DNA of 64,000 nucleotides from Rhodobacter maris. GTDB taxonomy: Bacteria > Pseudomonadota > Alphaproteobacteria > Rhodobacterales > Rhodobacteraceae. Positions 1 through 64,000 of the stretch are shown piece by piece (positions within the stretch are counted from its first letter, which is position 1; every line of letters starts with the position of its first letter). The notes beneath the pieces are model-generated. The model made no database searches. It saw only the letters and a list, made by a program, of their open reading frames with translations, and was not told the DNA's origin. Where the stretch lies: contig NZ_OBMT01000003.1 in the NCBI RefSeq assembly GCF_900217815.1, forward strand, positions 1 to 64,000, in the 5' to 3' direction. A program made the position numbers and the translations under genes.

Positions 1-54
1 CCAATGATCATTCCGGACATATCCAACCACTCCTTCTTCCCGGAGAACCGTTGA
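1..54 (+). CDS. C-terminal tail of an unidentified gene (partial)
   Basis: Frame 1 is open from the window edge to a TGA at 52-54 and encodes 17 residues ending in SFFPENR. Too little is present to assign a family. The composition is less GC-rich than the following genes, so it could be the end of an acquired gene or a transposase, but nothing in the sequence proves that. From 55 to 284 there is no convincing gene, only the inverted repeat at 155-212 and the ribosome binding site of the next gene. Confidence 0.3.
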   Translation, partial: PMIIPDISNHSFFPENR

Positions 55-154
55 AACCAGATTCGACGGTTGGGGTGGGGGTGTCCACATCATCAGATCA
101 ACGACAACGCCTGAGCGGAGCGGAACCGGGGCGTGGTTGCGCCGCCGGTGGCTC

Positions 155-212
155 GATAGATCACGTGCAGGATGCGGGCAGGGGAAGGGATCCGCCCCTG
201 CGCTGATCTATC
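155..212. repeat. nested inverted repeat upstream of cytochrome b561
   Basis: A perfect 9-base outer arm GATAGATCA (155-163) pairs with TGATCTATC (204-212). Inside it, GCAGGGG (178-184) pairs with CCCCTGC (195-201). The whole unit lies 73 bases before the cytochrome b561 start. It could be a structured 5' leader, a terminator of the upstream gene (although no T-run follows), or a palindromic protein-binding site. Confidence 0.5.
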
Positions 213-284
213 CGCTTGCGGGGCGGGGAGGGCTGTGCGAGCCTTTCTTGCCCCGCTTTGTTGCGGTTCTTTCAGGAGAAAGCC

Positions 285-776
285 ATGTCCCGTCCCCAAG
301 GATACAGCCGCGCCCAGATCGCCCTGCATTGGGCCGTCGCGGTGCTGATCATTCCGCAATTCCTGTTCAACGATGCCATCGGCGCCGCCTTCGATGCCGC
401 GCAGAAAAACGAGGCGATCGCGTTCAACGCTGCCGCTCCGCTGCATGTGCTCACCGGGCTCACGATCCTCGTTCTGGTGGTCTGGCGCATGGTGCTGCGT
501 TTCACCCGCGGTGCGCCCGCGCCGGTTGCCACCTCGAACCCGATGATGACGAAACTTGCCGCCGCCGTGCAGCACACGATGTATCTTGTGCTGTTGCTGA
601 TGGTGGTGAGCGGTGGCGTGACGAAATTCGGCGGGATCGAGCTCGCCGGGAAGGTTCATGGCGCGCTTGCGCTTCTGCTCGGCTTGCTCGTCCTCGTCCA
701 TGTCGCGGGCGCGCTGAAGCAGCAATTCGTCGAGAAGACCGGCGTGATCGGCCGGATGATGAAGGCGGCCGACTGA
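285..776 (+). CDS. cytochrome b561-family membrane haem protein
   Basis: This 163-residue protein has the size and layout of the bacterial cytochrome b561 (YodB/YceJ-type) family: four hydrophobic segments with histidines suited to axial haem b ligation (His15 in the first helix, then His in APLHVLTG, VQHTMY, GKVHGA and LVHVAG). The family carries electrons between quinol and periplasmic acceptors; the partner here is unknown. ATG at 285 was chosen because AGGAG sits about 9 bases upstream and the protein then starts like family members (RPQGYSRAQIALHW). An upstream in-frame ATG at 216 would add an unlikely Cys-rich leader. The next gene converges from the minus strand 4 bases away. Confidence 0.85.
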   Translation: MSRPQGYSRAQIALHWAVAVLIIPQFLFNDAIGAAFDAAQKNEAIAFNAAAPLHVLTGLTILVLVVWRMVLRFTRGAPAPVATSNPMMTKLAAAVQHTMYLVLLLMVVSGGVTKFGGIELAGKVHGALALLLGLLVLVHVAGALKQQFVEKTGVIGRMMKAAD

Positions 777-780
777 GCCC

Positions 781-1569
781 TCAGCGCGCCAGGAAAGCGG
801 CGATCGCCGCCTCCACCTGGCGCGGCTTCTCGGCATGGAGCCAGTGGCCCGCGCCCTCGATCCCCTGAAAATCCGCGTGCGGGAACAACGCGCGGATTTT
901 TTCATTGTATTCGTCGCGCATATATTCGGAATTGGCGCCGGAAAGGAAGAGCGCCGGGCCCTCGTAAGGCTTGGCGCCCGCTGGGAGCGCGGGCCAGTCG
1001 AGAATATCGGGCAGGTTCGCCTGAAGCGCATCGAGGTTGAATTTCCAGCGCACCGGGGCGGCGCGCAGATCGAGCGATTGCAGCAGGAATGCTCGTGTTC
1101 CCGGGTCGGTCACGGTCTCTGCAAGCCGCCTGTCGGCCTCGCCGCGCGTAGTCAGATCGTCGATTTTCAGCGCTTTCATTGCCGCGATGAGCCCCCCGTG
1201 GGCGGCGCCATGGCGATAGGGCACCGGCGCCATGTCTGCCACCACGAGCCGCTCGACGAGGCCGGGCCGGGTCAGCGCAAGCATCATCGCCGCCTTGCCC
1301 CCCATCGAATGACCCAGCAGGTCGCAGGCGCGCCCCTCGGCCTCGATCACCCCGGCGATGTCGGCGGCAAGCTCCGGATAAGTATGGCTTTCGGCCCAGA
1401 AGCTCTCGCCATGATTGCGCATATCGAGCGCCAGCACGCGCCGTGCTGCGCTCAGATGTTTGGCGATCACGCCCCAGTTCCGGCCGGAGCCGAACAGGCC
1501 GGGGGCGATCAGGAGCGGGGGCAGGGCGGTTTCGGGGCCATGGGCGATCACATGCAGCATGAGCGACAT
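781..1569 (-). CDS. alpha/beta hydrolase (YbfF/ABHD11-like esterase)
   Basis: A 262-residue alpha/beta hydrolase with the nucleophile elbow GHSMGG (Ser88), an early oxyanion-loop region (APGLFGSGRNW) and a C-terminal catalytic histidine in GAGHWLH. The pattern LDMRNHGES followed by GHSMGG and VADMAP is typical of the YbfF/ABHD11 esterase group, which hydrolyse small acyl or thioester substrates; the natural substrate cannot be read from sequence. It converges with cytochrome b561 and is divergent from the small membrane protein at 1662. A second in-frame ATG at 1560 is an alternative start. Confidence 0.85.
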   Translation of the reverse strand: MSLMLHVIAHGPETALPPLLIAPGLFGSGRNWGVIAKHLSAARRVLALDMRNHGESFWAESHTYPELAADIAGVIEAEGRACDLLGHSMGGKAAMMLALTRPGLVERLVVADMAPVPYRHGAAHGGLIAAMKALKIDDLTTRGEADRRLAETVTDPGTRAFLLQSLDLRAAPVRWKFNLDALQANLPDILDWPALPAGAKPYEGPALFLSGANSEYMRDEYNEKIRALFPHADFQGIEGAGHWLHAEKPRQVEAAIAAFLAR

Positions 1570-1661
1570 TTAGCGCGGCGCGTGGCGCCCGGCCAGAGCG
1601 GCGTTGCGCGGCGGCGGCGGCGCGGCTAGCCTGACGCAGGGGAACGGTCGGGGAGAACCGG

Positions 1662-2018
1662 ATGGAGCCGAAAGAGCTTCAGCGCATGTGCGGGCGCGTC
1701 TCGCAGCTTCTGGCCGAGCGGCTGGGCGCGCGCGGGCATTCGCTTTCGGAGCGGATCGCGAGCCGCCACCGCAGCCTGCCGCGCAAGGTGCGCCGCGCGG
1801 CGCGCCAGATCGCGGCGGCGGAAGCGATGATCGGCGCGCCGCGGCTTGCGCGCCAACTGGACCCGGTGGCGCTGCGCACGGCCTATCACATCTGCGTGAG
1901 TTATCTTGAGCCGCTCGGGGCACCGATGCGGTTTGGCCGACGCCTTCTCGACATCGCCGCCACCGTCGCCTTCGGCCTGATCGTGATGGCCGGGGTCGGT
2001 TTCGCCTTCATGCGCTGA
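1662..2018 (+). CDS. small single-pass membrane protein, function unknown
   Basis: A 118-residue protein, strongly basic over residues 1-60, with one hydrophobic segment at the very C-terminus (about residues 96-116, DIAATVAFGLIVMAGVGFAF). This resembles a tail-anchored inner-membrane protein with a cytoplasmic basic domain. No family is recognised. It has a plausible ribosome binding site (GGGGAG) and ends just before a strong hairpin terminator, which supports it as a real single-gene unit. It is divergent from the hydrolase at 781-1569. Confidence 0.65.
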   Translation: MEPKELQRMCGRVSQLLAERLGARGHSLSERIASRHRSLPRKVRRAARQIAAAEAMIGAPRLARQLDPVALRTAYHICVSYLEPLGAPMRFGRRLLDIAATVAFGLIVMAGVGFAFMR

Positions 2019-2025
2019 AGCAGAA

Positions 2026-2047
2026 AAGGCCCCCGAAAGGGGGCCTT
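2026..2047. terminator. bidirectional intrinsic terminator
   Basis: A perfect 9-base stem AAGGCCCCC/GGGGGCCTT with a GAAA tetraloop lies between the convergent small membrane gene (+) and glyA (-). It can serve both strands. Confidence 0.85.
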
Positions 2048-2068
2048 CGTCTGTGTCGGGCGGCGGTC

Positions 2069-3361
2069 TCAGAGGTTCGGATAGAGCGGGAATTTCGCGC
2101 AGAGCGCCGCCACTTCGGCGCGCACTTCGGCTTCCACCGCGTCATTGCCCTCTTCGCCATTGGCCGCGAGCCCGTCGACCACCTTGATGATCATCCGCGC
2201 GATCTGGCGGAATTCTTCTTCCTGGAAGCCGCGCGTGGTGCCCGCCGGGGTGCCAAGGCGGATGCCCGAGGTCACGGTCGGCTTTTCCGGGTCGAAGGGG
2301 ATACCGTTCTTGTTGCAGGTGATGTGGGCGCGACCGAGCGCCTTGTCGGTGGCGTTGCCCTTCACGCCTTTCGGGCGCAGGTCAACCAGCATCACATGCG
2401 TATCGGTGCCGCCGGTGACGATGTCGAGCCCACCCTTCATCAGCTCATCGGCCAGCGCCTGCGCATTGGCGATCACCTGCTTGGCATAGACCTTGAACTC
2501 GGGGCGCAAGGCCTCACCGAAGGCCACCGCCTTCGCCGCGATCACATGCATGAGCGGACCGCCCTGAATGCCCGGGAAGATCGCCGAATTGACCTTTTTC
2601 GCGATCTCTTCGCTGTTGGTCAGGATCATGCCGCCGCGCGGGCCGCGCAGCGTCTTGTGGGTCGTCGTGGTGGCCACATCGGCATGCGGGAAGGGCGAGG
2701 GATGCGCGCCACCGGCCACGAGCCCGGCAAAGTGCGCCATGTCCACCATGAGGTAAGCCCCCACGCTATCGGCAATCTCGCGGAACTTGGCAAAGTCGAT
2801 CTGGCGCGGGATCGCCGAGCCGCCGGCGATGATCATTTTCGGTTGATGCTCCTTGGCGAGGCGCGCGACCTCGTCATAGTCGATCAGGTTGTCTTGCTGG
2901 CGCACACCATATTGCACCGCGTTGAACCATTTGCCCGACTGGTTCGGTGCCGCGCCGTGGGTCAGGTGGCCGCCCGAGGCGAGGTTCATGCCGAGGATCG
3001 TGTCGCCGGGTTTCAAAAGCGCGTTGAACACGCCCTGGTTTGCCTGGCTGCCCGAGTTCGGCTGCACGTTGGCGAAAGAGCAGCCGAAAAGTTGGCACGC
3101 GCGGTCGATCGCGAGCTGCTCGGCCACGTCAACGAACTGGCAGCCGCCGTAGTAGCGCTTGCCCGGATAGCCCTCGGCATATTTGTTCGTCATCACCGAG
3201 CCTTGCGCTTCCATCACCGCCGCCGAGACGATGTTTTCGGAAGCGATCAGCTCGATCTCGTCGCGCTGGCGGCCCAGTTCGTTCCGGATCGCGCCGAACA
3301 GTTCGGGGTCACGGGTGGAAAGGCTTTCGGTAAAGAAGCCGGCGTCGCGTTGGGCGGTCAT
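2069..3361 (-). CDS. glyA: serine hydroxymethyltransferase
   Basis: A 430-residue, full-length SHMT. This PLP enzyme interconverts serine and glycine with tetrahydrofolate, feeding one-carbon metabolism. The PLP lysine is Lys236 in [14 protein letters not shown], and the family signatures [15 protein letters not shown] and HFAGLVAGG are all present. The start at 3361 gives the usual N-terminus and has a purine-rich binding site upstream. It ends at the terminator at 2026-2047 and is divergent from NAD kinase, with about 210 bases between the two starts. Confidence 0.97.
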
Positions 3362-3575
3362 GGGCGTCTCCTGCTGGGGATGGTTGAGGCCCGTTTATCG
3401 CAGAATTTCCGGCCCCGAAAGCGCTCAAAGCGACGAACGGGCATTTTGGCGCGGCGCTTTTGTCGCGGTGCGGCGCCGGCAGGATCGGGCCGGGGATCCG
3501 GCCTTGTGTTTCCGCGCCCCGCTTGCGACACCTTGGCGGGGCGCGGTGCGAGAGGCCGCGCCAGAGGGGATGGGC

Positions 3576-4337
3576 ATGAACCGGCCAAACCACATTCATT
3601 TCGCGGCCTCCTCGGCGCCGAGCGCACAAAAGGCCCGCGCCGAACTCGCCCGGCTCTATGGACAGGCACCGGTCGAGCACGCCGATGTGATCGTGGCGCT
3701 CGGCGGAGACGGCTTCATGCTGCATTGTCTGCATGCCGATCGCGGTTTGCCGGTCTATGGCATGAACCGTGGCTCGGTCGGCTTTTTGATGAACGATTAC
3801 ATAGCCGAAGACCTGCCCGAACGGCTTGCGGCAGCGGAAGAGGCACATATAAATCCGCTCGCGATGCGGGCCGAGACGGCCGATGGCGTGTTGCACAAGG
3901 CGCTTGCGATCAACGAGGTCTCGCTTCTGCGCGCGGGTCCGCAGGCGGCGAAGCTTCGGATCTCGGTCAATGGCCGGGTGCGGATGGAAGAGCTGATCTC
4001 GGATGGTGCGATCGTCTCCACCCCGGCGGGCTCGACCGCCTACAACTATTCCGCCCAGGGGCCGATCCTGCCGATTGGCTCGGATGTGCTCGCGCTCACC
4101 GGCATCGCGCCGTTCCGGCCGCGGCGCTGGCAGGGGGCGATCCTGCCTTCCTCGGCGCTGGTGCGCTTTGACGTGCTCGAACCCGGCAAGCGCCCGGTGA
4201 TGGCCGATGCCGACAGCCGCGGCGTGAAGCCGGTGCGCTGGGTCGAGGTGCGCTCCGAGCCAAAGGTGACGCACCGGATCCTTTTCAACCCGGGCCACGG
4301 GCTTGAAGAGCGGCTGATGCGCGAGCAGTTCGCCTGA
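3576..4337 (+). CDS. nadK: NAD kinase
   Basis: A 253-residue ATP-NAD kinase that makes NADP. It carries the diagnostic GGDG (residues 43-46) and the conserved NE-S and TPAGSTAYNYSAQGPI segments. ATG at 3576 is preferred over the in-frame ATG six bases earlier because AGAGGGG lies about 6 bases upstream of 3576 but directly abuts 3570. It lies between divergent glyA and the convergent response regulator. Confidence 0.93.
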   Translation: MNRPNHIHFAASSAPSAQKARAELARLYGQAPVEHADVIVALGGDGFMLHCLHADRGLPVYGMNRGSVGFLMNDYIAEDLPERLAAAEEAHINPLAMRAETADGVLHKALAINEVSLLRAGPQAAKLRISVNGRVRMEELISDGAIVSTPAGSTAYNYSAQGPILPIGSDVLALTGIAPFRPRRWQGAILPSSALVRFDVLEPGKRPVMADADSRGVKPVRWVEVRSEPKVTHRILFNPGHGLEERLMREQFA

Positions 4338-4359
4338 GGTTTGCCGCAGTCTCTCGGTT

Positions 4360-5832
4360 CTAGTCTTTCCGCCAGCTTTCGAGCTTGCGGTAAAGCGTCG
4401 AAGGCGCCACGCCAAGATCGACCGCGGCGCGCGGCACGGCGCCGTCGTGGCGCGCGAGGGCGGCCTCGATCGCGGCGCGTTCGAGATCGGCGAGGGTGCG
4501 CCCGTCGAAGCCCGGCCCTTCCTCGCGCAGGTGCGGATCTTCGGCGTGCGGACCGGAGGGCAGGGCGAAAAGCGGCCCCTCGGGGCAGAGCGCGGCGGGC
4601 AGCATCTCCGGGGTCAGGGTTTCGCCTTCATGTGTCACCATTGCCGCGCGCAGCACATTGCCAAGCTGGCGCACATTGCCGGGCCAGTGATAGGAATGCA
4701 GGCGCGCCATCGCCTCGGGGGCGATCTGGCGGAAGCTGCGCCGCTCAAGCGCGGCAAAGCGGTGCAGAAAGCTTTCGGCGAGCACTGGAATGTCGTCCCG
4801 GCAGATGCGCAAAGGTGGCATAACGAGCGGTACCACCATGAGCCGGTAATAGAGATCCTCGCGCAGCCGACCGGTGCGCACCGCCTCCGATAGCGGAATC
4901 GATGAGGTGGCGAGGAGGCGCAGGTTGACGCGCCTTGCCGCTTCTGCGCCGAGCGGGCGCACGATCCCGCCATGCAGGAAGCGCAACAGTTTCGGTTGCA
5001 ACGCGAGCGGCAATTCACAGATTTCATCGAGCAGGAGCGTGCCGCCATCGGCCAGTTCCGCCGCGCCGAGCCGGTCGGCGATGGCTCCGGCAAAGGCGCC
5101 GCGGCGGTGCCCGTAGACTTCGGAGTCGAACTGCTCCGCCGAGATTGCGCCGCAATCGAGGGTGATGAACGGGCCTTGTGCACGGTTGGAGAGCCGGTGA
5201 ATTGCCAGAGCGGCGAGCTCCTTGCCGGTGCCGGTCTCGCCCTCGATGACGACCGGCGCCATCGAGCGTGCGGCGGCGCGAATGCGGGCATAGACCGCGC
5301 GCATCGGTTCCGAAGTGCCGAGAAAATCCCCCAGCGGTTCGTGCGCCCCGGCCGCATGCAACGGCATGGCGCGGTTGGCGGCGCGGCGGGCAGCGTCCAC
5401 GGCTTCCATCAGCCGGGTCTCGCTGACGGGTTTGACGAGATAGTCGAGCGCCCCGCGGCGGATCGCCGTCACCGTGCGGTCAGTCGAGCGTTCCGCCGCC
5501 ACGATCACCACCGAGGTTTCCGGCCGCAGCGCGAGAAGGTCGACGAGGAGATCGAGCCCGTCCCGGTCGGGCAGCATCAGATCGAGCAGCACCACCCGCA
5601 CCGGATGGCGGCAGAAAAGCTCGAGCCCTTCGCCAGCAGTTCCGGTCGAGAGCGTACGATAGCCGGCACGGCGCATGTGGGATTCGTAGATCGTGCGCAT
5701 CGAGGCGGTGTCCTCGACGATCAGGATGTCGACGGGCGCGAATGCGGTGCCGTTGTCCTCGCTCGCGGCGCTGGTTGCCAGGAGACCCGGTGTCGTGCCT
5801 TGGGGCGGCAGGGCCGTGCCGTCGTGGGTCAT
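4360..5832 (-). CDS. NtrC/LuxO-like response regulator with altered GAFTGA loop
   Basis: This 490-residue protein is organised as a receiver (phosphoacceptor Asp84 in LLDLMLPDRDG, Lys134 in YLVKP), an AAA+ domain (Walker A GETGTGKE at 198-205, Walker B GGTLLLDE near 263-270) and a C-terminal Fis-type helix-turn-helix. The layout is that of sigma-54 activators of the NtrC/LuxO type. The sigma-54 contact loop reads GAFAGA (residues 245-250) instead of GAFTGA. The conserved Thr is therefore Ala, a change known in model activators to break sigma-54 activation. It overlaps the upstream kinase gene by 4 bases (ATGA), so the two form a two-component pair. Promoter type and targets are not visible. 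Confidence 0.92.
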   Translation of the reverse strand: MTHDGTALPPQGTTPGLLATSAASEDNGTAFAPVDILIVEDTASMRTIYESHMRRAGYRTLSTGTAGEGLELFCRHPVRVVLLDLMLPDRDGLDLLVDLLALRPETSVVIVAAERSTDRTVTAIRRGALDYLVKPVSETRLMEAVDAARRAANRAMPLHAAGAHEPLGDFLGTSEPMRAVYARIRAAARSMAPVVIEGETGTGKELAALAIHRLSNRAQGPFITLDCGAISAEQFDSEVYGHRRGAFAGAIADRLGAAELADGGTLLLDEICELPLALQPKLLRFLHGGIVRPLGAEAARRVNLRLLATSSIPLSEAVRTGRLREDLYYRLMVVPLVMPPLRICRDDIPVLAESFLHRFAALERRSFRQIAPEAMARLHSYHWPGNVRQLGNVLRAAMVTHEGETLTPEMLPAALCPEGPLFALPSGPHAEDPHLREEGPGFDGRTLADLERAAIEAALARHDGAVPRAAVDLGVAPSTLYRKLESWRKD

Positions 5833-7376
5833 GTCCGGCCTCCGCCCAGTTCGTGCCGTTTCTGGCGGACATGGGCGATCAGCCGGTCGGTCTGGACGAG
5901 CACCGAGCGGCCGATCATTTGCATGGCGGCGGCATCTTGCAGCCGCGCCGCGCGGGCGAGGTCTTCGGCCAGCGCGCGCAACGGCCCGGCACCCAATGAT
6001 CCGGCGACCGAAATCAGCACATGGGCATCGGCGCAGATCGTGCCCGGATTGCCCTCCGAAAGCCCGGTCACGAGGCCGCGTTCGACCCTTCCAAGATCGT
6101 CGAGCACACGCGCAAGCAGATCTTGCGGACCCTCGGGTCCGGAGAGCGGCAAAAGTTTCTCGAATACCTGCACATCCAGAAGCGGCAGCGCTGCGGGCGG
6201 AGTGCTGGCCCCGGCGGAGGAGCGGCCGGCGAGCGCGAGGCCGATCGCCTCGGAGAGCGTGTCGATCGTGTCGATCGGCTTGGAGATCATTGCATCTGCT
6301 CCGGCGGCAAAGATCGCATCGCGATTGGCGCGCAGCACATAGGCGGTGGCCGCAACGATCGGGAGCCGCGCATGCCGACCGCCTCCGGTGCGCAGGGCAC
6401 GCATCAGCTCGAGCCCGGAGAGCCGCGGCATCTCGACGTCGATCAGCGCCAGATCGTACCGGTTTTGCTCCAGCCGTTCGAGCGCCGCGACGCCATCATC
6501 GGCCGTGTCGCATTCGGCTCCGAGCGTGGTCAGCATATGCGCCAGAAGCGCCCGGTTGAGCGCGGAATCCTCCGCCACCAACACCCGCATCCCGTGCAGA
6601 TTCGGCCGGTCCTGCGCGATTTGCAGCTCTGCAGGCAGCACCGCCGCGAGCGGGATCGACAGGCGCAGCTCGGCGCCGCCCTCGGGACGGTTGAGAACCT
6701 CCAGATCGGCCTCGAGCCGTTCAGCCATCTGTCGGGCGATCAGAAGCCCGAGCCCGTGGCCGCCCGTAGCCGGCAGCCTGCCGCCGCTGCGCAAGGCGTC
6801 GAGAAGCGCGGGGGTAAATCCCGGCCCCTCGTCGCAGACCGCAAGGCGCAGCCGCGCCGCGCCGGGGGCGTATTCCGGGGTGGCCGGCACACAGCTCACC
6901 ATCAGCCGCACCGTGCCCCGGTCGGAATGCCGGATGGCATTCGAAAGCATGTTCGAGAGCACCCGTTCGAGGGCGATCCGGTCAAGCCGGATCTGCATCG
7001 GCACATCGGGCGTCATTGCGACCTGAAAACCGAGACCCTTTTCCTGCGCCCGTGCGCGCCAGCGCAGCTCGGTATCGCAGATCAGCCGGGCCAGCGGTAC
7101 GGTCTGGCGCAATGGGCCGAGCGTCTGGTCGGTAACGATCTCGATCCCTTCCTCGATCAACCGGGCCATGTCCTCGCCCGCGGCGCGCATCCGGTCGAGC
7201 TGCAGCCGGGTCTGCGGATCGAGGTCTTGCGTGGGCAGAAGCCGCAGCCCGGCGAGAATATCGGAGACGGCGGCGCGCAGGTCATGCCCCAGAAGCATGA
7301 TCCGCCCCAGACGCGCCCTGTCTGCGGGGTCCGTGACGTCCCCGGCGATTGCGGATGGTGGAAGGTGTTTGTTCAT
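5829..7376 (-). CDS. soluble hybrid histidine kinase (HisKA-HATPase-REC-HPt-like)
   Basis: A 515-residue kinase. HisKA phospho-histidine His31 (LLGHDLRAAVSD) is followed by the HATPase N-box (NMLSNAIRHSDRG), G1 (VCDEGPGF) and G2 (GGHGLGL) boxes, a receiver domain (VLVAEDSALNR, Asp in LALIDVEMPRLSG), and a C-terminal helical segment with AHVLISVAGSLGA that looks like an HPt domain. Only 30 residues precede His31, so there is no sensor or membrane segment and the input must come from a partner. ATG at 7376 follows AAGGGGC; a longer frame to 7508 has no better start. It probably phosphorylates the overlapping regulator downstream. Confidence 0.9.
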   Translation of the reverse strand: MNKHLPPSAIAGDVTDPADRARLGRIMLLGHDLRAAVSDILAGLRLLPTQDLDPQTRLQLDRMRAAGEDMARLIEEGIEIVTDQTLGPLRQTVPLARLICDTELRWRARAQEKGLGFQVAMTPDVPMQIRLDRIALERVLSNMLSNAIRHSDRGTVRLMVSCVPATPEYAPGAARLRLAVCDEGPGFTPALLDALRSGGRLPATGGHGLGLLIARQMAERLEADLEVLNRPEGGAELRLSIPLAAVLPAELQIAQDRPNLHGMRVLVAEDSALNRALLAHMLTTLGAECDTADDGVAALERLEQNRYDLALIDVEMPRLSGLELMRALRTGGGRHARLPIVAATAYVLRANRDAIFAAGADAMISKPIDTIDTLSEAIGLALAGRSSAGASTPPAALPLLDVQVFEKLLPLSGPEGPQDLLARVLDDLGRVERGLVTGLSEGNPGTICADAHVLISVAGSLGAGPLRALAEDLARAARLQDAAAMQMIGRSVLVQTDRLIAHVRQKRHELGGGRT

Positions 7377-7463
7377 AATTGCCCCTTGCCAAAGGATTCC
7401 GGCACGGTGCGTGCAAATCAAGTGATCCGTAGCGGAAAGCTTAGAAATAAACAAAATGTCACA

Positions 7464-7520
7464 CCCGGCAGGAGACCCTGCCGGGGGCGTCAAAAGGGGC
7501 GCGTGCAAGGGCCCGCGCCC
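7464..7520 (-). terminator. tandem hairpin terminators downstream of prpE
   Basis: On the minus strand, GGGCGCG (7520-7514) pairs with CGCGCCC (7503-7497) and is followed by CTTTT, a standard intrinsic terminator for prpE. A second perfect 9-base hairpin, CCCGGCAGG/CCTGCCGGG (7464-7472/7477-7485), follows, with a T-rich tract beyond it. Confidence 0.75.
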
Positions 7521-7560
7521 GGAGGGATGCGGGCCCCGGACGGGCCCGCTCCGGTTCGGC

Positions 7561-9456
<1,896 letters not shown>

Positions 9457-9482
9457 GGTATCCTCCCTCCTCACTTGCAAGC

Positions 9483-9511
9483 TTGTTATTCAGACAGAAA
9501 GATTTGTGCAA
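9483..9511 (-). promoter_or_regulatory. candidate prpE promoter
   Basis: On the minus strand, TTGCAC (9511-9506) and TAACAA (9488-9483) are separated by 17 bases and lie about 27 bases before the prpE start. The -35 is good and the -10 weak, consistent with an activated promoter. This is a motif-based inference only. Confidence 0.35.
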
Positions 9512-9548
9512 GATTGTTACCGTCGCAGGGGCGGAGACCGGCCGAAAA

Positions 9549-9656
9549 TTTGCAGAAACCTGCCAATTCTTGGGCGCAAATTTTTGCAAAGAGTGCAAAA
9601 GTTTTCCAGTTTGGTAGTGGATATGTGGATTTTGCAAATTTTCTTCAGTTTGCAAA
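9549..9656. promoter_or_regulatory. cluster of TTTGCAAA operators upstream of prpE
   Basis: Perfect TTTGCAAA octamers lie at 9583-9590, 9631-9638 and 9649-9656. Degenerate copies lie at 9549-9556 (TTTGCAGA), 9573-9580 and 9592-9599 (ending GCAAA). The last two perfect copies are 18 bases apart. TTTGCAAA is the recognition element of RamB/PccR-type short-chain fatty acyl-CoA regulators, which control propionyl-CoA assimilation genes in Rhodobacter. The array lies in a 357-base intergenic stretch (9457-9813) that is only about one-third GC near 9601-9660 and contains no gene. No regulator gene of this family is in the window. Confidence 0.7.
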
Positions 9657-9813
9657 TCTTCGCAGCCTTCTGCGGCCGTCCCGGTGTTCTGCTGCCCGGG
9701 GCGCGGAGGGGGCGGGGCGAGTCGGGATCCTGTCCGCCCCTTGCGCCCCCCTTGCGCCTGTCTCGCGCGCGGCGCAGGATCGGCCGGATGAACGACTTCC
9801 GGAGGCTTTGCCG

Positions 9814-10206
9814 ATGACTGTGCTCGATGCGGCGCGCGCCGTGCGCGAAAACGCCTATGCCCCCTATTCCAAATTCAAGGTCGGCGCGGCGGTACGCGGG
9901 GCCTCCGGCACGATCTACTGCGGCGTGAACGTGGAAAACGTGGCCTATCCGGAAGGCACCTGCGCCGAAGCGGGGGCGCTTGCCGCGATGGTGGCGGCGG
10001 GGGAGACCCGGATTGTCGAGGTCGCGGTGATCGCCGACAGCCCCGCACCGGTGCCGCCCTGCGGTGGTTGCCGCCAGAAGCTTGCCGAATTCGGCGGCGC
10101 TGATGTGCCGGTGGTACTGGCCACCACCGCGGGGGCGGAGCGCCACACTACGGTCGGCGATCTGCTGCCCGGTCGATTCGACGCTAGCCACATGGACAAC
10201 GCTTGA
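9814..10206 (+). CDS. cdd: cytidine deaminase
   Basis: A 130-residue deaminase with the zinc/catalytic motif TCAEAGALAAM (the C-A-E core) and PPCGGCRQKLAEF (the second and third Cys ligands). It converts cytidine/deoxycytidine to uridine/deoxyuridine. ATG at 9814 follows GGAGG. It is the first gene of a pyrimidine-salvage operon and overlaps deoA by one base (TGATG). Confidence 0.95.
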   Translation: MTVLDAARAVRENAYAPYSKFKVGAAVRGASGTIYCGVNVENVAYPEGTCAEAGALAAMVAAGETRIVEVAVIADSPAPVPPCGGCRQKLAEFGGADVPVVLATTAGAERHTTVGDLLPGRFDASHMDNA

Positions 10207-11528
10207 TGGACGCCCGCTCGATCATCATGGCGGTGCGCGATGGCGCAGGCCTCGCCCCCGAGGCGGCGGCCTGGTTTGCCCGCGGGCTTGCCGATGGAAC
10301 GGTTTCCGATGCGCAGGCGGGGGCCTTTGCCATGGCGGTGCTTTGCCGCGGCATCGGCGCCGCGGGACGGGTGGCGCTGACCGAGGCGATGCGCGACTCG
10401 GGGCAGGTGCTCGCCTGGGATCTGCCCGGCCCGGTGCTCGACAAGCATTCGACCGGCGGCATCGGCGATTCAGTCTCTCTGCTTCTTGCGCCCGCGCTTG
10501 CCGCCTGCGGCGTCTATGTGCCGATGATTTCCGGGCGCGGCCTTGGCCATACCGGCGGCACGCTCGACAAGATGGAGGTGATTCCGGGCTACAAGGCGCT
10601 GCCGGGAACCGCCGTCTTGCAAAAAGTGGTGGCGGAGGTCGGCTGCGCCATCGTCGGCGCCACCAACGAGATCGCCCCCGCCGACCGTCGCCTGTACGGC
10701 ATTCGCGACATCTCCGGCACGGTCGAGAGCATCGACCTGATCACCGCTTCGATCCTTTCAAAAAAGCTCGCCGCCGGGCTCGGTGCGCTGGTGCTCGATG
10801 TCAAAGTCGGCTCGGGCGCCTTCATGGTGGAAATGGAGGATGCAAAAGCACTCGCCGAAAGCCTCGTGCGCACTGCCAATGATGCGGGCTGCCACGCCTC
10901 GGCACTGATCACCGACATGAGCCAGAGCCTCGGCCATTCGGCGGGCAATGCGCTCGAAGTGCTGGAAGTCATGGAAACTCTCACCGGCTCCTCGGTCAAC
11001 GAGGCGCTCTGGGATGTGACGGCGGCGCTCGGGGGCGAATTGCTCTGCCTTGCGGGCAAGGCGCGCTCGCTCGACGAGGGCGCCGAGCAGATCGACGCGG
11101 CGATCGAGACCGGCCGTGCGGCGGAAAAGTTCGGGCAGATGGTGGCGGCGCTGGGCGGACCTTTCGATTTTGTCGAGCGCTTCCCGGATCGTCTGCCCGC
11201 CGCGCCGGTCATTGTACCGGTGGCCGCTCCTCGGCGCGGCCATGTCGCGCAGGTCGACGCCCGTGCATTGGGGGAGGCAGTGGTGAGGCTTGGTGGCGGG
11301 CGGCTGGTCGCGACCGACCGCATCAACCCCTCGGTCGGGCTCTCGGGGCTCGCCGCGATTGGCGAGGAGGTTGATCCGGGCGAGGTGCTCTGCCTCGTTC
11401 ACGCTCCCGATGCCGCCCGTGCTGAACGCGCCGCGGCCATGGTGCAGGCGGCCTATGTGATCTCGGAAGAGCCGCCCGAGGAGCCGCCGCTGATCCACGG
11501 ACGCATCGGCCCGGAGGATCTCCCATGA
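10206..11528 (+). CDS. deoA: thymidine phosphorylase
   Basis: A 440-residue nucleoside phosphorylase (NP-II family) with the signature DKHSTGGIGDSVSL and phosphate/substrate elements GRGLGHTGGTLDK. It releases deoxyribose-1-phosphate from thymidine or deoxyuridine. The start ATG overlaps the cdd stop; a TTG codon lies immediately before it in frame but is less likely. It overlaps deoB by 4 bases. Confidence 0.96.
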   Translation: MDARSIIMAVRDGAGLAPEAAAWFARGLADGTVSDAQAGAFAMAVLCRGIGAAGRVALTEAMRDSGQVLAWDLPGPVLDKHSTGGIGDSVSLLLAPALAACGVYVPMISGRGLGHTGGTLDKMEVIPGYKALPGTAVLQKVVAEVGCAIVGATNEIAPADRRLYGIRDISGTVESIDLITASILSKKLAAGLGALVLDVKVGSGAFMVEMEDAKALAESLVRTANDAGCHASALITDMSQSLGHSAGNALEVLEVMETLTGSSVNEALWDVTAALGGELLCLAGKARSLDEGAEQIDAAIETGRAAEKFGQMVAALGGPFDFVERFPDRLPAAPVIVPVAAPRRGHVAQVDARALGEAVVRLGGGRLVATDRINPSVGLSGLAAIGEEVDPGEVLCLVHAPDAARAERAAAMVQAAYVISEEPPEEPPLIHGRIGPEDLP

Positions 11529-12739
11529 AGCCGCGCGCCTTCCTGATCGTGATGGATTCGGTGGGGATCGGCGGAGCCCCGGATGCCGGGAGTTTCTTCA
11601 ACGACGGGGTTCCCGACACCGGCGCCAATACGCTCGCCCATATCGCGGCGGCCTGCGCGGCGGGCCGCGCCGAAGAGGGGCGCTCGGGCCCGCTGACACT
11701 TCCCCATCTCGATGCTCTGGGGCTCGGGGCGGCCGTGGAACTTGCCTCCGGCATCCGCCCCGCCGGGCTGGGCGCGGTGCCGCAGGGGCTCTGGGGCGCA
11801 GCCAGCGAAATCTCGCGCGGGAAGGACACGCCATCCGGTCATTGGGAGCTTGCGGGCGTGCCGGTGCCCTGGGACTGGCATTATTTCAGCGCAACCGAAA
11901 ACAGTTTCCCGCCAGATCTGGTCGCGGCCGTGGCCCGTGCCGCCGGGACCGAGGGTATCCTCGGCAATTGCCATGCGCCCGGTACGGCGATCATCGAACG
12001 GCTGGGGGCCGAGCATCTGCGCACCGGCTGGCCGATCTGCTACACCTCGGCGGACAGCGTGTTCCAGATCGCCGCGCATGAAGAGGCTTTCGGGCTCGAC
12101 CGGCTGCTGGATCTGTGCCGCGCCATCGCACCGCGGCTCCATGCCATGAACGTGGGCCGGGTGATCGCGCGCCCCTTCACCGGGGCGCCCGGCGGCTTCA
12201 CCCGCACGCCGAACCGGCGCGATTTCGCGATCGAACCGCCCGCGCCCACGCTTCTGGACTGGGCCGAGGCGGCAGGGCGCACCACCCATGCGATCGGCAA
12301 GATCGGCGACATTTTCTCTCATCGCGGCATCACCCATCTGCACAAGGGCAAGGGAGACGCCGATCTGATGGAGCATCTGGTCCAGCTCGGCAATGAGGCC
12401 GAGCCGGGCAGCCTCACCTTCGCCAATTTCGTGGAATTCGACAGTCTTTACGGGCATCGTCGCGATGTTTCGGGCTATGCCCGCGCGCTGGAGTGGTTCG
12501 ACACGGCGCTTGGCCGCTTCCTGCCCAGATTGCGCCGGGGCGATCTTGCGCTTTTAACGGCCGATCACGGCAACGACCCCACATGGGCTGGCACCGACCA
12601 TACCCGCGAGCGGGTGCCGGTGCTCGGTCACGGGCTCGGCTTGCGCCCCGTGGGGCAGGTGGCCTATGCCGATGTCGGCGCCTCCGTTGCCGCCCATCTG
12701 GGCCTCACGCCGCCCGGCCCGGGCCGCAGTTTTCTCTGA
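11525..12739 (+). CDS. deoB: phosphopentomutase
   Basis: A 404-residue metal-dependent mutase of the alkaline-phosphatase superfamily. Metal ligands are visible in [11 protein letters not shown] (N-terminal Asp), [18 protein letters not shown] (Asp/His pair) and GHWELAGV. It converts (deoxy)ribose-1-phosphate to the 5-phosphate, following deoA in the pathway. ATG at 11525 overlaps the deoA stop (ATGA), and the gene ends 11 bases before upp. Confidence 0.97.
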
Positions 12740-12750
12740 AAGGACACCTC

Positions 12751-13383
12751 ATGGATGACCAGGTCACCGTCGTCGACCATCCGCTCGTGCAGCACAAGCT
12801 GACGTTGATGCGCGAGAAGGACACCTCCACCGCCTCTTTCCGCCAGCTCCTGCGCGAGATCTCGCTTCTGCTGGCCTATGAGGTCACCCGCGGCCTCGAC
12901 CTGACCACCAAGCGCATCGAGACGCCGCTGTGCGAAATGGATGCGCCGATCCTCGAAGGCAAGAAGCTTGCGCTCATCTCGATCCTGCGGGCGGGCAACG
13001 GGCTGCTGGACGGGATCCTTGAGCTGATCCCGGCGGCGCGGGTCGGTTTTGTCGGCCTCTACCGCGATCCGGAGACGCTGCAGCCGGTGCAGTATTACTG
13101 CAAGGTGCCCGCCGAGCTGGAAGACCGCACCGTGATCGTTGTCGATCCGATGCTCGCCACGGGCAATTCTTCGGCGGCCGCCGTGCAGCTGATGAAGGAG
13201 AAGGGGGCGAAGAACATCCGCTTCCTGTGCCTGCTCGCGGCACCCGAGGGCATCGCGCGGATGCGCGCGGCACATCCCGATGTGCCGATCGTGACGGCGG
13301 CGATCGACAGCCACCTCAACGACCATGGCTATATCGTGCCGGGTCTAGGGGATGCGGGTGACCGCATGTTTGGCACCAAATAA
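12751..13383 (+). CDS. upp: uracil phosphoribosyltransferase
   Basis: A 210-residue, full-length UPRTase with the PRPP-binding loop [14 protein letters not shown] and the C-terminal uracil-binding [18 protein letters not shown]. It recycles the uracil released by deoA and closes the cdd-deoA-deoB-upp set. ATG at 12751 has AAAGGA about 8 bases upstream; the longer open frame that begins inside deoB is a shadow. Confidence 0.97.
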
Positions 13384-13460
13384 GCCATTTTCGAACCGCT
13401 TTTCCCTTTACTCGCTGCCAATCCTGCTGCATTTTTTGTAAAAAGGTCATGGGGGGCGAG

Positions 13461-14984
13461 ATGCGGCGCTATGGAGTGTTTGTGGCGGCGACGGTTCTTG
13501 TCGCCGTCTGTGCAGGCTCGGCCGCCCGGGCTGATTTCAAGCTGAACGGGCCGGCCGAAGTTCCGCCCGCGAGCTACAAGGGCCGCCAATATGTCGACAG
13601 CGCCGGCTGCGTGTTTGTCCGCGCTGGTTATGGCGATGTGGTGAACTGGGTGCCCCGCGTCGGCCGCAACCGCCAGCAGCTCTGCGGCTATCAGCCGAGC
13701 CTCGGGGCGGACGCGCCGGTGCTCGACGTGGCGCGGTCCGCCGCGCCCGACCCTGCGCCCGGTCCGGCACAAGTCATGGCAGCGCCGACTCCGCAGCTCG
13801 CCCCAGTTGCCGTTCCGGCGAGAGGCTCCGTTGCGGCGCTCCCGCCCTCGCCCTCGCCCTCGCCGGCGCCCGACCCCACGATCATTTCCGGGACCGCGCC
13901 ATCACCTGCCCGGCCCGCCTCGCCATTCGCCCCCACGCCTTTCGTCGGCAAGCCGATGGAAACCGTCGCGCTGACAGAGACCTCGCCGCAGATCCGCCGC
14001 GCCGTGCCGCCCGCGCCACGGGCGGTGCAAACGCGCACGGTTGCGGCTTTGCCTGCGCCGATGTCGGCCGCGCCGGCCACCCGCTATGTTTCGCCCTATG
14101 TTGCGGGCGCAATCGGTGCTCCGGTCCCCCCGGCCACGACGGTGCGCTATCACAACCCGGTGCCACTGCCCGGCATCGCGACCCCTGCGACGATCCTGTC
14201 AAGCGAGGCCGTTGCCCCGGGGGCCACGGCCTGCCCGGCGGGAACGGTGAGTGCGCAGCGCTACCGGCTTTCGGATGGCCGCAGCGTGGTGCGTTGTGGC
14301 GCGCAAACGGCCGATCCGGTCGGCTTCATAAACGCCGCTGCGGTGCCCGGCCTGCGTGTCGGCGCCACTCCGAGCGGCTATGTTTCGCCCTATGTCTCGG
14401 TCACCGGCGGCACGGGTCATGTCGCGGCGCCGCAGCCAATGCCGGGTGGGGTCAGCAGTTCGGGCAATCCGCTTGTTCCCGAGGCCGTGCTGGTGCGCAG
14501 CCCCACCGGCCAGATCACGCTGGCGCCGGTGATCGTGACCTCGAAAGCGGGGCGGACCGGCTACAAGCCTGCGTTCGAGGATGGTCGGTTGAATCCGTTC
14601 CGCGGTCCGCGCAGCCTTGAGGGCGATGCCGAACAAGGCATGCTCTGGACCAATCAGGTGCCGTCACGGCAGGTCAGCGCGAAAACGCCCGATCGGTTGC
14701 GGATCGTGCCGCCGCCGATTGCTGCGGCCCCGGCGCGGATCTCGTCGAAATCGGTGCCTGAGGCGGCGCCTGGCGCACCGCGCTATGTGCAGGTGGGCAG
14801 TTTCGGCGTGCCGGAGAATGCCGCGGAGGCGCGGGCGCGGCTTGCGGCGGCCGGGCTTCCGGTTGCCGGAGCGACCACGCCGCGCGGGCTTGCGGTGGTT
14901 CTTGCAGGCCCCTTCGCCGATGCGCGAACGGCGCTTGGCGCGGTGCGCGCGGCAGGGTTTGGCGGGGCGGTCCTGCGGCGCTGA
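13461..14984 (+). CDS. secreted proline/alanine-rich SPOR-domain protein
   Basis: About 507 residues. An N-terminal signal peptide (RRYGVFVAATVLVAVCAGSAARA) precedes a Cys-containing globular segment, then a long Pro/Ala-rich linker (from about residue 85) that repeats YVSPYV twice, and a C-terminal SPOR domain (YVQVGSFGVPENAAEARARL to the end). SPOR domains bind denuded peptidoglycan at septa, so a periplasmic cell-wall role is likely. ATG at 13461 is preferred because it begins the signal peptide and has a G-rich site 4 bases upstream; ATG at 13449 is an alternative. Confidence 0.75.
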   Translation: MRRYGVFVAATVLVAVCAGSAARADFKLNGPAEVPPASYKGRQYVDSAGCVFVRAGYGDVVNWVPRVGRNRQQLCGYQPSLGADAPVLDVARSAAPDPAPGPAQVMAAPTPQLAPVAVPARGSVAALPPSPSPSPAPDPTIISGTAPSPARPASPFAPTPFVGKPMETVALTETSPQIRRAVPPAPRAVQTRTVAALPAPMSAAPATRYVSPYVAGAIGAPVPPATTVRYHNPVPLPGIATPATILSSEAVAPGATACPAGTVSAQRYRLSDGRSVVRCGAQTADPVGFINAAAVPGLRVGATPSGYVSPYVSVTGGTGHVAAPQPMPGGVSSSGNPLVPEAVLVRSPTGQITLAPVIVTSKAGRTGYKPAFEDGRLNPFRGPRSLEGDAEQGMLWTNQVPSRQVSAKTPDRLRIVPPPIAAAPARISSKSVPEAAPGAPRYVQVGSFGVPENAAEARARLAAAGLPVAGATTPRGLAVVLAGPFADARTALGAVRAAGFGGAVLRR

Positions 14985-15000
14985 TCCCCGCCGCAAGGCC

Positions 15001-16026
15001 CTAGGAGCAGATATCCTTCAGCGCGAGCCACGCAGCGTCGGGCAGCACCGGTTCGGGCGCAGGCGCGCCCCGGAACGGATCGGCCTCGATCAGGCTCAAC
15101 ACGGTCTCCCCGCTCGGGTCGAGCGCATAGGCATAGGGGGTGGATGCCACGCCCGCCGTCTTGAAGGCCGCGAGCAGCGCATCGGTCTCGGTGGGGCGCT
15201 GCGGCAGGGCCACGGGCGTTGCGATCAGCGCAGCGCCATAGCCAGTGATCTCGCGCGCGGGCAGATCGCCGGTGACCAGAAGCCGGAGCGCCGCGCCCGC
15301 CCCGGCCCAGGCCAGAAATGCATGCACCGGCGCCTCGCCCGTCTGCGCCGCTTGCGCCACGAGGATCGCGCCCGCCGCCACTTCGGGCGTATCGAGGCCG
15401 ATCAGCGTATCTTGCCCCAGTGCCACCACGCCGCCGGGCAGGATCCGCGCGCCGCCAAGCCGATGCGGCAGAACCGCGATCTGTGCGACCCCGCCGAGCC
15501 GGTCGGCGAGCGCCTCAAGCGCCAGATCTCCCGCGCTCGAATGACAGGCGACCCCGGTCGAGCGTTCGAGATCGGCCAGCACCATGCGCCCGATCTCCTC
15601 ACGTTTGGGGGCGGGCAGAACCCGCGCCGCTTGCTCCACCAATGCGCCCGGAAGCCACAGCAGCAGACCGAAAAGCGCCACGGCCCCGGTGCCGATCCAG
15701 CCGATGCGTCGCAACCGGCCCGGATGCGGCCGGTGCGCCTCGATCATCGCCTGCACCTTCTCGATCGCCTCGACCATCGTCTCGTCTGTGATCTCAAGTT
15801 CTTCGCCCGGATCTTCGGAGGGCGCGAAAAGCGCGGGCCGGGTGCCCGGGTTGCGCCGCACCAGGGCCGCGAGCGACCAATGCGCGAGCGCCGCGCTGGA
15901 ACGGTCATCGGAGATCACGAGCGAGGTATTGCCGAACGAAACGATCACTTCCCGCCGCTGCGCTTGCGGCGTTTCCCGCCACAGGCCGGGGGCTTCAAGC
16001 CTTTCATATTGGGGCAGGGCGGTCAT
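15001..16026 (-). CDS. membrane-anchored protein of unknown function
   Basis: A 341-residue protein with one clear membrane segment around residues 110-125 (IGWIGTGAVALFGLLLWLP) between a cytoplasmic-looking N-terminal domain and a larger C-terminal domain. The C-terminal part (ERSTGVACHSSAGDLALEAL, then LIGLDTPEVAAGAILVAQAA) has a peptidase-like flavour reminiscent of M48-type proteins. No HExxH motif is present, so this is not called a peptidase. It converges with the SPOR gene and is divergent from the sulfotransferase-like gene. Confidence 0.6.
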   Translation of the reverse strand: MTALPQYERLEAPGLWRETPQAQRREVIVSFGNTSLVISDDRSSAALAHWSLAALVRRNPGTRPALFAPSEDPGEELEITDETMVEAIEKVQAMIEAHRPHPGRLRRIGWIGTGAVALFGLLLWLPGALVEQAARVLPAPKREEIGRMVLADLERSTGVACHSSAGDLALEALADRLGGVAQIAVLPHRLGGARILPGGVVALGQDTLIGLDTPEVAAGAILVAQAAQTGEAPVHAFLAWAGAGAALRLLVTGDLPAREITGYGAALIATPVALPQRPTETDALLAAFKTAGVASTPYAYALDPSGETVLSLIEADPFRGAPAPEPVLPDAAWLALKDICS

Positions 16027-16152
16027 GCTCTAGGATTTGGGTCCGGCTGGGGTCTGGCCACAAAGAATAGCGGAAGGCGGGCGGGGGTCAATCCGCCATG
16101 GATCGGATCGCGAGGCCTCGCCATCGCGGCGCCCGCTCGGTAGAGTCGCGTC

Positions 16153-16803
16153 ATGATCGTTTCTCCGGGCCGACGCTACATCTTCGTGCATATCCCCAAG
16201 ACCGGCGGCACCGCGCTGGCCGCGGCGCTGGAAGCGCGCGCCATGGCCGACGACCTTCTGGTCGGCGACACCGAGAAGGCGCGCCGCCGCAAGGGGCGGC
16301 TGAAAGGGGTCGCAACGGCGGGGCGGCTGTGGAAACATGCGACCCTTGCCGACGGTATCGGGCTTTATACCGAAGCCGAGGCGCGGGCGTGGTTCACCTT
16401 CACGCTGGTGCGCAACCCCTGGGACCGGATGGTGAGCTATTATCACTGGCTCAGGGAGCAGAGCTTTGCCCATCCGGCGGTGACGCTGGCGAAAGCGCTC
16501 GAATTCGTCCCGTTCGTCACCCATCCCGAGACCGCCGCAACGATCGCGCAATGGCCTTCTGCGCGCTATCTTGCGCTTGCTGGGGAGGCGGTGCCGGGCG
16601 CACATTTCCTGCGCCTTGAGCATTTCGCGGAAGATGTGGCGCCGCTCGAGATGCATCTGGGGTTTCGTCTCGCGCCGCTTGCGAGGCTCAATGCCTCGCC
16701 GCGCGGGCGCGACTGGCGCCCCTATTACAGCGATGCCGCCGCCACCGCCGTGGCCCGATTCGCTGCGGCAGATATCGCGCAGTTTCACTATTCTTTCGAC
16801 TAG
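16153..16803 (+). CDS. sulfotransferase-family protein
   Basis: A 216-residue protein with the PAPS 5'-phosphosulfate loop IFVHIPKTGGTAL near the N-terminus and the 3'-phosphate motif TLVRNPWDRMVSYY in the middle, the two hallmarks of Golgi-type/bacterial sulfotransferases. It would transfer sulfate from PAPS to a carbohydrate or other hydroxyl acceptor; the acceptor is unknown. It is a monocistronic gene. The 185 bases after it contain no recognised element. Confidence 0.82.
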   Translation: MIVSPGRRYIFVHIPKTGGTALAAALEARAMADDLLVGDTEKARRRKGRLKGVATAGRLWKHATLADGIGLYTEAEARAWFTFTLVRNPWDRMVSYYHWLREQSFAHPAVTLAKALEFVPFVTHPETAATIAQWPSARYLALAGEAVPGAHFLRLEHFAEDVAPLEMHLGFRLAPLARLNASPRGRDWRPYYSDAAATAVARFAAADIAQFHYSFD

Positions 16804-16988
16804 GTTTACGCGATCCGTCTGATACCGAGCCGGGGCTGCAACAATGCGCGTTTCTGCGGCTGACCGAGCCTCTTCGGGCATCAATGCCGTTTTCGTGCCG
16901 CAAAGCTGCCCCGGAAACTTCCCGGACCTCCCTCGCAATGGAGAGATGCAAACCTCCGGCCCCGGTCGGCACAGCGAAAGGAAACGCC

Positions 16989-17654
16989 ATGTTCGGAGAT
17001 CAGACCGCCAGACGGGCCAGGCGCTGGACCGCAGGAGTTGCAGACCAGTTGCCGCTCGCGGCATTCCGGCCCGCGCAGCAATCTGGAACGATCTCGACCT
17101 ACGGGCTTGCCGAGGGGATCGTTGCGGGCACGCATATCGCCACAGCCATGGGCTGGCGCCCGGTCGAGGCGATCACTGCGGGCGATCTGGTCATGACCTT
17201 CGATCACGGGCTGCGCCCGGTACGCCGGATCACGCGTGCGCCGCTTTTCGCCGGGCCGAGCGGCTGCCCGCGGCCGCTGATGCCGCTCGCCGTCCCCACC
17301 GGGGCGCTGGGAAATGGGGCGCCGCTGCTGCTGTTGCCCGAACAAAGCGTGCTTGTGGAAAGCGATCTGGCGGAGATCCGTTATGGTGATCCTTTCGCAC
17401 TTATCCCGGCGGCGGCGCTGGAGGGCTGGCGCGGCATCGACCGGATCACCCCGCATCAGCGCACCGAAGTGGTGGTGCTCGAATGCGATACGGACGAGGT
17501 GCTCTATGCCAATGGCACCGGGCTCATCCATTGCGGTGCGGTGCATGGCCAGCCGATTGATGCTTTTCTGGAGCAGGCCGCGGGCTATACCGTGCTCCCG
17601 ATGAAGGCCGCCCGCGAGATCGTCGCGCATCTGATGGCGGCGCAGCCGGTCTGA
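16989..17654 (+). CDS. stand-alone Hint-domain protein lacking the catalytic Cys
   Basis: A 221-residue protein whose core (GIVAGTHIATAMGWRPVEAI, then DLVMTFDHGLRPVRRI and LPEQSVLVES) matches the Hedgehog/intein (Hint) fold common in Rhodobacterales. The position of the first catalytic residue in canonical Hint domains (Cys in C-x-x-x-G-T) is Gly here, so self-cleavage by N-S acyl shift is not expected. ATG at 16989 has AAAGGA about 8 bases upstream; a frame to 16884 lacks support. There is no signal peptide or partner domain, and the role is unknown. Confidence 0.72.
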   Translation: MFGDQTARRARRWTAGVADQLPLAAFRPAQQSGTISTYGLAEGIVAGTHIATAMGWRPVEAITAGDLVMTFDHGLRPVRRITRAPLFAGPSGCPRPLMPLAVPTGALGNGAPLLLLPEQSVLVESDLAEIRYGDPFALIPAAALEGWRGIDRITPHQRTEVVVLECDTDEVLYANGTGLIHCGAVHGQPIDAFLEQAAGYTVLPMKAAREIVAHLMAAQPV

Positions 17655-17662
17655 GGCGGGGC

Positions 17663-18448
17663 TCAGCCCGCCCCGGGGCCGTTGCGGCGCAGATGTGCTT
17701 CAAGCTTGCGCAGCAAGAGCGAGAGCGTGACCGTCAGCGCGAGATAGATCAGCGCGACGAGGTTATAGGTCTCGAAATAGCGGAAGTTGCCCGCTGCGGC
17801 GACCTTGCCAAGCTGGGTCACATCGGCAACGCCGAGCACGGAAACAAGCGAGCTGTCCTTCACCATTGCCACGAAGTCATTGCCCAGGGGCGGCAGGATC
17901 GTGCGCAATGCCTGCGGCAGCACGATCAGCCGGAACCTTTGGCGGCGCGAAAGGCCAAGCGCCTTGGCCGCTTCGATCTGCCCGAGATCGACCGATAAGA
18001 GCCCGGCGCGGAACACCTCCGCCAGAAAGGCGGAATAAGCGAGGATCAGCGCAAGGATGGCGCGGGCCAGAAGCGGCACATCGCGCACCGAGACCGCGGG
18101 CAGGCCAAGCGCGTTCCAGCCCGCAATCGCGAGCGGCACCAGCGCGAAGGCGACGTAGAGCAAGAGCACGATGATCGGCACGCCGCGGATCACCTCGGTA
18201 TAAAGCCGCGCGAGCTGGCGCAGCACCAGCGCGCGCGAGAGCGCCGCAAGCGCGAGCGCAAGCCCGGCCACGAGCGCGCCCGCAAAGGCCACGAGCGTGA
18301 CAAAAAGGGTGACGCCGATCCCCTTGGCCAGCATGGCGAATATTTTCGCATGCAGCGGGTCGCGCGCCACGGCGATGGCAAAGCCCGCCCCGGCCAGTGC
18401 CAGCACCACCAGCCACCACGGAAAATCGCGCTCGGGTCTTGGCGTCAT
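17663..18448 (-). CDS. polar amino-acid ABC transporter permease
   Basis: A 261-residue permease of the HisM/GlnP family with an N-terminal hydrophobic segment and the conserved membrane motif TEVIRGVPIIVLLLY followed by EVFRAGLLSVDLGQIEAAKALGL, the loop that contacts the ATPase. The start at 18448 overlaps the stop of the binding-protein gene by 4 bases. The ATP-binding subunit is not adjacent, because the next gene downstream is on the opposite strand. The pair must borrow an ATPase encoded elsewhere, or the operon has been disrupted. Confidence 0.9.
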   Translation of the reverse strand: MTPRPERDFPWWLVVLALAGAGFAIAVARDPLHAKIFAMLAKGIGVTLFVTLVAFAGALVAGLALALAALSRALVLRQLARLYTEVIRGVPIIVLLLYVAFALVPLAIAGWNALGLPAVSVRDVPLLARAILALILAYSAFLAEVFRAGLLSVDLGQIEAAKALGLSRRQRFRLIVLPQALRTILPPLGNDFVAMVKDSSLVSVLGVADVTQLGKVAAAGNFRYFETYNLVALIYLALTVTLSLLLRKLEAHLRRNGPGAG

Positions 18449-19221
18449 TCCCCGAGCTTGTAATCGAGGAACCACTTTTTCGTCAGCGCCGCGAGCGTGC
18501 CATCGGCCTGCATTTCGGCAATCGCGGCATCAACCGGGGCGACGAGGTCGGAGCCCTTCGGGAAGATGAAGCCGAAATCCTCGGTGCCGAGCTTCTCGCC
18601 CACGATCTTCAGCGCGCCCTCGGAGGCGGCCACATAGCCCTCGCCTGCGGTGCCATCGGTCAGCACAAGATCGACATCGCCCGCGCGCAGTGCCGCGACC
18701 CCGGCGCCGAAGGTTTCAAACATGCGGATGCGCGGGTTGGCCTCGTTGCCATCAAGCACGTCATAAACGCCGACGTAAAAGGGCGTGGTGCCGGGCTGTG
18801 CGGCCATCAGCAGATCGGGGTTGGCGGCAAAGGAGGCGGCATCGGAAAACCGGCTCTCGTCGCCGCGCACCAGCATCACCATTTCCGAGCGCATGTAAGG
18901 GCGGGAGAAATCCACCGCTTCCTTGCGGTCGTCGCGGATGGTGATGCCGGTCATGCCGATGTCGAACTGGCCCGCCGAAACCGCCGGGATCATCGCATCC
19001 CAGCTCGAATGCTCATAGCTGACAGTGAGGTGGAGGCGCTTTGCGATCGCGGTCATCGCGTCATATTCCCAGCCCACCGCCGCACCTGAGGCGTCGATGA
19101 ACTGAAGCGGCGGATAGGCGTTTTCGGTCACCACGGTGACGGCGCGCCCGCCCAGATCGGGGAGGTCTGCGAGCGCGGGGGCGGCAGCAAGAAGGGCGGC
19201 GGCGAGGAGGGGGAGACGCAT
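18445..19221 (-). CDS. polar amino-acid ABC transporter substrate-binding protein
   Basis: A 258-residue periplasmic binding protein with a signal peptide (MRLPLLAAALLAAAPALA). Family-3 signatures are present: VVTENAYPPLQFIDASG, GWEYDAMTAIAKRL and FDIGMTGITIRDDRKE. The ligand is probably an amino acid or a close relative. ATG at 19221 has GGAG 6 bases upstream; the preceding in-frame TTG is less likely. It is translationally coupled to the permease. Confidence 0.93.
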   Translation of the reverse strand: MRLPLLAAALLAAAPALADLPDLGGRAVTVVTENAYPPLQFIDASGAAVGWEYDAMTAIAKRLHLTVSYEHSSWDAMIPAVSAGQFDIGMTGITIRDDRKEAVDFSRPYMRSEMVMLVRGDESRFSDAASFAANPDLLMAAQPGTTPFYVGVYDVLDGNEANPRIRMFETFGAGVAALRAGDVDLVLTDGTAGEGYVAASEGALKIVGEKLGTEDFGFIFPKGSDLVAPVDAAIAEMQADGTLAALTKKWFLDYKLGE

Positions 19222-19280
19222 CAAAAGCTCCGTCTGGGGTTTCGGGCGAGGCTATGCGCGCCGGGGGCCTCTGTCCAGCG

Positions 19281-20321
19281 TCAGGCCCGGCGCGCGACGG
19301 CACAGACCGGGCAGGTGGGATCGGGGCGCACCTTCACCCGGCGGTTTTCGCCAAAGAGCACATCTTGCAGCACAAGCTGGCCGCGCAGGCTCGCCCCCGC
19401 CTGCGTGATTTCCTTGATCGCCTCGGCGGCCATCATCGCGCCGATGATGCCCGGCAGCGCCCCCACCACCCCGGCCTCGGCGCAGCTTGGCGCGAGCCCC
19501 GGTGCGGGGGCGGCGGGAAAGAGACAGGCCAAGCAGGGCGCGCCCGTGGCCGGATGATAGAGGCTGAGCTGCCCCTCCCATTGCGTGATGGCGCCGGAAA
19601 GAAGCGGCACGCCCTGTGCCACGCAGGCGCGGTTGACGGCCTGCCGGGTCTCGAAATCATCGCAGCCGTCGAGCACGAGGTCATACTCGGCCACGAGGTC
19701 CGCGCCGATTTCTGCGCTGAAGGCGCGGTCATAGGGGCGAACCGTGATGAAGGGGTTGAGCGCCTTCAGCGCCGCCTCCGCGGCAAAGACCTTGGGCTTG
19801 CCAATATCGGCATCGCGAAAGAGCACCTGCCGTTGCAGGTTGGAGGCGGAGACCCGGTCCGGGTCGATCACGCCGATCGTGCCCACCCCCGCGGCGGCGA
19901 GGTAAAGGAGCGCGGGGGAGCCGAGCCCGCCCGCGCCCACCACGAGCACGCGCGCCGCTTTGAGCCGTTTTTGCCCCGGCCCGCCGATTTCGCGCAAGAG
20001 AATATGGCGGGCGTAGCGCTCCAGCTCGGCGGAGGAGAACGGGCCTTGCGGGGTTTGTACGGGCTCAACGGCGCGCGCGCGCAGTTTTGCAAGCCCCCAG
20101 CGATAGGCGAGCACAATCGCGGCCACGACGCCAAGCCCGACCCAGCCCGCGAGCGAGCCGCCGATCATCTGCCGCAGCGGATGCTCGGGCGCGGGAAAAA
20201 GCGCATGCGCCGCGACATAGCCCGCCCAGAGGATGGCCAGCATCGCAAGCACTATCCGGCGCGGCGCCTTCAGCACCAGCCCCAGAAGGGCCACGAGACC
20301 AAGAAGGATCAGCCCGGCCAT
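19281..20321 (-). CDS. moeB: MoeB/ThiF-family adenylyltransferase with membrane N-terminus
   Basis: A 346-residue protein. Residues 1-75 form a membrane domain with two or three hydrophobic segments. Residues 95-346 are a MoeB/ThiF E1-like domain with the ATP loop VVGAGGLGSP (about 127-136), Asp-containing IDPDRVSASNLQRQ, DGCDDFETR, and two zinc CxxC pairs (PCLAC and CPVC). It should adenylate the C-terminus of a MoaD/ThiS-like sulfur carrier for molybdopterin or thiamin synthesis. The membrane domain aligns without gaps to the separate small gene just upstream (20331-20576). Spacing to that gene is 9 bases. Confidence 0.88.
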   Translation of the reverse strand: MAGLILLGLVALLGLVLKAPRRIVLAMLAILWAGYVAAHALFPAPEHPLRQMIGGSLAGWVGLGVVAAIVLAYRWGLAKLRARAVEPVQTPQGPFSSAELERYARHILLREIGGPGQKRLKAARVLVVGAGGLGSPALLYLAAAGVGTIGVIDPDRVSASNLQRQVLFRDADIGKPKVFAAEAALKALNPFITVRPYDRAFSAEIGADLVAEYDLVLDGCDDFETRQAVNRACVAQGVPLLSGAITQWEGQLSLYHPATGAPCLACLFPAAPAPGLAPSCAEAGVVGALPGIIGAMMAAEAIKEITQAGASLRGQLVLQDVLFGENRRVKVRPDPTCPVCAVARRA

Positions 20322-20330
20322 CGGCGTGGG

Positions 20331-20576
20331 TCAGCGCCGCTGCCGCAAGACCGTCCAGACGGCAAAGCCAACGGCCCCGGCGGCGCCAACGGCAAGCCAG
20401 AGCGTGAGCGAGCCGCCCGAGATGGCGCGCAGCGGCGCATCGGGGTTTTTGAAGAAGAGATGTCCTGCCGTGAAGCCCGCCCAGATCAGCGCGAGGATCG
20501 CGGCGATGGCATTCGGCGGCGCCTTCATCGCGCGCCCCAGAAGGGCGACAATCGCCAGAACAAACAAACCCTGCAT
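20331..20576 (-). CDS. small membrane protein paralogous to the MoeB N-terminal domain
   Basis: An 81-residue protein with hydrophobic segments at about 3-17, 24-42 and 55-75. Aligned from residue 1, 32 of the first 70 positions are identical to the N-terminal domain of the adjacent MoeB-like protein with no gaps; shared blocks include VALLG, KAP, WAG, PLR and GGSL. It lies 3 bases after dut and 9 before moeB, so all are probably cotranscribed. Function unknown. Confidence 0.7.
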   Translation of the reverse strand: MQGLFVLAIVALLGRAMKAPPNAIAAILALIWAGFTAGHLFFKNPDAPLRAISGGSLTLWLAVGAAGAVGFAVWTVLRQRR

Positions 20577-20579
20577 ACC

Positions 20580-21047
20580 CTACTTCCTTCCCGTCGAGCC
20601 GAAGCCGCCGGTGCCCCTGTCGGTTTCGCCCAGCGTCTCGGCGAGGCTATAGCGTGCCTGCACCACCGGCGCCACCACCGCTTGCGCGATCCGGTCGCCG
20701 TGGTGGATCGTGTAGGGCTCGGCGCCAAAGTTGATCAGCAAGACCCCGAGCGGGCCGCGGTAATCGCTGTCGATCGTGCCCGGCGTGTTGGGCAGGCTCA
20801 GTCCATGCTTGAGCGCGAGCCCCGAGCGCGGGCGGATCTGCATCTCGAAGCCTGCGGGGATCTCCACCCTGAGCCCCGTTGGCACGATCGCGCGCGCCAT
20901 CGGTGCAAGCGTCAGCCCGGCGTCGCGGCTCTCGGGCGGCAGGTTCGCGCGCAAGTCCGCCCCTGCGGCGCCGGGCGTTTCATAGGCGGGAAGCGCCACC
21001 TCCGGGTCGGCCCAGTCCTCGCGCAAAACCTTGATCTCGGGGGTCAT
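20580..21047 (-). CDS. dut: dUTP pyrophosphatase
   Basis: A 155-residue trimeric-type dUTPase with all five motifs: PGAAGADLRA, PRSGLALKHG, NTPGTIDSDYRGPLGVLLIN, GDRIAQAVV and RGTGGFGSTG at the C-terminus. It hydrolyses dUTP to dUMP and diphosphate, keeping uracil out of DNA. It overlaps coaBC by 4 bases, a pairing typical of proteobacteria. Confidence 0.97.
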   Translation of the reverse strand: MTPEIKVLREDWADPEVALPAYETPGAAGADLRANLPPESRDAGLTLAPMARAIVPTGLRVEIPAGFEMQIRPRSGLALKHGLSLPNTPGTIDSDYRGPLGVLLINFGAEPYTIHHGDRIAQAVVAPVVQARYSLAETLGETDRGTGGFGSTGRK

Positions 21048-22255
21048 GGCGTCTCCAGCGTTGCAAGCGTTTTGGCGATGCGGGCGGCGAGCCGTTCAGC
21101 CACCTCGGCTTTCGGCATCCGCGGCCAGTGCTCGGTTCCCATCGCATCAATGATCGTCACGGCATTTTCCGGGCCGCCCATCACGCCACTTTCCGGGCTC
21201 ACGTCATTCGCCACGATCCAGTCGCAGCGCTTGCGGGCGCGCTTGGCCACGGCATGCGCCTCGACCGTCTCTGTCTCGGCGGCAAAGCCGATCACGAGCG
21301 GCGGGCGGCCTTGCCCCATCTGCGCGACGGTCGCGAGAATATCCGGGTTCTCAGTAAAGGCGAGCGCAGGCGCCTGCCCGGAGCCGTCTTTCTTCATCTT
21401 TTGCCCCGCGGCATTGGCGACGCGCCAATCCGCCACCGCAGCCGCAAACAGCGCCACATCGGCGGGCAGCGCCGCCTCGACAGCGGCAAGCATCTCGCGC
21501 GCGGTCTCGACCCGGATCACCTCGACGCCCGTGGGCGGCGGTACGCTGGCCGGGCCGGTGACAAAGCTCACCCGCGCGCCCAGATCGCGGAGCGCCGCGG
21601 CCAGCGCCGTGCCCTGCGCCCCCGAGGAGCGGTTGGCGATATAGCGCACCGGGTCGATCGGCTCATGTGTCGGCCCGGAGGTGACGATCACATGCCGCCC
21701 CGAAAGCGGCCCCCCGGCCAGCGCGGCGCGGATCGCGGCGAGAATTTCGGCAGGCTCGGCCATCCGCCCCAGCCCGTGCTCGCCGCAGGCCATGTCGCCC
21801 GCATTCGGGCCCACTGTCAGGATGCCGTCGGCTTTCAGTTGCGCAAGGTTGCGCTGCGTCGCCGGGTGGTGCCACATCCGCACATTCATCGAGGGCGCGA
21901 TCAGCACCCGCTTGTCGGTGGCCAAAATCAAGGTCGCGGCCAGATCGCCCGCGAGGCCCGCCGCCATCTTTGCCATCAAATCCGCGGTTGCGGGCGCCAC
22001 CACCACCAGATCGGCGGCGCGGCTGAGCTGAATGTGACCGATTTCTGCCTCGCGGGTGAGGTCGAACAGTGCGGTATGGGCGGCCTCGCCCGCAAGCGCC
22101 GAGATCGCGGTGGGGGTGACGAAGTGCTCGCCCGCCTGCGTGAGGACCGGCGTCACCGCCGCGCCCTCGGCGCGAAGCGCGCGGATCAGTTCGGGGCATT
22201 TCACCGCCGCGATACCGCCGCCGATGATCAGCAGAATACGTTTGCCGTGCAACAT
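21044..22255 (-). CDS. coaBC: phosphopantothenoylcysteine decarboxylase/synthetase
   Basis: A 403-residue bifunctional Dfp enzyme. The N-terminal FMN decarboxylase half (about 1-185) has the PXMNXXMW-type motif APSMNVRMWHHPAT and the active-site segment PNAGDMACGEHGLGRM. The C-terminal synthetase half has SGPTHEPIDPVRYIANRSSG and AAAVADWR. It makes 4'-phosphopantetheine for CoA. ATG at 22255 follows GGAGGCGCCC; the upstream frame extension is non-homologous. Confidence 0.96.
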   Translation of the reverse strand: MLHGKRILLIIGGGIAAVKCPELIRALRAEGAAVTPVLTQAGEHFVTPTAISALAGEAAHTALFDLTREAEIGHIQLSRAADLVVVAPATADLMAKMAAGLAGDLAATLILATDKRVLIAPSMNVRMWHHPATQRNLAQLKADGILTVGPNAGDMACGEHGLGRMAEPAEILAAIRAALAGGPLSGRHVIVTSGPTHEPIDPVRYIANRSSGAQGTALAAALRDLGARVSFVTGPASVPPPTGVEVIRVETAREMLAAVEAALPADVALFAAAVADWRVANAAGQKMKKDGSGQAPALAFTENPDILATVAQMGQGRPPLVIGFAAETETVEAHAVAKRARKRCDWIVANDVSPESGVMGGPENAVTIIDAMGTEHWPRMPKAEVAERLAARIAKTLATLETP

Positions 22256-22307
22256 GGGCGCCTCCGTTCCTGCCCAAGCTGTAGGGCGCCAAAGGCCCCG
22301 GCGCAAG

Positions 22308-23129
22308 CTAGCGGAAGGCGGCGCAGGGGTCTTCGCGGGGCGTGGGATCGGTGACGATCCAGATGTCGAAGGGTTGATCAGGGTCGATCTTGCCCTCTGC
22401 CGGCCGTTCAAGCTGGCCGAGCGTGAGCAGCCGCACCGCCGGATCGGCGCGCGCAATCAACGCGGGCACGGCGCGGTCGGTGCGGGCATGGCCGGAGCCC
22501 GTGATCAGCGCGACGGGGCCACCGGTTTGCGCGAGCGCGGCAAGTGTTGTCTGCGCAAAGGCTGCATCACGCAGCCGCTGTGCCGCGACCATGCCGGGCA
22601 GCATCTCGGGGGGGAGCGCATCGCAGTGATCCGCCTGCGTTTCGGCCTCAAGTTCCGTTTGCACGTCCGCAGGGTAGGGCGTGTCGAGCCCGTAACGCGC
22701 GCCCTCGGGCAAAAGCGCCCCAAGCGGCTCCGTGAACGCGCGGCGGACCTGCGCCCGCGGCAGCGCCGCCCCGTAGATCTTTGCCTCGGGCGCCGCCGCA
22801 AAGATCGGCGCGTAGAGCGCGAAATCGGGCCAACCGGCGGCCTCCCATCCCAGCACTTCGCCAAGCTTGGCGGGTTGGGCAATCAACTCCGGTGTCACCT
22901 TTGCCGCCTGTTCGGGAGAAAGCATCTCGAACACGAGCGCTTTTGGCGCCAGTGCGGCAACGGCGGCGGCCTGATTTTGGTGATGGCCGGGGTTGTCGTG
23001 GATTTCGCCCAGCACCAGCACTTGCGGCGCTTCAGCCAAGACACGGTGAGGCAAGTCCGCGGCCGAAATCTCTTCGGCCGCGGCAGGACAGGCGAGACAA
23101 GCCAGCGCCAGCAGGGGAGCAAACCTCAT
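22308..23129 (-). CDS. ChaN-family secreted protein
   Basis: A 273-residue protein with a signal peptide (RFAPLLALACLACPAAA) and the ChaN/haem-binding-uptake signature LGEIHDNPGHHQNQ, with GSGHARTD near the C-terminus. ChaN of other bacteria is an iron-regulated haem-binding lipoprotein, but no lipobox Cys directly follows the signal sequence here, so it may be soluble periplasmic. It overlaps rpoH by 4 bases, implying co-expression with the sigma factor. Confidence 0.82.
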   Translation of the reverse strand: MRFAPLLALACLACPAAAEEISAADLPHRVLAEAPQVLVLGEIHDNPGHHQNQAAAVAALAPKALVFEMLSPEQAAKVTPELIAQPAKLGEVLGWEAAGWPDFALYAPIFAAAPEAKIYGAALPRAQVRRAFTEPLGALLPEGARYGLDTPYPADVQTELEAETQADHCDALPPEMLPGMVAAQRLRDAAFAQTTLAALAQTGGPVALITGSGHARTDRAVPALIARADPAVRLLTLGQLERPAEGKIDPDQPFDIWIVTDPTPREDPCAAFR

Positions 23130-24004
23130 TGCAGCAGGGTCGCCACTTCGGGGCCATGCGTCTCGAGGCTTTTACGCATCTTGCCAAAAGCCTGCGCCTC
23201 TAGCTGGCGGATCCGCTCTTTCGAGAGGCCGAGTTCGGCGCCGAGGCTCTCGAGCGTGCGCGGCTCGTCGATAAGCCGCCGCTGGATCACGATATAGCGC
23301 TCGCGCCCCGAGAGATTGTCCATCGCCTCGCCGAGCCAGTCGCGCATCCGTTGCCCGTCATGCGCCTCGCTCACCCGCAGCTCCGGGCCCGCGCCCTCGT
23401 CTTCGAGCGCATCGACCCATTCGCGGCCCTCTTCGTCGGAGCTTTGCGGCGCGTTGAGCGAGAAATCTGAGCCCGAAAGACGGCCCTCCATCATCTCGAC
23501 ATCGGCAAGAGGCACGCCGATCGTCACCGCCACGCGTTCACGCAGTTGCGTGCCATCAAGCGCGATGCCTTCGGCGGCCGCTTCGCGCAGGATCTGCGCC
23601 TGCACGCGGCGCAAGTTGAAGAACAGCGCCTTTTGCGAGGAGGTGGAGCCGGTGCGTACCATCGACCAGTTGCGCATCACGAATTCCTGGATCGAGGCCT
23701 TGATCCACCACACCGCATAGGTCGAGAAGCGCACGCCGCGGTCGGGGTCGAATTTGTCGGCCGCCTTCATCAGCCCGAGGGAGGCTTCCTGAATGAGGTC
23801 GTTCATCGGCGCGCCGTAGCGGCGGAACTTGGCCGCCATTGCCACGGCGAGCCGCATATAGGCGCTCACCAGCCGGTGCAGGGCGGCTTCGTCGCGCCGG
23901 TCGCGCCAAGCGCGTGCGAGATCCGCTTCCGTCTCTGCATCGAGGTATTCGGCGCGCATCGCTTGCCGCGCCAATGTGTCGTCGGTCATTCCATCGAGTG
24001 CCAT
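23126..24004 (-). CDS. rpoH: alternative sigma factor RpoH (RpoHII type)
   Basis: A 292-residue sigma-32-family factor. Region 2 is seen in GAPMNDLIQEASLGLMKAAD and FSTYAVWWIKASIQEFVMRNW, the RpoH box in QKALFFNLRRVQA (a hallmark of heat-shock sigma factors), and region 4 in LGLSKERIRQLEAQAFGKM. The N-terminus MALDGMTDDTLARQAM resembles the second Rhodobacter RpoH (RpoHII, oxidative-stress branch); that subtype call is from remembered similarity. ATG at 24004 follows GAGGAGA. It heads the operon with chaN, coaBC and dut and is divergent from the GST-like gene. Confidence 0.92.
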   Translation of the reverse strand: MALDGMTDDTLARQAMRAEYLDAETEADLARAWRDRRDEAALHRLVSAYMRLAVAMAAKFRRYGAPMNDLIQEASLGLMKAADKFDPDRGVRFSTYAVWWIKASIQEFVMRNWSMVRTGSTSSQKALFFNLRRVQAQILREAAAEGIALDGTQLRERVAVTIGVPLADVEMMEGRLSGSDFSLNAPQSSDEEGREWVDALEDEGAGPELRVSEAHDGQRMRDWLGEAMDNLSGRERYIVIQRRLIDEPRTLESLGAELGLSKERIRQLEAQAFGKMRKSLETHGPEVATLLQ

Positions 24005-24091
24005 GTCCAGTCTCCTCGGGTCTCCCAACCCGCTGTTGGCCTGCTGAATGCAACCACTCTGACAGAAACGATCTGGAATGTCTTTTGGTTG

Positions 24092-24150
24092 CACTGTGCA
24101 TCACAAAAAAATCACTGTGCGGAATTCGCCATTGTAAGACCCCGGAATTC
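24092..24150. promoter_or_regulatory. paired direct repeats in the rpoH/GST divergent promoter region
   Basis: CACTGTGC occurs at 24092-24099 and 24113-24120 (21 bases apart), with an A-run between the copies. GGAATTC occurs at 24121-24127 and 24144-24150 (23 bases apart). Spacing close to two helical turns fits a dimeric regulator binding one face. No known regulator motif is recognised. Confidence 0.35.
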
Positions 24151-24180
24151 CCTTAAGATTCCGCCGCAATGGAGGTGTGC

Positions 24181-24873
24181 ATGGGGTATGAGCTGGCAAT
24201 TGGCGACCGATCCTATTCGAGTTGGTCGCTCAGAGGATGGCTTCTCTTCGCAAAGGGGGGAATCGCTGTCACCACGCGCTCCGGCCGCCTTTATTGCGAC
24301 GATTTCACCCGGCTTCTCGATGCATTCGCCCCCGCACGTCTCGTCCCGGCGCTCCGGCTCCCCTCGGGGCTGGTGATCGGCGAGACCCTCGCGATTGCCG
24401 AAACGCTCGCCGAACGGCATCCCGAAGCCGGCCTCTGGCCTGCAGACCCTGAGGCCCGCGCCGTGGCGCGCTGGCTTGCCTCGGAGATGCATGCGGGCTT
24501 TGGTGCGCTGCGCACGCATTGCCCGATGAACCTGCGCGTGAGTTACGAGGAATGCACGCCACCCGAGGCGGTGCTGGATGATCTCGCCCGGATCGAGGCG
24601 CTTTGGGCGATGGCGCAAGCCGAGTTTGGCGCAGAAGGGCCTTGGCTTTTTGGCGCGCGCTGCTCGGTGGCTGATATCTTCTTTGCGCCCGTTGCGGCGC
24701 GGATCGCGGGCTATAACCTGCCCGTGGGGGCTTCGGCGCAGGCCTATGTGAACACCTGGCTTGCGGATACCGATTTTCGGGCCTGGCGGGCCGAGGGCGC
24801 CGAAGAGGGCCCCGATCAGCCCTTCTACAAGCGCGACTGGCCGATCCGGCCCTGGCCCGATCCGCTCGCGTAA
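24181..24873 (+). CDS. glutathione S-transferase-like protein
   Basis: A 230-residue protein with a thioredoxin-like N-terminal half (YELAIGDRSYSSWSLRGWLLF) and a helical C-terminal half (CSVADIFFAPVAARI), the layout of bacterial GST superfamily members that begin with a SYSSWSLR active-site region. The substrate is unknown. ATG at 24181 has TGGAGGT upstream. It is divergent from the oxidative-stress-type rpoH, which may be functionally relevant. Confidence 0.8.
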   Translation: MGYELAIGDRSYSSWSLRGWLLFAKGGIAVTTRSGRLYCDDFTRLLDAFAPARLVPALRLPSGLVIGETLAIAETLAERHPEAGLWPADPEARAVARWLASEMHAGFGALRTHCPMNLRVSYEECTPPEAVLDDLARIEALWAMAQAEFGAEGPWLFGARCSVADIFFAPVAARIAGYNLPVGASAQAYVNTWLADTDFRAWRAEGAEEGPDQPFYKRDWPIRPWPDPLA

Positions 24874-24936
24874 GCGAAAATCCTTGATCCATTGCGCCTT
24901 CCGCCCCCATGCTCGTGGTGTAACGAGGGGGAGAGG

Positions 24937-26451
24937 ATGGTTGCGCGCACCTATACGGTGGCCTTTGAGGGCGTCGAGGCGCGGCTTGTCGAGGTGCAAT
25001 GCGCGCTCGCCACCGGCATGCCCGCCTTCACCCTCGTGGGGCTCCCTGACAAGGCGGTGAGCGAGGCGAAAGAGCGGGTGCGTGCGGCGCTGGCCGCGCT
25101 TTCCATCGCGCTGCCGCTGCGGCGCATCACCATCAACCTCTCGCCCGCCGATCTGCCGAAAGAGGGCTCGCATTTCGACTTGCCGATCGCGTTGGCACTT
25201 TTGGCTGCTATCGAGATTGTGCCGCGCGAAGAGGTGGAGGGGCTGGTCGCCATTGGCGAACTTGCCCTCGACGGGCGGCTGGTGCCGGTGCTTGGTGCGC
25301 TGCCTGCGGCGATGGCGGCGGCAGAGGCGGAAAAGGCGCTGATCTGCCCGGCGAGTTGCGGGGCGGAGGCGGCTTGGGTCGGGGCGGCGCCGGTCTTTGC
25401 GCCCGCAACGCTGACTGAGGCGTTGCGCCATCTGAGCGGGCAGCAACCGCTGGCGCCCGCCGAGCCCGGCGAGGTGCTGGCGGACCCTTCGCCCAAGGAT
25501 CTGCGCGACGTGAAAGGGCAGGAGCGCGCCAAGCGCGCGCTCGAGATCGCCGCGGCGGGGCGGCATCATCTGTTCATGGTCGGTCCGCCCGGTTCGGGCA
25601 AGTCGATGCTCGCGGCGCGGCTGCCGGGGATCTTGCCGCCGCTCTCGCCGGTCGAGGCATTGGAGACCTCGATGGTGCATTCACTCTCGGGGCTGTTGAG
25701 CGAGGGCGGCATTTCGCGCACCCGTCCGTTCCGCGCGCCGCATCACACCGCCTCGATGGCGGCGATGATCGGGGGCGGGCGTGCGGCGCGGCCGGGCGAG
25801 GTGAGCCTTGCGCATAACGGCGTGCTCTTCATGGATGAGTTTCCGGAATTTCCGCGCGCGGTGCTGGAAACCCTGCGCCAGCCGATCGAGACCGGAGAAG
25901 TTGTGGTGGCCCGCGCCAATGCGCATGTGCGCTACCCCTGCCGGTTTTTGCTCATTGCCGCGGCAAATCCCTGCCGTTGCGGCTATCTGGGCGATGCGTC
26001 ACGGGCCTGTGCCCGCGTGCCGCAATGTGGCGAAGATTATCTGGGCCGGATCTCGGGACCGTTGATGGACCGGTTCGATCTGCGCATCGAAGTGCCCGGC
26101 GTCGACTGGCGCGCGCTCGATCTGCCTGTAGCAGGCGACAGTTCTGTCGTGGTGGCCGGGCGCGTGGCGGCGGCGCGGGCAGTGCAGATGCGCCGCTTCG
26201 ACGCGCATCCGCATCTGCGCGTCAATGCCGAGGCCGAAGGCGCGGTGCTTGAGGAAATCGCGCCGCTCGATGCCGAGGGACGCGAGCTTCTGGGCAAGGT
26301 GTCCGAGCGCTTCGGGCTCACCGCGCGCGGCTATCACCGCGTGTTGCGCACCGCGCGCACGATTGCCGATCTTGAGGGCGCGGCGGCGGTGCGGGCGCCG
26401 CATCTGGCCGAGGCGGTGAGCTACCGGCTCAGTTTCGCGCAGGCGCGCTGA
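24937..26451 (+). CDS. comM: ComM/YifB-family AAA+ ATPase
   Basis: A 504-residue, full-length Mg-chelatase-like ATPase. The N-terminal ComM-specific domain (ARTYTVAFEGVEARLVEVQ, then LVGLPDKAVSEAKERV) is followed by Walker A MVGPPGSGKSMLA and Walker B GVLFMDEFPEF, then a zinc-type Cys cluster (NPCRCGYLGDASRACARVPQC) and sensor elements. ComM is a hexameric branch-migration helicase used in natural transformation. ATG at 24937 begins the conserved N-terminus. It abuts the convergent esterase gene. Confidence 0.95.
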   Translation: MVARTYTVAFEGVEARLVEVQCALATGMPAFTLVGLPDKAVSEAKERVRAALAALSIALPLRRITINLSPADLPKEGSHFDLPIALALLAAIEIVPREEVEGLVAIGELALDGRLVPVLGALPAAMAAAEAEKALICPASCGAEAAWVGAAPVFAPATLTEALRHLSGQQPLAPAEPGEVLADPSPKDLRDVKGQERAKRALEIAAAGRHHLFMVGPPGSGKSMLAARLPGILPPLSPVEALETSMVHSLSGLLSEGGISRTRPFRAPHHTASMAAMIGGGRAARPGEVSLAHNGVLFMDEFPEFPRAVLETLRQPIETGEVVVARANAHVRYPCRFLLIAAANPCRCGYLGDASRACARVPQCGEDYLGRISGPLMDRFDLRIEVPGVDWRALDLPVAGDSSVVVAGRVAAARAVQMRRFDAHPHLRVNAEAEGAVLEEIAPLDAEGRELLGKVSERFGLTARGYHRVLRTARTIADLEGAAAVRAPHLAEAVSYRLSFAQAR

Positions 26452-26453
26452 GA

Positions 26454-28297
<1,844 letters not shown>

Positions 28298-28345
28298 GAC
28301 GCCCCCTTCTGTTACCCTTTGCATCGCGGGCGAACGCCGCCCGGT

Positions 28346-28723
28346 TCAGTCAAACATATGGGCGTTCTGAATGATTTCGACCTCTCCCTGCGCATCGAGA
28401 AGCGCGAGATCGAACCGGATATCGGCATCGGTGCGCTCCGGGTCAAGGGCGAGGAACTCCGCGGCAGAGGTTGCGATGCGGCGCAGTTGCGCCGGGCGGA
28501 GGTGTTCGGCGGCTCCCGCATGGGTGGCGGCACGCTTCACTTCCACGAAGACGAGAAGCGGGCCGCGGCACAAGATCAGGTCGATCTCGCCGCCGTGGCG
28601 CCCGCGCCAGCGCCGCGCGCGTGTGGAAAAACCCTCGGCATGATAGTGCGCCTCGATCTGCGCCTCCGCGGAGGCGCCGGCGTGATGCGCCATCGCGCCC
28701 CGATGCTTGCGCGACTCATCCAT
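28346..28723 (-). CDS. yraN: YraN/UPF0102-family putative nuclease
   Basis: About 125 residues. It has the restriction-endonuclease-like core GASAEAQIEAHYHAEGF, then RWRGRHGGEIDLILCRGPLLVFVEVKRA, with acidic/Lys residues matching a PD-(E/D)XK site (E...D...EVK). The family is unproven biochemically but universally sits between rsmI and gshB. ATG at 28723 overlaps the rsmI stop by 8 bases; ATG at 28693 is an alternative because neither has a strong binding site. Confidence 0.85.
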   Translation of the reverse strand: MDESRKHRGAMAHHAGASAEAQIEAHYHAEGFSTRARRWRGRHGGEIDLILCRGPLLVFVEVKRAATHAGAAEHLRPAQLRRIATSAAEFLALDPERTDADIRFDLALLDAQGEVEIIQNAHMFD

Positions 28724-29639
28724 CGCGGGCGAGCGCCAGCGCACGTTGATAGACATCGCGCCGCTTCAGCCCGAGCGCCTCGGCGACCTCTGCGGCGGCA
28801 TCCTTCACGCTCATGTGATCGAGCCGTTCCTTCAGCGCGGCCTCGATATCCTCCGCGCCGGCCCGCGGCCCGTGCGGGCGGTCCACCAGCACCACGATCT
28901 CGCCCTTGACCGGCGCCGCGGCGAGGCTCGCGATCAGTTCGGCGACGGTGCCGCGGCGGACTTCCTCGAAGCGTTTCGTCAATTCGCGGCAGAGCACCGC
29001 GGCGCGGTCGGCGCCGAATTCGGTGGCGAGATCTTCGAGCATCGCCCCGATCCGTTTGGGGGATTCGTAAAGGATCACGGTGGCGGGCAGATCCGCCATT
29101 TCGCGCAGCCATTTGCGGCGCGCGCTTTGCGTGTTTGGCGCGAATCCGGCGAACAGAAACCGGTCCGAGGGCAGGCCCGAGACGGTGAGCGCGGCCAGTA
29201 CTGCCGAGGGGCCGGGAGCCGCGAACACAGGGTATCCGGCGGCAATTGCGGCCCGGCCGAGCTGAAAGCCCGGGTCGGCAACGAGCGGCGTGCCGGCCTC
29301 GGAGGCATAGGCGACGACCTTGCCCTCGGCGAGCGCGGCCAGAAGTTTAGGGCGCGCCTGTTCGCCATTGTGGTCGTGATAGGCGACAAGCGGGCGGCCC
29401 GCGAGCGCGATGCCGTGGATCTCCATCAGATGCCGCAGCGTTCGGGTATCCTCGGCGGCGAGCACATCGGCCATCCGAAGCGTGTCGAGCGCGCGCAGCG
29501 TGATGTCGCGTGCGGTGCCGATCGGTGTGGCCAGAAAATGCAGCCCCGGCGCGGGCTTGCGCGGTGCGGCGCCAAAACGCTCCCGCTCGCCCGGCAGATC
29601 TTCGCCACCCGCCTCTTCCGCCCGCTCGTCCGTTGTCAT
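28716..29639 (-). CDS. rsmI: 16S rRNA 2'-O-ribose methyltransferase RsmI
   Basis: A 307-residue tetrapyrrole-methylase-fold enzyme. The N-terminal glycine/proline loop is LHFLATPIGTARDITLRALDTL, followed by LAAEDTRTLRHL, ASEAGTPLVADPGFQL and APGPSAVLAAL. It methylates the ribose of C1402 in 16S rRNA. ATG at 29639 was chosen; an upstream TTG would add nine residues. It is divergent from lppC, with 98 bases between starts. Confidence 0.94.
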   Translation of the reverse strand: MTTDERAEEAGGEDLPGERERFGAAPRKPAPGLHFLATPIGTARDITLRALDTLRMADVLAAEDTRTLRHLMEIHGIALAGRPLVAYHDHNGEQARPKLLAALAEGKVVAYASEAGTPLVADPGFQLGRAAIAAGYPVFAAPGPSAVLAALTVSGLPSDRFLFAGFAPNTQSARRKWLREMADLPATVILYESPKRIGAMLEDLATEFGADRAAVLCRELTKRFEEVRRGTVAELIASLAAAPVKGEIVVLVDRPHGPRAGAEDIEAALKERLDHMSVKDAAAEVAEALGLKRRDVYQRALALARDG

Positions 29640-29737
29640 CGCTCTGGCGTCCCGCCTTTGTGCCAAGTTTACTTCATCAGACGAAACGCATAGGCTCGCC
29701 CAAAATCTTTTCCCCCGTCCGAACCGGAGGTCCGTTC

Positions 29738-30907
29738 ATGTTCGCCACTTTGCGCAGCCCCCGCAACCCCTTGCTGCGGCTCTTCATCCTGATGACGACG
29801 CTCTGGCTCGCCGCCTGTCAGCCGATGGGCAGCGGGGGCGGAAACGTCACTGCCGGGGCGGCGGTGCCGGTGGCGCTGCTGGTGCCCTCGGGCTCGGGCG
29901 AAACGAATGACGAGTTGCTCGCCACCTCGTTGCGGCAGGCCGCGCAGCTTGCGATCTCCGATCTCAATGGCGTCAAGATCGACCTGCGCGTCTACAACAC
30001 CGGCTCAAGCCCCGAACTCGCCGCCAGCATGGCGACGAAAGCGGTGGACGAGGGCGCGAAGATCATCCTCGGTCCGGTCTATTCGGGCTCGGCCAATGCC
30101 GCGGCAGTGGCGGTGGCGAGCCGCGGCGTGAATGTGCTTGCCTTCTCCAACAATACCGACATTGCAGGCGGCAACCTTTTCGTGCTTGGCCCCACCTTCC
30201 CCAATACCGCCAACCGGATGGCGAGTTTCGCCGTGGCGCAGGGCAAGCGGCGGGTGCTTGTCGTGAGCGAGCAGAATCTGGCGGGGCAGGTTGGCGCGGC
30301 GGCGATCAAATCGGCGGTGGTGCGATTTGGCGGCGAGATCGTGGGCGACGTGAGCTTCCCCTATTCGCAGACCGATGTGGTGAATGCGGTGCCGCAGATC
30401 GCGAGCCGGGTGAATGGTGGCGGTGTCGATGCGCTGTTCCTGACCTCGGATGCGGGGGGCGCGCTGCCGCTTTTGGCCCAGATGCTGCCCGAGCAGGGCG
30501 TGGACCCCGCAGTGACGAAATTCATCGGCCTCACCCGGTGGGATACGCCGCCGGCGGCGATGGCGCTGCCGGGGCTGCAGGGCGGCTGGTTCGCGCTGCC
30601 CGATCCGAGCCTGAACGAACGCTTCAAGCAGCGCTATTTCACCGCCTATGGCGCCGCGCCGCATCCGATTGCCGGGCTCGCCTATGACGGCATCGCGGCA
30701 ATCGGCGCGCTGGTGAAGGCAGGGCGTGCCGATGCGCTTTCGCGCGATGCGCTCACCCAGCCCTCGGGCTTCGTTGGCGTGAACGGCATCTTCCGGCTGC
30801 GTCCGGACGGCACCAATGAACGCGGCCTTGCCGTGGCCGAGATCCGCGACGGACAGGTCAAGGTGATCGACGCCGCGCCGCGCTCCTTTGGCGGTCCGGG
30901 CCTCTGA
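29738..30907 (+). CDS. lipoprotein activator of penicillin-binding protein (LppC/LpoA family)
   Basis: A 389-residue lipoprotein. The signal peptide ends in lipobox LAAC (about residues 25-28), followed by a periplasmic binding-protein type I fold (VPVALLVPSGSG, then IILGPVYSGSANAAAVAV and FIGLTRWDTP). It matches the C-terminal domain of LpoA, which activates PBP1A; alphaproteobacterial versions are short like this one. GGAGG precedes ATG 29738. It leads the lppC-glnD-murJ unit and is divergent from rsmI, a conserved arrangement. Confidence 0.87.
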   Translation: MFATLRSPRNPLLRLFILMTTLWLAACQPMGSGGGNVTAGAAVPVALLVPSGSGETNDELLATSLRQAAQLAISDLNGVKIDLRVYNTGSSPELAASMATKAVDEGAKIILGPVYSGSANAAAVAVASRGVNVLAFSNNTDIAGGNLFVLGPTFPNTANRMASFAVAQGKRRVLVVSEQNLAGQVGAAAIKSAVVRFGGEIVGDVSFPYSQTDVVNAVPQIASRVNGGGVDALFLTSDAGGALPLLAQMLPEQGVDPAVTKFIGLTRWDTPPAAMALPGLQGGWFALPDPSLNERFKQRYFTAYGAAPHPIAGLAYDGIAAIGALVKAGRADALSRDALTQPSGFVGVNGIFRLRPDGTNERGLAVAEIRDGQVKVIDAAPRSFGGPGL

Positions 30908-30953
30908 GCCCCCGCCCGAACCCGTGCCGCAAGGCCAAACGGATGGAACTGAC

Positions 30954-33716
30954 GTGACAGACACCCCCTCTCCCGCCCCGGCCGATGCCGGGGCGCCCCT
31001 GCTTTTGAGGCCTGAAGCCCTGTTTGCGGCGCTTGACGCCGCGCTCGATGCCCCAGACGCCCGCGGGCTGCGCACCCAGACGGTGCAGTTCCTGCAGGCC
31101 GAACGCGAGGCGGCGCTGCCCTGGATTGTTGCCGATTTCACGCGCCATCCGCGCGATGCGGGCGCCACCGTGCAGGCCTATGCGGCATTGACCGACGGGC
31201 TGGTGAAAGGGGTGCTGCATGTAGTGTTGACGCGGCTGCATCCGCTGCAGGCGCCGACCGCGGCCGAGAAGATCTCGCTGCTTGCGGTGGGGGGCTATGG
31301 CCGCGCCGAGATGGCGCCCTTCTCGGATGTCGATCTTCTGTTCCTCACGCCCTACAAGATGACGCCCTGGGCGGAGAGCGTGATCGAGAGCATGCTCTAC
31401 ATGCTGTGGGACCTGAAGCTGAAGGTGGGCCATGCCTCGCGCACTATCGACGATTGCCTCCGGCTCGGGCGCGAGGATATCACGATCCGAACCGCGCTTT
31501 TGGAAAACCGCCCGATCGGTGGCGATGCCGCTTTGGCCGAAACACTCGACCAGCGGCTGCGCAACGACCTCTTCAAATCGACCGGGCCCGAGTTCATCGA
31601 GGCGAAGCTCGCCGAGCGCGCCGAGCGTCACCGCCGTCAGGGCGGGCAGCGCTACGTGCTCGAGCCGAACGTCAAGGAGGGCAAGGGCGGCCTGCGCGAT
31701 CTGCAGACACTCTACTGGATCGCCAAATACATCCACGGCGTGAACGACACTGCCGATCTCGTCGGGCTGGGCGTCTTCAATGCGAGTGAATATGCCGAAT
31801 TTGTCGCGGCGGAGAATTTCCTCTGGGCGGTGCGCTGCCATCTGCACCTGATCGCCGGACGCGCGGCCGACCAGCTCTCGTTCGACGCCCAGGTCGAGGT
31901 GGCGCGCCGCATGGGCTACGCCGACCTGGCCGGGCGCCGCGCGGTCGAGGTGTTCATGCAGGATTACTTCCGCCACGCCACCCAGGTGGGGGAGGTGACG
32001 CGGATCTTTTTGACTGTGCTCGAAGCGCAGCATGCCAAGCCCGCGCCGGTGCTCAAGCGTCTGTTCCGGCGCCGCAAACCGCTGATGGCGCCCTTCGTGG
32101 ATGACATCGGCCGGATCAACGTGGCCGACGAAAAGGCCTTCCTCGACGATCCGCTGAACTTCCTGCGTATCTTCGAGGAAGCCTTGCGCACGGGCATGCT
32201 GATCCATCCGGCGGCGATGCGGCTCATCGCGGCGAATCTCCGGCGCATCGATGACCGGTTGCGCGAGGACAAGGAGGCGGCGCGGATCTTCCTTGATCTT
32301 TTGTGCAAGCACGGCAATCCCGAACGTGCGCTTCGGCGGATGAACGAGCTGGGCGTGCTGGCAGCCTACATCCCCGAGTTCGAGCCGATCGTGGCGATGA
32401 TGCAGTTCAACATGTATCACAGCTATACGGTGGACGAACACACGATCCAGGTGATCTCGACGCTCGCGCAGATCGAGCGCGGTGAACTCGCCGATGATCT
32501 GCCGCTCTCCACCCATATTCTCAACGACGGTGTGAACCGGCGCGTGCTCTATGTGGCGCTTCTTCTGCATGACATCGGCAAGGGGCGGCCGGAGGATCAT
32601 TCCATCCTCGGCGCGCAGATCGCGCGCAAGGTGGCGCCGCGGCTCGGGCTCAACCACGAGGAATGCGAAACGGTGGAATGGCTGATCCGCAATCACCTGC
32701 TGATGTCCGATGTGGCGCAGAAGCGTGACCTCTCGGATCCGCGCACGATCCGCGATTTCGCCAAACAGGTGAAGACCCGCAAGCGGCTCGACCTGCTCAC
32801 ATTGCTCACCGTCTGCGACATCCGCGGCGTCGGCCCGAACGTGTGGAACAACTGGAAAGCCACGCTTTTGCGGCGGCTCTATTCCGACACCGCGCGGGCG
32901 ATGCAGCACGGGCTGGAGGCGGTCAACCGCGAGCAGCGCAGCGACGAGGCAAAAAAGGCGCTGCGCGAGGCGCTGGCGGGCTGGGAGCCGAAGGATCTGC
33001 GCACCGAGCTGGCGCGCCATTACCCGGCCTATTGGCAGGGGCTGAGCACCGCGACCCACGCCGATCTGGCGCAGCTTCTGCGCGGGCTCGACAATGGCGA
33101 GATCCGCATCGACCTGCACCCGGACCCCGATCACGACGCGACCCGCGCCGCCTTTGCGCTCGTGGATCACCCCGGGATCTTCTCGCGGCTGGCCGGTGCG
33201 CTGGCGCTGGTTGGGGCCAATGTCGTCGATGCGCGCACCTATACGTCGAAAGACGGTTTCGCCACTGCGGTGTTCTGGCTGCAGGATGCCGAGGGCCATC
33301 CCTATGAGCTTGCGCGCCTGCCGCGGCTGCGGCAGATGATCGACAAGACGCTCAAGGGCGAGGTGGTGGCGCGCGACGCGCTCAAGGACCGCGACAAGGT
33401 CAAGAAGCGCGAGCGTGAATTCCGCTTCCCCACCCATGTCACGATCGACAACGATGGCTCGGATATCTACACGATCATCGAGGTGGACACCCGCGACCGG
33501 CCGGGCCTGCTTTATGACCTCACCCGCGCGCTCGCCTCGGCCAATATCTATATCGCCTCGGCGGTGATTGCGACCTATGGCGCGCAGGTGGTCGACACCT
33601 TCTATGTCAAGGACATGTTCGGGCTGAAGCTCTATTCGCGCGCGCGTCAGGAAGCGCTCGACAAGCGGTTGCGCGATGCGATCGCGCGCGGCGCCGAACG
33701 GGCGGCACAGGCATGA
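30954..33716 (+). CDS. glnD: PII uridylyltransferase/uridylyl-removing enzyme
   Basis: A 920-residue, full-length GlnD. It has a nucleotidyltransferase domain (GGYGRAEMAPFSDVDLLFL), a helical linker, an HD domain (HTIQVISTLAQ, then ALLLHDIGKGRPEDHS) and two ACT domains at the C-terminus (LVDHPGIFSRLAGALAL and DTRDRPGLLYDLTRAL). It senses glutamine and uridylylates PII, controlling nitrogen assimilation. GTG at 30954 is the likely start because the only earlier in-frame options lie inside lppC. It overlaps murJ by 4 bases. Confidence 0.95.
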   Translation: MTDTPSPAPADAGAPLLLRPEALFAALDAALDAPDARGLRTQTVQFLQAEREAALPWIVADFTRHPRDAGATVQAYAALTDGLVKGVLHVVLTRLHPLQAPTAAEKISLLAVGGYGRAEMAPFSDVDLLFLTPYKMTPWAESVIESMLYMLWDLKLKVGHASRTIDDCLRLGREDITIRTALLENRPIGGDAALAETLDQRLRNDLFKSTGPEFIEAKLAERAERHRRQGGQRYVLEPNVKEGKGGLRDLQTLYWIAKYIHGVNDTADLVGLGVFNASEYAEFVAAENFLWAVRCHLHLIAGRAADQLSFDAQVEVARRMGYADLAGRRAVEVFMQDYFRHATQVGEVTRIFLTVLEAQHAKPAPVLKRLFRRRKPLMAPFVDDIGRINVADEKAFLDDPLNFLRIFEEALRTGMLIHPAAMRLIAANLRRIDDRLREDKEAARIFLDLLCKHGNPERALRRMNELGVLAAYIPEFEPIVAMMQFNMYHSYTVDEHTIQVISTLAQIERGELADDLPLSTHILNDGVNRRVLYVALLLHDIGKGRPEDHSILGAQIARKVAPRLGLNHEECETVEWLIRNHLLMSDVAQKRDLSDPRTIRDFAKQVKTRKRLDLLTLLTVCDIRGVGPNVWNNWKATLLRRLYSDTARAMQHGLEAVNREQRSDEAKKALREALAGWEPKDLRTELARHYPAYWQGLSTATHADLAQLLRGLDNGEIRIDLHPDPDHDATRAAFALVDHPGIFSRLAGALALVGANVVDARTYTSKDGFATAVFWLQDAEGHPYELARLPRLRQMIDKTLKGEVVARDALKDRDKVKKREREFRFPTHVTIDNDGSDIYTIIEVDTRDRPGLLYDLTRALASANIYIASAVIATYGAQVVDTFYVKDMFGLKLYSRARQEALDKRLRDAIARGAERAAQA

Positions 33717-35257
33717 GCGGACGATTGCTGCGCAGCGTCGCGACGCTGGGAAGCTGGACGCTCGTCTCGCGGCTGGCCGGCTTTGCCCGCGATGTGCTGA
33801 TGGCGGCGTACCTCGGCGCGGGCCCGGTTGCCGACGCCTTCAACATCGCCTTCAAGCTTCCCAACATGTTCCGCAGGCTGTTTGCGGAAGGCGCCTTCAA
33901 CCTTGCCTTCGTGCCGATCTATGCCAAGAAGCTCGAGAGCGGCGAAGATGCGGATGCTTTCGCGCAGAATGCGTTCTGGGGTCTCGCGAGCTTCCTGACG
34001 CTCTTTGTCGTGATCGGCACCTTGGCGATGCCCTGGCTGGTCTGGGCGCTGGCCTCGGGCTTTGCGGGCGATGCGCGTTTCGACATGGCGGTGGATTTCG
34101 GCCGCATCACCTTTTGCTACATCGGCTTCATCTCGCTTTTCGCGATGCTCTCGGGGCTGCTCAACGCCCATGGCCGCTTTGCCGAAAGCGGCTTCGTGCC
34201 GGTGCTGATGAACCTTGTCTTCATCGCGGCGATGCTGCTCGCGCGGCAGATGGGCTGGGAGATGGGGCAGACGCTCGCCTGGACCGTGCCGATCACCGGC
34301 ATCGCGCAGCTTGGCTGGACGCTTTACGCCGCGCGCCGGCTTGGCTTCGTGCCGCGGCTGTGCCTGCCGCGCCTCACCCCCGATTTTCGTCGCCTCCTTG
34401 TGCTTGCCGGGCCTGCCCTGCTTACGGGCGGGGTGGTGCAGATCAACCTGCTTGTGGGCTCGCAGGTCGCTTCGGGCACGGTGGGCGCGGTGTCCTGGCT
34501 CGCCTATGCCGACCGGCTCTACCAGCTGCCGCTTGGCGTTGTGGGCATCGCGATCGGAACGGTGCTGCTTCCAGTGCTCTCGCGGCATCTGCGCGCGGGC
34601 GAAGACGATCTGGCGCGCGACAGCTTCTCGCGGGGGGCAGAGATGGCCCTCTTCCTCACCCTGCCCGCCGCAGTGGCGCTGGTGGTGATTTCCACCCCGC
34701 TCATCTCGGTGCTTTATGACCGGGGCGCCTGGCGGCCGGAGGATACAAGTGCGACCGCCCTTGCGCTGGCCGCCTATGGTCTCGGCCTGCCCGCCTTCGT
34801 CCTGCAAAAGGTGCTGCAACCCCTCTATTATGCGCGGGAAGATACCCGGCGGCCGTTCCACTATGCGCTTGTCTCGATGGTGGTGAATGCGGGTTTTGCC
34901 GTGGGCATGATGCCGGTTCTGGGCTTCATGGCGGCGGCGCTGGCCACCACTGTCTCAAGCTGGGTGATGGTGGGGCAGCTCTGGTGGGGCGCCCGCGGCA
35001 TGGGCGATGCCGCGCGCCCAGATCGACGGTTCTGGCGCAGGCTCTGGCGGATTGCGCTGGTTTCAGCCCTGATGGGGGCGCAGCTCTGGGTCACTGCCGA
35101 ATGCCTTGCGCCGATGCTCGCGGCCCGCGGCGCGCGCTGGGCCGCGCTGGGGCTGCTCTGCGGGTCGGGCATCGCGCTTTACTTTGCGCTCGGCGCGATG
35201 CTGGGCACTTATGGGCTGGGCGAACTCAAGACCATGCTGCGTCGGCGCCGGGGTTGA
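33713..35257 (+). CDS. murJ: lipid II flippase MurJ
   Basis: A 514-residue polytopic membrane protein of the MviN/MurJ family with about 14 hydrophobic segments. Conserved stretches are SRLAGFARDVLMAAYLGAG, FAEGAFNLAFVPIY and LYDRGAW. It flips lipid II across the inner membrane. ATG at 33713 overlaps the glnD stop, a common alphaproteobacterial linkage. Confidence 0.95.
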   Translation: MSGRLLRSVATLGSWTLVSRLAGFARDVLMAAYLGAGPVADAFNIAFKLPNMFRRLFAEGAFNLAFVPIYAKKLESGEDADAFAQNAFWGLASFLTLFVVIGTLAMPWLVWALASGFAGDARFDMAVDFGRITFCYIGFISLFAMLSGLLNAHGRFAESGFVPVLMNLVFIAAMLLARQMGWEMGQTLAWTVPITGIAQLGWTLYAARRLGFVPRLCLPRLTPDFRRLLVLAGPALLTGGVVQINLLVGSQVASGTVGAVSWLAYADRLYQLPLGVVGIAIGTVLLPVLSRHLRAGEDDLARDSFSRGAEMALFLTLPAAVALVVISTPLISVLYDRGAWRPEDTSATALALAAYGLGLPAFVLQKVLQPLYYAREDTRRPFHYALVSMVVNAGFAVGMMPVLGFMAAALATTVSSWVMVGQLWWGARGMGDAARPDRRFWRRLWRIALVSALMGAQLWVTAECLAPMLAARGARWAALGLLCGSGIALYFALGAMLGTYGLGELKTMLRRRRG

Positions 35258-35260
35258 GGC

Positions 35261-35944
35261 TCAGCGCTTGCGCAGTTTGCGCAGAAGGTGCCGCCAGCCT
35301 CCCGGAGCCACGAGGAAGCTCATCAGGAAGCCCACCGCAAAGCCCGAGAATTGCGCGATCCAGTCCGGGCTCGCGCCGAAAAGCGCCCCGAACACGAGCT
35401 GCAGCCCGGCCAGCATGCCGATCATCGAGAAGGCGCGGATCCGGTTCGGGTCACCCGGGCCAAGCCGCATCCACAAAAGCCAGGTGAAGGCGCCGATGAG
35501 CCCATAGGCGCCCGGATAGCCGCCCACCAGCGTCACCTGCGTGAAGGGCATCAGCGCATAGACGAGCGCGCCGAGGATCGAGGCGCTCAGGAACACCGCC
35601 GCGACCGCCCAGCCTGCGAAGACCTCGCCCACGAATTTGCCAAGCGCCAGCGTGAAGACGACGACAAAGGCGGCATGCGTCAGGCTCAGATGCACGAAGG
35701 CATAGCTGAGCAGCGTCACGATGGGGCGGATCGACCAGTCTTGCACCGCGAGCATGTGGCGGAAGCCGATCGGGTCGAAGCCGAGCTGGCCGAGCATCAT
35801 CAGGCGCTCGCCGCTCCACATGCCCGGAATGAGCCCGGTATTGGCGAGCGCGAAAATGATTTCGGTGACGATGATCGGTGCCACCAGGACCCAGACCACG
35901 GTGGGCAGCGGGTTCACCGGATGTTCGTTGTAGCCGTGATGCAT
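35261..35944 (-). CDS. rhomboid-like membrane protein, predicted inactive
   Basis: A 227-residue protein with six hydrophobic segments and rhomboid landmarks: an HxxxxH region in TM2 ([11 protein letters not shown], His85 and His90) and a Gly-rich TM4 loop ([13 protein letters not shown]). The catalytic GxSG is GAYG (Tyr147 in place of Ser), and the TM6 catalytic His is replaced in [12 protein letters not shown] (Gln198). The oxyanion Asn after His90 is also absent. It should bind but not cleave substrates, like iRhoms or derlins. ATG at 35944 follows GAGGGGAGAG. It is divergent from trpS and converges with murJ. Confidence 0.85.
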
Positions 35945-36029
35945 TGTCTCTCCCCTCGGGCGCACATTGCGCCGCGCGCCCAATAGCGATAAGCGCAGAA
36001 CGTCCGTATTTCCAGCCCGGAGCCTGATC

Positions 36030-37082
36030 ATGTCTGACAAACCCCTAGAAACTCCCGAAGAAATCAACGCGCGTTTCAAACCGCGTATCTTTTCCGGCAT
36101 CCAGCCCTCGGGCAACCTGACGCTGGGCAATTATCTGGGGGCGCTCAGGCGGTTTGCACAAAAGCAGGACGAGGGGATCGAGACGATCTATTGCCTCGTC
36201 GATCTGCATGCGATCACGGTCTGGCAGGATCCGGTGGCGCTGAAAAAGCAGACCCGCGAAGCGGCCGCCGCCTTCATCGCCTCGGGGATCGACCCGGAGC
36301 GTTCGATTCTCTTCAACCAGTCCCAGGTTTCGGCCCATGCCGAGCTGGGCTGGGCTCTCAACTGTGTCGCGCGGATGGGCTGGATGAACCGCATGACGCA
36401 GTGGAAGGACAAGGCGGGCAAGAATGCCGAAAAGCAATCGCTCGGGCTCTTTGCCTATCCTTCGCTGATGGCGGCGGACATTCTGGTCTATCACGCGACG
36501 ATGGTGCCGGTGGGCGAGGATCAAAAGCAGCATGTGGAGCTGACCCGCGACATCGCGGCGAAGTTCAATCATGATTACGGGGTAGAGTTCTTCCCCGCGC
36601 CGCTGCCCTTGATCGAGGGCGCGGCCACGCGGGTGATGAGCCTGCGCGACGGCTCGAAGAAGATGTCGAAATCCGACCCTTCGGACGCGAGCCGGATCAA
36701 CCTCACCGACGATGCCGACACGATCGCCAAGAAGTTCCGCAAGGCGGTGACGGACCCCGAGCCGCTGCCCGAGAGCCTTGAGGGGCTCGAAGGCCGCGCC
36801 GAGGCGCGCAACCTTGTCAACATCTATGCCGCGCTCGCCGATATGACGCCCGCCGAAGTGCTGGGCCAATATGGCGGGCAGGGCTTTGGCACGTTCAAAC
36901 CGGCGCTCGCGGATCTGGCCGTCTCGAAGCTTGAGCCGATCTCGACCGAGATGAGCCGGCTGATGAACGATCCCGCCGAGATCGACAGGATCCTTGGCGC
37001 GGGGGCGGCGAAAGCCGACGAGATCGCCCAACCGATCCTCGCGCAGACGCTCGAGATCATGGGGATGATCCGTTCGCGTTGA
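36030..37082 (+). CDS. trpS: tryptophanyl-tRNA synthetase
   Basis: A 350-residue class I synthetase. The HIGH-like motif is in [18 protein letters not shown] and the KMSKS motif is intact in [11 protein letters not shown]. Length matches bacterial TrpRS. ATG at 36030 has CGGAG upstream and begins a normal N-terminus; the earlier in-frame ATG at 35967 lies in the divergent promoter region. It converges with the MATE gene. Confidence 0.97.
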
Positions 37083-37089
37083 GCGAAGC

Positions 37090-38421
37090 TCAGAGCGGGG
37101 CAGCGCCCCCCTGCGCCGGCGCTGCCTTTGCCTCGGCGCGGGGGTAAAGCCGTGCCATGCTGAGTGCTCGCGTCAGGTTCAGCACCATCAGCGCCGCCCA
37201 GAGCCCGTGATTGCCGAGGGCAGGCAGAAGCGCGAAGAGGGCGAGCGCATAGACCGCGACGGAGACGATCATCGCATTGCGCATCTCGCGCGTCAGCGTG
37301 GCGCCGATGAAGATGCCGTCGAGCATCCATGAGGCAATGCCGATCAGCGGCGCCGCCACGAGCCATGGCAGATAGTGGCGCGCGCCTTCGCGCACTTCAG
37401 GCGCGGTTGTCATCAGATCAATGATCGCGCCGCCAAAAAGCGCAAAGGCAATACTGAGCCCGAGTGCGCCGCCCACGCCCCATTGCGAGGAGACGATCGC
37501 GGCGCGGCGCAGGCGCGCCGGGTTGCGCGCGCCGACGGCCTGACCGACGAGGCTCTCTGCGGCGAAGGCGAAGCCATCGAGCGCATAGGCGGTGATTTGC
37601 AAAAACTGCAACAGCACCTGATTGGCAGCAAGTTTCACATCGCCTTGCCCGGCGCCAAGGAACAGGAAGGCGGTGAAGCTGCCTTGCAAGATCACCGAGC
37701 GGATCATGATGTCGGTGTTGACCCGCGCCATCTGCCGCAGCGCTGCCCCGGCAAGGAGGGCGGCCCGGCTCAACCCGGCGCGGAAGGCGTCGCGCGCGAG
37801 CCAGAGGGCGAGCGCCACCCCGGACCATTCGGAGATGAGCGTTGCGGCCGCCACCCCCGCAACGCCCCAGCCAAGGCCCAGCACGAACAGCAGGTCGAGC
37901 CCGACATTGAGTCCGTTCATCACCACTTGCAGCACCAGCACCGCGCGGGTGCGCTCCACCGCGATCAGCCAGCCGGTGAAGGCGTAAAGCGAGATCGTCG
38001 CCGGGGCGCCCCAGATCCGAACGGCAAGGTATTGACGCGCGAGACTTTCCACCTCGGCCGAGGCGGGCGCGATCTGGAAGGCGGCCCAGACGAGCGGCAC
38101 TTGCAATGCGATCAACGTGAGCCCAGCGCCAAGGGCGATGATCAGCGCGCGCATCAGCCCTGCCGCGACCTCAAGACTGTCGCCGCCGCCCTTGGCCTGC
38201 GCAACGAGCCCTGTTGTGCCCATGCGCAAGAAGCCAAAGATCCAGTAGACCGAGGCGAGAATCACCGCGCCGATCCCCACCGCGCCAATGGGGGCGGCTG
38301 CGCCGATCTGGCCAACGACGCCGGTGTCGACGGCGCCCAGAAGCGGCACGGTGGCATTCGAGATCACGATCGGGGCGGCAATCGCCAGCACGCGGCGATG
38401 GCTGATATCTGCGCTGCCCAA
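37090..38421 (-). CDS. MATE-family efflux transporter (DinF-like)
   Basis: A 443-residue transporter with 12 hydrophobic segments. N-terminal AIAAPIVISNATVPLLGAVDTGVVGQ and the second-half GFAFAAESLVGQAVGARN are MATE signatures of the DinF/NorM group. It probably exports cationic drugs or metabolites with Na+ or H+. It is followed 5 bases upstream on the same strand by the thioesterase pair, so cotranscription is possible. Confidence 0.92.
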   Translation of the reverse strand: MGSADISHRRVLAIAAPIVISNATVPLLGAVDTGVVGQIGAAAPIGAVGIGAVILASVYWIFGFLRMGTTGLVAQAKGGGDSLEVAAGLMRALIIALGAGLTLIALQVPLVWAAFQIAPASAEVESLARQYLAVRIWGAPATISLYAFTGWLIAVERTRAVLVLQVVMNGLNVGLDLLFVLGLGWGVAGVAAATLISEWSGVALALWLARDAFRAGLSRAALLAGAALRQMARVNTDIMIRSVILQGSFTAFLFLGAGQGDVKLAANQVLLQFLQITAYALDGFAFAAESLVGQAVGARNPARLRRAAIVSSQWGVGGALGLSIAFALFGGAIIDLMTTAPEVREGARHYLPWLVAAPLIGIASWMLDGIFIGATLTREMRNAMIVSVAVYALALFALLPALGNHGLWAALMVLNLTRALSMARLYPRAEAKAAPAQGGAAPL

Positions 38422-38426
38422 GGTGC

Positions 38427-38930
38427 TTAGTCCTGATCCGGCATCAGGAAATGCCCGGTTGCCTGCGCAAAGAGGCGGGCGCGATTGTCTTGCCAGGCCT
38501 CGACATGCACCGAGGCATAGCGCCGCCCGGAGCGGTTCACGCGGGCGCGGGCATAGGCATCGCGCGGCAGGCCGGAACGCAGATAATCAACCGTGAAATC
38601 AATGGTTTTCGGCAGACGTGGCAGGAAGGGCTCGGGCGCGGAAAGATCGATCCGCCCGGCCTCGACATCTTCCCAGAGCGCCGCCCAGCCCAGCTCGATG
38701 ATCGCCGCCACCTCAAGGAAAGCCGCGGTCACCCCGCCATGCAGCGCGGGCAGCATCGGGTTGCCGATCAGTTTGTCGTCATAGTTGAGAACCGCCGTCA
38801 ACTCGTCGCCGCGCCGGTCGAAGGTGATACCCAGAAAGCGGATATAGGGCACGCCGGAAACGAGCGCATTCAGCGCCGCATCGCGACGTTGCTTGACCAC
38901 TTGCACGGGCTCGGGCTTGGGGCGGCTCAT
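38427..38930 (-). CDS. PaaI-like hotdog thioesterase (second of tandem pair)
   Basis: A 167-residue single hotdog domain. LHGGVTAAFLEVAAIIEL contains the HGG core with an acidic residue at the catalytic helix, followed by IDFTVDYLRSG and a C-terminal strand. It probably hydrolyses an acyl- or aryl-CoA. It overlaps its upstream paralogue by 4 bases; the two differ enough to have distinct substrates. Confidence 0.82.
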   Translation of the reverse strand: MSRPKPEPVQVVKQRRDAALNALVSGVPYIRFLGITFDRRGDELTAVLNYDDKLIGNPMLPALHGGVTAAFLEVAAIIELGWAALWEDVEAGRIDLSAPEPFLPRLPKTIDFTVDYLRSGLPRDAYARARVNRSGRRYASVHVEAWQDNRARLFAQATGHFLMPDQD

Positions 38931-39364
38931 TGCGCACCGCCTTTCGGGCGTTCGATGGTGAAGGCGCCGGTGGCGGTGGCGACGGGCCGGCTCACGTCCT
39001 CGTCATGGGCGCTTGCGCGCAAAAAGGCCACGGTGCGGGTGATGTGATAGACCTCCGCCTTGGCGGTGAGACGTTGGCGCGGCGTGGCGGCGCGCATGTA
39101 ATCGATGCGCAGATCGAGCGTGGCGGTGCCCGCGGGCGCTTCCGGGTGGCTCATCACCGCCGCGCCGCAGCAGGTGTCCATCAAGGCCGAGACCGCGCCG
39201 CCATGAATGACGCCGCTGCGCGGATCGCCCACGAGTTCGGCGCGCCACGGCATGGAGAGCTCTGCCGTACCCTCTCCCAGCGCCTCAAAGCGCATCTCAA
39301 GCGCCTGCGCATGCGGGATCGCCTCGATGAACTGTCGCGCCCGTTTCAGCCTCTCGTCGTCCAT
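38927..39364 (-). CDS. PaaI-like hotdog thioesterase (first of tandem pair)
   Basis: A 145-residue hotdog thioesterase with IHGGAVSALMDTCCGAAVM (the PaaI HGG...D motif) and LDLRIDYMRAATP. ATG at 39364 has GGAGGG upstream; codons up to 39433 lack similarity. It may serve acyl-CoA recycling together with the adjacent acyl-CoA dehydrogenase locus. A palindrome TTTTTGCAAAAA sits 12-23 bases upstream of the start. Confidence 0.86.
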   Translation of the reverse strand: MDDERLKRARQFIEAIPHAQALEMRFEALGEGTAELSMPWRAELVGDPRSGVIHGGAVSALMDTCCGAAVMSHPEAPAGTATLDLRIDYMRAATPRQRLTAKAEVYHITRTVAFLRASAHDEDVSRPVATATGAFTIERPKGGAQ

Positions 39365-39532
39365 CGCGCCCTCCGTTTTTGCAAAAATGCCCTGCGGACC
39401 AGAGGAGCGCAAGCGGCGTTGAGGCATCGGCAAGCCTCAAGGGGAGTTGAACCGCACGGTTCGCCGCGCTAGCTTCCGCCATCAGCACGTGTGGGCAGGG
39501 ACGTGCGGGATCGCCCGGGGGAGGGGGAGATC

Positions 39533-39901
39533 ATGGCCGATGTGCTGAGCTTCAAGGAAATGTGCGCGCGCTTCGACGTGACGCCGCGCACCTTGCGCTA
39601 TTACGAGTATATCGAGTTGCTCTCGCCGCAGAAAGAAGGGCGGGCCCGGTTTTATGGCCCGCGCGAAGTGGCACGGATGACGCTGATCCTGCGGGGGCGG
39701 CGGTTCGGTTTCTCGCTCGAGGAACTGCGCCAATGGCTCCTGATCTACGATCATCAGGGCACCGAGGCGCAAAACCGCGCCTGGATCGCGCTGGCAGATC
39801 GCCAGCTGGATGTTCTGACCGGGCAACTCGACGAATTGCAGGGGGCGATAGCCGATCTGCGGGCGCTGCGCGATGACGTGGCGAAGACTCTCGCAGATTA
39901 A
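39533..39901 (+). CDS. MerR-family regulator (first of tandem pair)
   Basis: A 122-residue MerR-type protein. The winged helix-turn-helix is in [25 protein letters not shown] and FYGPREVARMTLILRGRRFGFSLEEL, followed by a coiled-coil dimerisation helix at about 85-120. There is no Cys-rich metal site, so an acyl-CoA or similar ligand is more likely than a metal. It precedes a close paralogue and an acyl-CoA dehydrogenase. ATG at 39533 follows a purine-rich site. Confidence 0.88.
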   Translation: MADVLSFKEMCARFDVTPRTLRYYEYIELLSPQKEGRARFYGPREVARMTLILRGRRFGFSLEELRQWLLIYDHQGTEAQNRAWIALADRQLDVLTGQLDELQGAIADLRALRDDVAKTLAD

Positions 39902-40000
39902 GCCGAATCGTCGCAACGACGCCCGAAATCCGGCGCTTGCCGTGCCGTTCCCGTTGCTGATGCCCGCCGGGATCGGCCCGGAATTTCAGGTGCTTCGGAC

Positions 40001-40053
40001 TGACATCACGTCAGCGCCACCGTGACGCCACGTTACAGTGACGCGAACGTCAA
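40001..40053. promoter_or_regulatory. three TGACG-type operator-like palindromes before the second MerR gene
   Basis: TGAC-N5-GTCA at 40001-40013, GTGACG-N3-CGTTAC at 40022-40036 and TGACG-CGAA-CGTCA at 40039-40052 lie in the 226-base gap between the MerR genes. The third shares 13 exact bases (ACGCGAACGTCAA) with the site at 49661-49673 before the thiolase gene. They are probably autoregulatory MerR sites, of the same general kind as reported for MerR regulators of branched-chain/acyl-CoA catabolism (LiuR). Confidence 0.6.
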
Positions 40054-40127
40054 CTTAAACGGTAATGTAAGGGCGGAGATTCATTCTGCCGGCTTGCGTT
40101 ACGCAAAGGCAACCGAAAGGCGGCACG

Positions 40128-40511
40128 ATGAGTGACGATCTGATGACGATCCGCGAGATGTGCGACGCGTTCGATGTGACGCCGCGCACCTTGCGGTTCT
40201 ACGAGGCGAAGGAACTGCTGTTTCCGCTGCGCGAAGGGCAGAAACGGCTTTTCACCCGGCGCGACCGGGCGCGGTTGAAACTGATTTTGCGCGGCAAGCG
40301 TTTCGGCTTCAGCCTCGAAGACATTCGCCAGCTGCTGGACCTCTATGACATGGGGGACCAGCAGCGCACGCAACTGGCCGAGACGCTCAAACTGGCGCGT
40401 CTGCGGCATGACGCAATGGTGCGCCAGCGCGATGAGCTCGATCAGGCGATCGAGGAGCTGGCGGCACAGATTGCCTGGGGCGACGCGAAACTGGCCGGGG
40501 AGGCCGGCTGA
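40128..40511 (+). CDS. MerR-family regulator (second of tandem pair)
   Basis: A 127-residue MerR protein closely similar to its upstream neighbour in the DNA-binding half ([17 protein letters not shown] and [19 protein letters not shown]), with a divergent C-terminal coiled coil. It lies 35 bases before the acyl-CoA dehydrogenase gene and directly after the palindromic sites at 40001-40053, so it probably regulates itself and the dehydrogenase. Confidence 0.9.
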
Positions 40512-40546
40512 GCGGTCCCGGGCTGGCAGACCAAGGGAGAGGGATC

Positions 40547-42322
40547 ATGCCCAGCTACACCGCCAATATCCGCGACATGCAATTCGTGCTGCACGAGTTG
40601 CTTCACGTTTCCAGCTCCGAAGTGCCCGGCTACGCCGATCTGGAACGCGACTTTACCGAGGCGGTGCTCGACGCAGCGGGCAAGGTGTCCTCCGAAGTGC
40701 TCGCGCCCCTCAACCCGGTGGGCGACCACGAGGGCTGCAGGCTCGAAAACGGCGTGGTGCGCACGCCCAAGGGGTTTGACGAAGCCTTTGCCGCGATGAA
40801 GGAGGGCGGCTGGACCGCGCTCGATTGCAACCCCGACTATGGCGGGCAGGGCATGCCCTATGTGCTCAACTGCGCGGTGGGCGAGATGTTTGTCTCCTCC
40901 AACATGGCCTTCAACATGTATCAGGGGCTGACGCATGGCGCCGTTTCGGCGATCGACGCGCATGGCACCGAGGCACAGAAGGCGCTCTATCTGCCGAAGA
41001 TGATCGCCTGCGACTGGACCGGGACGATGAACCTGACCGAGCCGCATTGCGGCACGGATCTGGGGCTTTTGCGCACCAAGGCCGAGCCGCAGGAGGATGG
41101 CAGCTACAAGATCACCGGCACCAAGATCTTTATCTCGGCGGGCGATCACGATCTGGCCGAGAACATCATCCATCTCGTGCTGGCCAAGGCCCCGGGCGGT
41201 GGCGAGGGCACCAAGGGGATCTCGCTCTTCATCGTGCCGAAAGTGCTGGTGAATGCGGATGGCACGCTTGGCGCGCGCAATGCGGTGAGCGTGGGCAAGG
41301 TCGAGCACAAGATGGGGATTCATGGCTCGGCCACCTGCGTGATGAACTATGACGGGGCGACGGGCTATCTGCTTGGCGATCTGCACAAGGGCATGCGCGC
41401 GATGTTCACGATGATGAACGAGGCGCGGCTCGGCGTTGGCCTGCAGGGCTATGCGGTGGCCGAGGCCGCCTATCAGAACGCCGTTGCCTATGCCAAGGAC
41501 CGGCTGCAGGGACGCGCCGTGACCGGGGTGGAAAACCCGGGCGGCGCCGCCGATCCGCTGATCGTGCATCCCGACATTCGCCGCGCACTGATGGATCAAA
41601 AGAGCTTTCTCGAGGGCGCGCGCGCCTTCACCTTCTGGGGGGCGTCGCTCATTGACCGCGCGCATGGGCTTTCGGACCACGATGCAGAGGGGCTGATCTC
41701 GCTGATGACCCCGGTGATCAAGGGCTTTTTGACCGACAAGGGGTTCGAGGCCTGCGTGCTGGCGCAGCAGATCTATGGCGGGCACGGCTATATCGAAGAG
41801 CAGGGGATGAGCCAGTTCACCCGCGATGCCCGGATCACGATGATCTATGAGGGCGCGAACGGGGTGCAGGCGCTCGATCTGGTGGGCCGCAAGCTCGCAC
41901 AGGATGGCGGCAAGCATGTGATGGCCTTCTTCGAGATGGTGAAGGCCGAATGCAAGGCGCATGAGGGCGACGACCGGATGAAGCCTTTCACCGAGGCGCT
42001 CAAGGCGGCCTCGAAACAGCTTCAGACGGCGGGGATGTATTTCATGCAAAACGGCATGAAGACCCCCAATGCGGCGCTCTCGGGGAGCTATGACTTCATG
42101 CATCTGATGGGGCATGTCTGCCTTGGCCTGATGTGGACGCGGATGGCGAAGGCGGCTTATGCCGCGCTCGACGGCGGCGCCTCGGATACCGGCTTCTATG
42201 AGGCGAAGATCGCGACCGGGCGCTATTACATGGCGCGGCAGATGCCCGCCTGCGCCATGCATCTGGCGCGGATCGAAAGCGGGGCCGAACCTGTGATGGC
42301 GCTTGCCGCCGATCAGTTCTGA
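40547..42322 (+). CDS. long-type acyl-CoA dehydrogenase (DmdC/AcdA-like)
   Basis: A 591-residue flavoprotein with the usual three acyl-CoA dehydrogenase domains plus the extra C-terminal domain found in the roughly 590-residue subfamily that includes DmdC. The FAD/substrate signature is [19 protein letters not shown]; the catalytic Glu is in [17 protein letters not shown]. It oxidises an acyl-CoA to the enoyl-CoA. The specific substrate (fatty, branched or methylthio-acyl) is undetermined. It is downstream of the tandem MerR genes and ends at a strong terminator. Confidence 0.92.
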
Positions 42323-42346
42323 TCGCGCAGTCGGAATGGGATGCGA

Positions 42347-42372
42347 AAAGGGCGCCGCTTGCGGCGCCCTTT
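42347..42372. terminator. bidirectional terminator
   Basis: A perfect 12-base stem AAAGGGCGCCGC/GCGGCGCCCTTT separated by only two T residues lies between the convergent acyl-CoA dehydrogenase and dctM genes. Flanking A and T runs allow use on both strands. Confidence 0.9.
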
Positions 42373-42374
42373 GT

Positions 42375-44213
42375 TCAATTTCCGATCGGTGTTCCCCCGA
42401 GCCCCAGGGGCGCGGGGATGCCGAGGCTGGCTCCGCCACCCTGCGGCGGCTCCTGAGGCGTGCCCGTGGGCGCGCCAAGCCCCGGAGGCGGGCCGCCGAG
42501 CGTCGGCGCCCCGAGGCTCAGCCCTGCGCCGCCGGGGGCCCCGATCGGCGGCAGCCCCATGCCGCCCGGTGCGCCAAGACCGCCCCCGAGACCCGGCATG
42601 CTCGGCAAGGTCACGGTCACATTCGACAGATCCACCGGCTTGCCCTTGTAATGCATCACCATCTGCGGGAAGGCGATGACGATGGCAATCATCGCGATCT
42701 GGATGAACACGAACGGCACCGCGCCCCAGTAGATCTGCGAGGTCTTCACCGGCTCGGTGAGGATCCCCGTCACCTTGTCGACATAGGGCACTTTCGGCGC
42801 CACTGAGCGCAGGAAGAAGAGCGCAAAGCCAAACGGCGGGTGCATGAACGAAGTCTGCATGTTCACGCCCAAAATCACCCCGAACCAGATCAGGTCGATC
42901 CCCATCTTCTCGGCCGCCGGCGCCAGAAGCGGCACGATGATGAAGGCCAGCTCGAAGAAATCGAGGAAGAAGGCGAGGAAGAAGACCAGAAGCGAGACGA
43001 CGATCAGGAAGCCCATCTCTCCGCCCGGCAGCGAGACGAGGAGATGCTCGACCCAGAGATGCCCGTTCACCCCGTAGAAGGTGAGCGAGAACACCCGCGC
43101 GCCCAGAAGGATGAACATCACGAAGGCCGAAAGCCGGGTCGTCGCGGCGAGCGCCTCGCGCACCACGGTGAGGTTCAGCCGCCGCTTCACCCCCGAGAGG
43201 ATCAGCGCGCCCACAGCCCCCATCGCGCCGCCTTCGGTCGGCGTGGCGACGCCAAGGAAGATGGTGCCGAGCACGAGGAAGATGAGCGCAAGTGGCGGGA
43301 TCAGCACGATCACCACCTGCTGCGCAAGCCGGCTCATCCGGTTCAGATGCAGCCCCTTGTCGATCAGCGCGACCACGTAGATCACCATCACGGCAAGCGC
43401 CGAGGCGAGGATACCGGCGTTCGAGTTCCGCGCGGTCGGGTCATGGAGCCATTGATAGGCGCCCCAGAATACCGCGCCGCCCACAAGCAGCACGACGAAG
43501 AGCGACGCGACGCCCGAGCCGAGCGTGCGCGCCTCTTTCGGCAGCGCGGGCATCGTGGCGGGCCGGACGATCGACATCACCGCGACATAGGCGAGATAGA
43601 TGCCGGTGAGCACGAGGCCGGGGATCAGCGCCCCCTTGTACATGTCGCCGACCGAGCGGCCGAGCTGGTCGGCCAGAACGATCAGCACGAGAGACGGCGG
43701 GATGATCTGCGCAAGCGTGCCCGAGGCGGCGATGACGCCGCTCGCCAGGCGCCGGTCATAGCCGTAGCGCAGCATGATCGGCAGCGAAATGAGCCCCATG
43801 GCGATCACCGAGGCCGCGACAACGCCGGTGGTGGCGGCAAGGAGCGCGCCGACGATGATCACCGCATAGGCGAGACCGCCCCGCACCGGACCGAAAAGCT
43901 GGCCGATCGTGTCGAGCAAGTCTTCCGCCATGCCGGATTTTTCCAGCACGATCCCCATGAAGGTGAAGAAGGGAATGGCAAGGAGCGTCTCGTTGCTGAG
44001 CACCCCCCAGAACCGCTCTGGCATCGCATTGAGGAGCGGCCAGCTGAGGTTGATCGTGCCGCCCGACAGCGGCGCGAGTTCGACGCCGATGATGAAGAAC
44101 ATCAGCCCGTTCGCGGCAAGGGAGAAGGCCACCGGATAGCCAAGGAGCAGAAAGCCGATGAGCGAGACGAACATGATCGGCGCCATGTTCGTGGCAATGA
44201 GTTCCAGCAGCAT
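42375..44213 (-). CDS. dctM: TRAP transporter large permease with Gly/Pro-rich tail
   Basis: A 612-residue DctM-type permease: about 12-13 hydrophobic segments and family stretches SNETLLAIPFFTFMGIVLEKSG, VATPTEGGAMGAVGALIL and GVILGVNMQTSFMHPPFGFAL. Residues 539-612 form an unusual tail rich in Gly, Pro, Leu and Ala, predicted to be disordered and presumably cytoplasmic. It is separated by one base from dctQ. No DctP binding-protein gene is adjacent. Confidence 0.93.
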   Translation of the reverse strand: MLLELIATNMAPIMFVSLIGFLLLGYPVAFSLAANGLMFFIIGVELAPLSGGTINLSWPLLNAMPERFWGVLSNETLLAIPFFTFMGIVLEKSGMAEDLLDTIGQLFGPVRGGLAYAVIIVGALLAATTGVVAASVIAMGLISLPIMLRYGYDRRLASGVIAASGTLAQIIPPSLVLIVLADQLGRSVGDMYKGALIPGLVLTGIYLAYVAVMSIVRPATMPALPKEARTLGSGVASLFVVLLVGGAVFWGAYQWLHDPTARNSNAGILASALAVMVIYVVALIDKGLHLNRMSRLAQQVVIVLIPPLALIFLVLGTIFLGVATPTEGGAMGAVGALILSGVKRRLNLTVVREALAATTRLSAFVMFILLGARVFSLTFYGVNGHLWVEHLLVSLPGGEMGFLIVVSLLVFFLAFFLDFFELAFIIVPLLAPAAEKMGIDLIWFGVILGVNMQTSFMHPPFGFALFFLRSVAPKVPYVDKVTGILTEPVKTSQIYWGAVPFVFIQIAMIAIVIAFPQMVMHYKGKPVDLSNVTVTLPSMPGLGGGLGAPGGMGLPPIGAPGGAGLSLGAPTLGGPPPGLGAPTGTPQEPPQGGGASLGIPAPLGLGGTPIGN

Positions 44214-44214
44214 C

Positions 44215-44787
44215 TCAGAGCCCCTTCTCTTCGACGAAGGACTCGGCCGAACCGTGATGGCCGGTGTAGGTGTGCGGATCCTCGATCAGCCCGCGCATGA
44301 TCGCGATCTTCTTGATGATCTCGGAGAGGCCCTGCGCGAAGAGCAGGCTGAAGCCGATCAAAAGGAGCGACTTTGCCGGCCAGATCACCAGCCCGCCCGC
44401 ATTGGTCGACAGCTCGCCCGAGCGCACAGACATCATCACATAGGGAAAGAGCATCCAGAGCATCATCGTCAGGAACGGCATCAGGAAGAACACATGGCCG
44501 AACAGGTCGATCCAGTGCTGCACCCGGCGCGAGAAGGCGCCATAGACGATGTCGATGCGGATATGCTCGTTTTGCTTCAGCGTATAGGCCGCGGTGAGCA
44601 GGAAGGCTGCGCCGTAGAGATACCATTGCGCCTCGAGCCAGGCGTTCGACGAGACGTTGAACACCTTGCGGATGGTTGCGTTGATGGCGGAAATCAGCAC
44701 CGCCACCAGAATGAGCCATGACACCGATTTGCCGATGAACTCGTTGATGCGGTCGATGACCCGTGACAGGGCCAGCAAAGCGCCCAT
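44215..44787 (-). CDS. dctQ: TRAP transporter small permease
   Basis: A 190-residue DctQ-family protein with four hydrophobic segments; AWLEAQWYLYGAAFLLTAAYTLKQNEHIRIDI is the conserved core. It pairs with DctM to form the membrane unit. The usual periplasmic DctP is not encoded within the window next to it, so ligand prediction is not possible. ATG at 44787 follows AGGGGAGGAG. Confidence 0.92.
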   Translation of the reverse strand: MGALLALSRVIDRINEFIGKSVSWLILVAVLISAINATIRKVFNVSSNAWLEAQWYLYGAAFLLTAAYTLKQNEHIRIDIVYGAFSRRVQHWIDLFGHVFFLMPFLTMMLWMLFPYVMMSVRSGELSTNAGGLVIWPAKSLLLIGFSLLFAQGLSEIIKKIAIMRGLIEDPHTYTGHHGSAESFVEEKGL

Positions 44788-44879
44788 CGTCTCCTCCCCT
44801 TCCCAATTCCCCCGGCCCACTATGGGGCTTTGCTGTTCCTTGGCTGCTTGCGGCCAGAAAATCAAGCGCGACGGGCCAT

Positions 44880-44900
44880 CTGGTCCATCCGGTTGACCAG
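44880..44900. promoter_or_regulatory. inverted repeat in the dctQM promoter region
   Basis: CTGGTC (44880-44885) and GACCAG (44895-44900) form a perfect inverted repeat with a 9-base spacer, about 95 bases before the dctQ start. TGGTC/GACCA half-sites are common in GntR-family operators of TRAP and sugar-acid genes. The rest of the 403-base gap 44788-45190 contains a (GC)-run, the ilvB promoter, and no gene. Confidence 0.35.
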
Positions 44901-45133
44901 TTTGCACGGATAGGGCGAAATCCGGTCGCGGTTCGGGGCCCGGCGGGGAGCTGCGGCACCCGCCCGAAAGGAGGCGCGCGCGCGCGGGCGGGGGCGCCGA
45001 CTCGCCTCCGGAGCGGCGGCTCGCGCTTCCGGGCTCTGCCTCCGCGCTTGCGGAAATGTCACAGATTCGCCGGTTCGCGCAATTTTTGCAACGCTAAGCG
45101 CCCCGACGCGACATTATATTCAGCGTTTTGCCG

Positions 45134-45162
45134 TTGACGCCCTTTCCGCCTGCCCCTAATGT
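45134..45162 (+). promoter_or_regulatory. candidate sigma-70 promoter of the ilvBH leader
   Basis: TTGACG (45134-45139) and TAATGT (45157-45162) are separated by exactly 17 bases. Transcription would start near 45169, about 22 bases before the leader peptide ATG. Confidence 0.6.
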
Positions 45163-45190
45163 CCGCTCCGATGCAACGAAAGGAACGGCG

Positions 45191-45238
45191 ATGTCTTCGC
45201 TTCTGGTTCTCGTAGGGGAGTGGCGCATGGGCCGGTGA
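45191..45238 (+). CDS. ilvBH leader peptide (Leu/Val-rich)
   Basis: A 15-residue open frame, MSSLLVLVGEWRMGR, begins at ATG 45191 behind AAAGGAA (45179-45185) and stops at TGA 45236-45238. Codons 4-8 are Leu-Leu-Val-Leu-Val, the control residues expected for an attenuator that senses branched-chain aminoacyl-tRNA. A terminator lies 26 bases after the stop codon. The position directly before acetolactate synthase genes supports the call. Confidence 0.75.
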   Translation: MSSLLVLVGEWRMGR

Positions 45239-45290
45239 CGGTTGACCATGATGGTTCCCATGCGCCCTCGCCGAACCGCGGGGGCTTTTT
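45223..45290 (+). terminator. ilvBH attenuator: competing hairpins and terminator
   Basis: An upstream hairpin pairs GCGCATGGG (45223-45231, inside the leader peptide) with CCCATGCGC (45257-45265). The terminator stem pairs GCCCTCGC (45264-45271) with GCGGGGGC (45278-45285) and is followed by five T residues. The two stems share bases 45264-45265 and so compete at their junction. Exact alternative folds were not computed. Confidence 0.7.
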
Positions 45291-45357
45291 GTTGCCAAAC
45301 GGGTTGGGGCCTGGCCCCGAGAGGTCGGGGGCGATGCCCCGGGAAAGGACGTGAGAG

Positions 45358-47103
45358 ATGTCGCGGCAGATGACCGGCGCGGAAATGGTGGTGCAGGCGC
45401 TCAAGGATCAGGGGGTCGATACGATCTTCGGGTATCCGGGCGGCGCTGTTCTGCCGATCTATGACGCGATCTTCCAGCAAAACGACATCCGCCACATTCT
45501 CGTTCGGCATGAACAGGCGGCGGTGCATATGGCGGAGGGCTATGCCCGCTCGACCGGCAAACCGGGCTGTGTGCTGGTGACCTCGGGCCCCGGCGCCACG
45601 AATGCGGTGACCGGCCTCACCGACGCGCTGATGGACAGCATTCCGCTGGTGGTGTTTTCGGGGCAGGTGCCCACCTTCATGATCGGCACCGACGGGTTTC
45701 AGGAGGCCGATACGGTGGGCATCACCCGGCCCTGCACCAAGCACAACTGGCTGGTGAAGGATCCGGCAAAACTCTCCGAAACCATCCATCAGGCCTTCCA
45801 TGTTGCCACCTCGGGCCGCCCCGGTCCGGTGCTGATCGACCTGCCGAAGGATGTGCAATTCGCCACCGGCCCCTACAGCGGGCCGAAACAGGCGCGGGTG
45901 GATCACTACCAGCCGAAGATGAAGGGCGATATCGAGGCCATCACCAAGCTTGTCGAGCTGATGGAAAAGGCGGAGCGGCCGGTGTTTTATACCGGCGGCG
46001 GCGTGATCAACTCGGGCCCCGGCGCGAGCCAGCTTCTGCGTGAATTGGTGGATGCCACGGGCTTCCCGATCACCTCGACACTGATGGGGCTTGGCGCCTA
46101 TCCGGCCTCCGGCAAGAGCTGGCTTGGCATGCTCGGCATGCACGGGCTTTACGAGGCCAACCTCGCCATGCACGGCTGCGATCTGATGATCAACCTCGGG
46201 GCGCGGTTCGATGACCGCATCACCGGGCGGGTCGCCGATTTCTCGCCCCATTCGGTGAAGGCGCATGTCGATATCGACGCCTCCTCGATCAACAAGATCA
46301 TCACCGTCGATCTGCCGATCATCGGCGATATCGGCCATGTGCTCGAAGACCTGTTGAAGGTCTGGAAGGCGCGCGGGCGCAAGACTCACAAGGAGGGGCT
46401 CGCCAAATGGTGGGCGACGATCGCGGAGTGGAAAAAGGTGCGCTGCCTGAGCTACACCAATTCCGACACGGTGATCAAACCGCAATATGCGCTGGAGCGG
46501 CTCGAAGCCCTGACCAAGGGGCGGGATCGCTACATCACCACCGAAGTGGGCCAGCACCAGATGTGGGCGGCGCAATTCCTCGGCTTCGAGGCGCCGAACC
46601 GCTGGATGACCTCCGGGGGACTTGGCACCATGGGCTATGGCTTCCCGGCCTCGATCGGGGTGCAGGTGGCGCATCCCGACGCGCTCGTGATCAACATCGC
46701 GGGCGAGGCCTCGTGGCTGATGAACATGCAGGAGATGGGCACGGCGACGCAATTCCGCACCCCGGTGAAGCAGTTCATTTTGAACAACGAGCGGCTCGGC
46801 ATGGTGCGGCAATGGCAAGACCTGCTGCATGGCGGGCGCTATTCGCAAAGCTGGTCGGAGAGCCTGCCCGATTTCGTCAAGCTGGCGGAGGCCTTCGGCT
46901 GGAAGGGGATCGTGGTGAGCGACCCGAAAGAGCTCGACGATGCGATCATGGAGATGATCAACTATGACGGCCCGGTTCTGTTCGATTGCCTCGTCGAGAA
47001 GCACGAGAACTGCTTCCCGATGATCCCGTCGGGCAAACCCCATAACGACATGCTGCTCTCGGCGGATGCTGAGGCCTTCCGCGGCGGCGCCGCGCTGGTG
47101 TGA
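45358..47103 (+). CDS. ilvB: acetolactate synthase large (catalytic) subunit
   Basis: A 581-residue ThDP enzyme that makes acetolactate and acetohydroxybutyrate for Val, Leu and Ile. The catalytic Glu region is DTIFGYPGGAVLPIYDAI with RHEQAAVHMAEGYAR; the ThDP/Mg site appears in the C-terminal third as VINIAGEASWLMNMQEM. The canonical GDG-type motif reads AGEAS here, a variation from the common GDASF consensus. AAAGGAC precedes ATG 45358. It is controlled by the attenuator upstream. Confidence 0.94.
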   Translation: MSRQMTGAEMVVQALKDQGVDTIFGYPGGAVLPIYDAIFQQNDIRHILVRHEQAAVHMAEGYARSTGKPGCVLVTSGPGATNAVTGLTDALMDSIPLVVFSGQVPTFMIGTDGFQEADTVGITRPCTKHNWLVKDPAKLSETIHQAFHVATSGRPGPVLIDLPKDVQFATGPYSGPKQARVDHYQPKMKGDIEAITKLVELMEKAERPVFYTGGGVINSGPGASQLLRELVDATGFPITSTLMGLGAYPASGKSWLGMLGMHGLYEANLAMHGCDLMINLGARFDDRITGRVADFSPHSVKAHVDIDASSINKIITVDLPIIGDIGHVLEDLLKVWKARGRKTHKEGLAKWWATIAEWKKVRCLSYTNSDTVIKPQYALERLEALTKGRDRYITTEVGQHQMWAAQFLGFEAPNRWMTSGGLGTMGYGFPASIGVQVAHPDALVINIAGEASWLMNMQEMGTATQFRTPVKQFILNNERLGMVRQWQDLLHGGRYSQSWSESLPDFVKLAEAFGWKGIVVSDPKELDDAIMEMINYDGPVLFDCLVEKHENCFPMIPSGKPHNDMLLSADAEAFRGGAALV

Positions 47104-47107
47104 GAGC

Positions 47108-47157
47108 GGCCGGGGGCGCTGCCCCCGGACCCCCGGGATATTTCCGGCAAGATGAAA
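47108..47157 (+). repeat. intergenic hairpin repeat, copy 1 (ilvB-ilvH gap)
   Basis: A perfect hairpin CCGGGGGC/GCCCCCGG (47110-47128) is followed by CCCCCGGGATATTT and GGCAAGATGAAA. The same arrangement in inverse orientation occurs at 59917-59968. It is a short GC-rich repeat of the type scattered between Rhodobacteraceae genes. Confidence 0.6.
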
Positions 47158-47179
47158 GACATTCGGAAGGGAGAGGGCA

Positions 47180-47740
47180 ATGGCCGCTCTGAACATCAAG
47201 AAAGGCTCCACGAGCCACTCCGCCTATGACCTGCGCGACAGCCACTCCGATGTGGAGCGCAGCCATACGCTTGCGGTGATCGTCGAGAACGAACCGGGCG
47301 TTCTGGCGCGCGTGATCGGGCTGTTTTCCGGGCGGGGCTACAACATCGACAGCCTCACCGTCGCGGAAATCGACCACAAGGGGCACCGGAGCCGCATCAC
47401 CATCGTGACGCGCGGCACCGAGGCGGTGATCGAGCAGATCAAGGCGCAGCTTGGCCGCATCGTGCCGGTCCATGAGGTGCATGACCTCACCGTGGAGGGC
47501 GCGGCGGTCGAGCGCGAGCTGGCGCTGTTCAAGGTCGCCGCGACCGGCGAAAAGCGGGTGGAATCGCTGCGCCTGGCGGATATTTTCCGCGCCAATGTGG
47601 TCGACAGCACGCTCGAGAGCTTTGTGTTCGAGATCACGGGCACATCGGAAAAGATCGACGCCTTTGCAGAGCTGATGCGCCCGCTCGGGCTGGTGGACGT
47701 GGCGCGCACCGGGGTGGCCGCGCTCGCCCGCGGGGTCTGA
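47180..47740 (+). CDS. ilvH: acetolactate synthase small (regulatory) subunit
   Basis: A 186-residue regulatory subunit. The N-terminal ACT domain (HTLAVIVENEPGVLARVIGLFSGRGYNIDSLTVA) binds valine for feedback inhibition; the C-terminal domain (ALFKVAATGEKRVESLRLADIF, then EITGTSEKIDAFAELMRPLG) completes the family length. It is cotranscribed with ilvB, with an intergenic repeat between them. Confidence 0.96.
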   Translation: MAALNIKKGSTSHSAYDLRDSHSDVERSHTLAVIVENEPGVLARVIGLFSGRGYNIDSLTVAEIDHKGHRSRITIVTRGTEAVIEQIKAQLGRIVPVHEVHDLTVEGAAVERELALFKVAATGEKRVESLRLADIFRANVVDSTLESFVFEITGTSEKIDAFAELMRPLGLVDVARTGVAALARGV

Positions 47741-47750
47741 GGCCGGTTGG

Positions 47751-47771
47751 GAGGGGCGTTTCGCGCCCCTC
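47751..47771. terminator. hairpin terminator between ilvH and DUF3422 gene
   Basis: GAGGGGCG (47751-47758) pairs with CGCCCCTC (47764-47771) around a TTTCG loop. It overlaps the stop codon of the convergent DUF3422 gene and probably serves ilvH. Confidence 0.65.
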
Positions 47772-49062
47772 AGTGCCCGCCGCCGACGCTGTTGCGGATC
47801 CGGCGCAGCGCCGCCCAGACGATCACCACGACGACGGGGGTCAGCGCCGCCACGGCCAGTTCCTTGGAGATGCCGATCTCCCGGGCGACCGGATAGACCG
47901 CATAGCCCGCAAGGCTCACCGCGTAATAGCTGATCGCCACCACGGAGAGCCCCTCGACCGTGCGCTGCAGCCGCAGTTGCAGGTCGGAGCGGCGGTCCAT
48001 GCTTTCGAGCAGTTTCTGGTTTTGCGCTTGGCGCGCCACATCGACCCTTGTGCGCAGAAGCTCGCCCGCCCGCGCCGCGCGCTCGACCATCGCATTGAGC
48101 CGCTGTTCGGCCGATTTCACCGTGCGCATCGCCGGATCGTAGCGGCGCATCATGAATTCGTTGAATTTCTGCCGCCCGTTGAAGCGGCTTTCGCGCAGCA
48201 CCTCAACCCGGTCATGCACGATCGCCTCATAGGCAAAAGTGGCCGAGAAGCGGAAGGTGTGGGTGACGGCGAGGCTCTCCAGCTCGGTCGACACCTCCAG
48301 AAGCCGGTGCAGCGTTGCCTCGGCGGGGTGGGAATCGTCCTTCATGCTGTCGACGAGCGCACTGAGCTCGGGTTCGAGCGTGTTGAGCGTCTGGGTGAGG
48401 CTGCGGGCGCGGCCAAGGCCCAGCATCGAGACGGCGCGATAGGTTTCGATCTCGCAAATCCTTTGCACGATCCGGCCAATCCGGCCCTGGCCGGTGCCGG
48501 GGCGGGCGAAGACGGCAAAGCGCATCAGCCCGGCCGGGTCGATGCGGAAATCAGTGGCGACGACAGCGGCCTCGTCAAGCACCCAGGCACAGACCAGGCT
48601 CTCGGGCACGAACCAGTTTTCGAGCGCGGGCAGGATCTTCGTGTCGTCCTCGGGCAATTCCTCGATCCGGATCGAGACCGCGACGATGCGGCGCCCGGGG
48701 GCGTTTTGCACCCAGTCAGTCGGGAAGATCTCCGCCTCGACCGGGTCGAAGGGGCGCTCCGAGACGCCCGGCGCATGAGCGAGGAAGGTGGTGAACTCGG
48801 TATGGCTCTCCCATTTCAGCGCGTGACGGCCAATTTCGCCGCTGTAATGGGTGGCGCCCATCGGCGGCACCGCGCCCCCCTGCCGGGTGAGCAGATCGAC
48901 GAGATGCTCGTGATCCTTGGCGCGGTCGCGGTTGGCGGCGTCTTTCGGTTCCTTGAACGCGAGGTAGATCACATGGGCGGGCAGGCCGACGGCAGGGAAG
49001 GGCCGGGCATGCAGCTCGTTCACGAGCGCATAGCGCAACGGATGGTCGTCGATCGGCGTCAT
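47770..49062 (-). CDS. DUF3422-family membrane-anchored protein
   Basis: A 430-residue protein of the DUF3422 family: an N-terminal domain (HPLRYALVNELHARPFPAV), a coiled-coil middle (about residues 250-360, with AEQRLNAMVERAARAGELL), and two hydrophobic segments at the C-terminus (about 370-385 and 398-415). Overall topology resembles bacterial membrane proteins with a large cytoplasmic coiled-coil domain. Function unknown. ATG at 49062 begins the conserved N-terminus; its binding site (GAGG) is weak. Confidence 0.85.
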   Translation of the reverse strand: MTPIDDHPLRYALVNELHARPFPAVGLPAHVIYLAFKEPKDAANRDRAKDHEHLVDLLTRQGGAVPPMGATHYSGEIGRHALKWESHTEFTTFLAHAPGVSERPFDPVEAEIFPTDWVQNAPGRRIVAVSIRIEELPEDDTKILPALENWFVPESLVCAWVLDEAAVVATDFRIDPAGLMRFAVFARPGTGQGRIGRIVQRICEIETYRAVSMLGLGRARSLTQTLNTLEPELSALVDSMKDDSHPAEATLHRLLEVSTELESLAVTHTFRFSATFAYEAIVHDRVEVLRESRFNGRQKFNEFMMRRYDPAMRTVKSAEQRLNAMVERAARAGELLRTRVDVARQAQNQKLLESMDRRSDLQLRLQRTVEGLSVVAISYYAVSLAGYAVYPVAREIGISKELAVAALTPVVVVIVWAALRRIRNSVGGGH

Positions 49063-49232
49063 CGGGGCCTCGCGCGGAAGGTTGGTCTGCCGACAACTTA
49101 GCACAATCGCACGACAAGGAAAAAACGCACGAAGGGTCAAGCACTTGCGGCATACAATCGCATGCGGGGCAAGGTGGGATGCTTCGCCTCGGCAGGGCCG
49201 AGGTGATCCGCCGGGGGGCTTGCCGCCGCCCG

Positions 49233-49276
49233 GCCGCCCGGGGCACGCCCCGTCTTTGCCGCGTGCCCCGGGCGGC
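49233..49276. repeat. 15-base perfect inverted repeat (strong hairpin)
   Basis: GCCGCCCGGGGCACG (49233-49247) pairs perfectly with CGTGCCCCGGGCGGC (49262-49276) around a 14-base loop. It lies between divergent genes (DUF3422 on minus, small gene on plus), so a simple terminator role is unlikely. It may be a repeat-family element or a structured leader. Confidence 0.6.
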
Positions 49277-49336
49277 GGCTTCGGGCTGGTTATTGCGCAG
49301 CCCGCCGATTAGTCTTGAGACAGCAAGGAGATGCCG

Positions 49337-49549
49337 ATGCCCAAACGCCTGCGCCTGACGCGCCGCTTTCCGGTCGCGCTCACCAATGATGCCTACCGCA
49401 TGCTGCAACGCTTTGCCGAAGACGCCGGGATCACCCCGGATGAAGCGCTCTGCTTTCTTTTTGAGCATTTCCACTCGGTGACCCATGCCGAAAACCTCAC
49501 GGCGCGGCTGCGGCTCTTCAAGGCGGAGCTTGAGGCGCGCAAGGTCTGA
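49337..49549 (+). CDS. small basic protein, possible ribbon-helix-helix fold
   Basis: A 70-residue protein, PKRLRLTRRFPVALTNDAYR at the start followed by a helix-rich remainder (LQRFAEDAGITPDEALCFLFEHF). A basic N-terminal strand followed by two helices is compatible with a ribbon-helix-helix DNA-binding fold, but no family is recognised. AAGGAG is immediately adjacent to ATG 49331 and 6 bases before ATG 49337, so 49337 is preferred. It sits 224 bases upstream of the beta-oxidation operon. Confidence 0.6.
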   Translation: MPKRLRLTRRFPVALTNDAYRMLQRFAEDAGITPDEALCFLFEHFHSVTHAENLTARLRLFKAELEARKV

Positions 49550-49658
49550 GCCCCGGCAGGCCCGAGCCGGGGGGCAGTTTTCCCTTGGCAAAATCTTCGG
49601 CCGCGCCATCCTTGTTGCATCGCCCTCGTGACGTTGCGCCACAAACCCGCCTTGCCCC

Positions 49659-49673
49659 TTACGCGAACGTCAA
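49659..49673. promoter_or_regulatory. MerR-type operator upstream of thiolase operon
   Basis: TTACG-CGAA-CGTCAA is a near-palindrome 101 bases before the thiolase start. Its last 13 bases (49661-49673) are identical to 40041-40053 before the second MerR gene, implying shared regulation. Confidence 0.6.
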
Positions 49674-49773
49674 TTCGTTGCGATAGTCGATGAGAGCATG
49701 GGCGGCCCCAGGCCTGCCCGGCCGGAACGCCCGGAAAGAGGAGCCCGGCGACGCCCGGGACCGAGGAGGACCA

Positions 49774-50985
49774 ATGAGCGAAGCCTATATCTATGACGCC
49801 TGCCGCACCCCGCGCGGCAAGGGCCGCCCCGATGGCAGCCTGCATGAAGTGACATCCGTTGCGCTTTCGGCGCGGCTTCTCAACGCGGTCAAAGCGCGCA
49901 ACGGCCTTGAGGGCCACGCGGTCGAGGATGTGATCTGGGGCAACGTGACCCAGGTGGGCGAACAGGGCGGCTGCCTTGCGCGCTCTGCCGTGCTGCTCTC
50001 CGATCTCGACGAATCGATCCCCGGCCTCTCGATCAACCGGTTCTGCGCCTCGGGCATGGAGGCAGTGAACCTCGCCGCCAACCAGGTGAAGGCGGGGGCG
50101 GGCGCGGCCTATATCGCGGGCGGCGTCGAGATGATGGGCCGCGTCGCGATGGGCTCGGACGGGGCGGCGATTGCCGTCGATCCGGCGCTGGCGCTCAAGA
50201 CCTATTTTGTGCCGCAGGGGATCTCGGCCGATATCATCGCCACCGAATACGGCTTCACGCGCGAGATGGCCGATGCGCTCGCGGTGGAAAGCCAGCGCCG
50301 CGCCGCCGAGGCCTGGGCCGAGAACCGGTTTGCGAAATCGATTGTGCCGGTTCTCGACCAGAACGGGCTGACGATCCTTGACCGGGACGAATATATGCGC
50401 CCCGGCACCACGCCCGAAGACCTTGCCAAGCTCAAGGCCTCCTTCAAGGACATGGGTGAGGTGATGCCCGGCTTCGACAAGGTGGCGATGCTGAAATACC
50501 CCCATCTCGACCATGTCGAGCATATCCACCATGCCGGGAACTCGAGCGGAATCGTCGATGGCGCCGCCGCGGTGCTGATCGGCTCGAAGGCCTTCGGTGA
50601 GGCGCATGGGCTCAAACCGCGCGCACGCATCCGCGCCACGGCAAAGATCGGCACCGATCCGACGATCATGCTGACGGGCCCGGTGCCGGTGACCGAAAAG
50701 ATCCTGCGCGACAGTGGCATGGCGATCTCGGACATCGACCTTTTCGAGGTGAACGAGGCCTTTGCGGCGGTGGTTCTGCGCTTCATGCAGGCGTTTGACG
50801 TCAGCCCCGACAAGGTGAACGTGAACGGCGGCGCAATGGCGATGGGCCACCCGCTTGGGGCCACTGGCGCGATCATCATCGGCACGCTGCTTGACGAGCT
50901 GGAACGGCGCGATCTCTCGACCGGGCTTGCGACGCTCTGCATCGCCTCCGGCATGGGCGCGGCCACGATCATCGAGCGGGTCTGA
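49774..50985 (+). CDS. acetyl-CoA acyltransferase (thiolase)
   Basis: A 403-residue thiolase. The nucleophile is Cys91 (INRFCASGMEAVN); the catalytic His is in GGAMAMGHPLGATGA and the second Cys in LCIASGMGAATIIE at the C-terminus. It cleaves 3-ketoacyl-CoA in beta-oxidation (FadA-like) and is the first gene of a thiolase-cupin-FadJ-like operon. ATG at 49774 follows GAGGAGGA. It overlaps the cupin gene by one base. Confidence 0.93.
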   Translation: MSEAYIYDACRTPRGKGRPDGSLHEVTSVALSARLLNAVKARNGLEGHAVEDVIWGNVTQVGEQGGCLARSAVLLSDLDESIPGLSINRFCASGMEAVNLAANQVKAGAGAAYIAGGVEMMGRVAMGSDGAAIAVDPALALKTYFVPQGISADIIATEYGFTREMADALAVESQRRAAEAWAENRFAKSIVPVLDQNGLTILDRDEYMRPGTTPEDLAKLKASFKDMGEVMPGFDKVAMLKYPHLDHVEHIHHAGNSSGIVDGAAAVLIGSKAFGEAHGLKPRARIRATAKIGTDPTIMLTGPVPVTEKILRDSGMAISDIDLFEVNEAFAAVVLRFMQAFDVSPDKVNVNGGAMAMGHPLGATGAIIIGTLLDELERRDLSTGLATLCIASGMGAATIIERV

Positions 50986-51482
50986 TGCCGAAGCTCGACC
51001 TGAGCGCCGCCCCGGTGAAGACCGGCTCGATCTACCCCGCGCCCTATGCCGAGATGATGGCGGGACGGTCTTCGCGGCGGCTCGGTGATCTGGCCGGGCT
51101 GACGCAGTTCGGCGTCAATATTGTCACGCTGGAGCCCGGCGCCGTGGCCTCGCTCCGGCACTGGCATCTGAACGAGGATGAGTTCGCGCTGGTGCTGGAG
51201 GGCGAGTTGATTCTCGTCGAGGACGCGGGCGAGGAGGCGATGCGCCCAGGCGATTGCGCGGCCTGGAAGGCGGGGGTGGCGAACGGACATCGCTTCGTCA
51301 ACCGCTCCGATGCGCCCGCGCGCTTCCTTGTCGTCGGCTCGAAGGCCGAGACCGAGGTGGCCACTTATTCCGACGTGGACATGCAAATTCATATCGCGGG
51401 CGGCAAGGCCCGCTTCACCTATCAGGACGGCAGCGATTGGGCAGGGCCCAGGGAGATCGCGCCGAAGGGAGAGAGCAAATGA
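50985..51482 (+). CDS. cupin-domain protein embedded in beta-oxidation operon
   Basis: A 165-residue single cupin. Motif 1 is LRHWHLNEDEFALVLEGEL with His/His/Glu metal-ligand candidates; motif 2 is MRPGDCAAWKAGVANGHRFVN with a His. It could be a metalloenzyme or a small-molecule sensor. It overlaps the thiolase stop by one base and the FadJ-like start by 4 bases, so it is translationally coupled to both beta-oxidation enzymes. The function there is unknown. Confidence 0.85.
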   Translation: MPKLDLSAAPVKTGSIYPAPYAEMMAGRSSRRLGDLAGLTQFGVNIVTLEPGAVASLRHWHLNEDEFALVLEGELILVEDAGEEAMRPGDCAAWKAGVANGHRFVNRSDAPARFLVVGSKAETEVATYSDVDMQIHIAGGKARFTYQDGSDWAGPREIAPKGESK

Positions 51483-53665
51483 CCGATTTCACCTATGCGC
51501 TTGGCGATGACGGTGTGGCCGTGATCACCTGGGATGTGGCCGCGAAGTCGATGAACGTGATGAGCATGGAGGGGTTTGCCCTGCTCGACGGCTTCATCGA
51601 TCAGGCGCTCGCCGATGAGGCTTGCAAAGGCGTGATCATCACCTCCGGCAAGAAGGATTTTGCCGGCGGCATGGATCTTAACGTCATTGCCAAGATGCGC
51701 GCGGGGGGCGCGCAGACGATCTTTGAGGGCGTGATGCAGATGCACCGCGTGCTGCGCAAGATCGAGCGTGCGGGCATGGACCCGAAAACGCTCAAAGGCG
51801 GCAAACCGATCGCCTGCGTGCTGCCGGGTACGGCGCTCGGCATCGGGCTCGAACTGCCGCTCTCGACGCACCGGATCTTTGCCGCGAATAACCCGAAGGC
51901 GAAGATCGGCCTGCCCGAGATCATGGTCGGCATCTTCCCCGGCGGTGGCGGCACCACGCGGCTTGTGCGCAAACTCGGCGCGATGATGGCGGCGCCGTTC
52001 CTCCTGGAAGGCAAGCTCTCCGATCCGAAAGCGGCGAAAGCGGCGGGGCTTATTGACGAGGTGAGCGACGATCCGATGGCCGCGGCCCGCGAGTGGGTGC
52101 TGAACGCCAAGGACGCCGATCTCGTGAAGCCCTGGGACGCCAAGGGCTACAAGATGCCCGGCGGCGCGCCCTATCATCCGGCGGGGTTCATGACCTTCCT
52201 CGGCGCCTCGGCGATGGTGCATGGCAAGACGATGGGGGTTTACCCGGCGGCGAAGGCGCTGCTCTCGGCGGTTTACGAAGGGGCACTCGTGCCCTTTGAT
52301 GCGGCGCTGAAAATCGAGGCGCGCTGGTTCACCAACCTGCTGTTGAACCCCTCGTCCTCGGCGATGATCCGCTCGCTCTTCATCAACAAGGAGGCGCTCG
52401 AGAAGGGCGCGAACCGCCCGAAGGTCGAGGATCAGTCGGTCAAGAAGGTGGGCATCCTTGGTGCGGGCATGATGGGGGCGGGCATCGCCTATGTCTCCGC
52501 CAATGCGGGCATCGAGGTGGTGCTGATCGACTCCACCCAAGAGGCGGCCGACCGCGGCAAAAGCTATTCGACCGGCATCCTCGACAAGGGGATCTCGCGG
52601 CGCAAGGTGACGGAGGAGAAAAAGGCCGAGGTGCTCGCCCGCATCACCGCCACCACCGATTACGCCGCGCTCGCGGGCTGCGATCTGATCGTGGAGGCGG
52701 TGTTCGAAGATCCGGGCGTCAAGGCCGAGGTGACGGCGAAGGCGGAAGCGGTGATCCCGGAAACCGCGATCTTTGCCACCAACACCTCGACCCTGCCGAT
52801 TTCGAGCCTCGCCAAGGCCTCCAAACGCCCCGAGCAGTTCATCGGCATCCATTTCTTCTCGCCGGTCGACAAGATGCTTTTGGTCGAGATCATCAAGGGC
52901 GCGCAAACCGGCGATGTCGCCGTGGCGAAGGCGCTCGATTTCGTCCGTGCGATCCGCAAGACCCCGATCGTCGTCAACGACGCGCGCTTCTTCTACGCCA
53001 ACCGCTGTATCATCCCCTATATCAACGAGGGCATCCGCATGGTGGCCGAGGGGGTGAGCCCGGTGCTGATCGAGAATGCGGCGAAGCTTGTCGGCATGCC
53101 GCTCGGGCCGCTGCAACTGGTGGACGAGACCTCGATTGATCTGGGCGTGAAGATCGCCAAGGCGACCCGGGCCGCGATGGGCGATGCCTATCCCGATGGC
53201 GCGGTCGATGAGGTGGTGTTCTGGATGGCCGACGAAGGGCGCTTGGGGAAAAAGGCCGATGCGGGCTTTTACACCTATACCGCGGGCAAGCGCGGCGGGC
53301 TCTGGGAAGGGCTGGCCGAGAAATACCCCGCTGCAGAGGATCAACCCGAGCTTGCCGAGGTGCAACACCGACTGCTGATGGCGCAGGTGCTTGAAGCGGT
53401 ACGGGCGTTTGAACAGGGCGTGCTCACCGACATTCGCGAGGGGGATGTGGGCGCGATCTTGGGCTGGGGCTTTGCGCCTTGGTCGGGGGGCCCGTTTGCC
53501 TGGCTCGACATCATCGGCGCGCCGCGCGCGGTGGAGATCTGTGAGGCGCTGGAGGCAAAATATGGCGCGCGCTTCGAAGCCCCGGCGCTTCTGCGCGACA
53601 TCGCCGCCAAGGGCGATGGGTTCTATGCCCGCTTTGGCTCCGGCGCGGCGGCAAAAGCGGCCTGA
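51479..53665 (+). CDS. bifunctional enoyl-CoA hydratase/3-hydroxyacyl-CoA dehydrogenase
   Basis: A 728-residue FadJ/FadB-type enzyme. Residues 1-300 are crotonase-like (GLPEIMVGIFPGGGGTTRL); residues 320-500 are the NAD-binding dehydrogenase (VGILGAGMMGAGIAYVSANAG, then IGIHFFSPVDKMLLVEII), followed by two 3HCDH C-terminal domains (RFFYANRCIIPYINEGIRM). With the acyl-CoA dehydrogenase at 40547 and the thiolase it completes one beta-oxidation cycle. It ends at an intrinsic terminator. Confidence 0.95.
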   Translation: MTDFTYALGDDGVAVITWDVAAKSMNVMSMEGFALLDGFIDQALADEACKGVIITSGKKDFAGGMDLNVIAKMRAGGAQTIFEGVMQMHRVLRKIERAGMDPKTLKGGKPIACVLPGTALGIGLELPLSTHRIFAANNPKAKIGLPEIMVGIFPGGGGTTRLVRKLGAMMAAPFLLEGKLSDPKAAKAAGLIDEVSDDPMAAAREWVLNAKDADLVKPWDAKGYKMPGGAPYHPAGFMTFLGASAMVHGKTMGVYPAAKALLSAVYEGALVPFDAALKIEARWFTNLLLNPSSSAMIRSLFINKEALEKGANRPKVEDQSVKKVGILGAGMMGAGIAYVSANAGIEVVLIDSTQEAADRGKSYSTGILDKGISRRKVTEEKKAEVLARITATTDYAALAGCDLIVEAVFEDPGVKAEVTAKAEAVIPETAIFATNTSTLPISSLAKASKRPEQFIGIHFFSPVDKMLLVEIIKGAQTGDVAVAKALDFVRAIRKTPIVVNDARFFYANRCIIPYINEGIRMVAEGVSPVLIENAAKLVGMPLGPLQLVDETSIDLGVKIAKATRAAMGDAYPDGAVDEVVFWMADEGRLGKKADAGFYTYTAGKRGGLWEGLAEKYPAAEDQPELAEVQHRLLMAQVLEAVRAFEQGVLTDIREGDVGAILGWGFAPWSGGPFAWLDIIGAPRAVEICEALEAKYGARFEAPALLRDIAAKGDGFYARFGSGAAAKAA

Positions 53666-53692
53666 GTGCGCGGAAGTGACTGTTGCGGGGGC

Positions 53693-53715
53693 GGGGCGGC
53701 AGCTCCGCCCCTTTT
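53693..53715 (+). terminator. intrinsic terminator of the beta-oxidation operon
   Basis: GGGGCGG (53693-53699) pairs with CCGCCCC (53705-53711) around a CAGCT loop and is followed by TTTT. Confidence 0.8.
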
Positions 53716-53759
53716 CCTTTGCCCGCAAGCACCCTAGCTTTGGGGCAAAGGAGAACTCC

Positions 53760-55775
53760 ATGACCAATCCGCTGCTTGCGCCGGGCAAAGGCCCCTTCGC
53801 GCTTCCCGATTTTGCCGCGATCCGTGACGAAGATTTTGCCCCCGCTTTTGAGGCCGCGCTCACCGAGGCGCGCGCCAATATCGCCGCCATTGCCGCCAAC
53901 CCCGAGCCGGCGTGCTTTGCCAATACGATCGAGGCGATGGAACAGGCCGAGGCCACGCTCGACCGGGTGGCGGGCGTGTTCTACAACCTTTCGGGCGCCG
54001 ACAGCACGCCCGCGCGCGAGGCGTTGATGCGCGATCTGGCGCCGAAAATGGCCGCCTTCGCCTCGGAAGTGACGATGAACCGCCCGCTCTTTGCGCGTAT
54101 CGAAACGCTCTGGGCGGCGCGCGACACGCTGGGGCTTACGCCCGAACAAGCCCGGGTGCTGGAGCTTTACTACAAGATGTTCATCCGCTCCGGGGCCGCG
54201 CTCGAAGGGGCGGCTGCCGAGCGGATGACCGCGATCAAGGAGCGTCTTGCGGTGCTTTGCACCCAATTCTCGCAAAACCTGCTCGCCGATGAGCGCGACT
54301 GGTCGCGCCCGCTGACAGAGGAAGAGCTTGAGGGCCTGCCCGAGTTTGTCATCGAGGCGGCGCGCGGCGCGGGGGAAGAGCGCGGCGCCGAGGGCCCGGT
54401 GCTGACGCTGAACCGCTCGCTCATCGTTCCGTTTTTGCAATTCTCGCCCCGGCGCGAGCTGCGCGAGATCGCCTATGAGGCCTGGGTCGCGCGCGGCGCG
54501 AATGGCGGCGAGACCGACAACCGTGCCATTGCCGCCGAGATCTTGAGCCTGCGCGAGGAGCGCGCGAAGCTTTTGGGCTATGCGAGCTTTGCCGCCTACA
54601 AGCTCGAACCCGAAATGGCAAAGGAGCCCGCGCAGGTGCGCGACCTCTTGATGCGGGTCTGGGAGCCCGCGAAAGCCGCCGCCGAAGCCGATGCAGAAAA
54701 GCTCACCCGGATGATGCATGCAGAGGGCATCAACGGCGATCTGGAAGCGTGGGACTGGCGCTATTACGCGGAAAAACGCCGCACGCTGGAACATGATTTC
54801 GACGAGGCGGCGCTGAAACCCTATCTCTCGCTCGAGGCCATGCTCGGCGCGGTGTTTGACACGGCCAACCGCCTCTTCGGGCTTGAATTCCGCCCGCTTG
54901 AGGGGCCGTTTTATCACCCCGACGTGCGCGGCTGGGAGGTGACGCGGGAAGGCAAGCATATCGCCGTGTTCTTGGGCGATTATTTTGCGCGTGGCTCGAA
55001 GCGTTCGGGCGCCTGGTGCTCGGCGATGCGCTCGCAATCAAAGCTTGGCGGCGAGACGCGACCGATTGTCGTCAATGTGTGCAACTTCGCCAAGGGCGAG
55101 CCCTGCCTGCTCAGCCATGACGATGCGCGCACGCTGTTTCATGAATTTGGCCATGCGCTGCACCAGATGCTCTCGGATGTGACCTATCAATTCGTTTCGG
55201 GCACCTCGGTTGCGCGCGATTTCGTGGAACTGCCGAGCCAGCTCTATGAACACTGGCTCGATGTGCCCGAAGTGCTCGACCGCCACGCGACGCACTGGAA
55301 GACCGGCGCGCCGATGCCCAAGGATCTGCGCGACAAGCTCCTGGCGGCGGGCACCTATGACCAGGGGTTCGCCACGGTCGAATTCGTTGCCTCGGCGCTT
55401 GTCGATCTGGCCTTCCACGAGGGCGCCGCGCCCAAAGACCCGATGGCGATGCAGGCTCAGGTGCTCGCAGACATCGGCCTGCCGAAAGCCATTCGCATGC
55501 GCCACGCCACACCCCATTTCGGCCATGTGTTCTCCGGCGACGGGTATTCGGCGGGCTATTACAGCTACATGTGGTCGGAAGTGATGGATGCCGACGCCTT
55601 CGCCGCCTTTGAAGAAACGGGGGATGTCTTTGACCCGGAAACGGCAAAGCGGCTGGAACGTTGCATCCTCTCGGTCGGGGGCTCGATGCCTGCAGACGAA
55701 GCCTGGCTGGCGTTTCGTGGCAAGATGCCGGGGGTCGAGGCCTTGCTGAAAGGCCGGGGGCTCGCCGCGACCTGA
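53760..55775 (+). CDS. M3-family oligopeptidase (Dcp/OpdA-like)
   Basis: A 671-residue zinc metallopeptidase with the HEFGHALHQ active site (HExxH) and the downstream Glu in SGTSVARDFVELPSQLYEHW, typical of M3 oligopeptidase A or dipeptidyl carboxypeptidase. There is no signal peptide, so it acts in cytoplasmic peptide turnover. ATG at 53760 has AAAGGAG upstream. It ends against an integrase remnant. Confidence 0.95.
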   Translation: MTNPLLAPGKGPFALPDFAAIRDEDFAPAFEAALTEARANIAAIAANPEPACFANTIEAMEQAEATLDRVAGVFYNLSGADSTPAREALMRDLAPKMAAFASEVTMNRPLFARIETLWAARDTLGLTPEQARVLELYYKMFIRSGAALEGAAAERMTAIKERLAVLCTQFSQNLLADERDWSRPLTEEELEGLPEFVIEAARGAGEERGAEGPVLTLNRSLIVPFLQFSPRRELREIAYEAWVARGANGGETDNRAIAAEILSLREERAKLLGYASFAAYKLEPEMAKEPAQVRDLLMRVWEPAKAAAEADAEKLTRMMHAEGINGDLEAWDWRYYAEKRRTLEHDFDEAALKPYLSLEAMLGAVFDTANRLFGLEFRPLEGPFYHPDVRGWEVTREGKHIAVFLGDYFARGSKRSGAWCSAMRSQSKLGGETRPIVVNVCNFAKGEPCLLSHDDARTLFHEFGHALHQMLSDVTYQFVSGTSVARDFVELPSQLYEHWLDVPEVLDRHATHWKTGAPMPKDLRDKLLAAGTYDQGFATVEFVASALVDLAFHEGAAPKDPMAMQAQVLADIGLPKAIRMRHATPHFGHVFSGDGYSAGYYSYMWSEVMDADAFAAFEETGDVFDPETAKRLERCILSVGGSMPADEAWLAFRGKMPGVEALLKGRGLAAT

Positions 55776-56305
55776 CACGTCACAGGTTGGCGCTCGGGTC
55801 CGGGGCTGTAGTCCCCCTCGGCCCGCTTCATCTGCTGCTCAACCACCTGCCGGATCGCCCGGTCGGTCTCTTGAATGAGCCGCTGGCGGCTGCTCGCGTC
55901 GGTGACGACGCCGCGTTCGAGAAGCAGAGTGTCAACGGTGGGGCCATACCAACGTTCCAAGCTCTCGGGCGTGGCGGCCGCGCGGTCCAGAAGCTTGAGC
56001 GCCTCGACCCAGATCCCCGGTTCGCCCGGCTCCAGCTCCATCGCCGCCATGTAGTCGCGATACAGCACCCCGGAGAGCGCGACGATTTGCTTGTGCGGCA
56101 GGGGCTCGGGGCGCTTGCGCAGCCGGTCCCAGATCAGCGCCTGTTTGCGCACCGCTTCGCTGTTGCGCTCCTTCGCCTCGGCCGGATCTTTCGTTCCGAG
56201 CGAGTGGCTGACCTCCCTGCGGCCGAACACCGCGACCAGATCGGCGGGCGTTTTCTGGCGAAAATAGTAGACGCCGGACTTCGGATTCTTATGCGGACGG
56301 GCCAT
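55776..56305 (-). pseudogene. truncated phage/island integrase (N-terminal fragment)
   Basis: About 175 residues of a tyrosine-recombinase N-terminal region are present: the DUF6538-type start (ARPHKNPKSGVYYFRQKTPADL, then VSHSLGTKDPAEAKERN) and a helical SAM-like part. The catalytic domain is missing; the frame runs into antisense of the M3 peptidase gene at 55775. The fragment begins 93 bases from the 3' end of tRNA-Thr, the usual place for such integrases. It is therefore a remnant of an excised or decayed island. ATG at 56305 or 56317 was the start. Confidence 0.75.
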
Positions 56306-56397
56306 CTGCAAGACCATGGTGTAGAACCTCGGTGTAGAACCGAAGGCAATCTAACCCCTTGATAGCAGCCAACTTCTTGGGATGTAACAAGAAAATA

Positions 56398-56472
<75 letters not shown>

Positions 56473-56584
56473 GCCGGTGACCCTCTGGGGCCGTGGCGGC
56501 GATGTAGACGACAAATCCCGGCCATGCAAGTGCAAATTCGCTCGCTCTCTCGACACAATTCTTCGGGGACGCTAGAGAGGGGCC

Positions 56585-56776
56585 ATGAACGAGAAAAACC
56601 CCGACAAATCCTGTGTCCGCACCGCTGGCGCGGCCCAGCTGAGCGCGCGCGAGGAGCGTCTGGCCGCAGCCTTGCGGGCCAATCTGGCGCGGCGCAAGGC
56701 GCAGGCGCGGCAGCGTGACGCGGTTACGGGGGACGATACGGATGAGGCCGAGACCGGCCCGGAAGGAAACCTGTAG
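56585..56776 (+). CDS. small hydrophilic protein upstream of murA
   Basis: A 63-residue, charged, Ala/Arg-rich protein ([22 protein letters not shown] forms a likely amphipathic helix) ending in an acidic tail. AGAGAGGGG precedes the ATG. Its TAG overlaps the murA GTG start by one base, so it is coupled to murA. No family is recognised. Confidence 0.7.
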
Positions 56777-58044
56777 TGGACAGCATCTTGGTGCGCGGCA
56801 ACGGGCCGCTCTCTGGCCAGATCCCGATTGCGGGGGCAAAGAACGCCTGCCTCGCGCTGATGCCGGCAACGCTTTTGAGCGAGGAGCCGCTCACGCTCAC
56901 CAATGCGCCGCGGCTCTCCGACATCCGCACCATGACCCAGCTTCTGGCCTCGCTCGGCGCCGAGGTCACCGCTTTGCAGGATGGCAAGGTGCTCGCCACC
57001 TCCTGCCATGGCGAGATCACGCCCGTCGCCGATTATGACATCGTGCGCAAGATGCGCGCCTCAAACCTCGTGCTGGGGCCGCTCCTTGCGCGGCTCGGCC
57101 ATGCGGTCGTCTCGCTGCCCGGCGGCTGTGCGATCGGCGCGCGGCCGATGGACATTCATATCGACGCCCTCTCCGCCCTTGGCGCCGAGATCGAGTTGAA
57201 GGACGGCTATCTGCATGCCACGACCCGGGGCGGGCTGAAGGGCGCCACGCACCAGATGCGCTTTGCCTCGGTCGGCGCGACCGAGAACTTCCTGATGGCG
57301 GCGGTTCTGGCCAAGGGCAGCTCGGTGCTCAAAAACGCCGCGCGCGAGCCCGAGATCGTCGATCTTGCGCGTTGCCTGCGCGCGATGGGGGCCGAGATCG
57401 AGGGCGAGGGGACGTCCGAGATCACGATTCAGGGGGTGGACCGGCTGCATGGCGCCACCCATCCGGTGGTGACGGACCGGATCGAGCTGGGCACCTACAT
57501 GCTCGCCCCGGCGATCTGCGGCGGCGAGGTCGAGTGTCTGGGGGGGCGGATCGCGCTCGTCGAGAGCTTCTGCGAGAAGCTCGATGCCGCCGGTGTTGCG
57601 GTTGAGGAGACCGAACGCGGCCTCAAGGTGCGCCGCAAGAACGGCCGGATCCGCGCCGTCGATGTGGTGACCGAGCCCTTCCCCGGTTTTCCGACTGACC
57701 TGCAGGCGCAGATGATGGCGCTTCTGTGCACCGCCGAGGGCACCTCGGTGCTGGAGGAACGGATTTTCGAGAATCGTTTCATGCATGCGCCCGAACTGAT
57801 GCGGATGGGCGCCAAGATCGAGGTGCAGGGCGGGCATGCCACGGTGCACGGGGTCGAAAGCCTCAAGGGGGCGCGGGTGATGGCGACCGATCTGCGCGCC
57901 TCGGTCTCGCTCATCCTCGCGGGGCTTGCCGCCGAGGGGGAAACTGTGGTGAGCCGGGTCTACCACCTCGATCGCGGCTATGAACGGGTTGAGGACAAAC
58001 TCCGCGCCGTGGGGGCGCAGATCGAACGGGTGAGGGACGAATGA
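56776..58044 (+). CDS. murA: UDP-N-acetylglucosamine 1-carboxyvinyltransferase
   Basis: A 422-residue, full-length MurA. The PEP-adduct, fosfomycin-target cysteine is Cys118 in [14 protein letters not shown]-terminal [18 protein letters not shown] and C-terminal [16 protein letters not shown] are conserved. It makes the first committed peptidoglycan precursor. It starts with GTG, coupled to the small gene upstream. Its last codons and stop form one copy of a 10-base direct repeat that recurs after the next gene. Confidence 0.97.
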
Positions 58045-58961
58045 AGGCGCAAGGCCGGTCACTCGAACTCTTCTTCATCGACGGTAATCCCGAAGGGATG
58101 CAGACCGCGGAAGTCTTCAATTGGACTGGCCATGTGCTCTATTTTCCGCGCACTCAGATTGTCCACGCTTTGCAACGCTCTGCTGCACGTCATACTGGCG
58201 TCTACGTCCTTCTTGGGGAGGGCGAGGTTGGCATGCGGGCCTATATTGGCGAAGGCGAAGATGTGGCCGAACGGATCAAAAGCCATGATGCGCAGAAAGA
58301 CTTCTGGACGCATGCGGTGCTGATCACCACACAGGCGAACAACCTGCATAAGGCGCATGTAAAATATCTCGAGGCGCGACTGATCGAAGAAGCCACCAAG
58401 ATCCGCCGCGTGCCTCTGGAGAACAACAACACGCCGTCCCGTCCGGGGCTGTCCGAGGCGGCACGTGCCAATATGGAAGAGTTTCTGGAGACGCTGTTTA
58501 TCGTTTTGCCCGCGCTGCGAATCGACATGTTCCTTGATCGCGCACGGCCCAAAGCGCCTGTTGCGCTGACTGCTGCCGACAATATCGAGCCGCAAACTGG
58601 GGCAGATAGTATCATGTTCCGCCTGTCGGCGCCCCGCGTCGGTCTGGCCGCCCAAGCGCTTTTGATCAACGGAGAGTTCGTTGTTCTGGCGGGTTCTCTT
58701 GCGCGGGATCACTGGGCGGGAGTGGACTACGCGACATACAAAAAACTCTATGATGAGCTAGCGAATACGGGCGTTCTCGTTGCTGAGAGTGGCCATTGCG
58801 TTTTTTCCGAGCCTTATGCCTTTGCCAGCCCGTCTGCAGCAGCCGCCGTGATTTTGGGGCGCGCGGCAAATGGCACGCTCGAATGGAAGACCGAGGATGG
58901 TCGCAGTTATAAAGAATGGGAGGCCGGGACTCTGTCGAGCCTGCCCGAGGAGGACGAATGA
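58035..58961 (+). mobile_element. candidate seamless insertion unit carrying a GIY-YIG gene
   Basis: A perfect direct repeat GGACGAATGA occurs at 58035-58044 (murA stop with the start of the GIY-YIG gene) and 58952-58961 (GIY-YIG stop with the start of the DUF2948 gene). Deleting one repeat plus the 907 bases between them would rejoin murA to the DUF2948 gene with the same ATGA overlap. Hand counts of three sampled 60-base lines inside give 50-55% GC, against 68% in a murA line. Confidence 0.5.
58041..58961 (+). CDS. GIY-YIG nuclease-family protein with DUF4357-like C-terminus
   Basis: A 306-residue protein. Residues about 50-110 form a GIY-YIG domain ([12 protein letters not shown], then [17 protein letters not shown], His/Glu candidates in the helix and [11 protein letters not shown]), and the C-terminal region ([18 protein letters not shown] to [10 protein letters not shown]) looks like DUF4357. 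Such proteins are widespread accessory genes, often near restriction or mobile elements. Start and stop each overlap the neighbouring genes by 4 bases, and the GC content is clearly lower than theirs. It is probably horizontally acquired; whether it cuts DNA is untested. Confidence 0.85.
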
Positions 58962-59437
58962 GCCGGGATGCACGTTTTTCCGAAGGCGGCGAGGCGCCGC
59001 TGAGCCTGCGCGCGGAAAGCGCGGAAGATCTCGCGGTGATCGCCGCACTTGTGCAAGATGCGGTGCTGCCGGTCTCCGAGATCCGCTACGAGCCAAAGGC
59101 GCATCGGCTCTCGATGCTGCTCAACCGCTTTCGCTGGGAAGACAAGGCGCGGGCCGAGGCGGCAGGGCGCGATTATGAGCGGGTGCAGGCGCTGTTCGTG
59201 ATCTCTGACGTGCTCAAGGTCGCCTCGCAGGGGTTCGACCGGCAGGATGCCGATCTCGTGCTCTCGGTGCTCGATGTAAGCTTCGAGCCCGGCGCAGAAG
59301 GCGCGGGGCGGGTGGTGCTGACGCTTGCGGGCGATGGTGCGCTTGCCGCTGATGTCGAATGCCTCGCGCTCGATCTGCGCGACGTGACGCGGCCCTATGC
59401 GGCGGTCTCGGGCCAGGCGCCGCAGCATCCGGAATGA
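58958..59437 (+). CDS. DUF2948-family protein
   Basis: A 159-residue protein of a family restricted mostly to alphaproteobacteria (LSLRAESAEDLAVIAALVQDAVLPVSEIRY, then RFRWED). The role is unknown. It normally belongs to the murA/hisD neighbourhood. Its ATG lies within the second copy of the 10-base direct repeat, and it overlaps the GNAT gene by 4 bases. Confidence 0.85.
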   Translation: MSRDARFSEGGEAPLSLRAESAEDLAVIAALVQDAVLPVSEIRYEPKAHRLSMLLNRFRWEDKARAEAAGRDYERVQALFVISDVLKVASQGFDRQDADLVLSVLDVSFEPGAEGAGRVVLTLAGDGALAADVECLALDLRDVTRPYAAVSGQAPQHPE

Positions 59438-59910
59438 TCCGGCAGGCCCGGCCCGAAGACGCGGCCGCGATTGCGGATCTGATCGGCGCGGCAATCACCC
59501 GGCTTTGCGCGGCCGATCACCACGGCCAGCCCGAACGGCTCACTCCCTGGGTCGCGGCGAATGCGGCCGGCGCCATTGCGGCGCGGATCGCCGATCCCGC
59601 GCAGCGGCTCCTTGTGATCGCGCCCCCCGACGGGCTCGCCGCCGTGGGCGGGCTTGATTGGCGCGATCAGCCGCCGGTGCGCGGCCGCGTGAGCCTTCTT
59701 TTCGTCTCCCCGGATCGACGCGGGGCGGGCCATGCGCGCGCCATGCTTGGCGCGCTTGAAGGTGAACTTATCGCCCTTGGCCGCACGGAGGCCCGCCTCA
59801 CCGCCACCAATACCGCGCGCGGATTTTACCTCGCGCAGGGCTGGACGGCGGACCCCGCCGCACCAGGCGGCGCGCTGCTCGGCCACGCGCTTGCCAAGAC
59901 CCTCGCCTGA
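59434..59910 (+). CDS. GNAT-family N-acetyltransferase
   Basis: A 158-residue GNAT protein with the acetyl-CoA loop in LLFVSPDRRGAGHARAML and the C-terminal ATNTARGFYLAQGW segment. The acceptor is unknown. ATG at 59434 overlaps the DUF2948 stop; a longer frame to 59359 is a shadow. It is followed by an intergenic repeat and hisD. Confidence 0.88.
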   Translation: MIRQARPEDAAAIADLIGAAITRLCAADHHGQPERLTPWVAANAAGAIAARIADPAQRLLVIAPPDGLAAVGGLDWRDQPPVRGRVSLLFVSPDRRGAGHARAMLGALEGELIALGRTEARLTATNTARGFYLAQGWTADPAAPGGALLGHALAKTLA

Positions 59911-59916
59911 GCCCCT

Positions 59917-59968
59917 TTCATCTTGCCAAAAATATCCTGCGGGGGTGCGGGGGGGCAAAACCCCCGCT
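59917..59968 (-). repeat. intergenic hairpin repeat, copy 2 (GNAT-hisD gap)
   Basis: On the minus strand it reads a G/C hairpin (GCGGGGG/CCCCCGC) followed by CCCCCGCAGGATATTTTTGGCAAGATGAAA, the same order as copy 1 at 47108-47157. The conserved tail is GGATATTT and GGCAAGATGAAA. Confidence 0.6.
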
Positions 59969-60033
59969 TTGCGCCGCCAAGCCTTGCCCCGCGCGCGCCA
60001 AGGCTCTATCCCGAGCGCAGAAGGAGCTCCGTG

Positions 60034-61344
60034 ATGCCGCATTTCCTCAGCACTCAAGACGCCGATTTCGAGACCCGCTTCACCGCCCTTCTGGGGATGA
60101 AACGCGAGGACAGCCCCGATGTGGATGCCACCGTGGCGGCGATCATCGCCGAGGTGCGCGCGCGCGGCGATGCGGCGGTGATCGACTATACAGCAAAATT
60201 CGACCGGCTCGCGCTTACGCCCGAGACGCTTGCCTTCTCGCCCGAGGAGATCGCGGCCGAGGTGGCGAAGGTGAGCGCAGAAGAACGCGCCGCGCTCGAA
60301 CTCGCGGCCGAGCGGATCCGCGCCTATCATGCCCGGCAGATGCCGGTGATGGAGGAGCGCTGGACCGAGCCGACGGGGGCGGAGCTTGGCTGGCGCTGGT
60401 CGCCTGTGTCGGCGGCGGGGCTCTATGTGCCCGGCGGGCTCGCCTCCTACCCGTCTTCGGTCCTGATGAACGCGATCCCGGCCAAGGTGGCGGGGGTGGA
60501 GCGGCTCGTCGTCGTCTGCCCGACGCCGGGCGGGGCGGTCAATCCGCTGGTGCTGCTGGCGGCGGAGCTTGCGGGCGTCGATACCGTCTACCGGATCGGC
60601 GGCGCGCAGGCGGTGGCGGCGCTGGCCTATGGCACCGAAACCGTGCAACCGGTCGACAAGATCACCGGGCCGGGCAATGCCTTTGTGGCGGCGGCAAAGC
60701 GGCGGGTGTTCGGCCGTGTCGGCATCGACATGATCGCCGGGCCTTCCGAGATTCTGGTCATTGCGGATGGAACCGCGAACCCGGACTGGGTGGCGCTCGA
60801 CCTGCTTTCGCAGGCCGAGCATGACCAATCCGCTCAGGCGCTGATCCTGACGCCCGACGCTGATTTTGCCAAAGCGGTGACGGCGGCGGTGGAAAAGCGG
60901 CTCGAAACGCTGCAGCGGCGCGAAATTGCGGGGCCGAGCTGGCGCGATTATGGCACGGTGATCGTCACCCGCGATCTGGCCGAAGCGGCGATGCTGTCAA
61001 ACCGCGTCGCCCCCGAACATCTTGAGCTTTGCGTCGCAGACCCGGAAGCGCTTTCGGCCCGGATCACCCATGCCGGCGCGATCTTCCTTGGCTCCTGGAC
61101 GCCCGAAGCGATTGGCGATTACGTTGGCGGGCCGAACCATGTGCTGCCCACGGCGCGCTCGGCGCGGTTTTCCTCGGGCCTTTCGGTGATGGATTTCCTC
61201 AAGCGCACGACGCTGGCGAAAATGACCCCCGAGGCCTTGCGCGCCATCGGCCCTGCGGCGGAAACGCTGGCGATCTCCGAAAGCCTCGAAGCGCACGGGC
61301 TTTCCGTGCGCGCACGGCTTGATGCGCTCAACGCGCGGGGCTGA
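60034..61344 (+). CDS. hisD: histidinol dehydrogenase
   Basis: A 436-residue zinc enzyme that performs the last two steps of histidine synthesis. Signatures are AAGLYVPGGLASYPSSVLMNAIPAKVAGV, the zinc/catalytic stretch IAGPSEILVIAD, QAEHDQSAQA and RVAPEHLELC. ATG at 60034 has AAGGAG upstream; upstream codons from 59923 belong to the repeat. It converges with a small membrane gene. Confidence 0.97.
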   Translation: MPHFLSTQDADFETRFTALLGMKREDSPDVDATVAAIIAEVRARGDAAVIDYTAKFDRLALTPETLAFSPEEIAAEVAKVSAEERAALELAAERIRAYHARQMPVMEERWTEPTGAELGWRWSPVSAAGLYVPGGLASYPSSVLMNAIPAKVAGVERLVVVCPTPGGAVNPLVLLAAELAGVDTVYRIGGAQAVAALAYGTETVQPVDKITGPGNAFVAAAKRRVFGRVGIDMIAGPSEILVIADGTANPDWVALDLLSQAEHDQSAQALILTPDADFAKAVTAAVEKRLETLQRREIAGPSWRDYGTVIVTRDLAEAAMLSNRVAPEHLELCVADPEALSARITHAGAIFLGSWTPEAIGDYVGGPNHVLPTARSARFSSGLSVMDFLKRTTLAKMTPEALRAIGPAAETLAISESLEAHGLSVRARLDALNARG

Positions 61345-61366
61345 ATGCCCCGCCCTGTGCCCGAGA

Positions 61367-61624
61367 TCAGCTTTTCGCGAGGAGCTTTTCAAGCGCTTCG
61401 GCGGTGCGGCGGGTGTTGTGATAAATGCCGAGGCTAAGATAGGCCGCGCCGCCCCCGATCAACACCGAGATGCCGCCGGCGATCCAGATGCCCAACGCTG
61501 TGACTAGGCCGCCATGATACCTGTCGAACATCGCCGCGCCCCCCGACACGATCACGGCGAGCACGCTCAGCACGATCCCGATTCCGATGATGGCCTCGAA
61601 ACTCCGGATAAAGAAATCACGCAT
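61367..61624 (-). CDS. small two-pass membrane protein
   Basis: An 85-residue protein with two hydrophobic segments (about 11-30 and 42-62: IIGIGIVLSVLAVIVSGGA and TALGIWIAGGISVLIGGGAA) and a charged C-terminal helix. ATG at 61624 was chosen since the codons up to 61687 look non-conserved. No family is recognised; it lies between hisD and the UPF0262 gene. Confidence 0.65.
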   Translation of the reverse strand: MRDFFIRSFEAIIGIGIVLSVLAVIVSGGAAMFDRYHGGLVTALGIWIAGGISVLIGGGAAYLSLGIYHNTRRTAEALEKLLAKS

Positions 61625-61751
61625 TTTGGAAGATCCTGTGTGGCTGTAATGCGCCGTCATGCTGGGGTCAAAATGGGGCTGCGTCAACGTGGCAATGACG
61701 CTTGAGAAACGGCTGCGCCACTGTCATACCCGTGTAAAACAGGGGAGAGAC

Positions 61752-62231
61752 ATGAGCCGCATTTCCCGCCTCGAGATCGACGATTCGGGCCTGCCCGCGC
61801 CCACCCCGGAAATCGAACAGGAGCGCCGCGTGGCGGTGTTCGACCTGCTTGAGGACAATTCCTGGACGCTGCCGGGCCGCGAGGGGCAGCCCGCGCCCGT
61901 GGGGCCCTATGCGCTCACGCTCTCAGTGCGCGACGGACGGCTCGTGTTCGACACCTGTCTTGAAAGCGGCGAGAAGGTCACCGAATTCCATCTCTCCTTC
62001 GGCCCGTTCCGGCAGGTGGTGAAGGACTATTTCCAGATCTGCGAGAGCTATTTCGAGGCAGTGAAGAAACTGCCGCCCTCGCAGATCGAGGCGATCGACA
62101 TGGCGCGCCGCGGCATCCACAACGAGGGCGCAAGGGTGCTGCAGGAGCGCCTTCACGGCAAGGCGGAGATCGACATCGACACCGCGCGCCGCCTGTTCAC
62201 CCTCGTCTGCGCGCTGACCCCGGCAAGCTGA
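61752..62231 (+). CDS. UPF0262-family protein
   Basis: A 159-residue alphaproteobacterial protein (ISRLEIDDSGLPAPTPEIEQ, then FHLSFGPFRQVVKDYFQICESYF) of unknown function. It is found next to hisD in relatives. ATG at 61752 follows AGGGGAGAG. It overlaps the phosphatase-like gene by one base. Confidence 0.9.
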   Translation: MSRISRLEIDDSGLPAPTPEIEQERRVAVFDLLEDNSWTLPGREGQPAPVGPYALTLSVRDGRLVFDTCLESGEKVTEFHLSFGPFRQVVKDYFQICESYFEAVKKLPPSQIEAIDMARRGIHNEGARVLQERLHGKAEIDIDTARRLFTLVCALTPAS

Positions 62232-62686
62232 TGACCAGCCTTCCCCATTCGGTCCTGTTCTGTTGTGATCACAATGCCACGCGCTCGCCGATGGCCGAGG
62301 GGATGATGAAGAAGTTCTATGGCCGCGAGGTCTATGTGCAATCGGTGGGCGTTAAAGCCGATCTCGATACCGACGGCTTCGCGATTTCCGTCTGCGCCGA
62401 GATCGGGGTGAACCTCGAGCGCCATCAGGCCCGCAGCTTTCATGAATTGCGCGAAATGGGGGATGACCTGAGCGGGTTTGACCTGATCGTCGCGCTCAGC
62501 CCTGCCTCCTATCATCAAGTGCTCGATCTGACGCGGTTTTACCACATCGAGGTCGAACACTGGATGATCATGGATCCGACCGGGCTCGGCGAGGGGCGCG
62601 AGGAGCGGCTGCATTATTACCGTCAGGCGCGCGACCAGATCCGCGACCATATCATCGGCCGGTTCGGCCCGCCGCATCGGAACTGA
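62231..62686 (+). CDS. low-molecular-weight phosphotyrosine phosphatase-like protein
   Basis: A 151-residue protein with the CX5R phosphatase loop VLFCCDHNATRSPMAEG (Cys12, Arg18) and a possible acid Asp in IMDPTGLGEG near residue 115. The fold also covers arsenate reductases, so either activity is possible. Coupled to UPF0262 by one base; its 3' end overlaps the convergent HxlR gene by 35 bases. Confidence 0.85.
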   Translation: MTSLPHSVLFCCDHNATRSPMAEGMMKKFYGREVYVQSVGVKADLDTDGFAISVCAEIGVNLERHQARSFHELREMGDDLSGFDLIVALSPASYHQVLDLTRFYHIEVEHWMIMDPTGLGEGREERLHYYRQARDQIRDHIIGRFGPPHRN

Positions 62687-63050
62687 GCGCCATCAGCTCG
62701 GGCAGGTGGCTCTCGATCCAGTCGCTGAGTGCAAAGACCCGCGCCGAGATTTCCTCCCCCGCCGGGGTCAGCCGGTAATCGACACGCGGCGGCACCTCGC
62801 CGTGATCGGTGCGGATCAGGAGCCCGTCCGCCTCCAGCACCTGCAGCGTTTGCGCCAGCATCCGCTCGGAGATGCCCTGAATTCTCCGGCGCAACTCGGC
62901 AAAGCGCAGGGTGCTGCCGCGCAGCGCGATCAGCACGAGCCCACCCCAGCGCGAGCTCACATGTTGCAGGATCTGCCGCGACGGGCAATCGCGCGCCAGC
63001 ACATCCCCCTGCATCTCTTCCTGCGCACTCTGCGCACCGATCCTGTGCAT
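62652..63050 (-). CDS. HxlR-family transcriptional regulator
   Basis: A 132-residue winged-helix regulator with the family core CPSRQILQHVSSRWGGLVLIAL and RFAELRRRIQGISERMLAQTL, and an N-terminal Cys (Cys22) at the position used by redox- or quinone-sensing HxlR members such as QorR/YodB. It is divergent from an NmrA-like oxidoreductase gene that it probably controls. ATG at 63050 was chosen; the frame upstream is a shadow. Confidence 0.9.
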   Translation of the reverse strand: MHRIGAQSAQEEMQGDVLARDCPSRQILQHVSSRWGGLVLIALRGSTLRFAELRRRIQGISERMLAQTLQVLEADGLLIRTDHGEVPPRVDYRLTPAGEEISARVFALSDWIESHLPELMALSSDAAGRTGR

Positions 63051-63060
63051 GGCTGCGGTA

Positions 63061-63085
63061 TACTTACATTCCTGTTGGTACTTAC
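63061..63085. promoter_or_regulatory. direct-repeat operator between HxlR and NmrA-like genes
   Basis: TACTTAC occurs at 63061-63067 and 63079-63085, 18 bases apart, in the 88-base divergent intergenic. The area is AT-rich relative to its surroundings. Paired direct or inverted repeats are typical of HxlR operators. Confidence 0.45.
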
Positions 63086-63138
63086 GAATTGTTAGCGCAC
63101 CACGTAGCTTCGGGCAAGACGCATCACAGGAGATTGCC

Positions 63139-63975
63139 ATGACCATCGCCGTTACCGCCGCCACCGGACATCTGGGCGCGCTCACCCTTGCCGCGCTGAA
63201 AGCCCGTGGGGCCGCCCCCGTCGCGCTTGCCCGCAGCCCCGCCAAAGTTTCGGGCGGGTTCGAGGCCCGCGCTTTCGACTACAACGCCCCCGATCCGGCG
63301 GCACTCACGGGCGTCGACGTTCTGATTCTGATTTCGTCGAATGATTTCAATGACCGCGCCGGTCAACACAAGCGCGCGATCGCGGCGGCAAAGGCCGCGG
63401 GCGTGGGCCGGATCGTTTACACTTCGGTGCTGAAGGGGCCCGCCTCGCCGATGACCCTGCTCGCTGCAGATCATATCGCGACCGAGGCCGCGCTGCACGA
63501 AGCGGGCGTGCCCTTCACGATCCAGCGCAACGGCTGGTACAGCGAGAACCTGACCGGCAGCCTTGGCGCAGCGCTTGAGCATGGCGCGGTGATCGGCGCG
63601 GCCGGAGAGGGCAGGCTCGCGACCGCCGCGCGCGCCGATTATGCCGAAGCGGCCGCCGTCGTGGCGCTCGACGGAGCACATGCGGGCAAGGTCTATGAGC
63701 TGGCGGGCGATCAGGCCTTCACCATGGCCGAATTCGCCGCCGAAGTTGCAAAACAGTCGGGCAAGCCGGTCGCCTTCGTCAACATGACGGAAGCCGATTA
63801 TGCCAAGGCGCTCGAAGGCTTCGGCCTGCCCGCAGCCTTTGCCGCCACGCTGGCGCAATCGGATGCCACCTCGGGCAGCGCGGCGGCGCTTTATGATGAC
63901 AGCGGTGCACTCTCGCGGTTGATCGGCCGCCCGACCACGCCGATTGCGGAAACGATCCGCGCCGCCCTCGGCTGA
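63139..63975 (+). CDS. NmrA-like NAD(P)-binding oxidoreductase (YtfG/QorB-like)
   Basis: A 278-residue Rossmann protein starting with the NAD(P) loop TAATGHLGALTL and containing YTSVLKGPASP and a substrate-side NGWYSENL, as in YtfG/QorB quinone oxidoreductases. It probably reduces quinones or similar electrophiles. AGGAG precedes ATG 63139. It is the last complete gene; bases 63976-64000 hold nothing identifiable. Confidence 0.9.
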   Translation: MTIAVTAATGHLGALTLAALKARGAAPVALARSPAKVSGGFEARAFDYNAPDPAALTGVDVLILISSNDFNDRAGQHKRAIAAAKAAGVGRIVYTSVLKGPASPMTLLAADHIATEAALHEAGVPFTIQRNGWYSENLTGSLGAALEHGAVIGAAGEGRLATAARADYAEAAAVVALDGAHAGKVYELAGDQAFTMAEFAAEVAKQSGKPVAFVNMTEADYAKALEGFGLPAAFAATLAQSDATSGSAAALYDDSGALSRLIGRPTTPIAETIRAALG

Positions 63976-64000
63976 GCGCTTCCGGCAGGACGGTTTTCAC

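Follow-up and report, generated by a model that had tools for sequence, protein, structure and literature searches.

A dense cluster of the octamer TTTGCAAA upstream of prpE in Rhodobacter maris raises the question of which regulator would bind it, in which direction this regulator would act and which of the two neighbouring genes it would serve. We analysed the stretch of 64 000 nucleotides that carries the cluster (hereafter, the window), together with the rest of the genome and related loci. The intergenic region concerned extends from 9457 to 9813, since the start codon of prpE lies at 9456 on the minus strand and cdd starts at 9814 on the plus strand. Its features and those of the flanking genes are as follows.

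7561–9456, minus strand: prpE, propionyl-CoA synthetase (propionate–CoA ligase), 631 aa, from its best NCBIfam matches
9457–9813: intergenic region between prpE and cdd
9483–9488, minus strand: putative −10 element of prpE, TAACAA (TAACA at least 90% conserved in 37 aligned promoters)
9507–9512, minus strand: putative −35 element of prpE, CTTGCA (CTTGC at least 90% conserved in the same 37 promoters)
9549–9556, minus strand: box C, TCTGCAAA (TTTGCAGA on the forward strand), 1 mismatch, −100 from the prpE ATG, conserved
9573–9580, minus strand: half-box B2, TTTGCGCC (GGCGCAAA on the forward strand), 3 mismatches, 10 bp from box B
9583–9590, no strand assigned: box B, perfect TTTGCAAA, −134 from the prpE ATG, conserved
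9631–9638, no strand assigned: box A, perfect TTTGCAAA, −182 from the prpE ATG, conserved
9649–9656, no strand assigned: box A0, perfect TTTGCAAA, −200 from the prpE ATG, 18 bp from box A
9814–10206, plus strand: cdd, cytidine deaminase (NCBIfam and Pfam), apparently a bystander neighbour

PrpE scores higher as a propionate–CoA ligase (NF007815, 702.7 bits; TIGR02316, 674.2 bits) than as an acetate–CoA ligase (620.6). Both propionate–CoA ligase scores fall below the equivalog cut-off, and the substrate of PrpE is therefore presumed. The conserved CTTGC near −55 and TAACA near −30 from the prpE ATG in the 37 aligned promoters presumably form the core promoter of the gene; here 18 bp separate the two elements, and CTTGCA does not match the Escherichia coli consensus. 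Neither a terminator-like sequence nor an E. coli-type promoter was detected in the intergenic region, and an Rfam search of it returned no RNA.

The preliminary description of this DNA reported three perfect octamers, three near copies and a sharply AT-rich patch in GC-rich surroundings. All three perfect copies were confirmed (9583–9590, 9631–9638 and 9649–9656); they fit in 74 bp of the AT-rich patch upstream of prpE, and the GC content is 0.333 at 9601–9660 against 0.661 for the window. The near copies fared unequally: those at 9549 (1 mismatch) and 9573 (3 mismatches, the half-box) are conserved in relatives, whereas AGTGCAAA at 9592–9599, with 2 mismatches, has no conservation support. 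The box positions, at least three in number, span 108 bp (9549–9656), box C being the nearest to the prpE promoter.

We read 57 Rhodobacterales prpE promoters collected by related-locus and genome searches. The array is present in 37 of them and absent or lost in 20; it is carried by 16 of the 17 congeneric genomes with prpE and also occurs in many other Rhodobacterales genera. Boxes in these relatives occupy positions near −182 (A), −134 (B) and −100 (C, usually TCTGCAAA) from the prpE ATG. The distance between A and B is 48–50 bp in 36 box pairs, and that between B and C is 32–34 bp; two genomes have perfect A and B boxes 58–59 bp apart, about 10 bp more. The TTTGC part of B2, 10 bp from B, is approximately 80–99% conserved in the 37 promoters. 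Box A0 is not generally conserved, 1-mismatch versions of it being found in a few relatives, and the sequence between the boxes shows much lower conservation than the boxes themselves. Outside the Rhodobacterales, none of 48 loci had a perfect octamer within 300 bp of prpE.

A patch of 33% GC has a raised probability of containing TTTGCAAA, and base composition alone might be thought to produce such a cluster. However, shuffling of the AT-rich stretch 9540–9665 gave three or more octamers in just 5 of 20 000 trials, and shuffling of the whole intergenic region in none of 20 000. Dinucleotide shuffles of the window as a whole predict 0.59 perfect octamers; five are present, a number that none of 100 shuffles attained. 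As the spacing of the boxes is moreover fixed across genera and the sequence between them is not, the probability of chance clustering appears negligible. The two other perfect octamers of the window (37596–37603 and 39378–39385) are each solitary and lie inside long open reading frames.

The preliminary description also allowed for an effect on the divergent cdd operon, in which a pyrimidine-nucleoside phosphorylase gene comes after cdd. The boxes could then control cdd, or both genes, and the cdd start does lie 158 bp from the nearest box. Among box-bearing genomes, however, cdd adjoins prpE only here and in two sister species; 32 of the 37 have a malic-enzyme gene upstream of prpE in the same orientation, mostly immediately adjacent, and the boxes remain with prpE. 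The cdd–maeB gaps of seven relatives contain no box with one mismatch or fewer. The retention of the boxes by prpE in relatives and these box-free gaps indicate that the boxes belong to prpE. Control of cdd, a recent neighbour, is thus very improbable, and this part of the description is not borne out. The prpE-linked maeB has been lost here and in the two sister species (window 9657–9813; L158, L159, L020, L219), and cdd now stands next to prpE because of the loss of this intervening gene. The sole malic enzyme retained by the three genomes is a second one, which shares about 45% identity with its prpE-linked counterpart.

The octamers had been ascribed to a RamB/PccR-type regulator, and the genome does encode a clear one. 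A search with PF09856 returned one strong ScfR gene (230 bits, contig C19) and one distant paralogue (about 49 bits, contig C56). The C19 protein has HTH_3, IrrE-like and ScfR domains, and its nearest solved relative is Mycobacterium tuberculosis PrpR (MtPrpR; 6cyy). In the alignment to 6cyy, it carries Trp at the Phe155 position and keeps all four Fe–S cysteines (Cys363/C-X2-C-X4-C ligands), i.e. the bulky aromatic residue at 155 and the Fe–S ligands of the MtPrpR type; residue numbers are those of PMC6765138, with an offset of 57 for the 6cyy chain deduced from chain 429 versus protein 486. According to PMC6765138, PccR of Rhodobacter sphaeroides likewise has Trp at residue 155 of the MtPrpR numbering, and a Trp there restores responsiveness to propionate. 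The C19 gene, hereafter pccR, has pccB, pccA and a methylmalonyl-CoA mutase gene nearby, and PccR orthologues (63–89% identity) are present in 25 of 26 relatives. The genome yielded no MmgE/PrpD-family gene; the methylcitrate cycle is therefore probably missing, and propionyl-CoA is likely to be carboxylated in this organism.

Two perfect TTTGCAAA boxes stand 25 and 45 bp before the start of pccR (L100:10073–10100, i.e. G000:C19:90072–90099), and in this genome two perfect octamers 4–34 bp apart occur only there and at prpE. All 25 relatives with PccR have at least one box (at most one mismatch) directly before pccR and usually two, most often 20–22 or 29–30 bp apart. The presence of such boxes here and in relatives suggests that PccR may control its own gene. 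The pccB promoter carries TTTGCAAA-N2-TTCGCAAA plus TTTGCAAT within 110 bp of the pccB start, and boxes B and B2 of prpE form the same TTTGCAAA-N2-TTCGCAAA tandem. Boxes are also found at most pccB promoters of the genus and family. The prpE and pccB promoters have in common a similar stretch, GGTAACAATCTTGC and GGTAATAATCTTGC, directly downstream of the boxes (window 9507–9521; L100:8310–8335). We considered whether all spacings are helical multiples. The pccR pairs are mostly 20–22 or 29–30 bp apart, but the distances are 32–34 bp between B and C at prpE and 25, 32 or 40 bp at pccB; the idea was dropped because of this variation.

Our census of sites in the genome (3.83 Mb), compiled from pattern searches and individually retrieved stretches, counted 46 octamers against 9 for the reversed pattern. 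Nearly all of the other single octamers are without a second box (at most one mismatch) within 45 bp, and most lie inside long open frames. The exceptions having a partner box are C19:88348, at pccB, and C9:88410, with its partner at a distance of 42 bp in an apparent restriction–modification region, as read from its open frames. The best reading of these sequences would be a small PccR regulon consisting of prpE, pccB and pccR. Paired octamers had been anticipated at pcc and mcd genes: boxes are indeed present at pccB, whereas the octamers inspected included no pair at an mcd gene, mcd itself not having been specifically located. A relaxed pair pattern, TTTGCN{6,30}GCAAA, gave at least 173 matches and was too loose for defining a regulon.

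We consider it highly likely that the boxes constitute a multi-site PccR operator of the prpE promoter, through which prpE would be activated when propionyl-CoA rises. PccR-type control of prpE, as originally proposed, is supported by the boxes, their conservation at fixed spacing, the presence of the pccR gene and the occurrence of boxes at pccB and pccR as well. We infer binding by PccR, its ligand, the position of the promoter and the direction of activation. For R. sphaeroides, PMC10370305 describes PccR as an activator at pccB and PMC12632250 mentions its control of pccB. Propionate or another source would raise the level of propionyl-CoA; PccR at boxes A, B/B2 and C, each of which precedes the −35 element, would then activate prpE, and pccB alongside it, and the two boxes directly before pccR would subject the regulator to its own control. 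MtPrpR is a CoA-bound tetramer whose proposed active form carries propionyl-CoA (PMC6765138), and Paracoccus RamB needs both of its boxes for activation (PMC10370305); the activation of prpE by PccR on several boxes is proposed by analogy with these two. Since the product of PrpE is propionyl-CoA itself, prpE would on this reading be subject to positive feedback from that product. The conserved boxes before prpE suggest that the cell probably turns on propionate activation jointly with the use of propionyl-CoA, i.e. its carboxylation.

The same protein might bind the array and instead repress prpE until propionyl-CoA rises. ScfR proteins can repress, as MtRamB does at icl1, and Paracoccus RamB is described as both an activator and a repressor (PMC6765138, PMC10370305); the pccR boxes, 25–45 bp before the ATG, are in a position suiting repression. 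At prpE, however, every box is situated upstream of the conserved −35/−10 pair, as at pccB, where PccR is a described activator (PMC10370305). This placement upstream of the presumed promoter makes activation likelier than repression, which we regard as unlikely. Use of the array by a different regulator reading the same octamer, whether the ScfR-like protein of contig C56 or an unrelated XRE protein, seems quite improbable: similar sites are common to MtPrpR and MtRamB (PMC6765138) and the genome does contain an ScfR paralogue, but the latter is only distantly related, scoring about 49 bits against PF09856, and the same boxes are found in the promoters of pccR and pccB.

Activation by PccR has a counterpart in the PccR/pccB system of Rhodobacter (Cereibacter) sphaeroides (Carter and Alber 2015, as presented in PMC10370305 and PMC12632250), with an orthologous regulator, the same pathway and boxes at pccB here too. 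Compared with that system as presented in these two sources, prpE has at least three box positions over 108 bp, and as a target it encodes the activating enzyme instead of the carboxylase. MtPrpR recognizes TTTGCAAA and TTTGCgAA (PMC6765138), and its site between prpR and prpD likewise contains TTTGCAAA palindromes read by a propionyl-CoA-responsive ScfR regulator. That site differs in that its two boxes, of which just one is perfect, are separated by 1 bp, and M. tuberculosis PrpR controls the methylcitrate cycle (PMC6765138), whereas no PrpD gene was found here. RamB of Paracoccus denitrificans, an ScfR regulator, also acts from boxes upstream of its target, a glyoxylate-cycle operon, and both boxes are required for activation; these two are separated by an 18 bp spacer, and the regulator subclass, ligand and target are different (PMC10370305). 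Unlike such compact two-box ScfR sites, the three-position layout at prpE (A, B/B2 and C, approximately 90 bp) might accommodate a higher-order PccR complex, with a tetramer on separated boxes making the feedback on prpE switch-like, a tentative idea that we find rather doubtful. Looping between the boxes, also suggested earlier, is possible but unsupported. For bare DNA, the 48–50 bp between A and B would make a short loop.

Regulator, octamer and pathway were all known beforehand; what appears to be new is a well-conserved prpE target of a known type of regulator. A link between PccR and prpE was not found in the literature searched, which did not cover the original study of PccR (Carter and Alber 2015), where prpE may be listed. 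Our reading would add propionate activation to the genes likely to be under PccR control across the Rhodobacterales. Among these are marine roseobacters, whose PrpE has a further role in the breakdown of acrylate and dimethylsulfoniopropionate (PMC5651017, PMC9769926). The prpE promoter would, in addition, provide a natural and highly conserved multi-box model for the action of ScfR tetramers.

Most of the checked genomes whose prpE promoter has no array still have PccR. Together with the 20 of 57 promoters without the array, this indicates that prpE is not an obligatory target of PccR. A divergent gene for an ScfR-like regulator begins approximately 270 bp upstream of prpE in Octadecabacter sp. 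B2R22 (L061:2250–2730), an arrangement unlike the PccR type.
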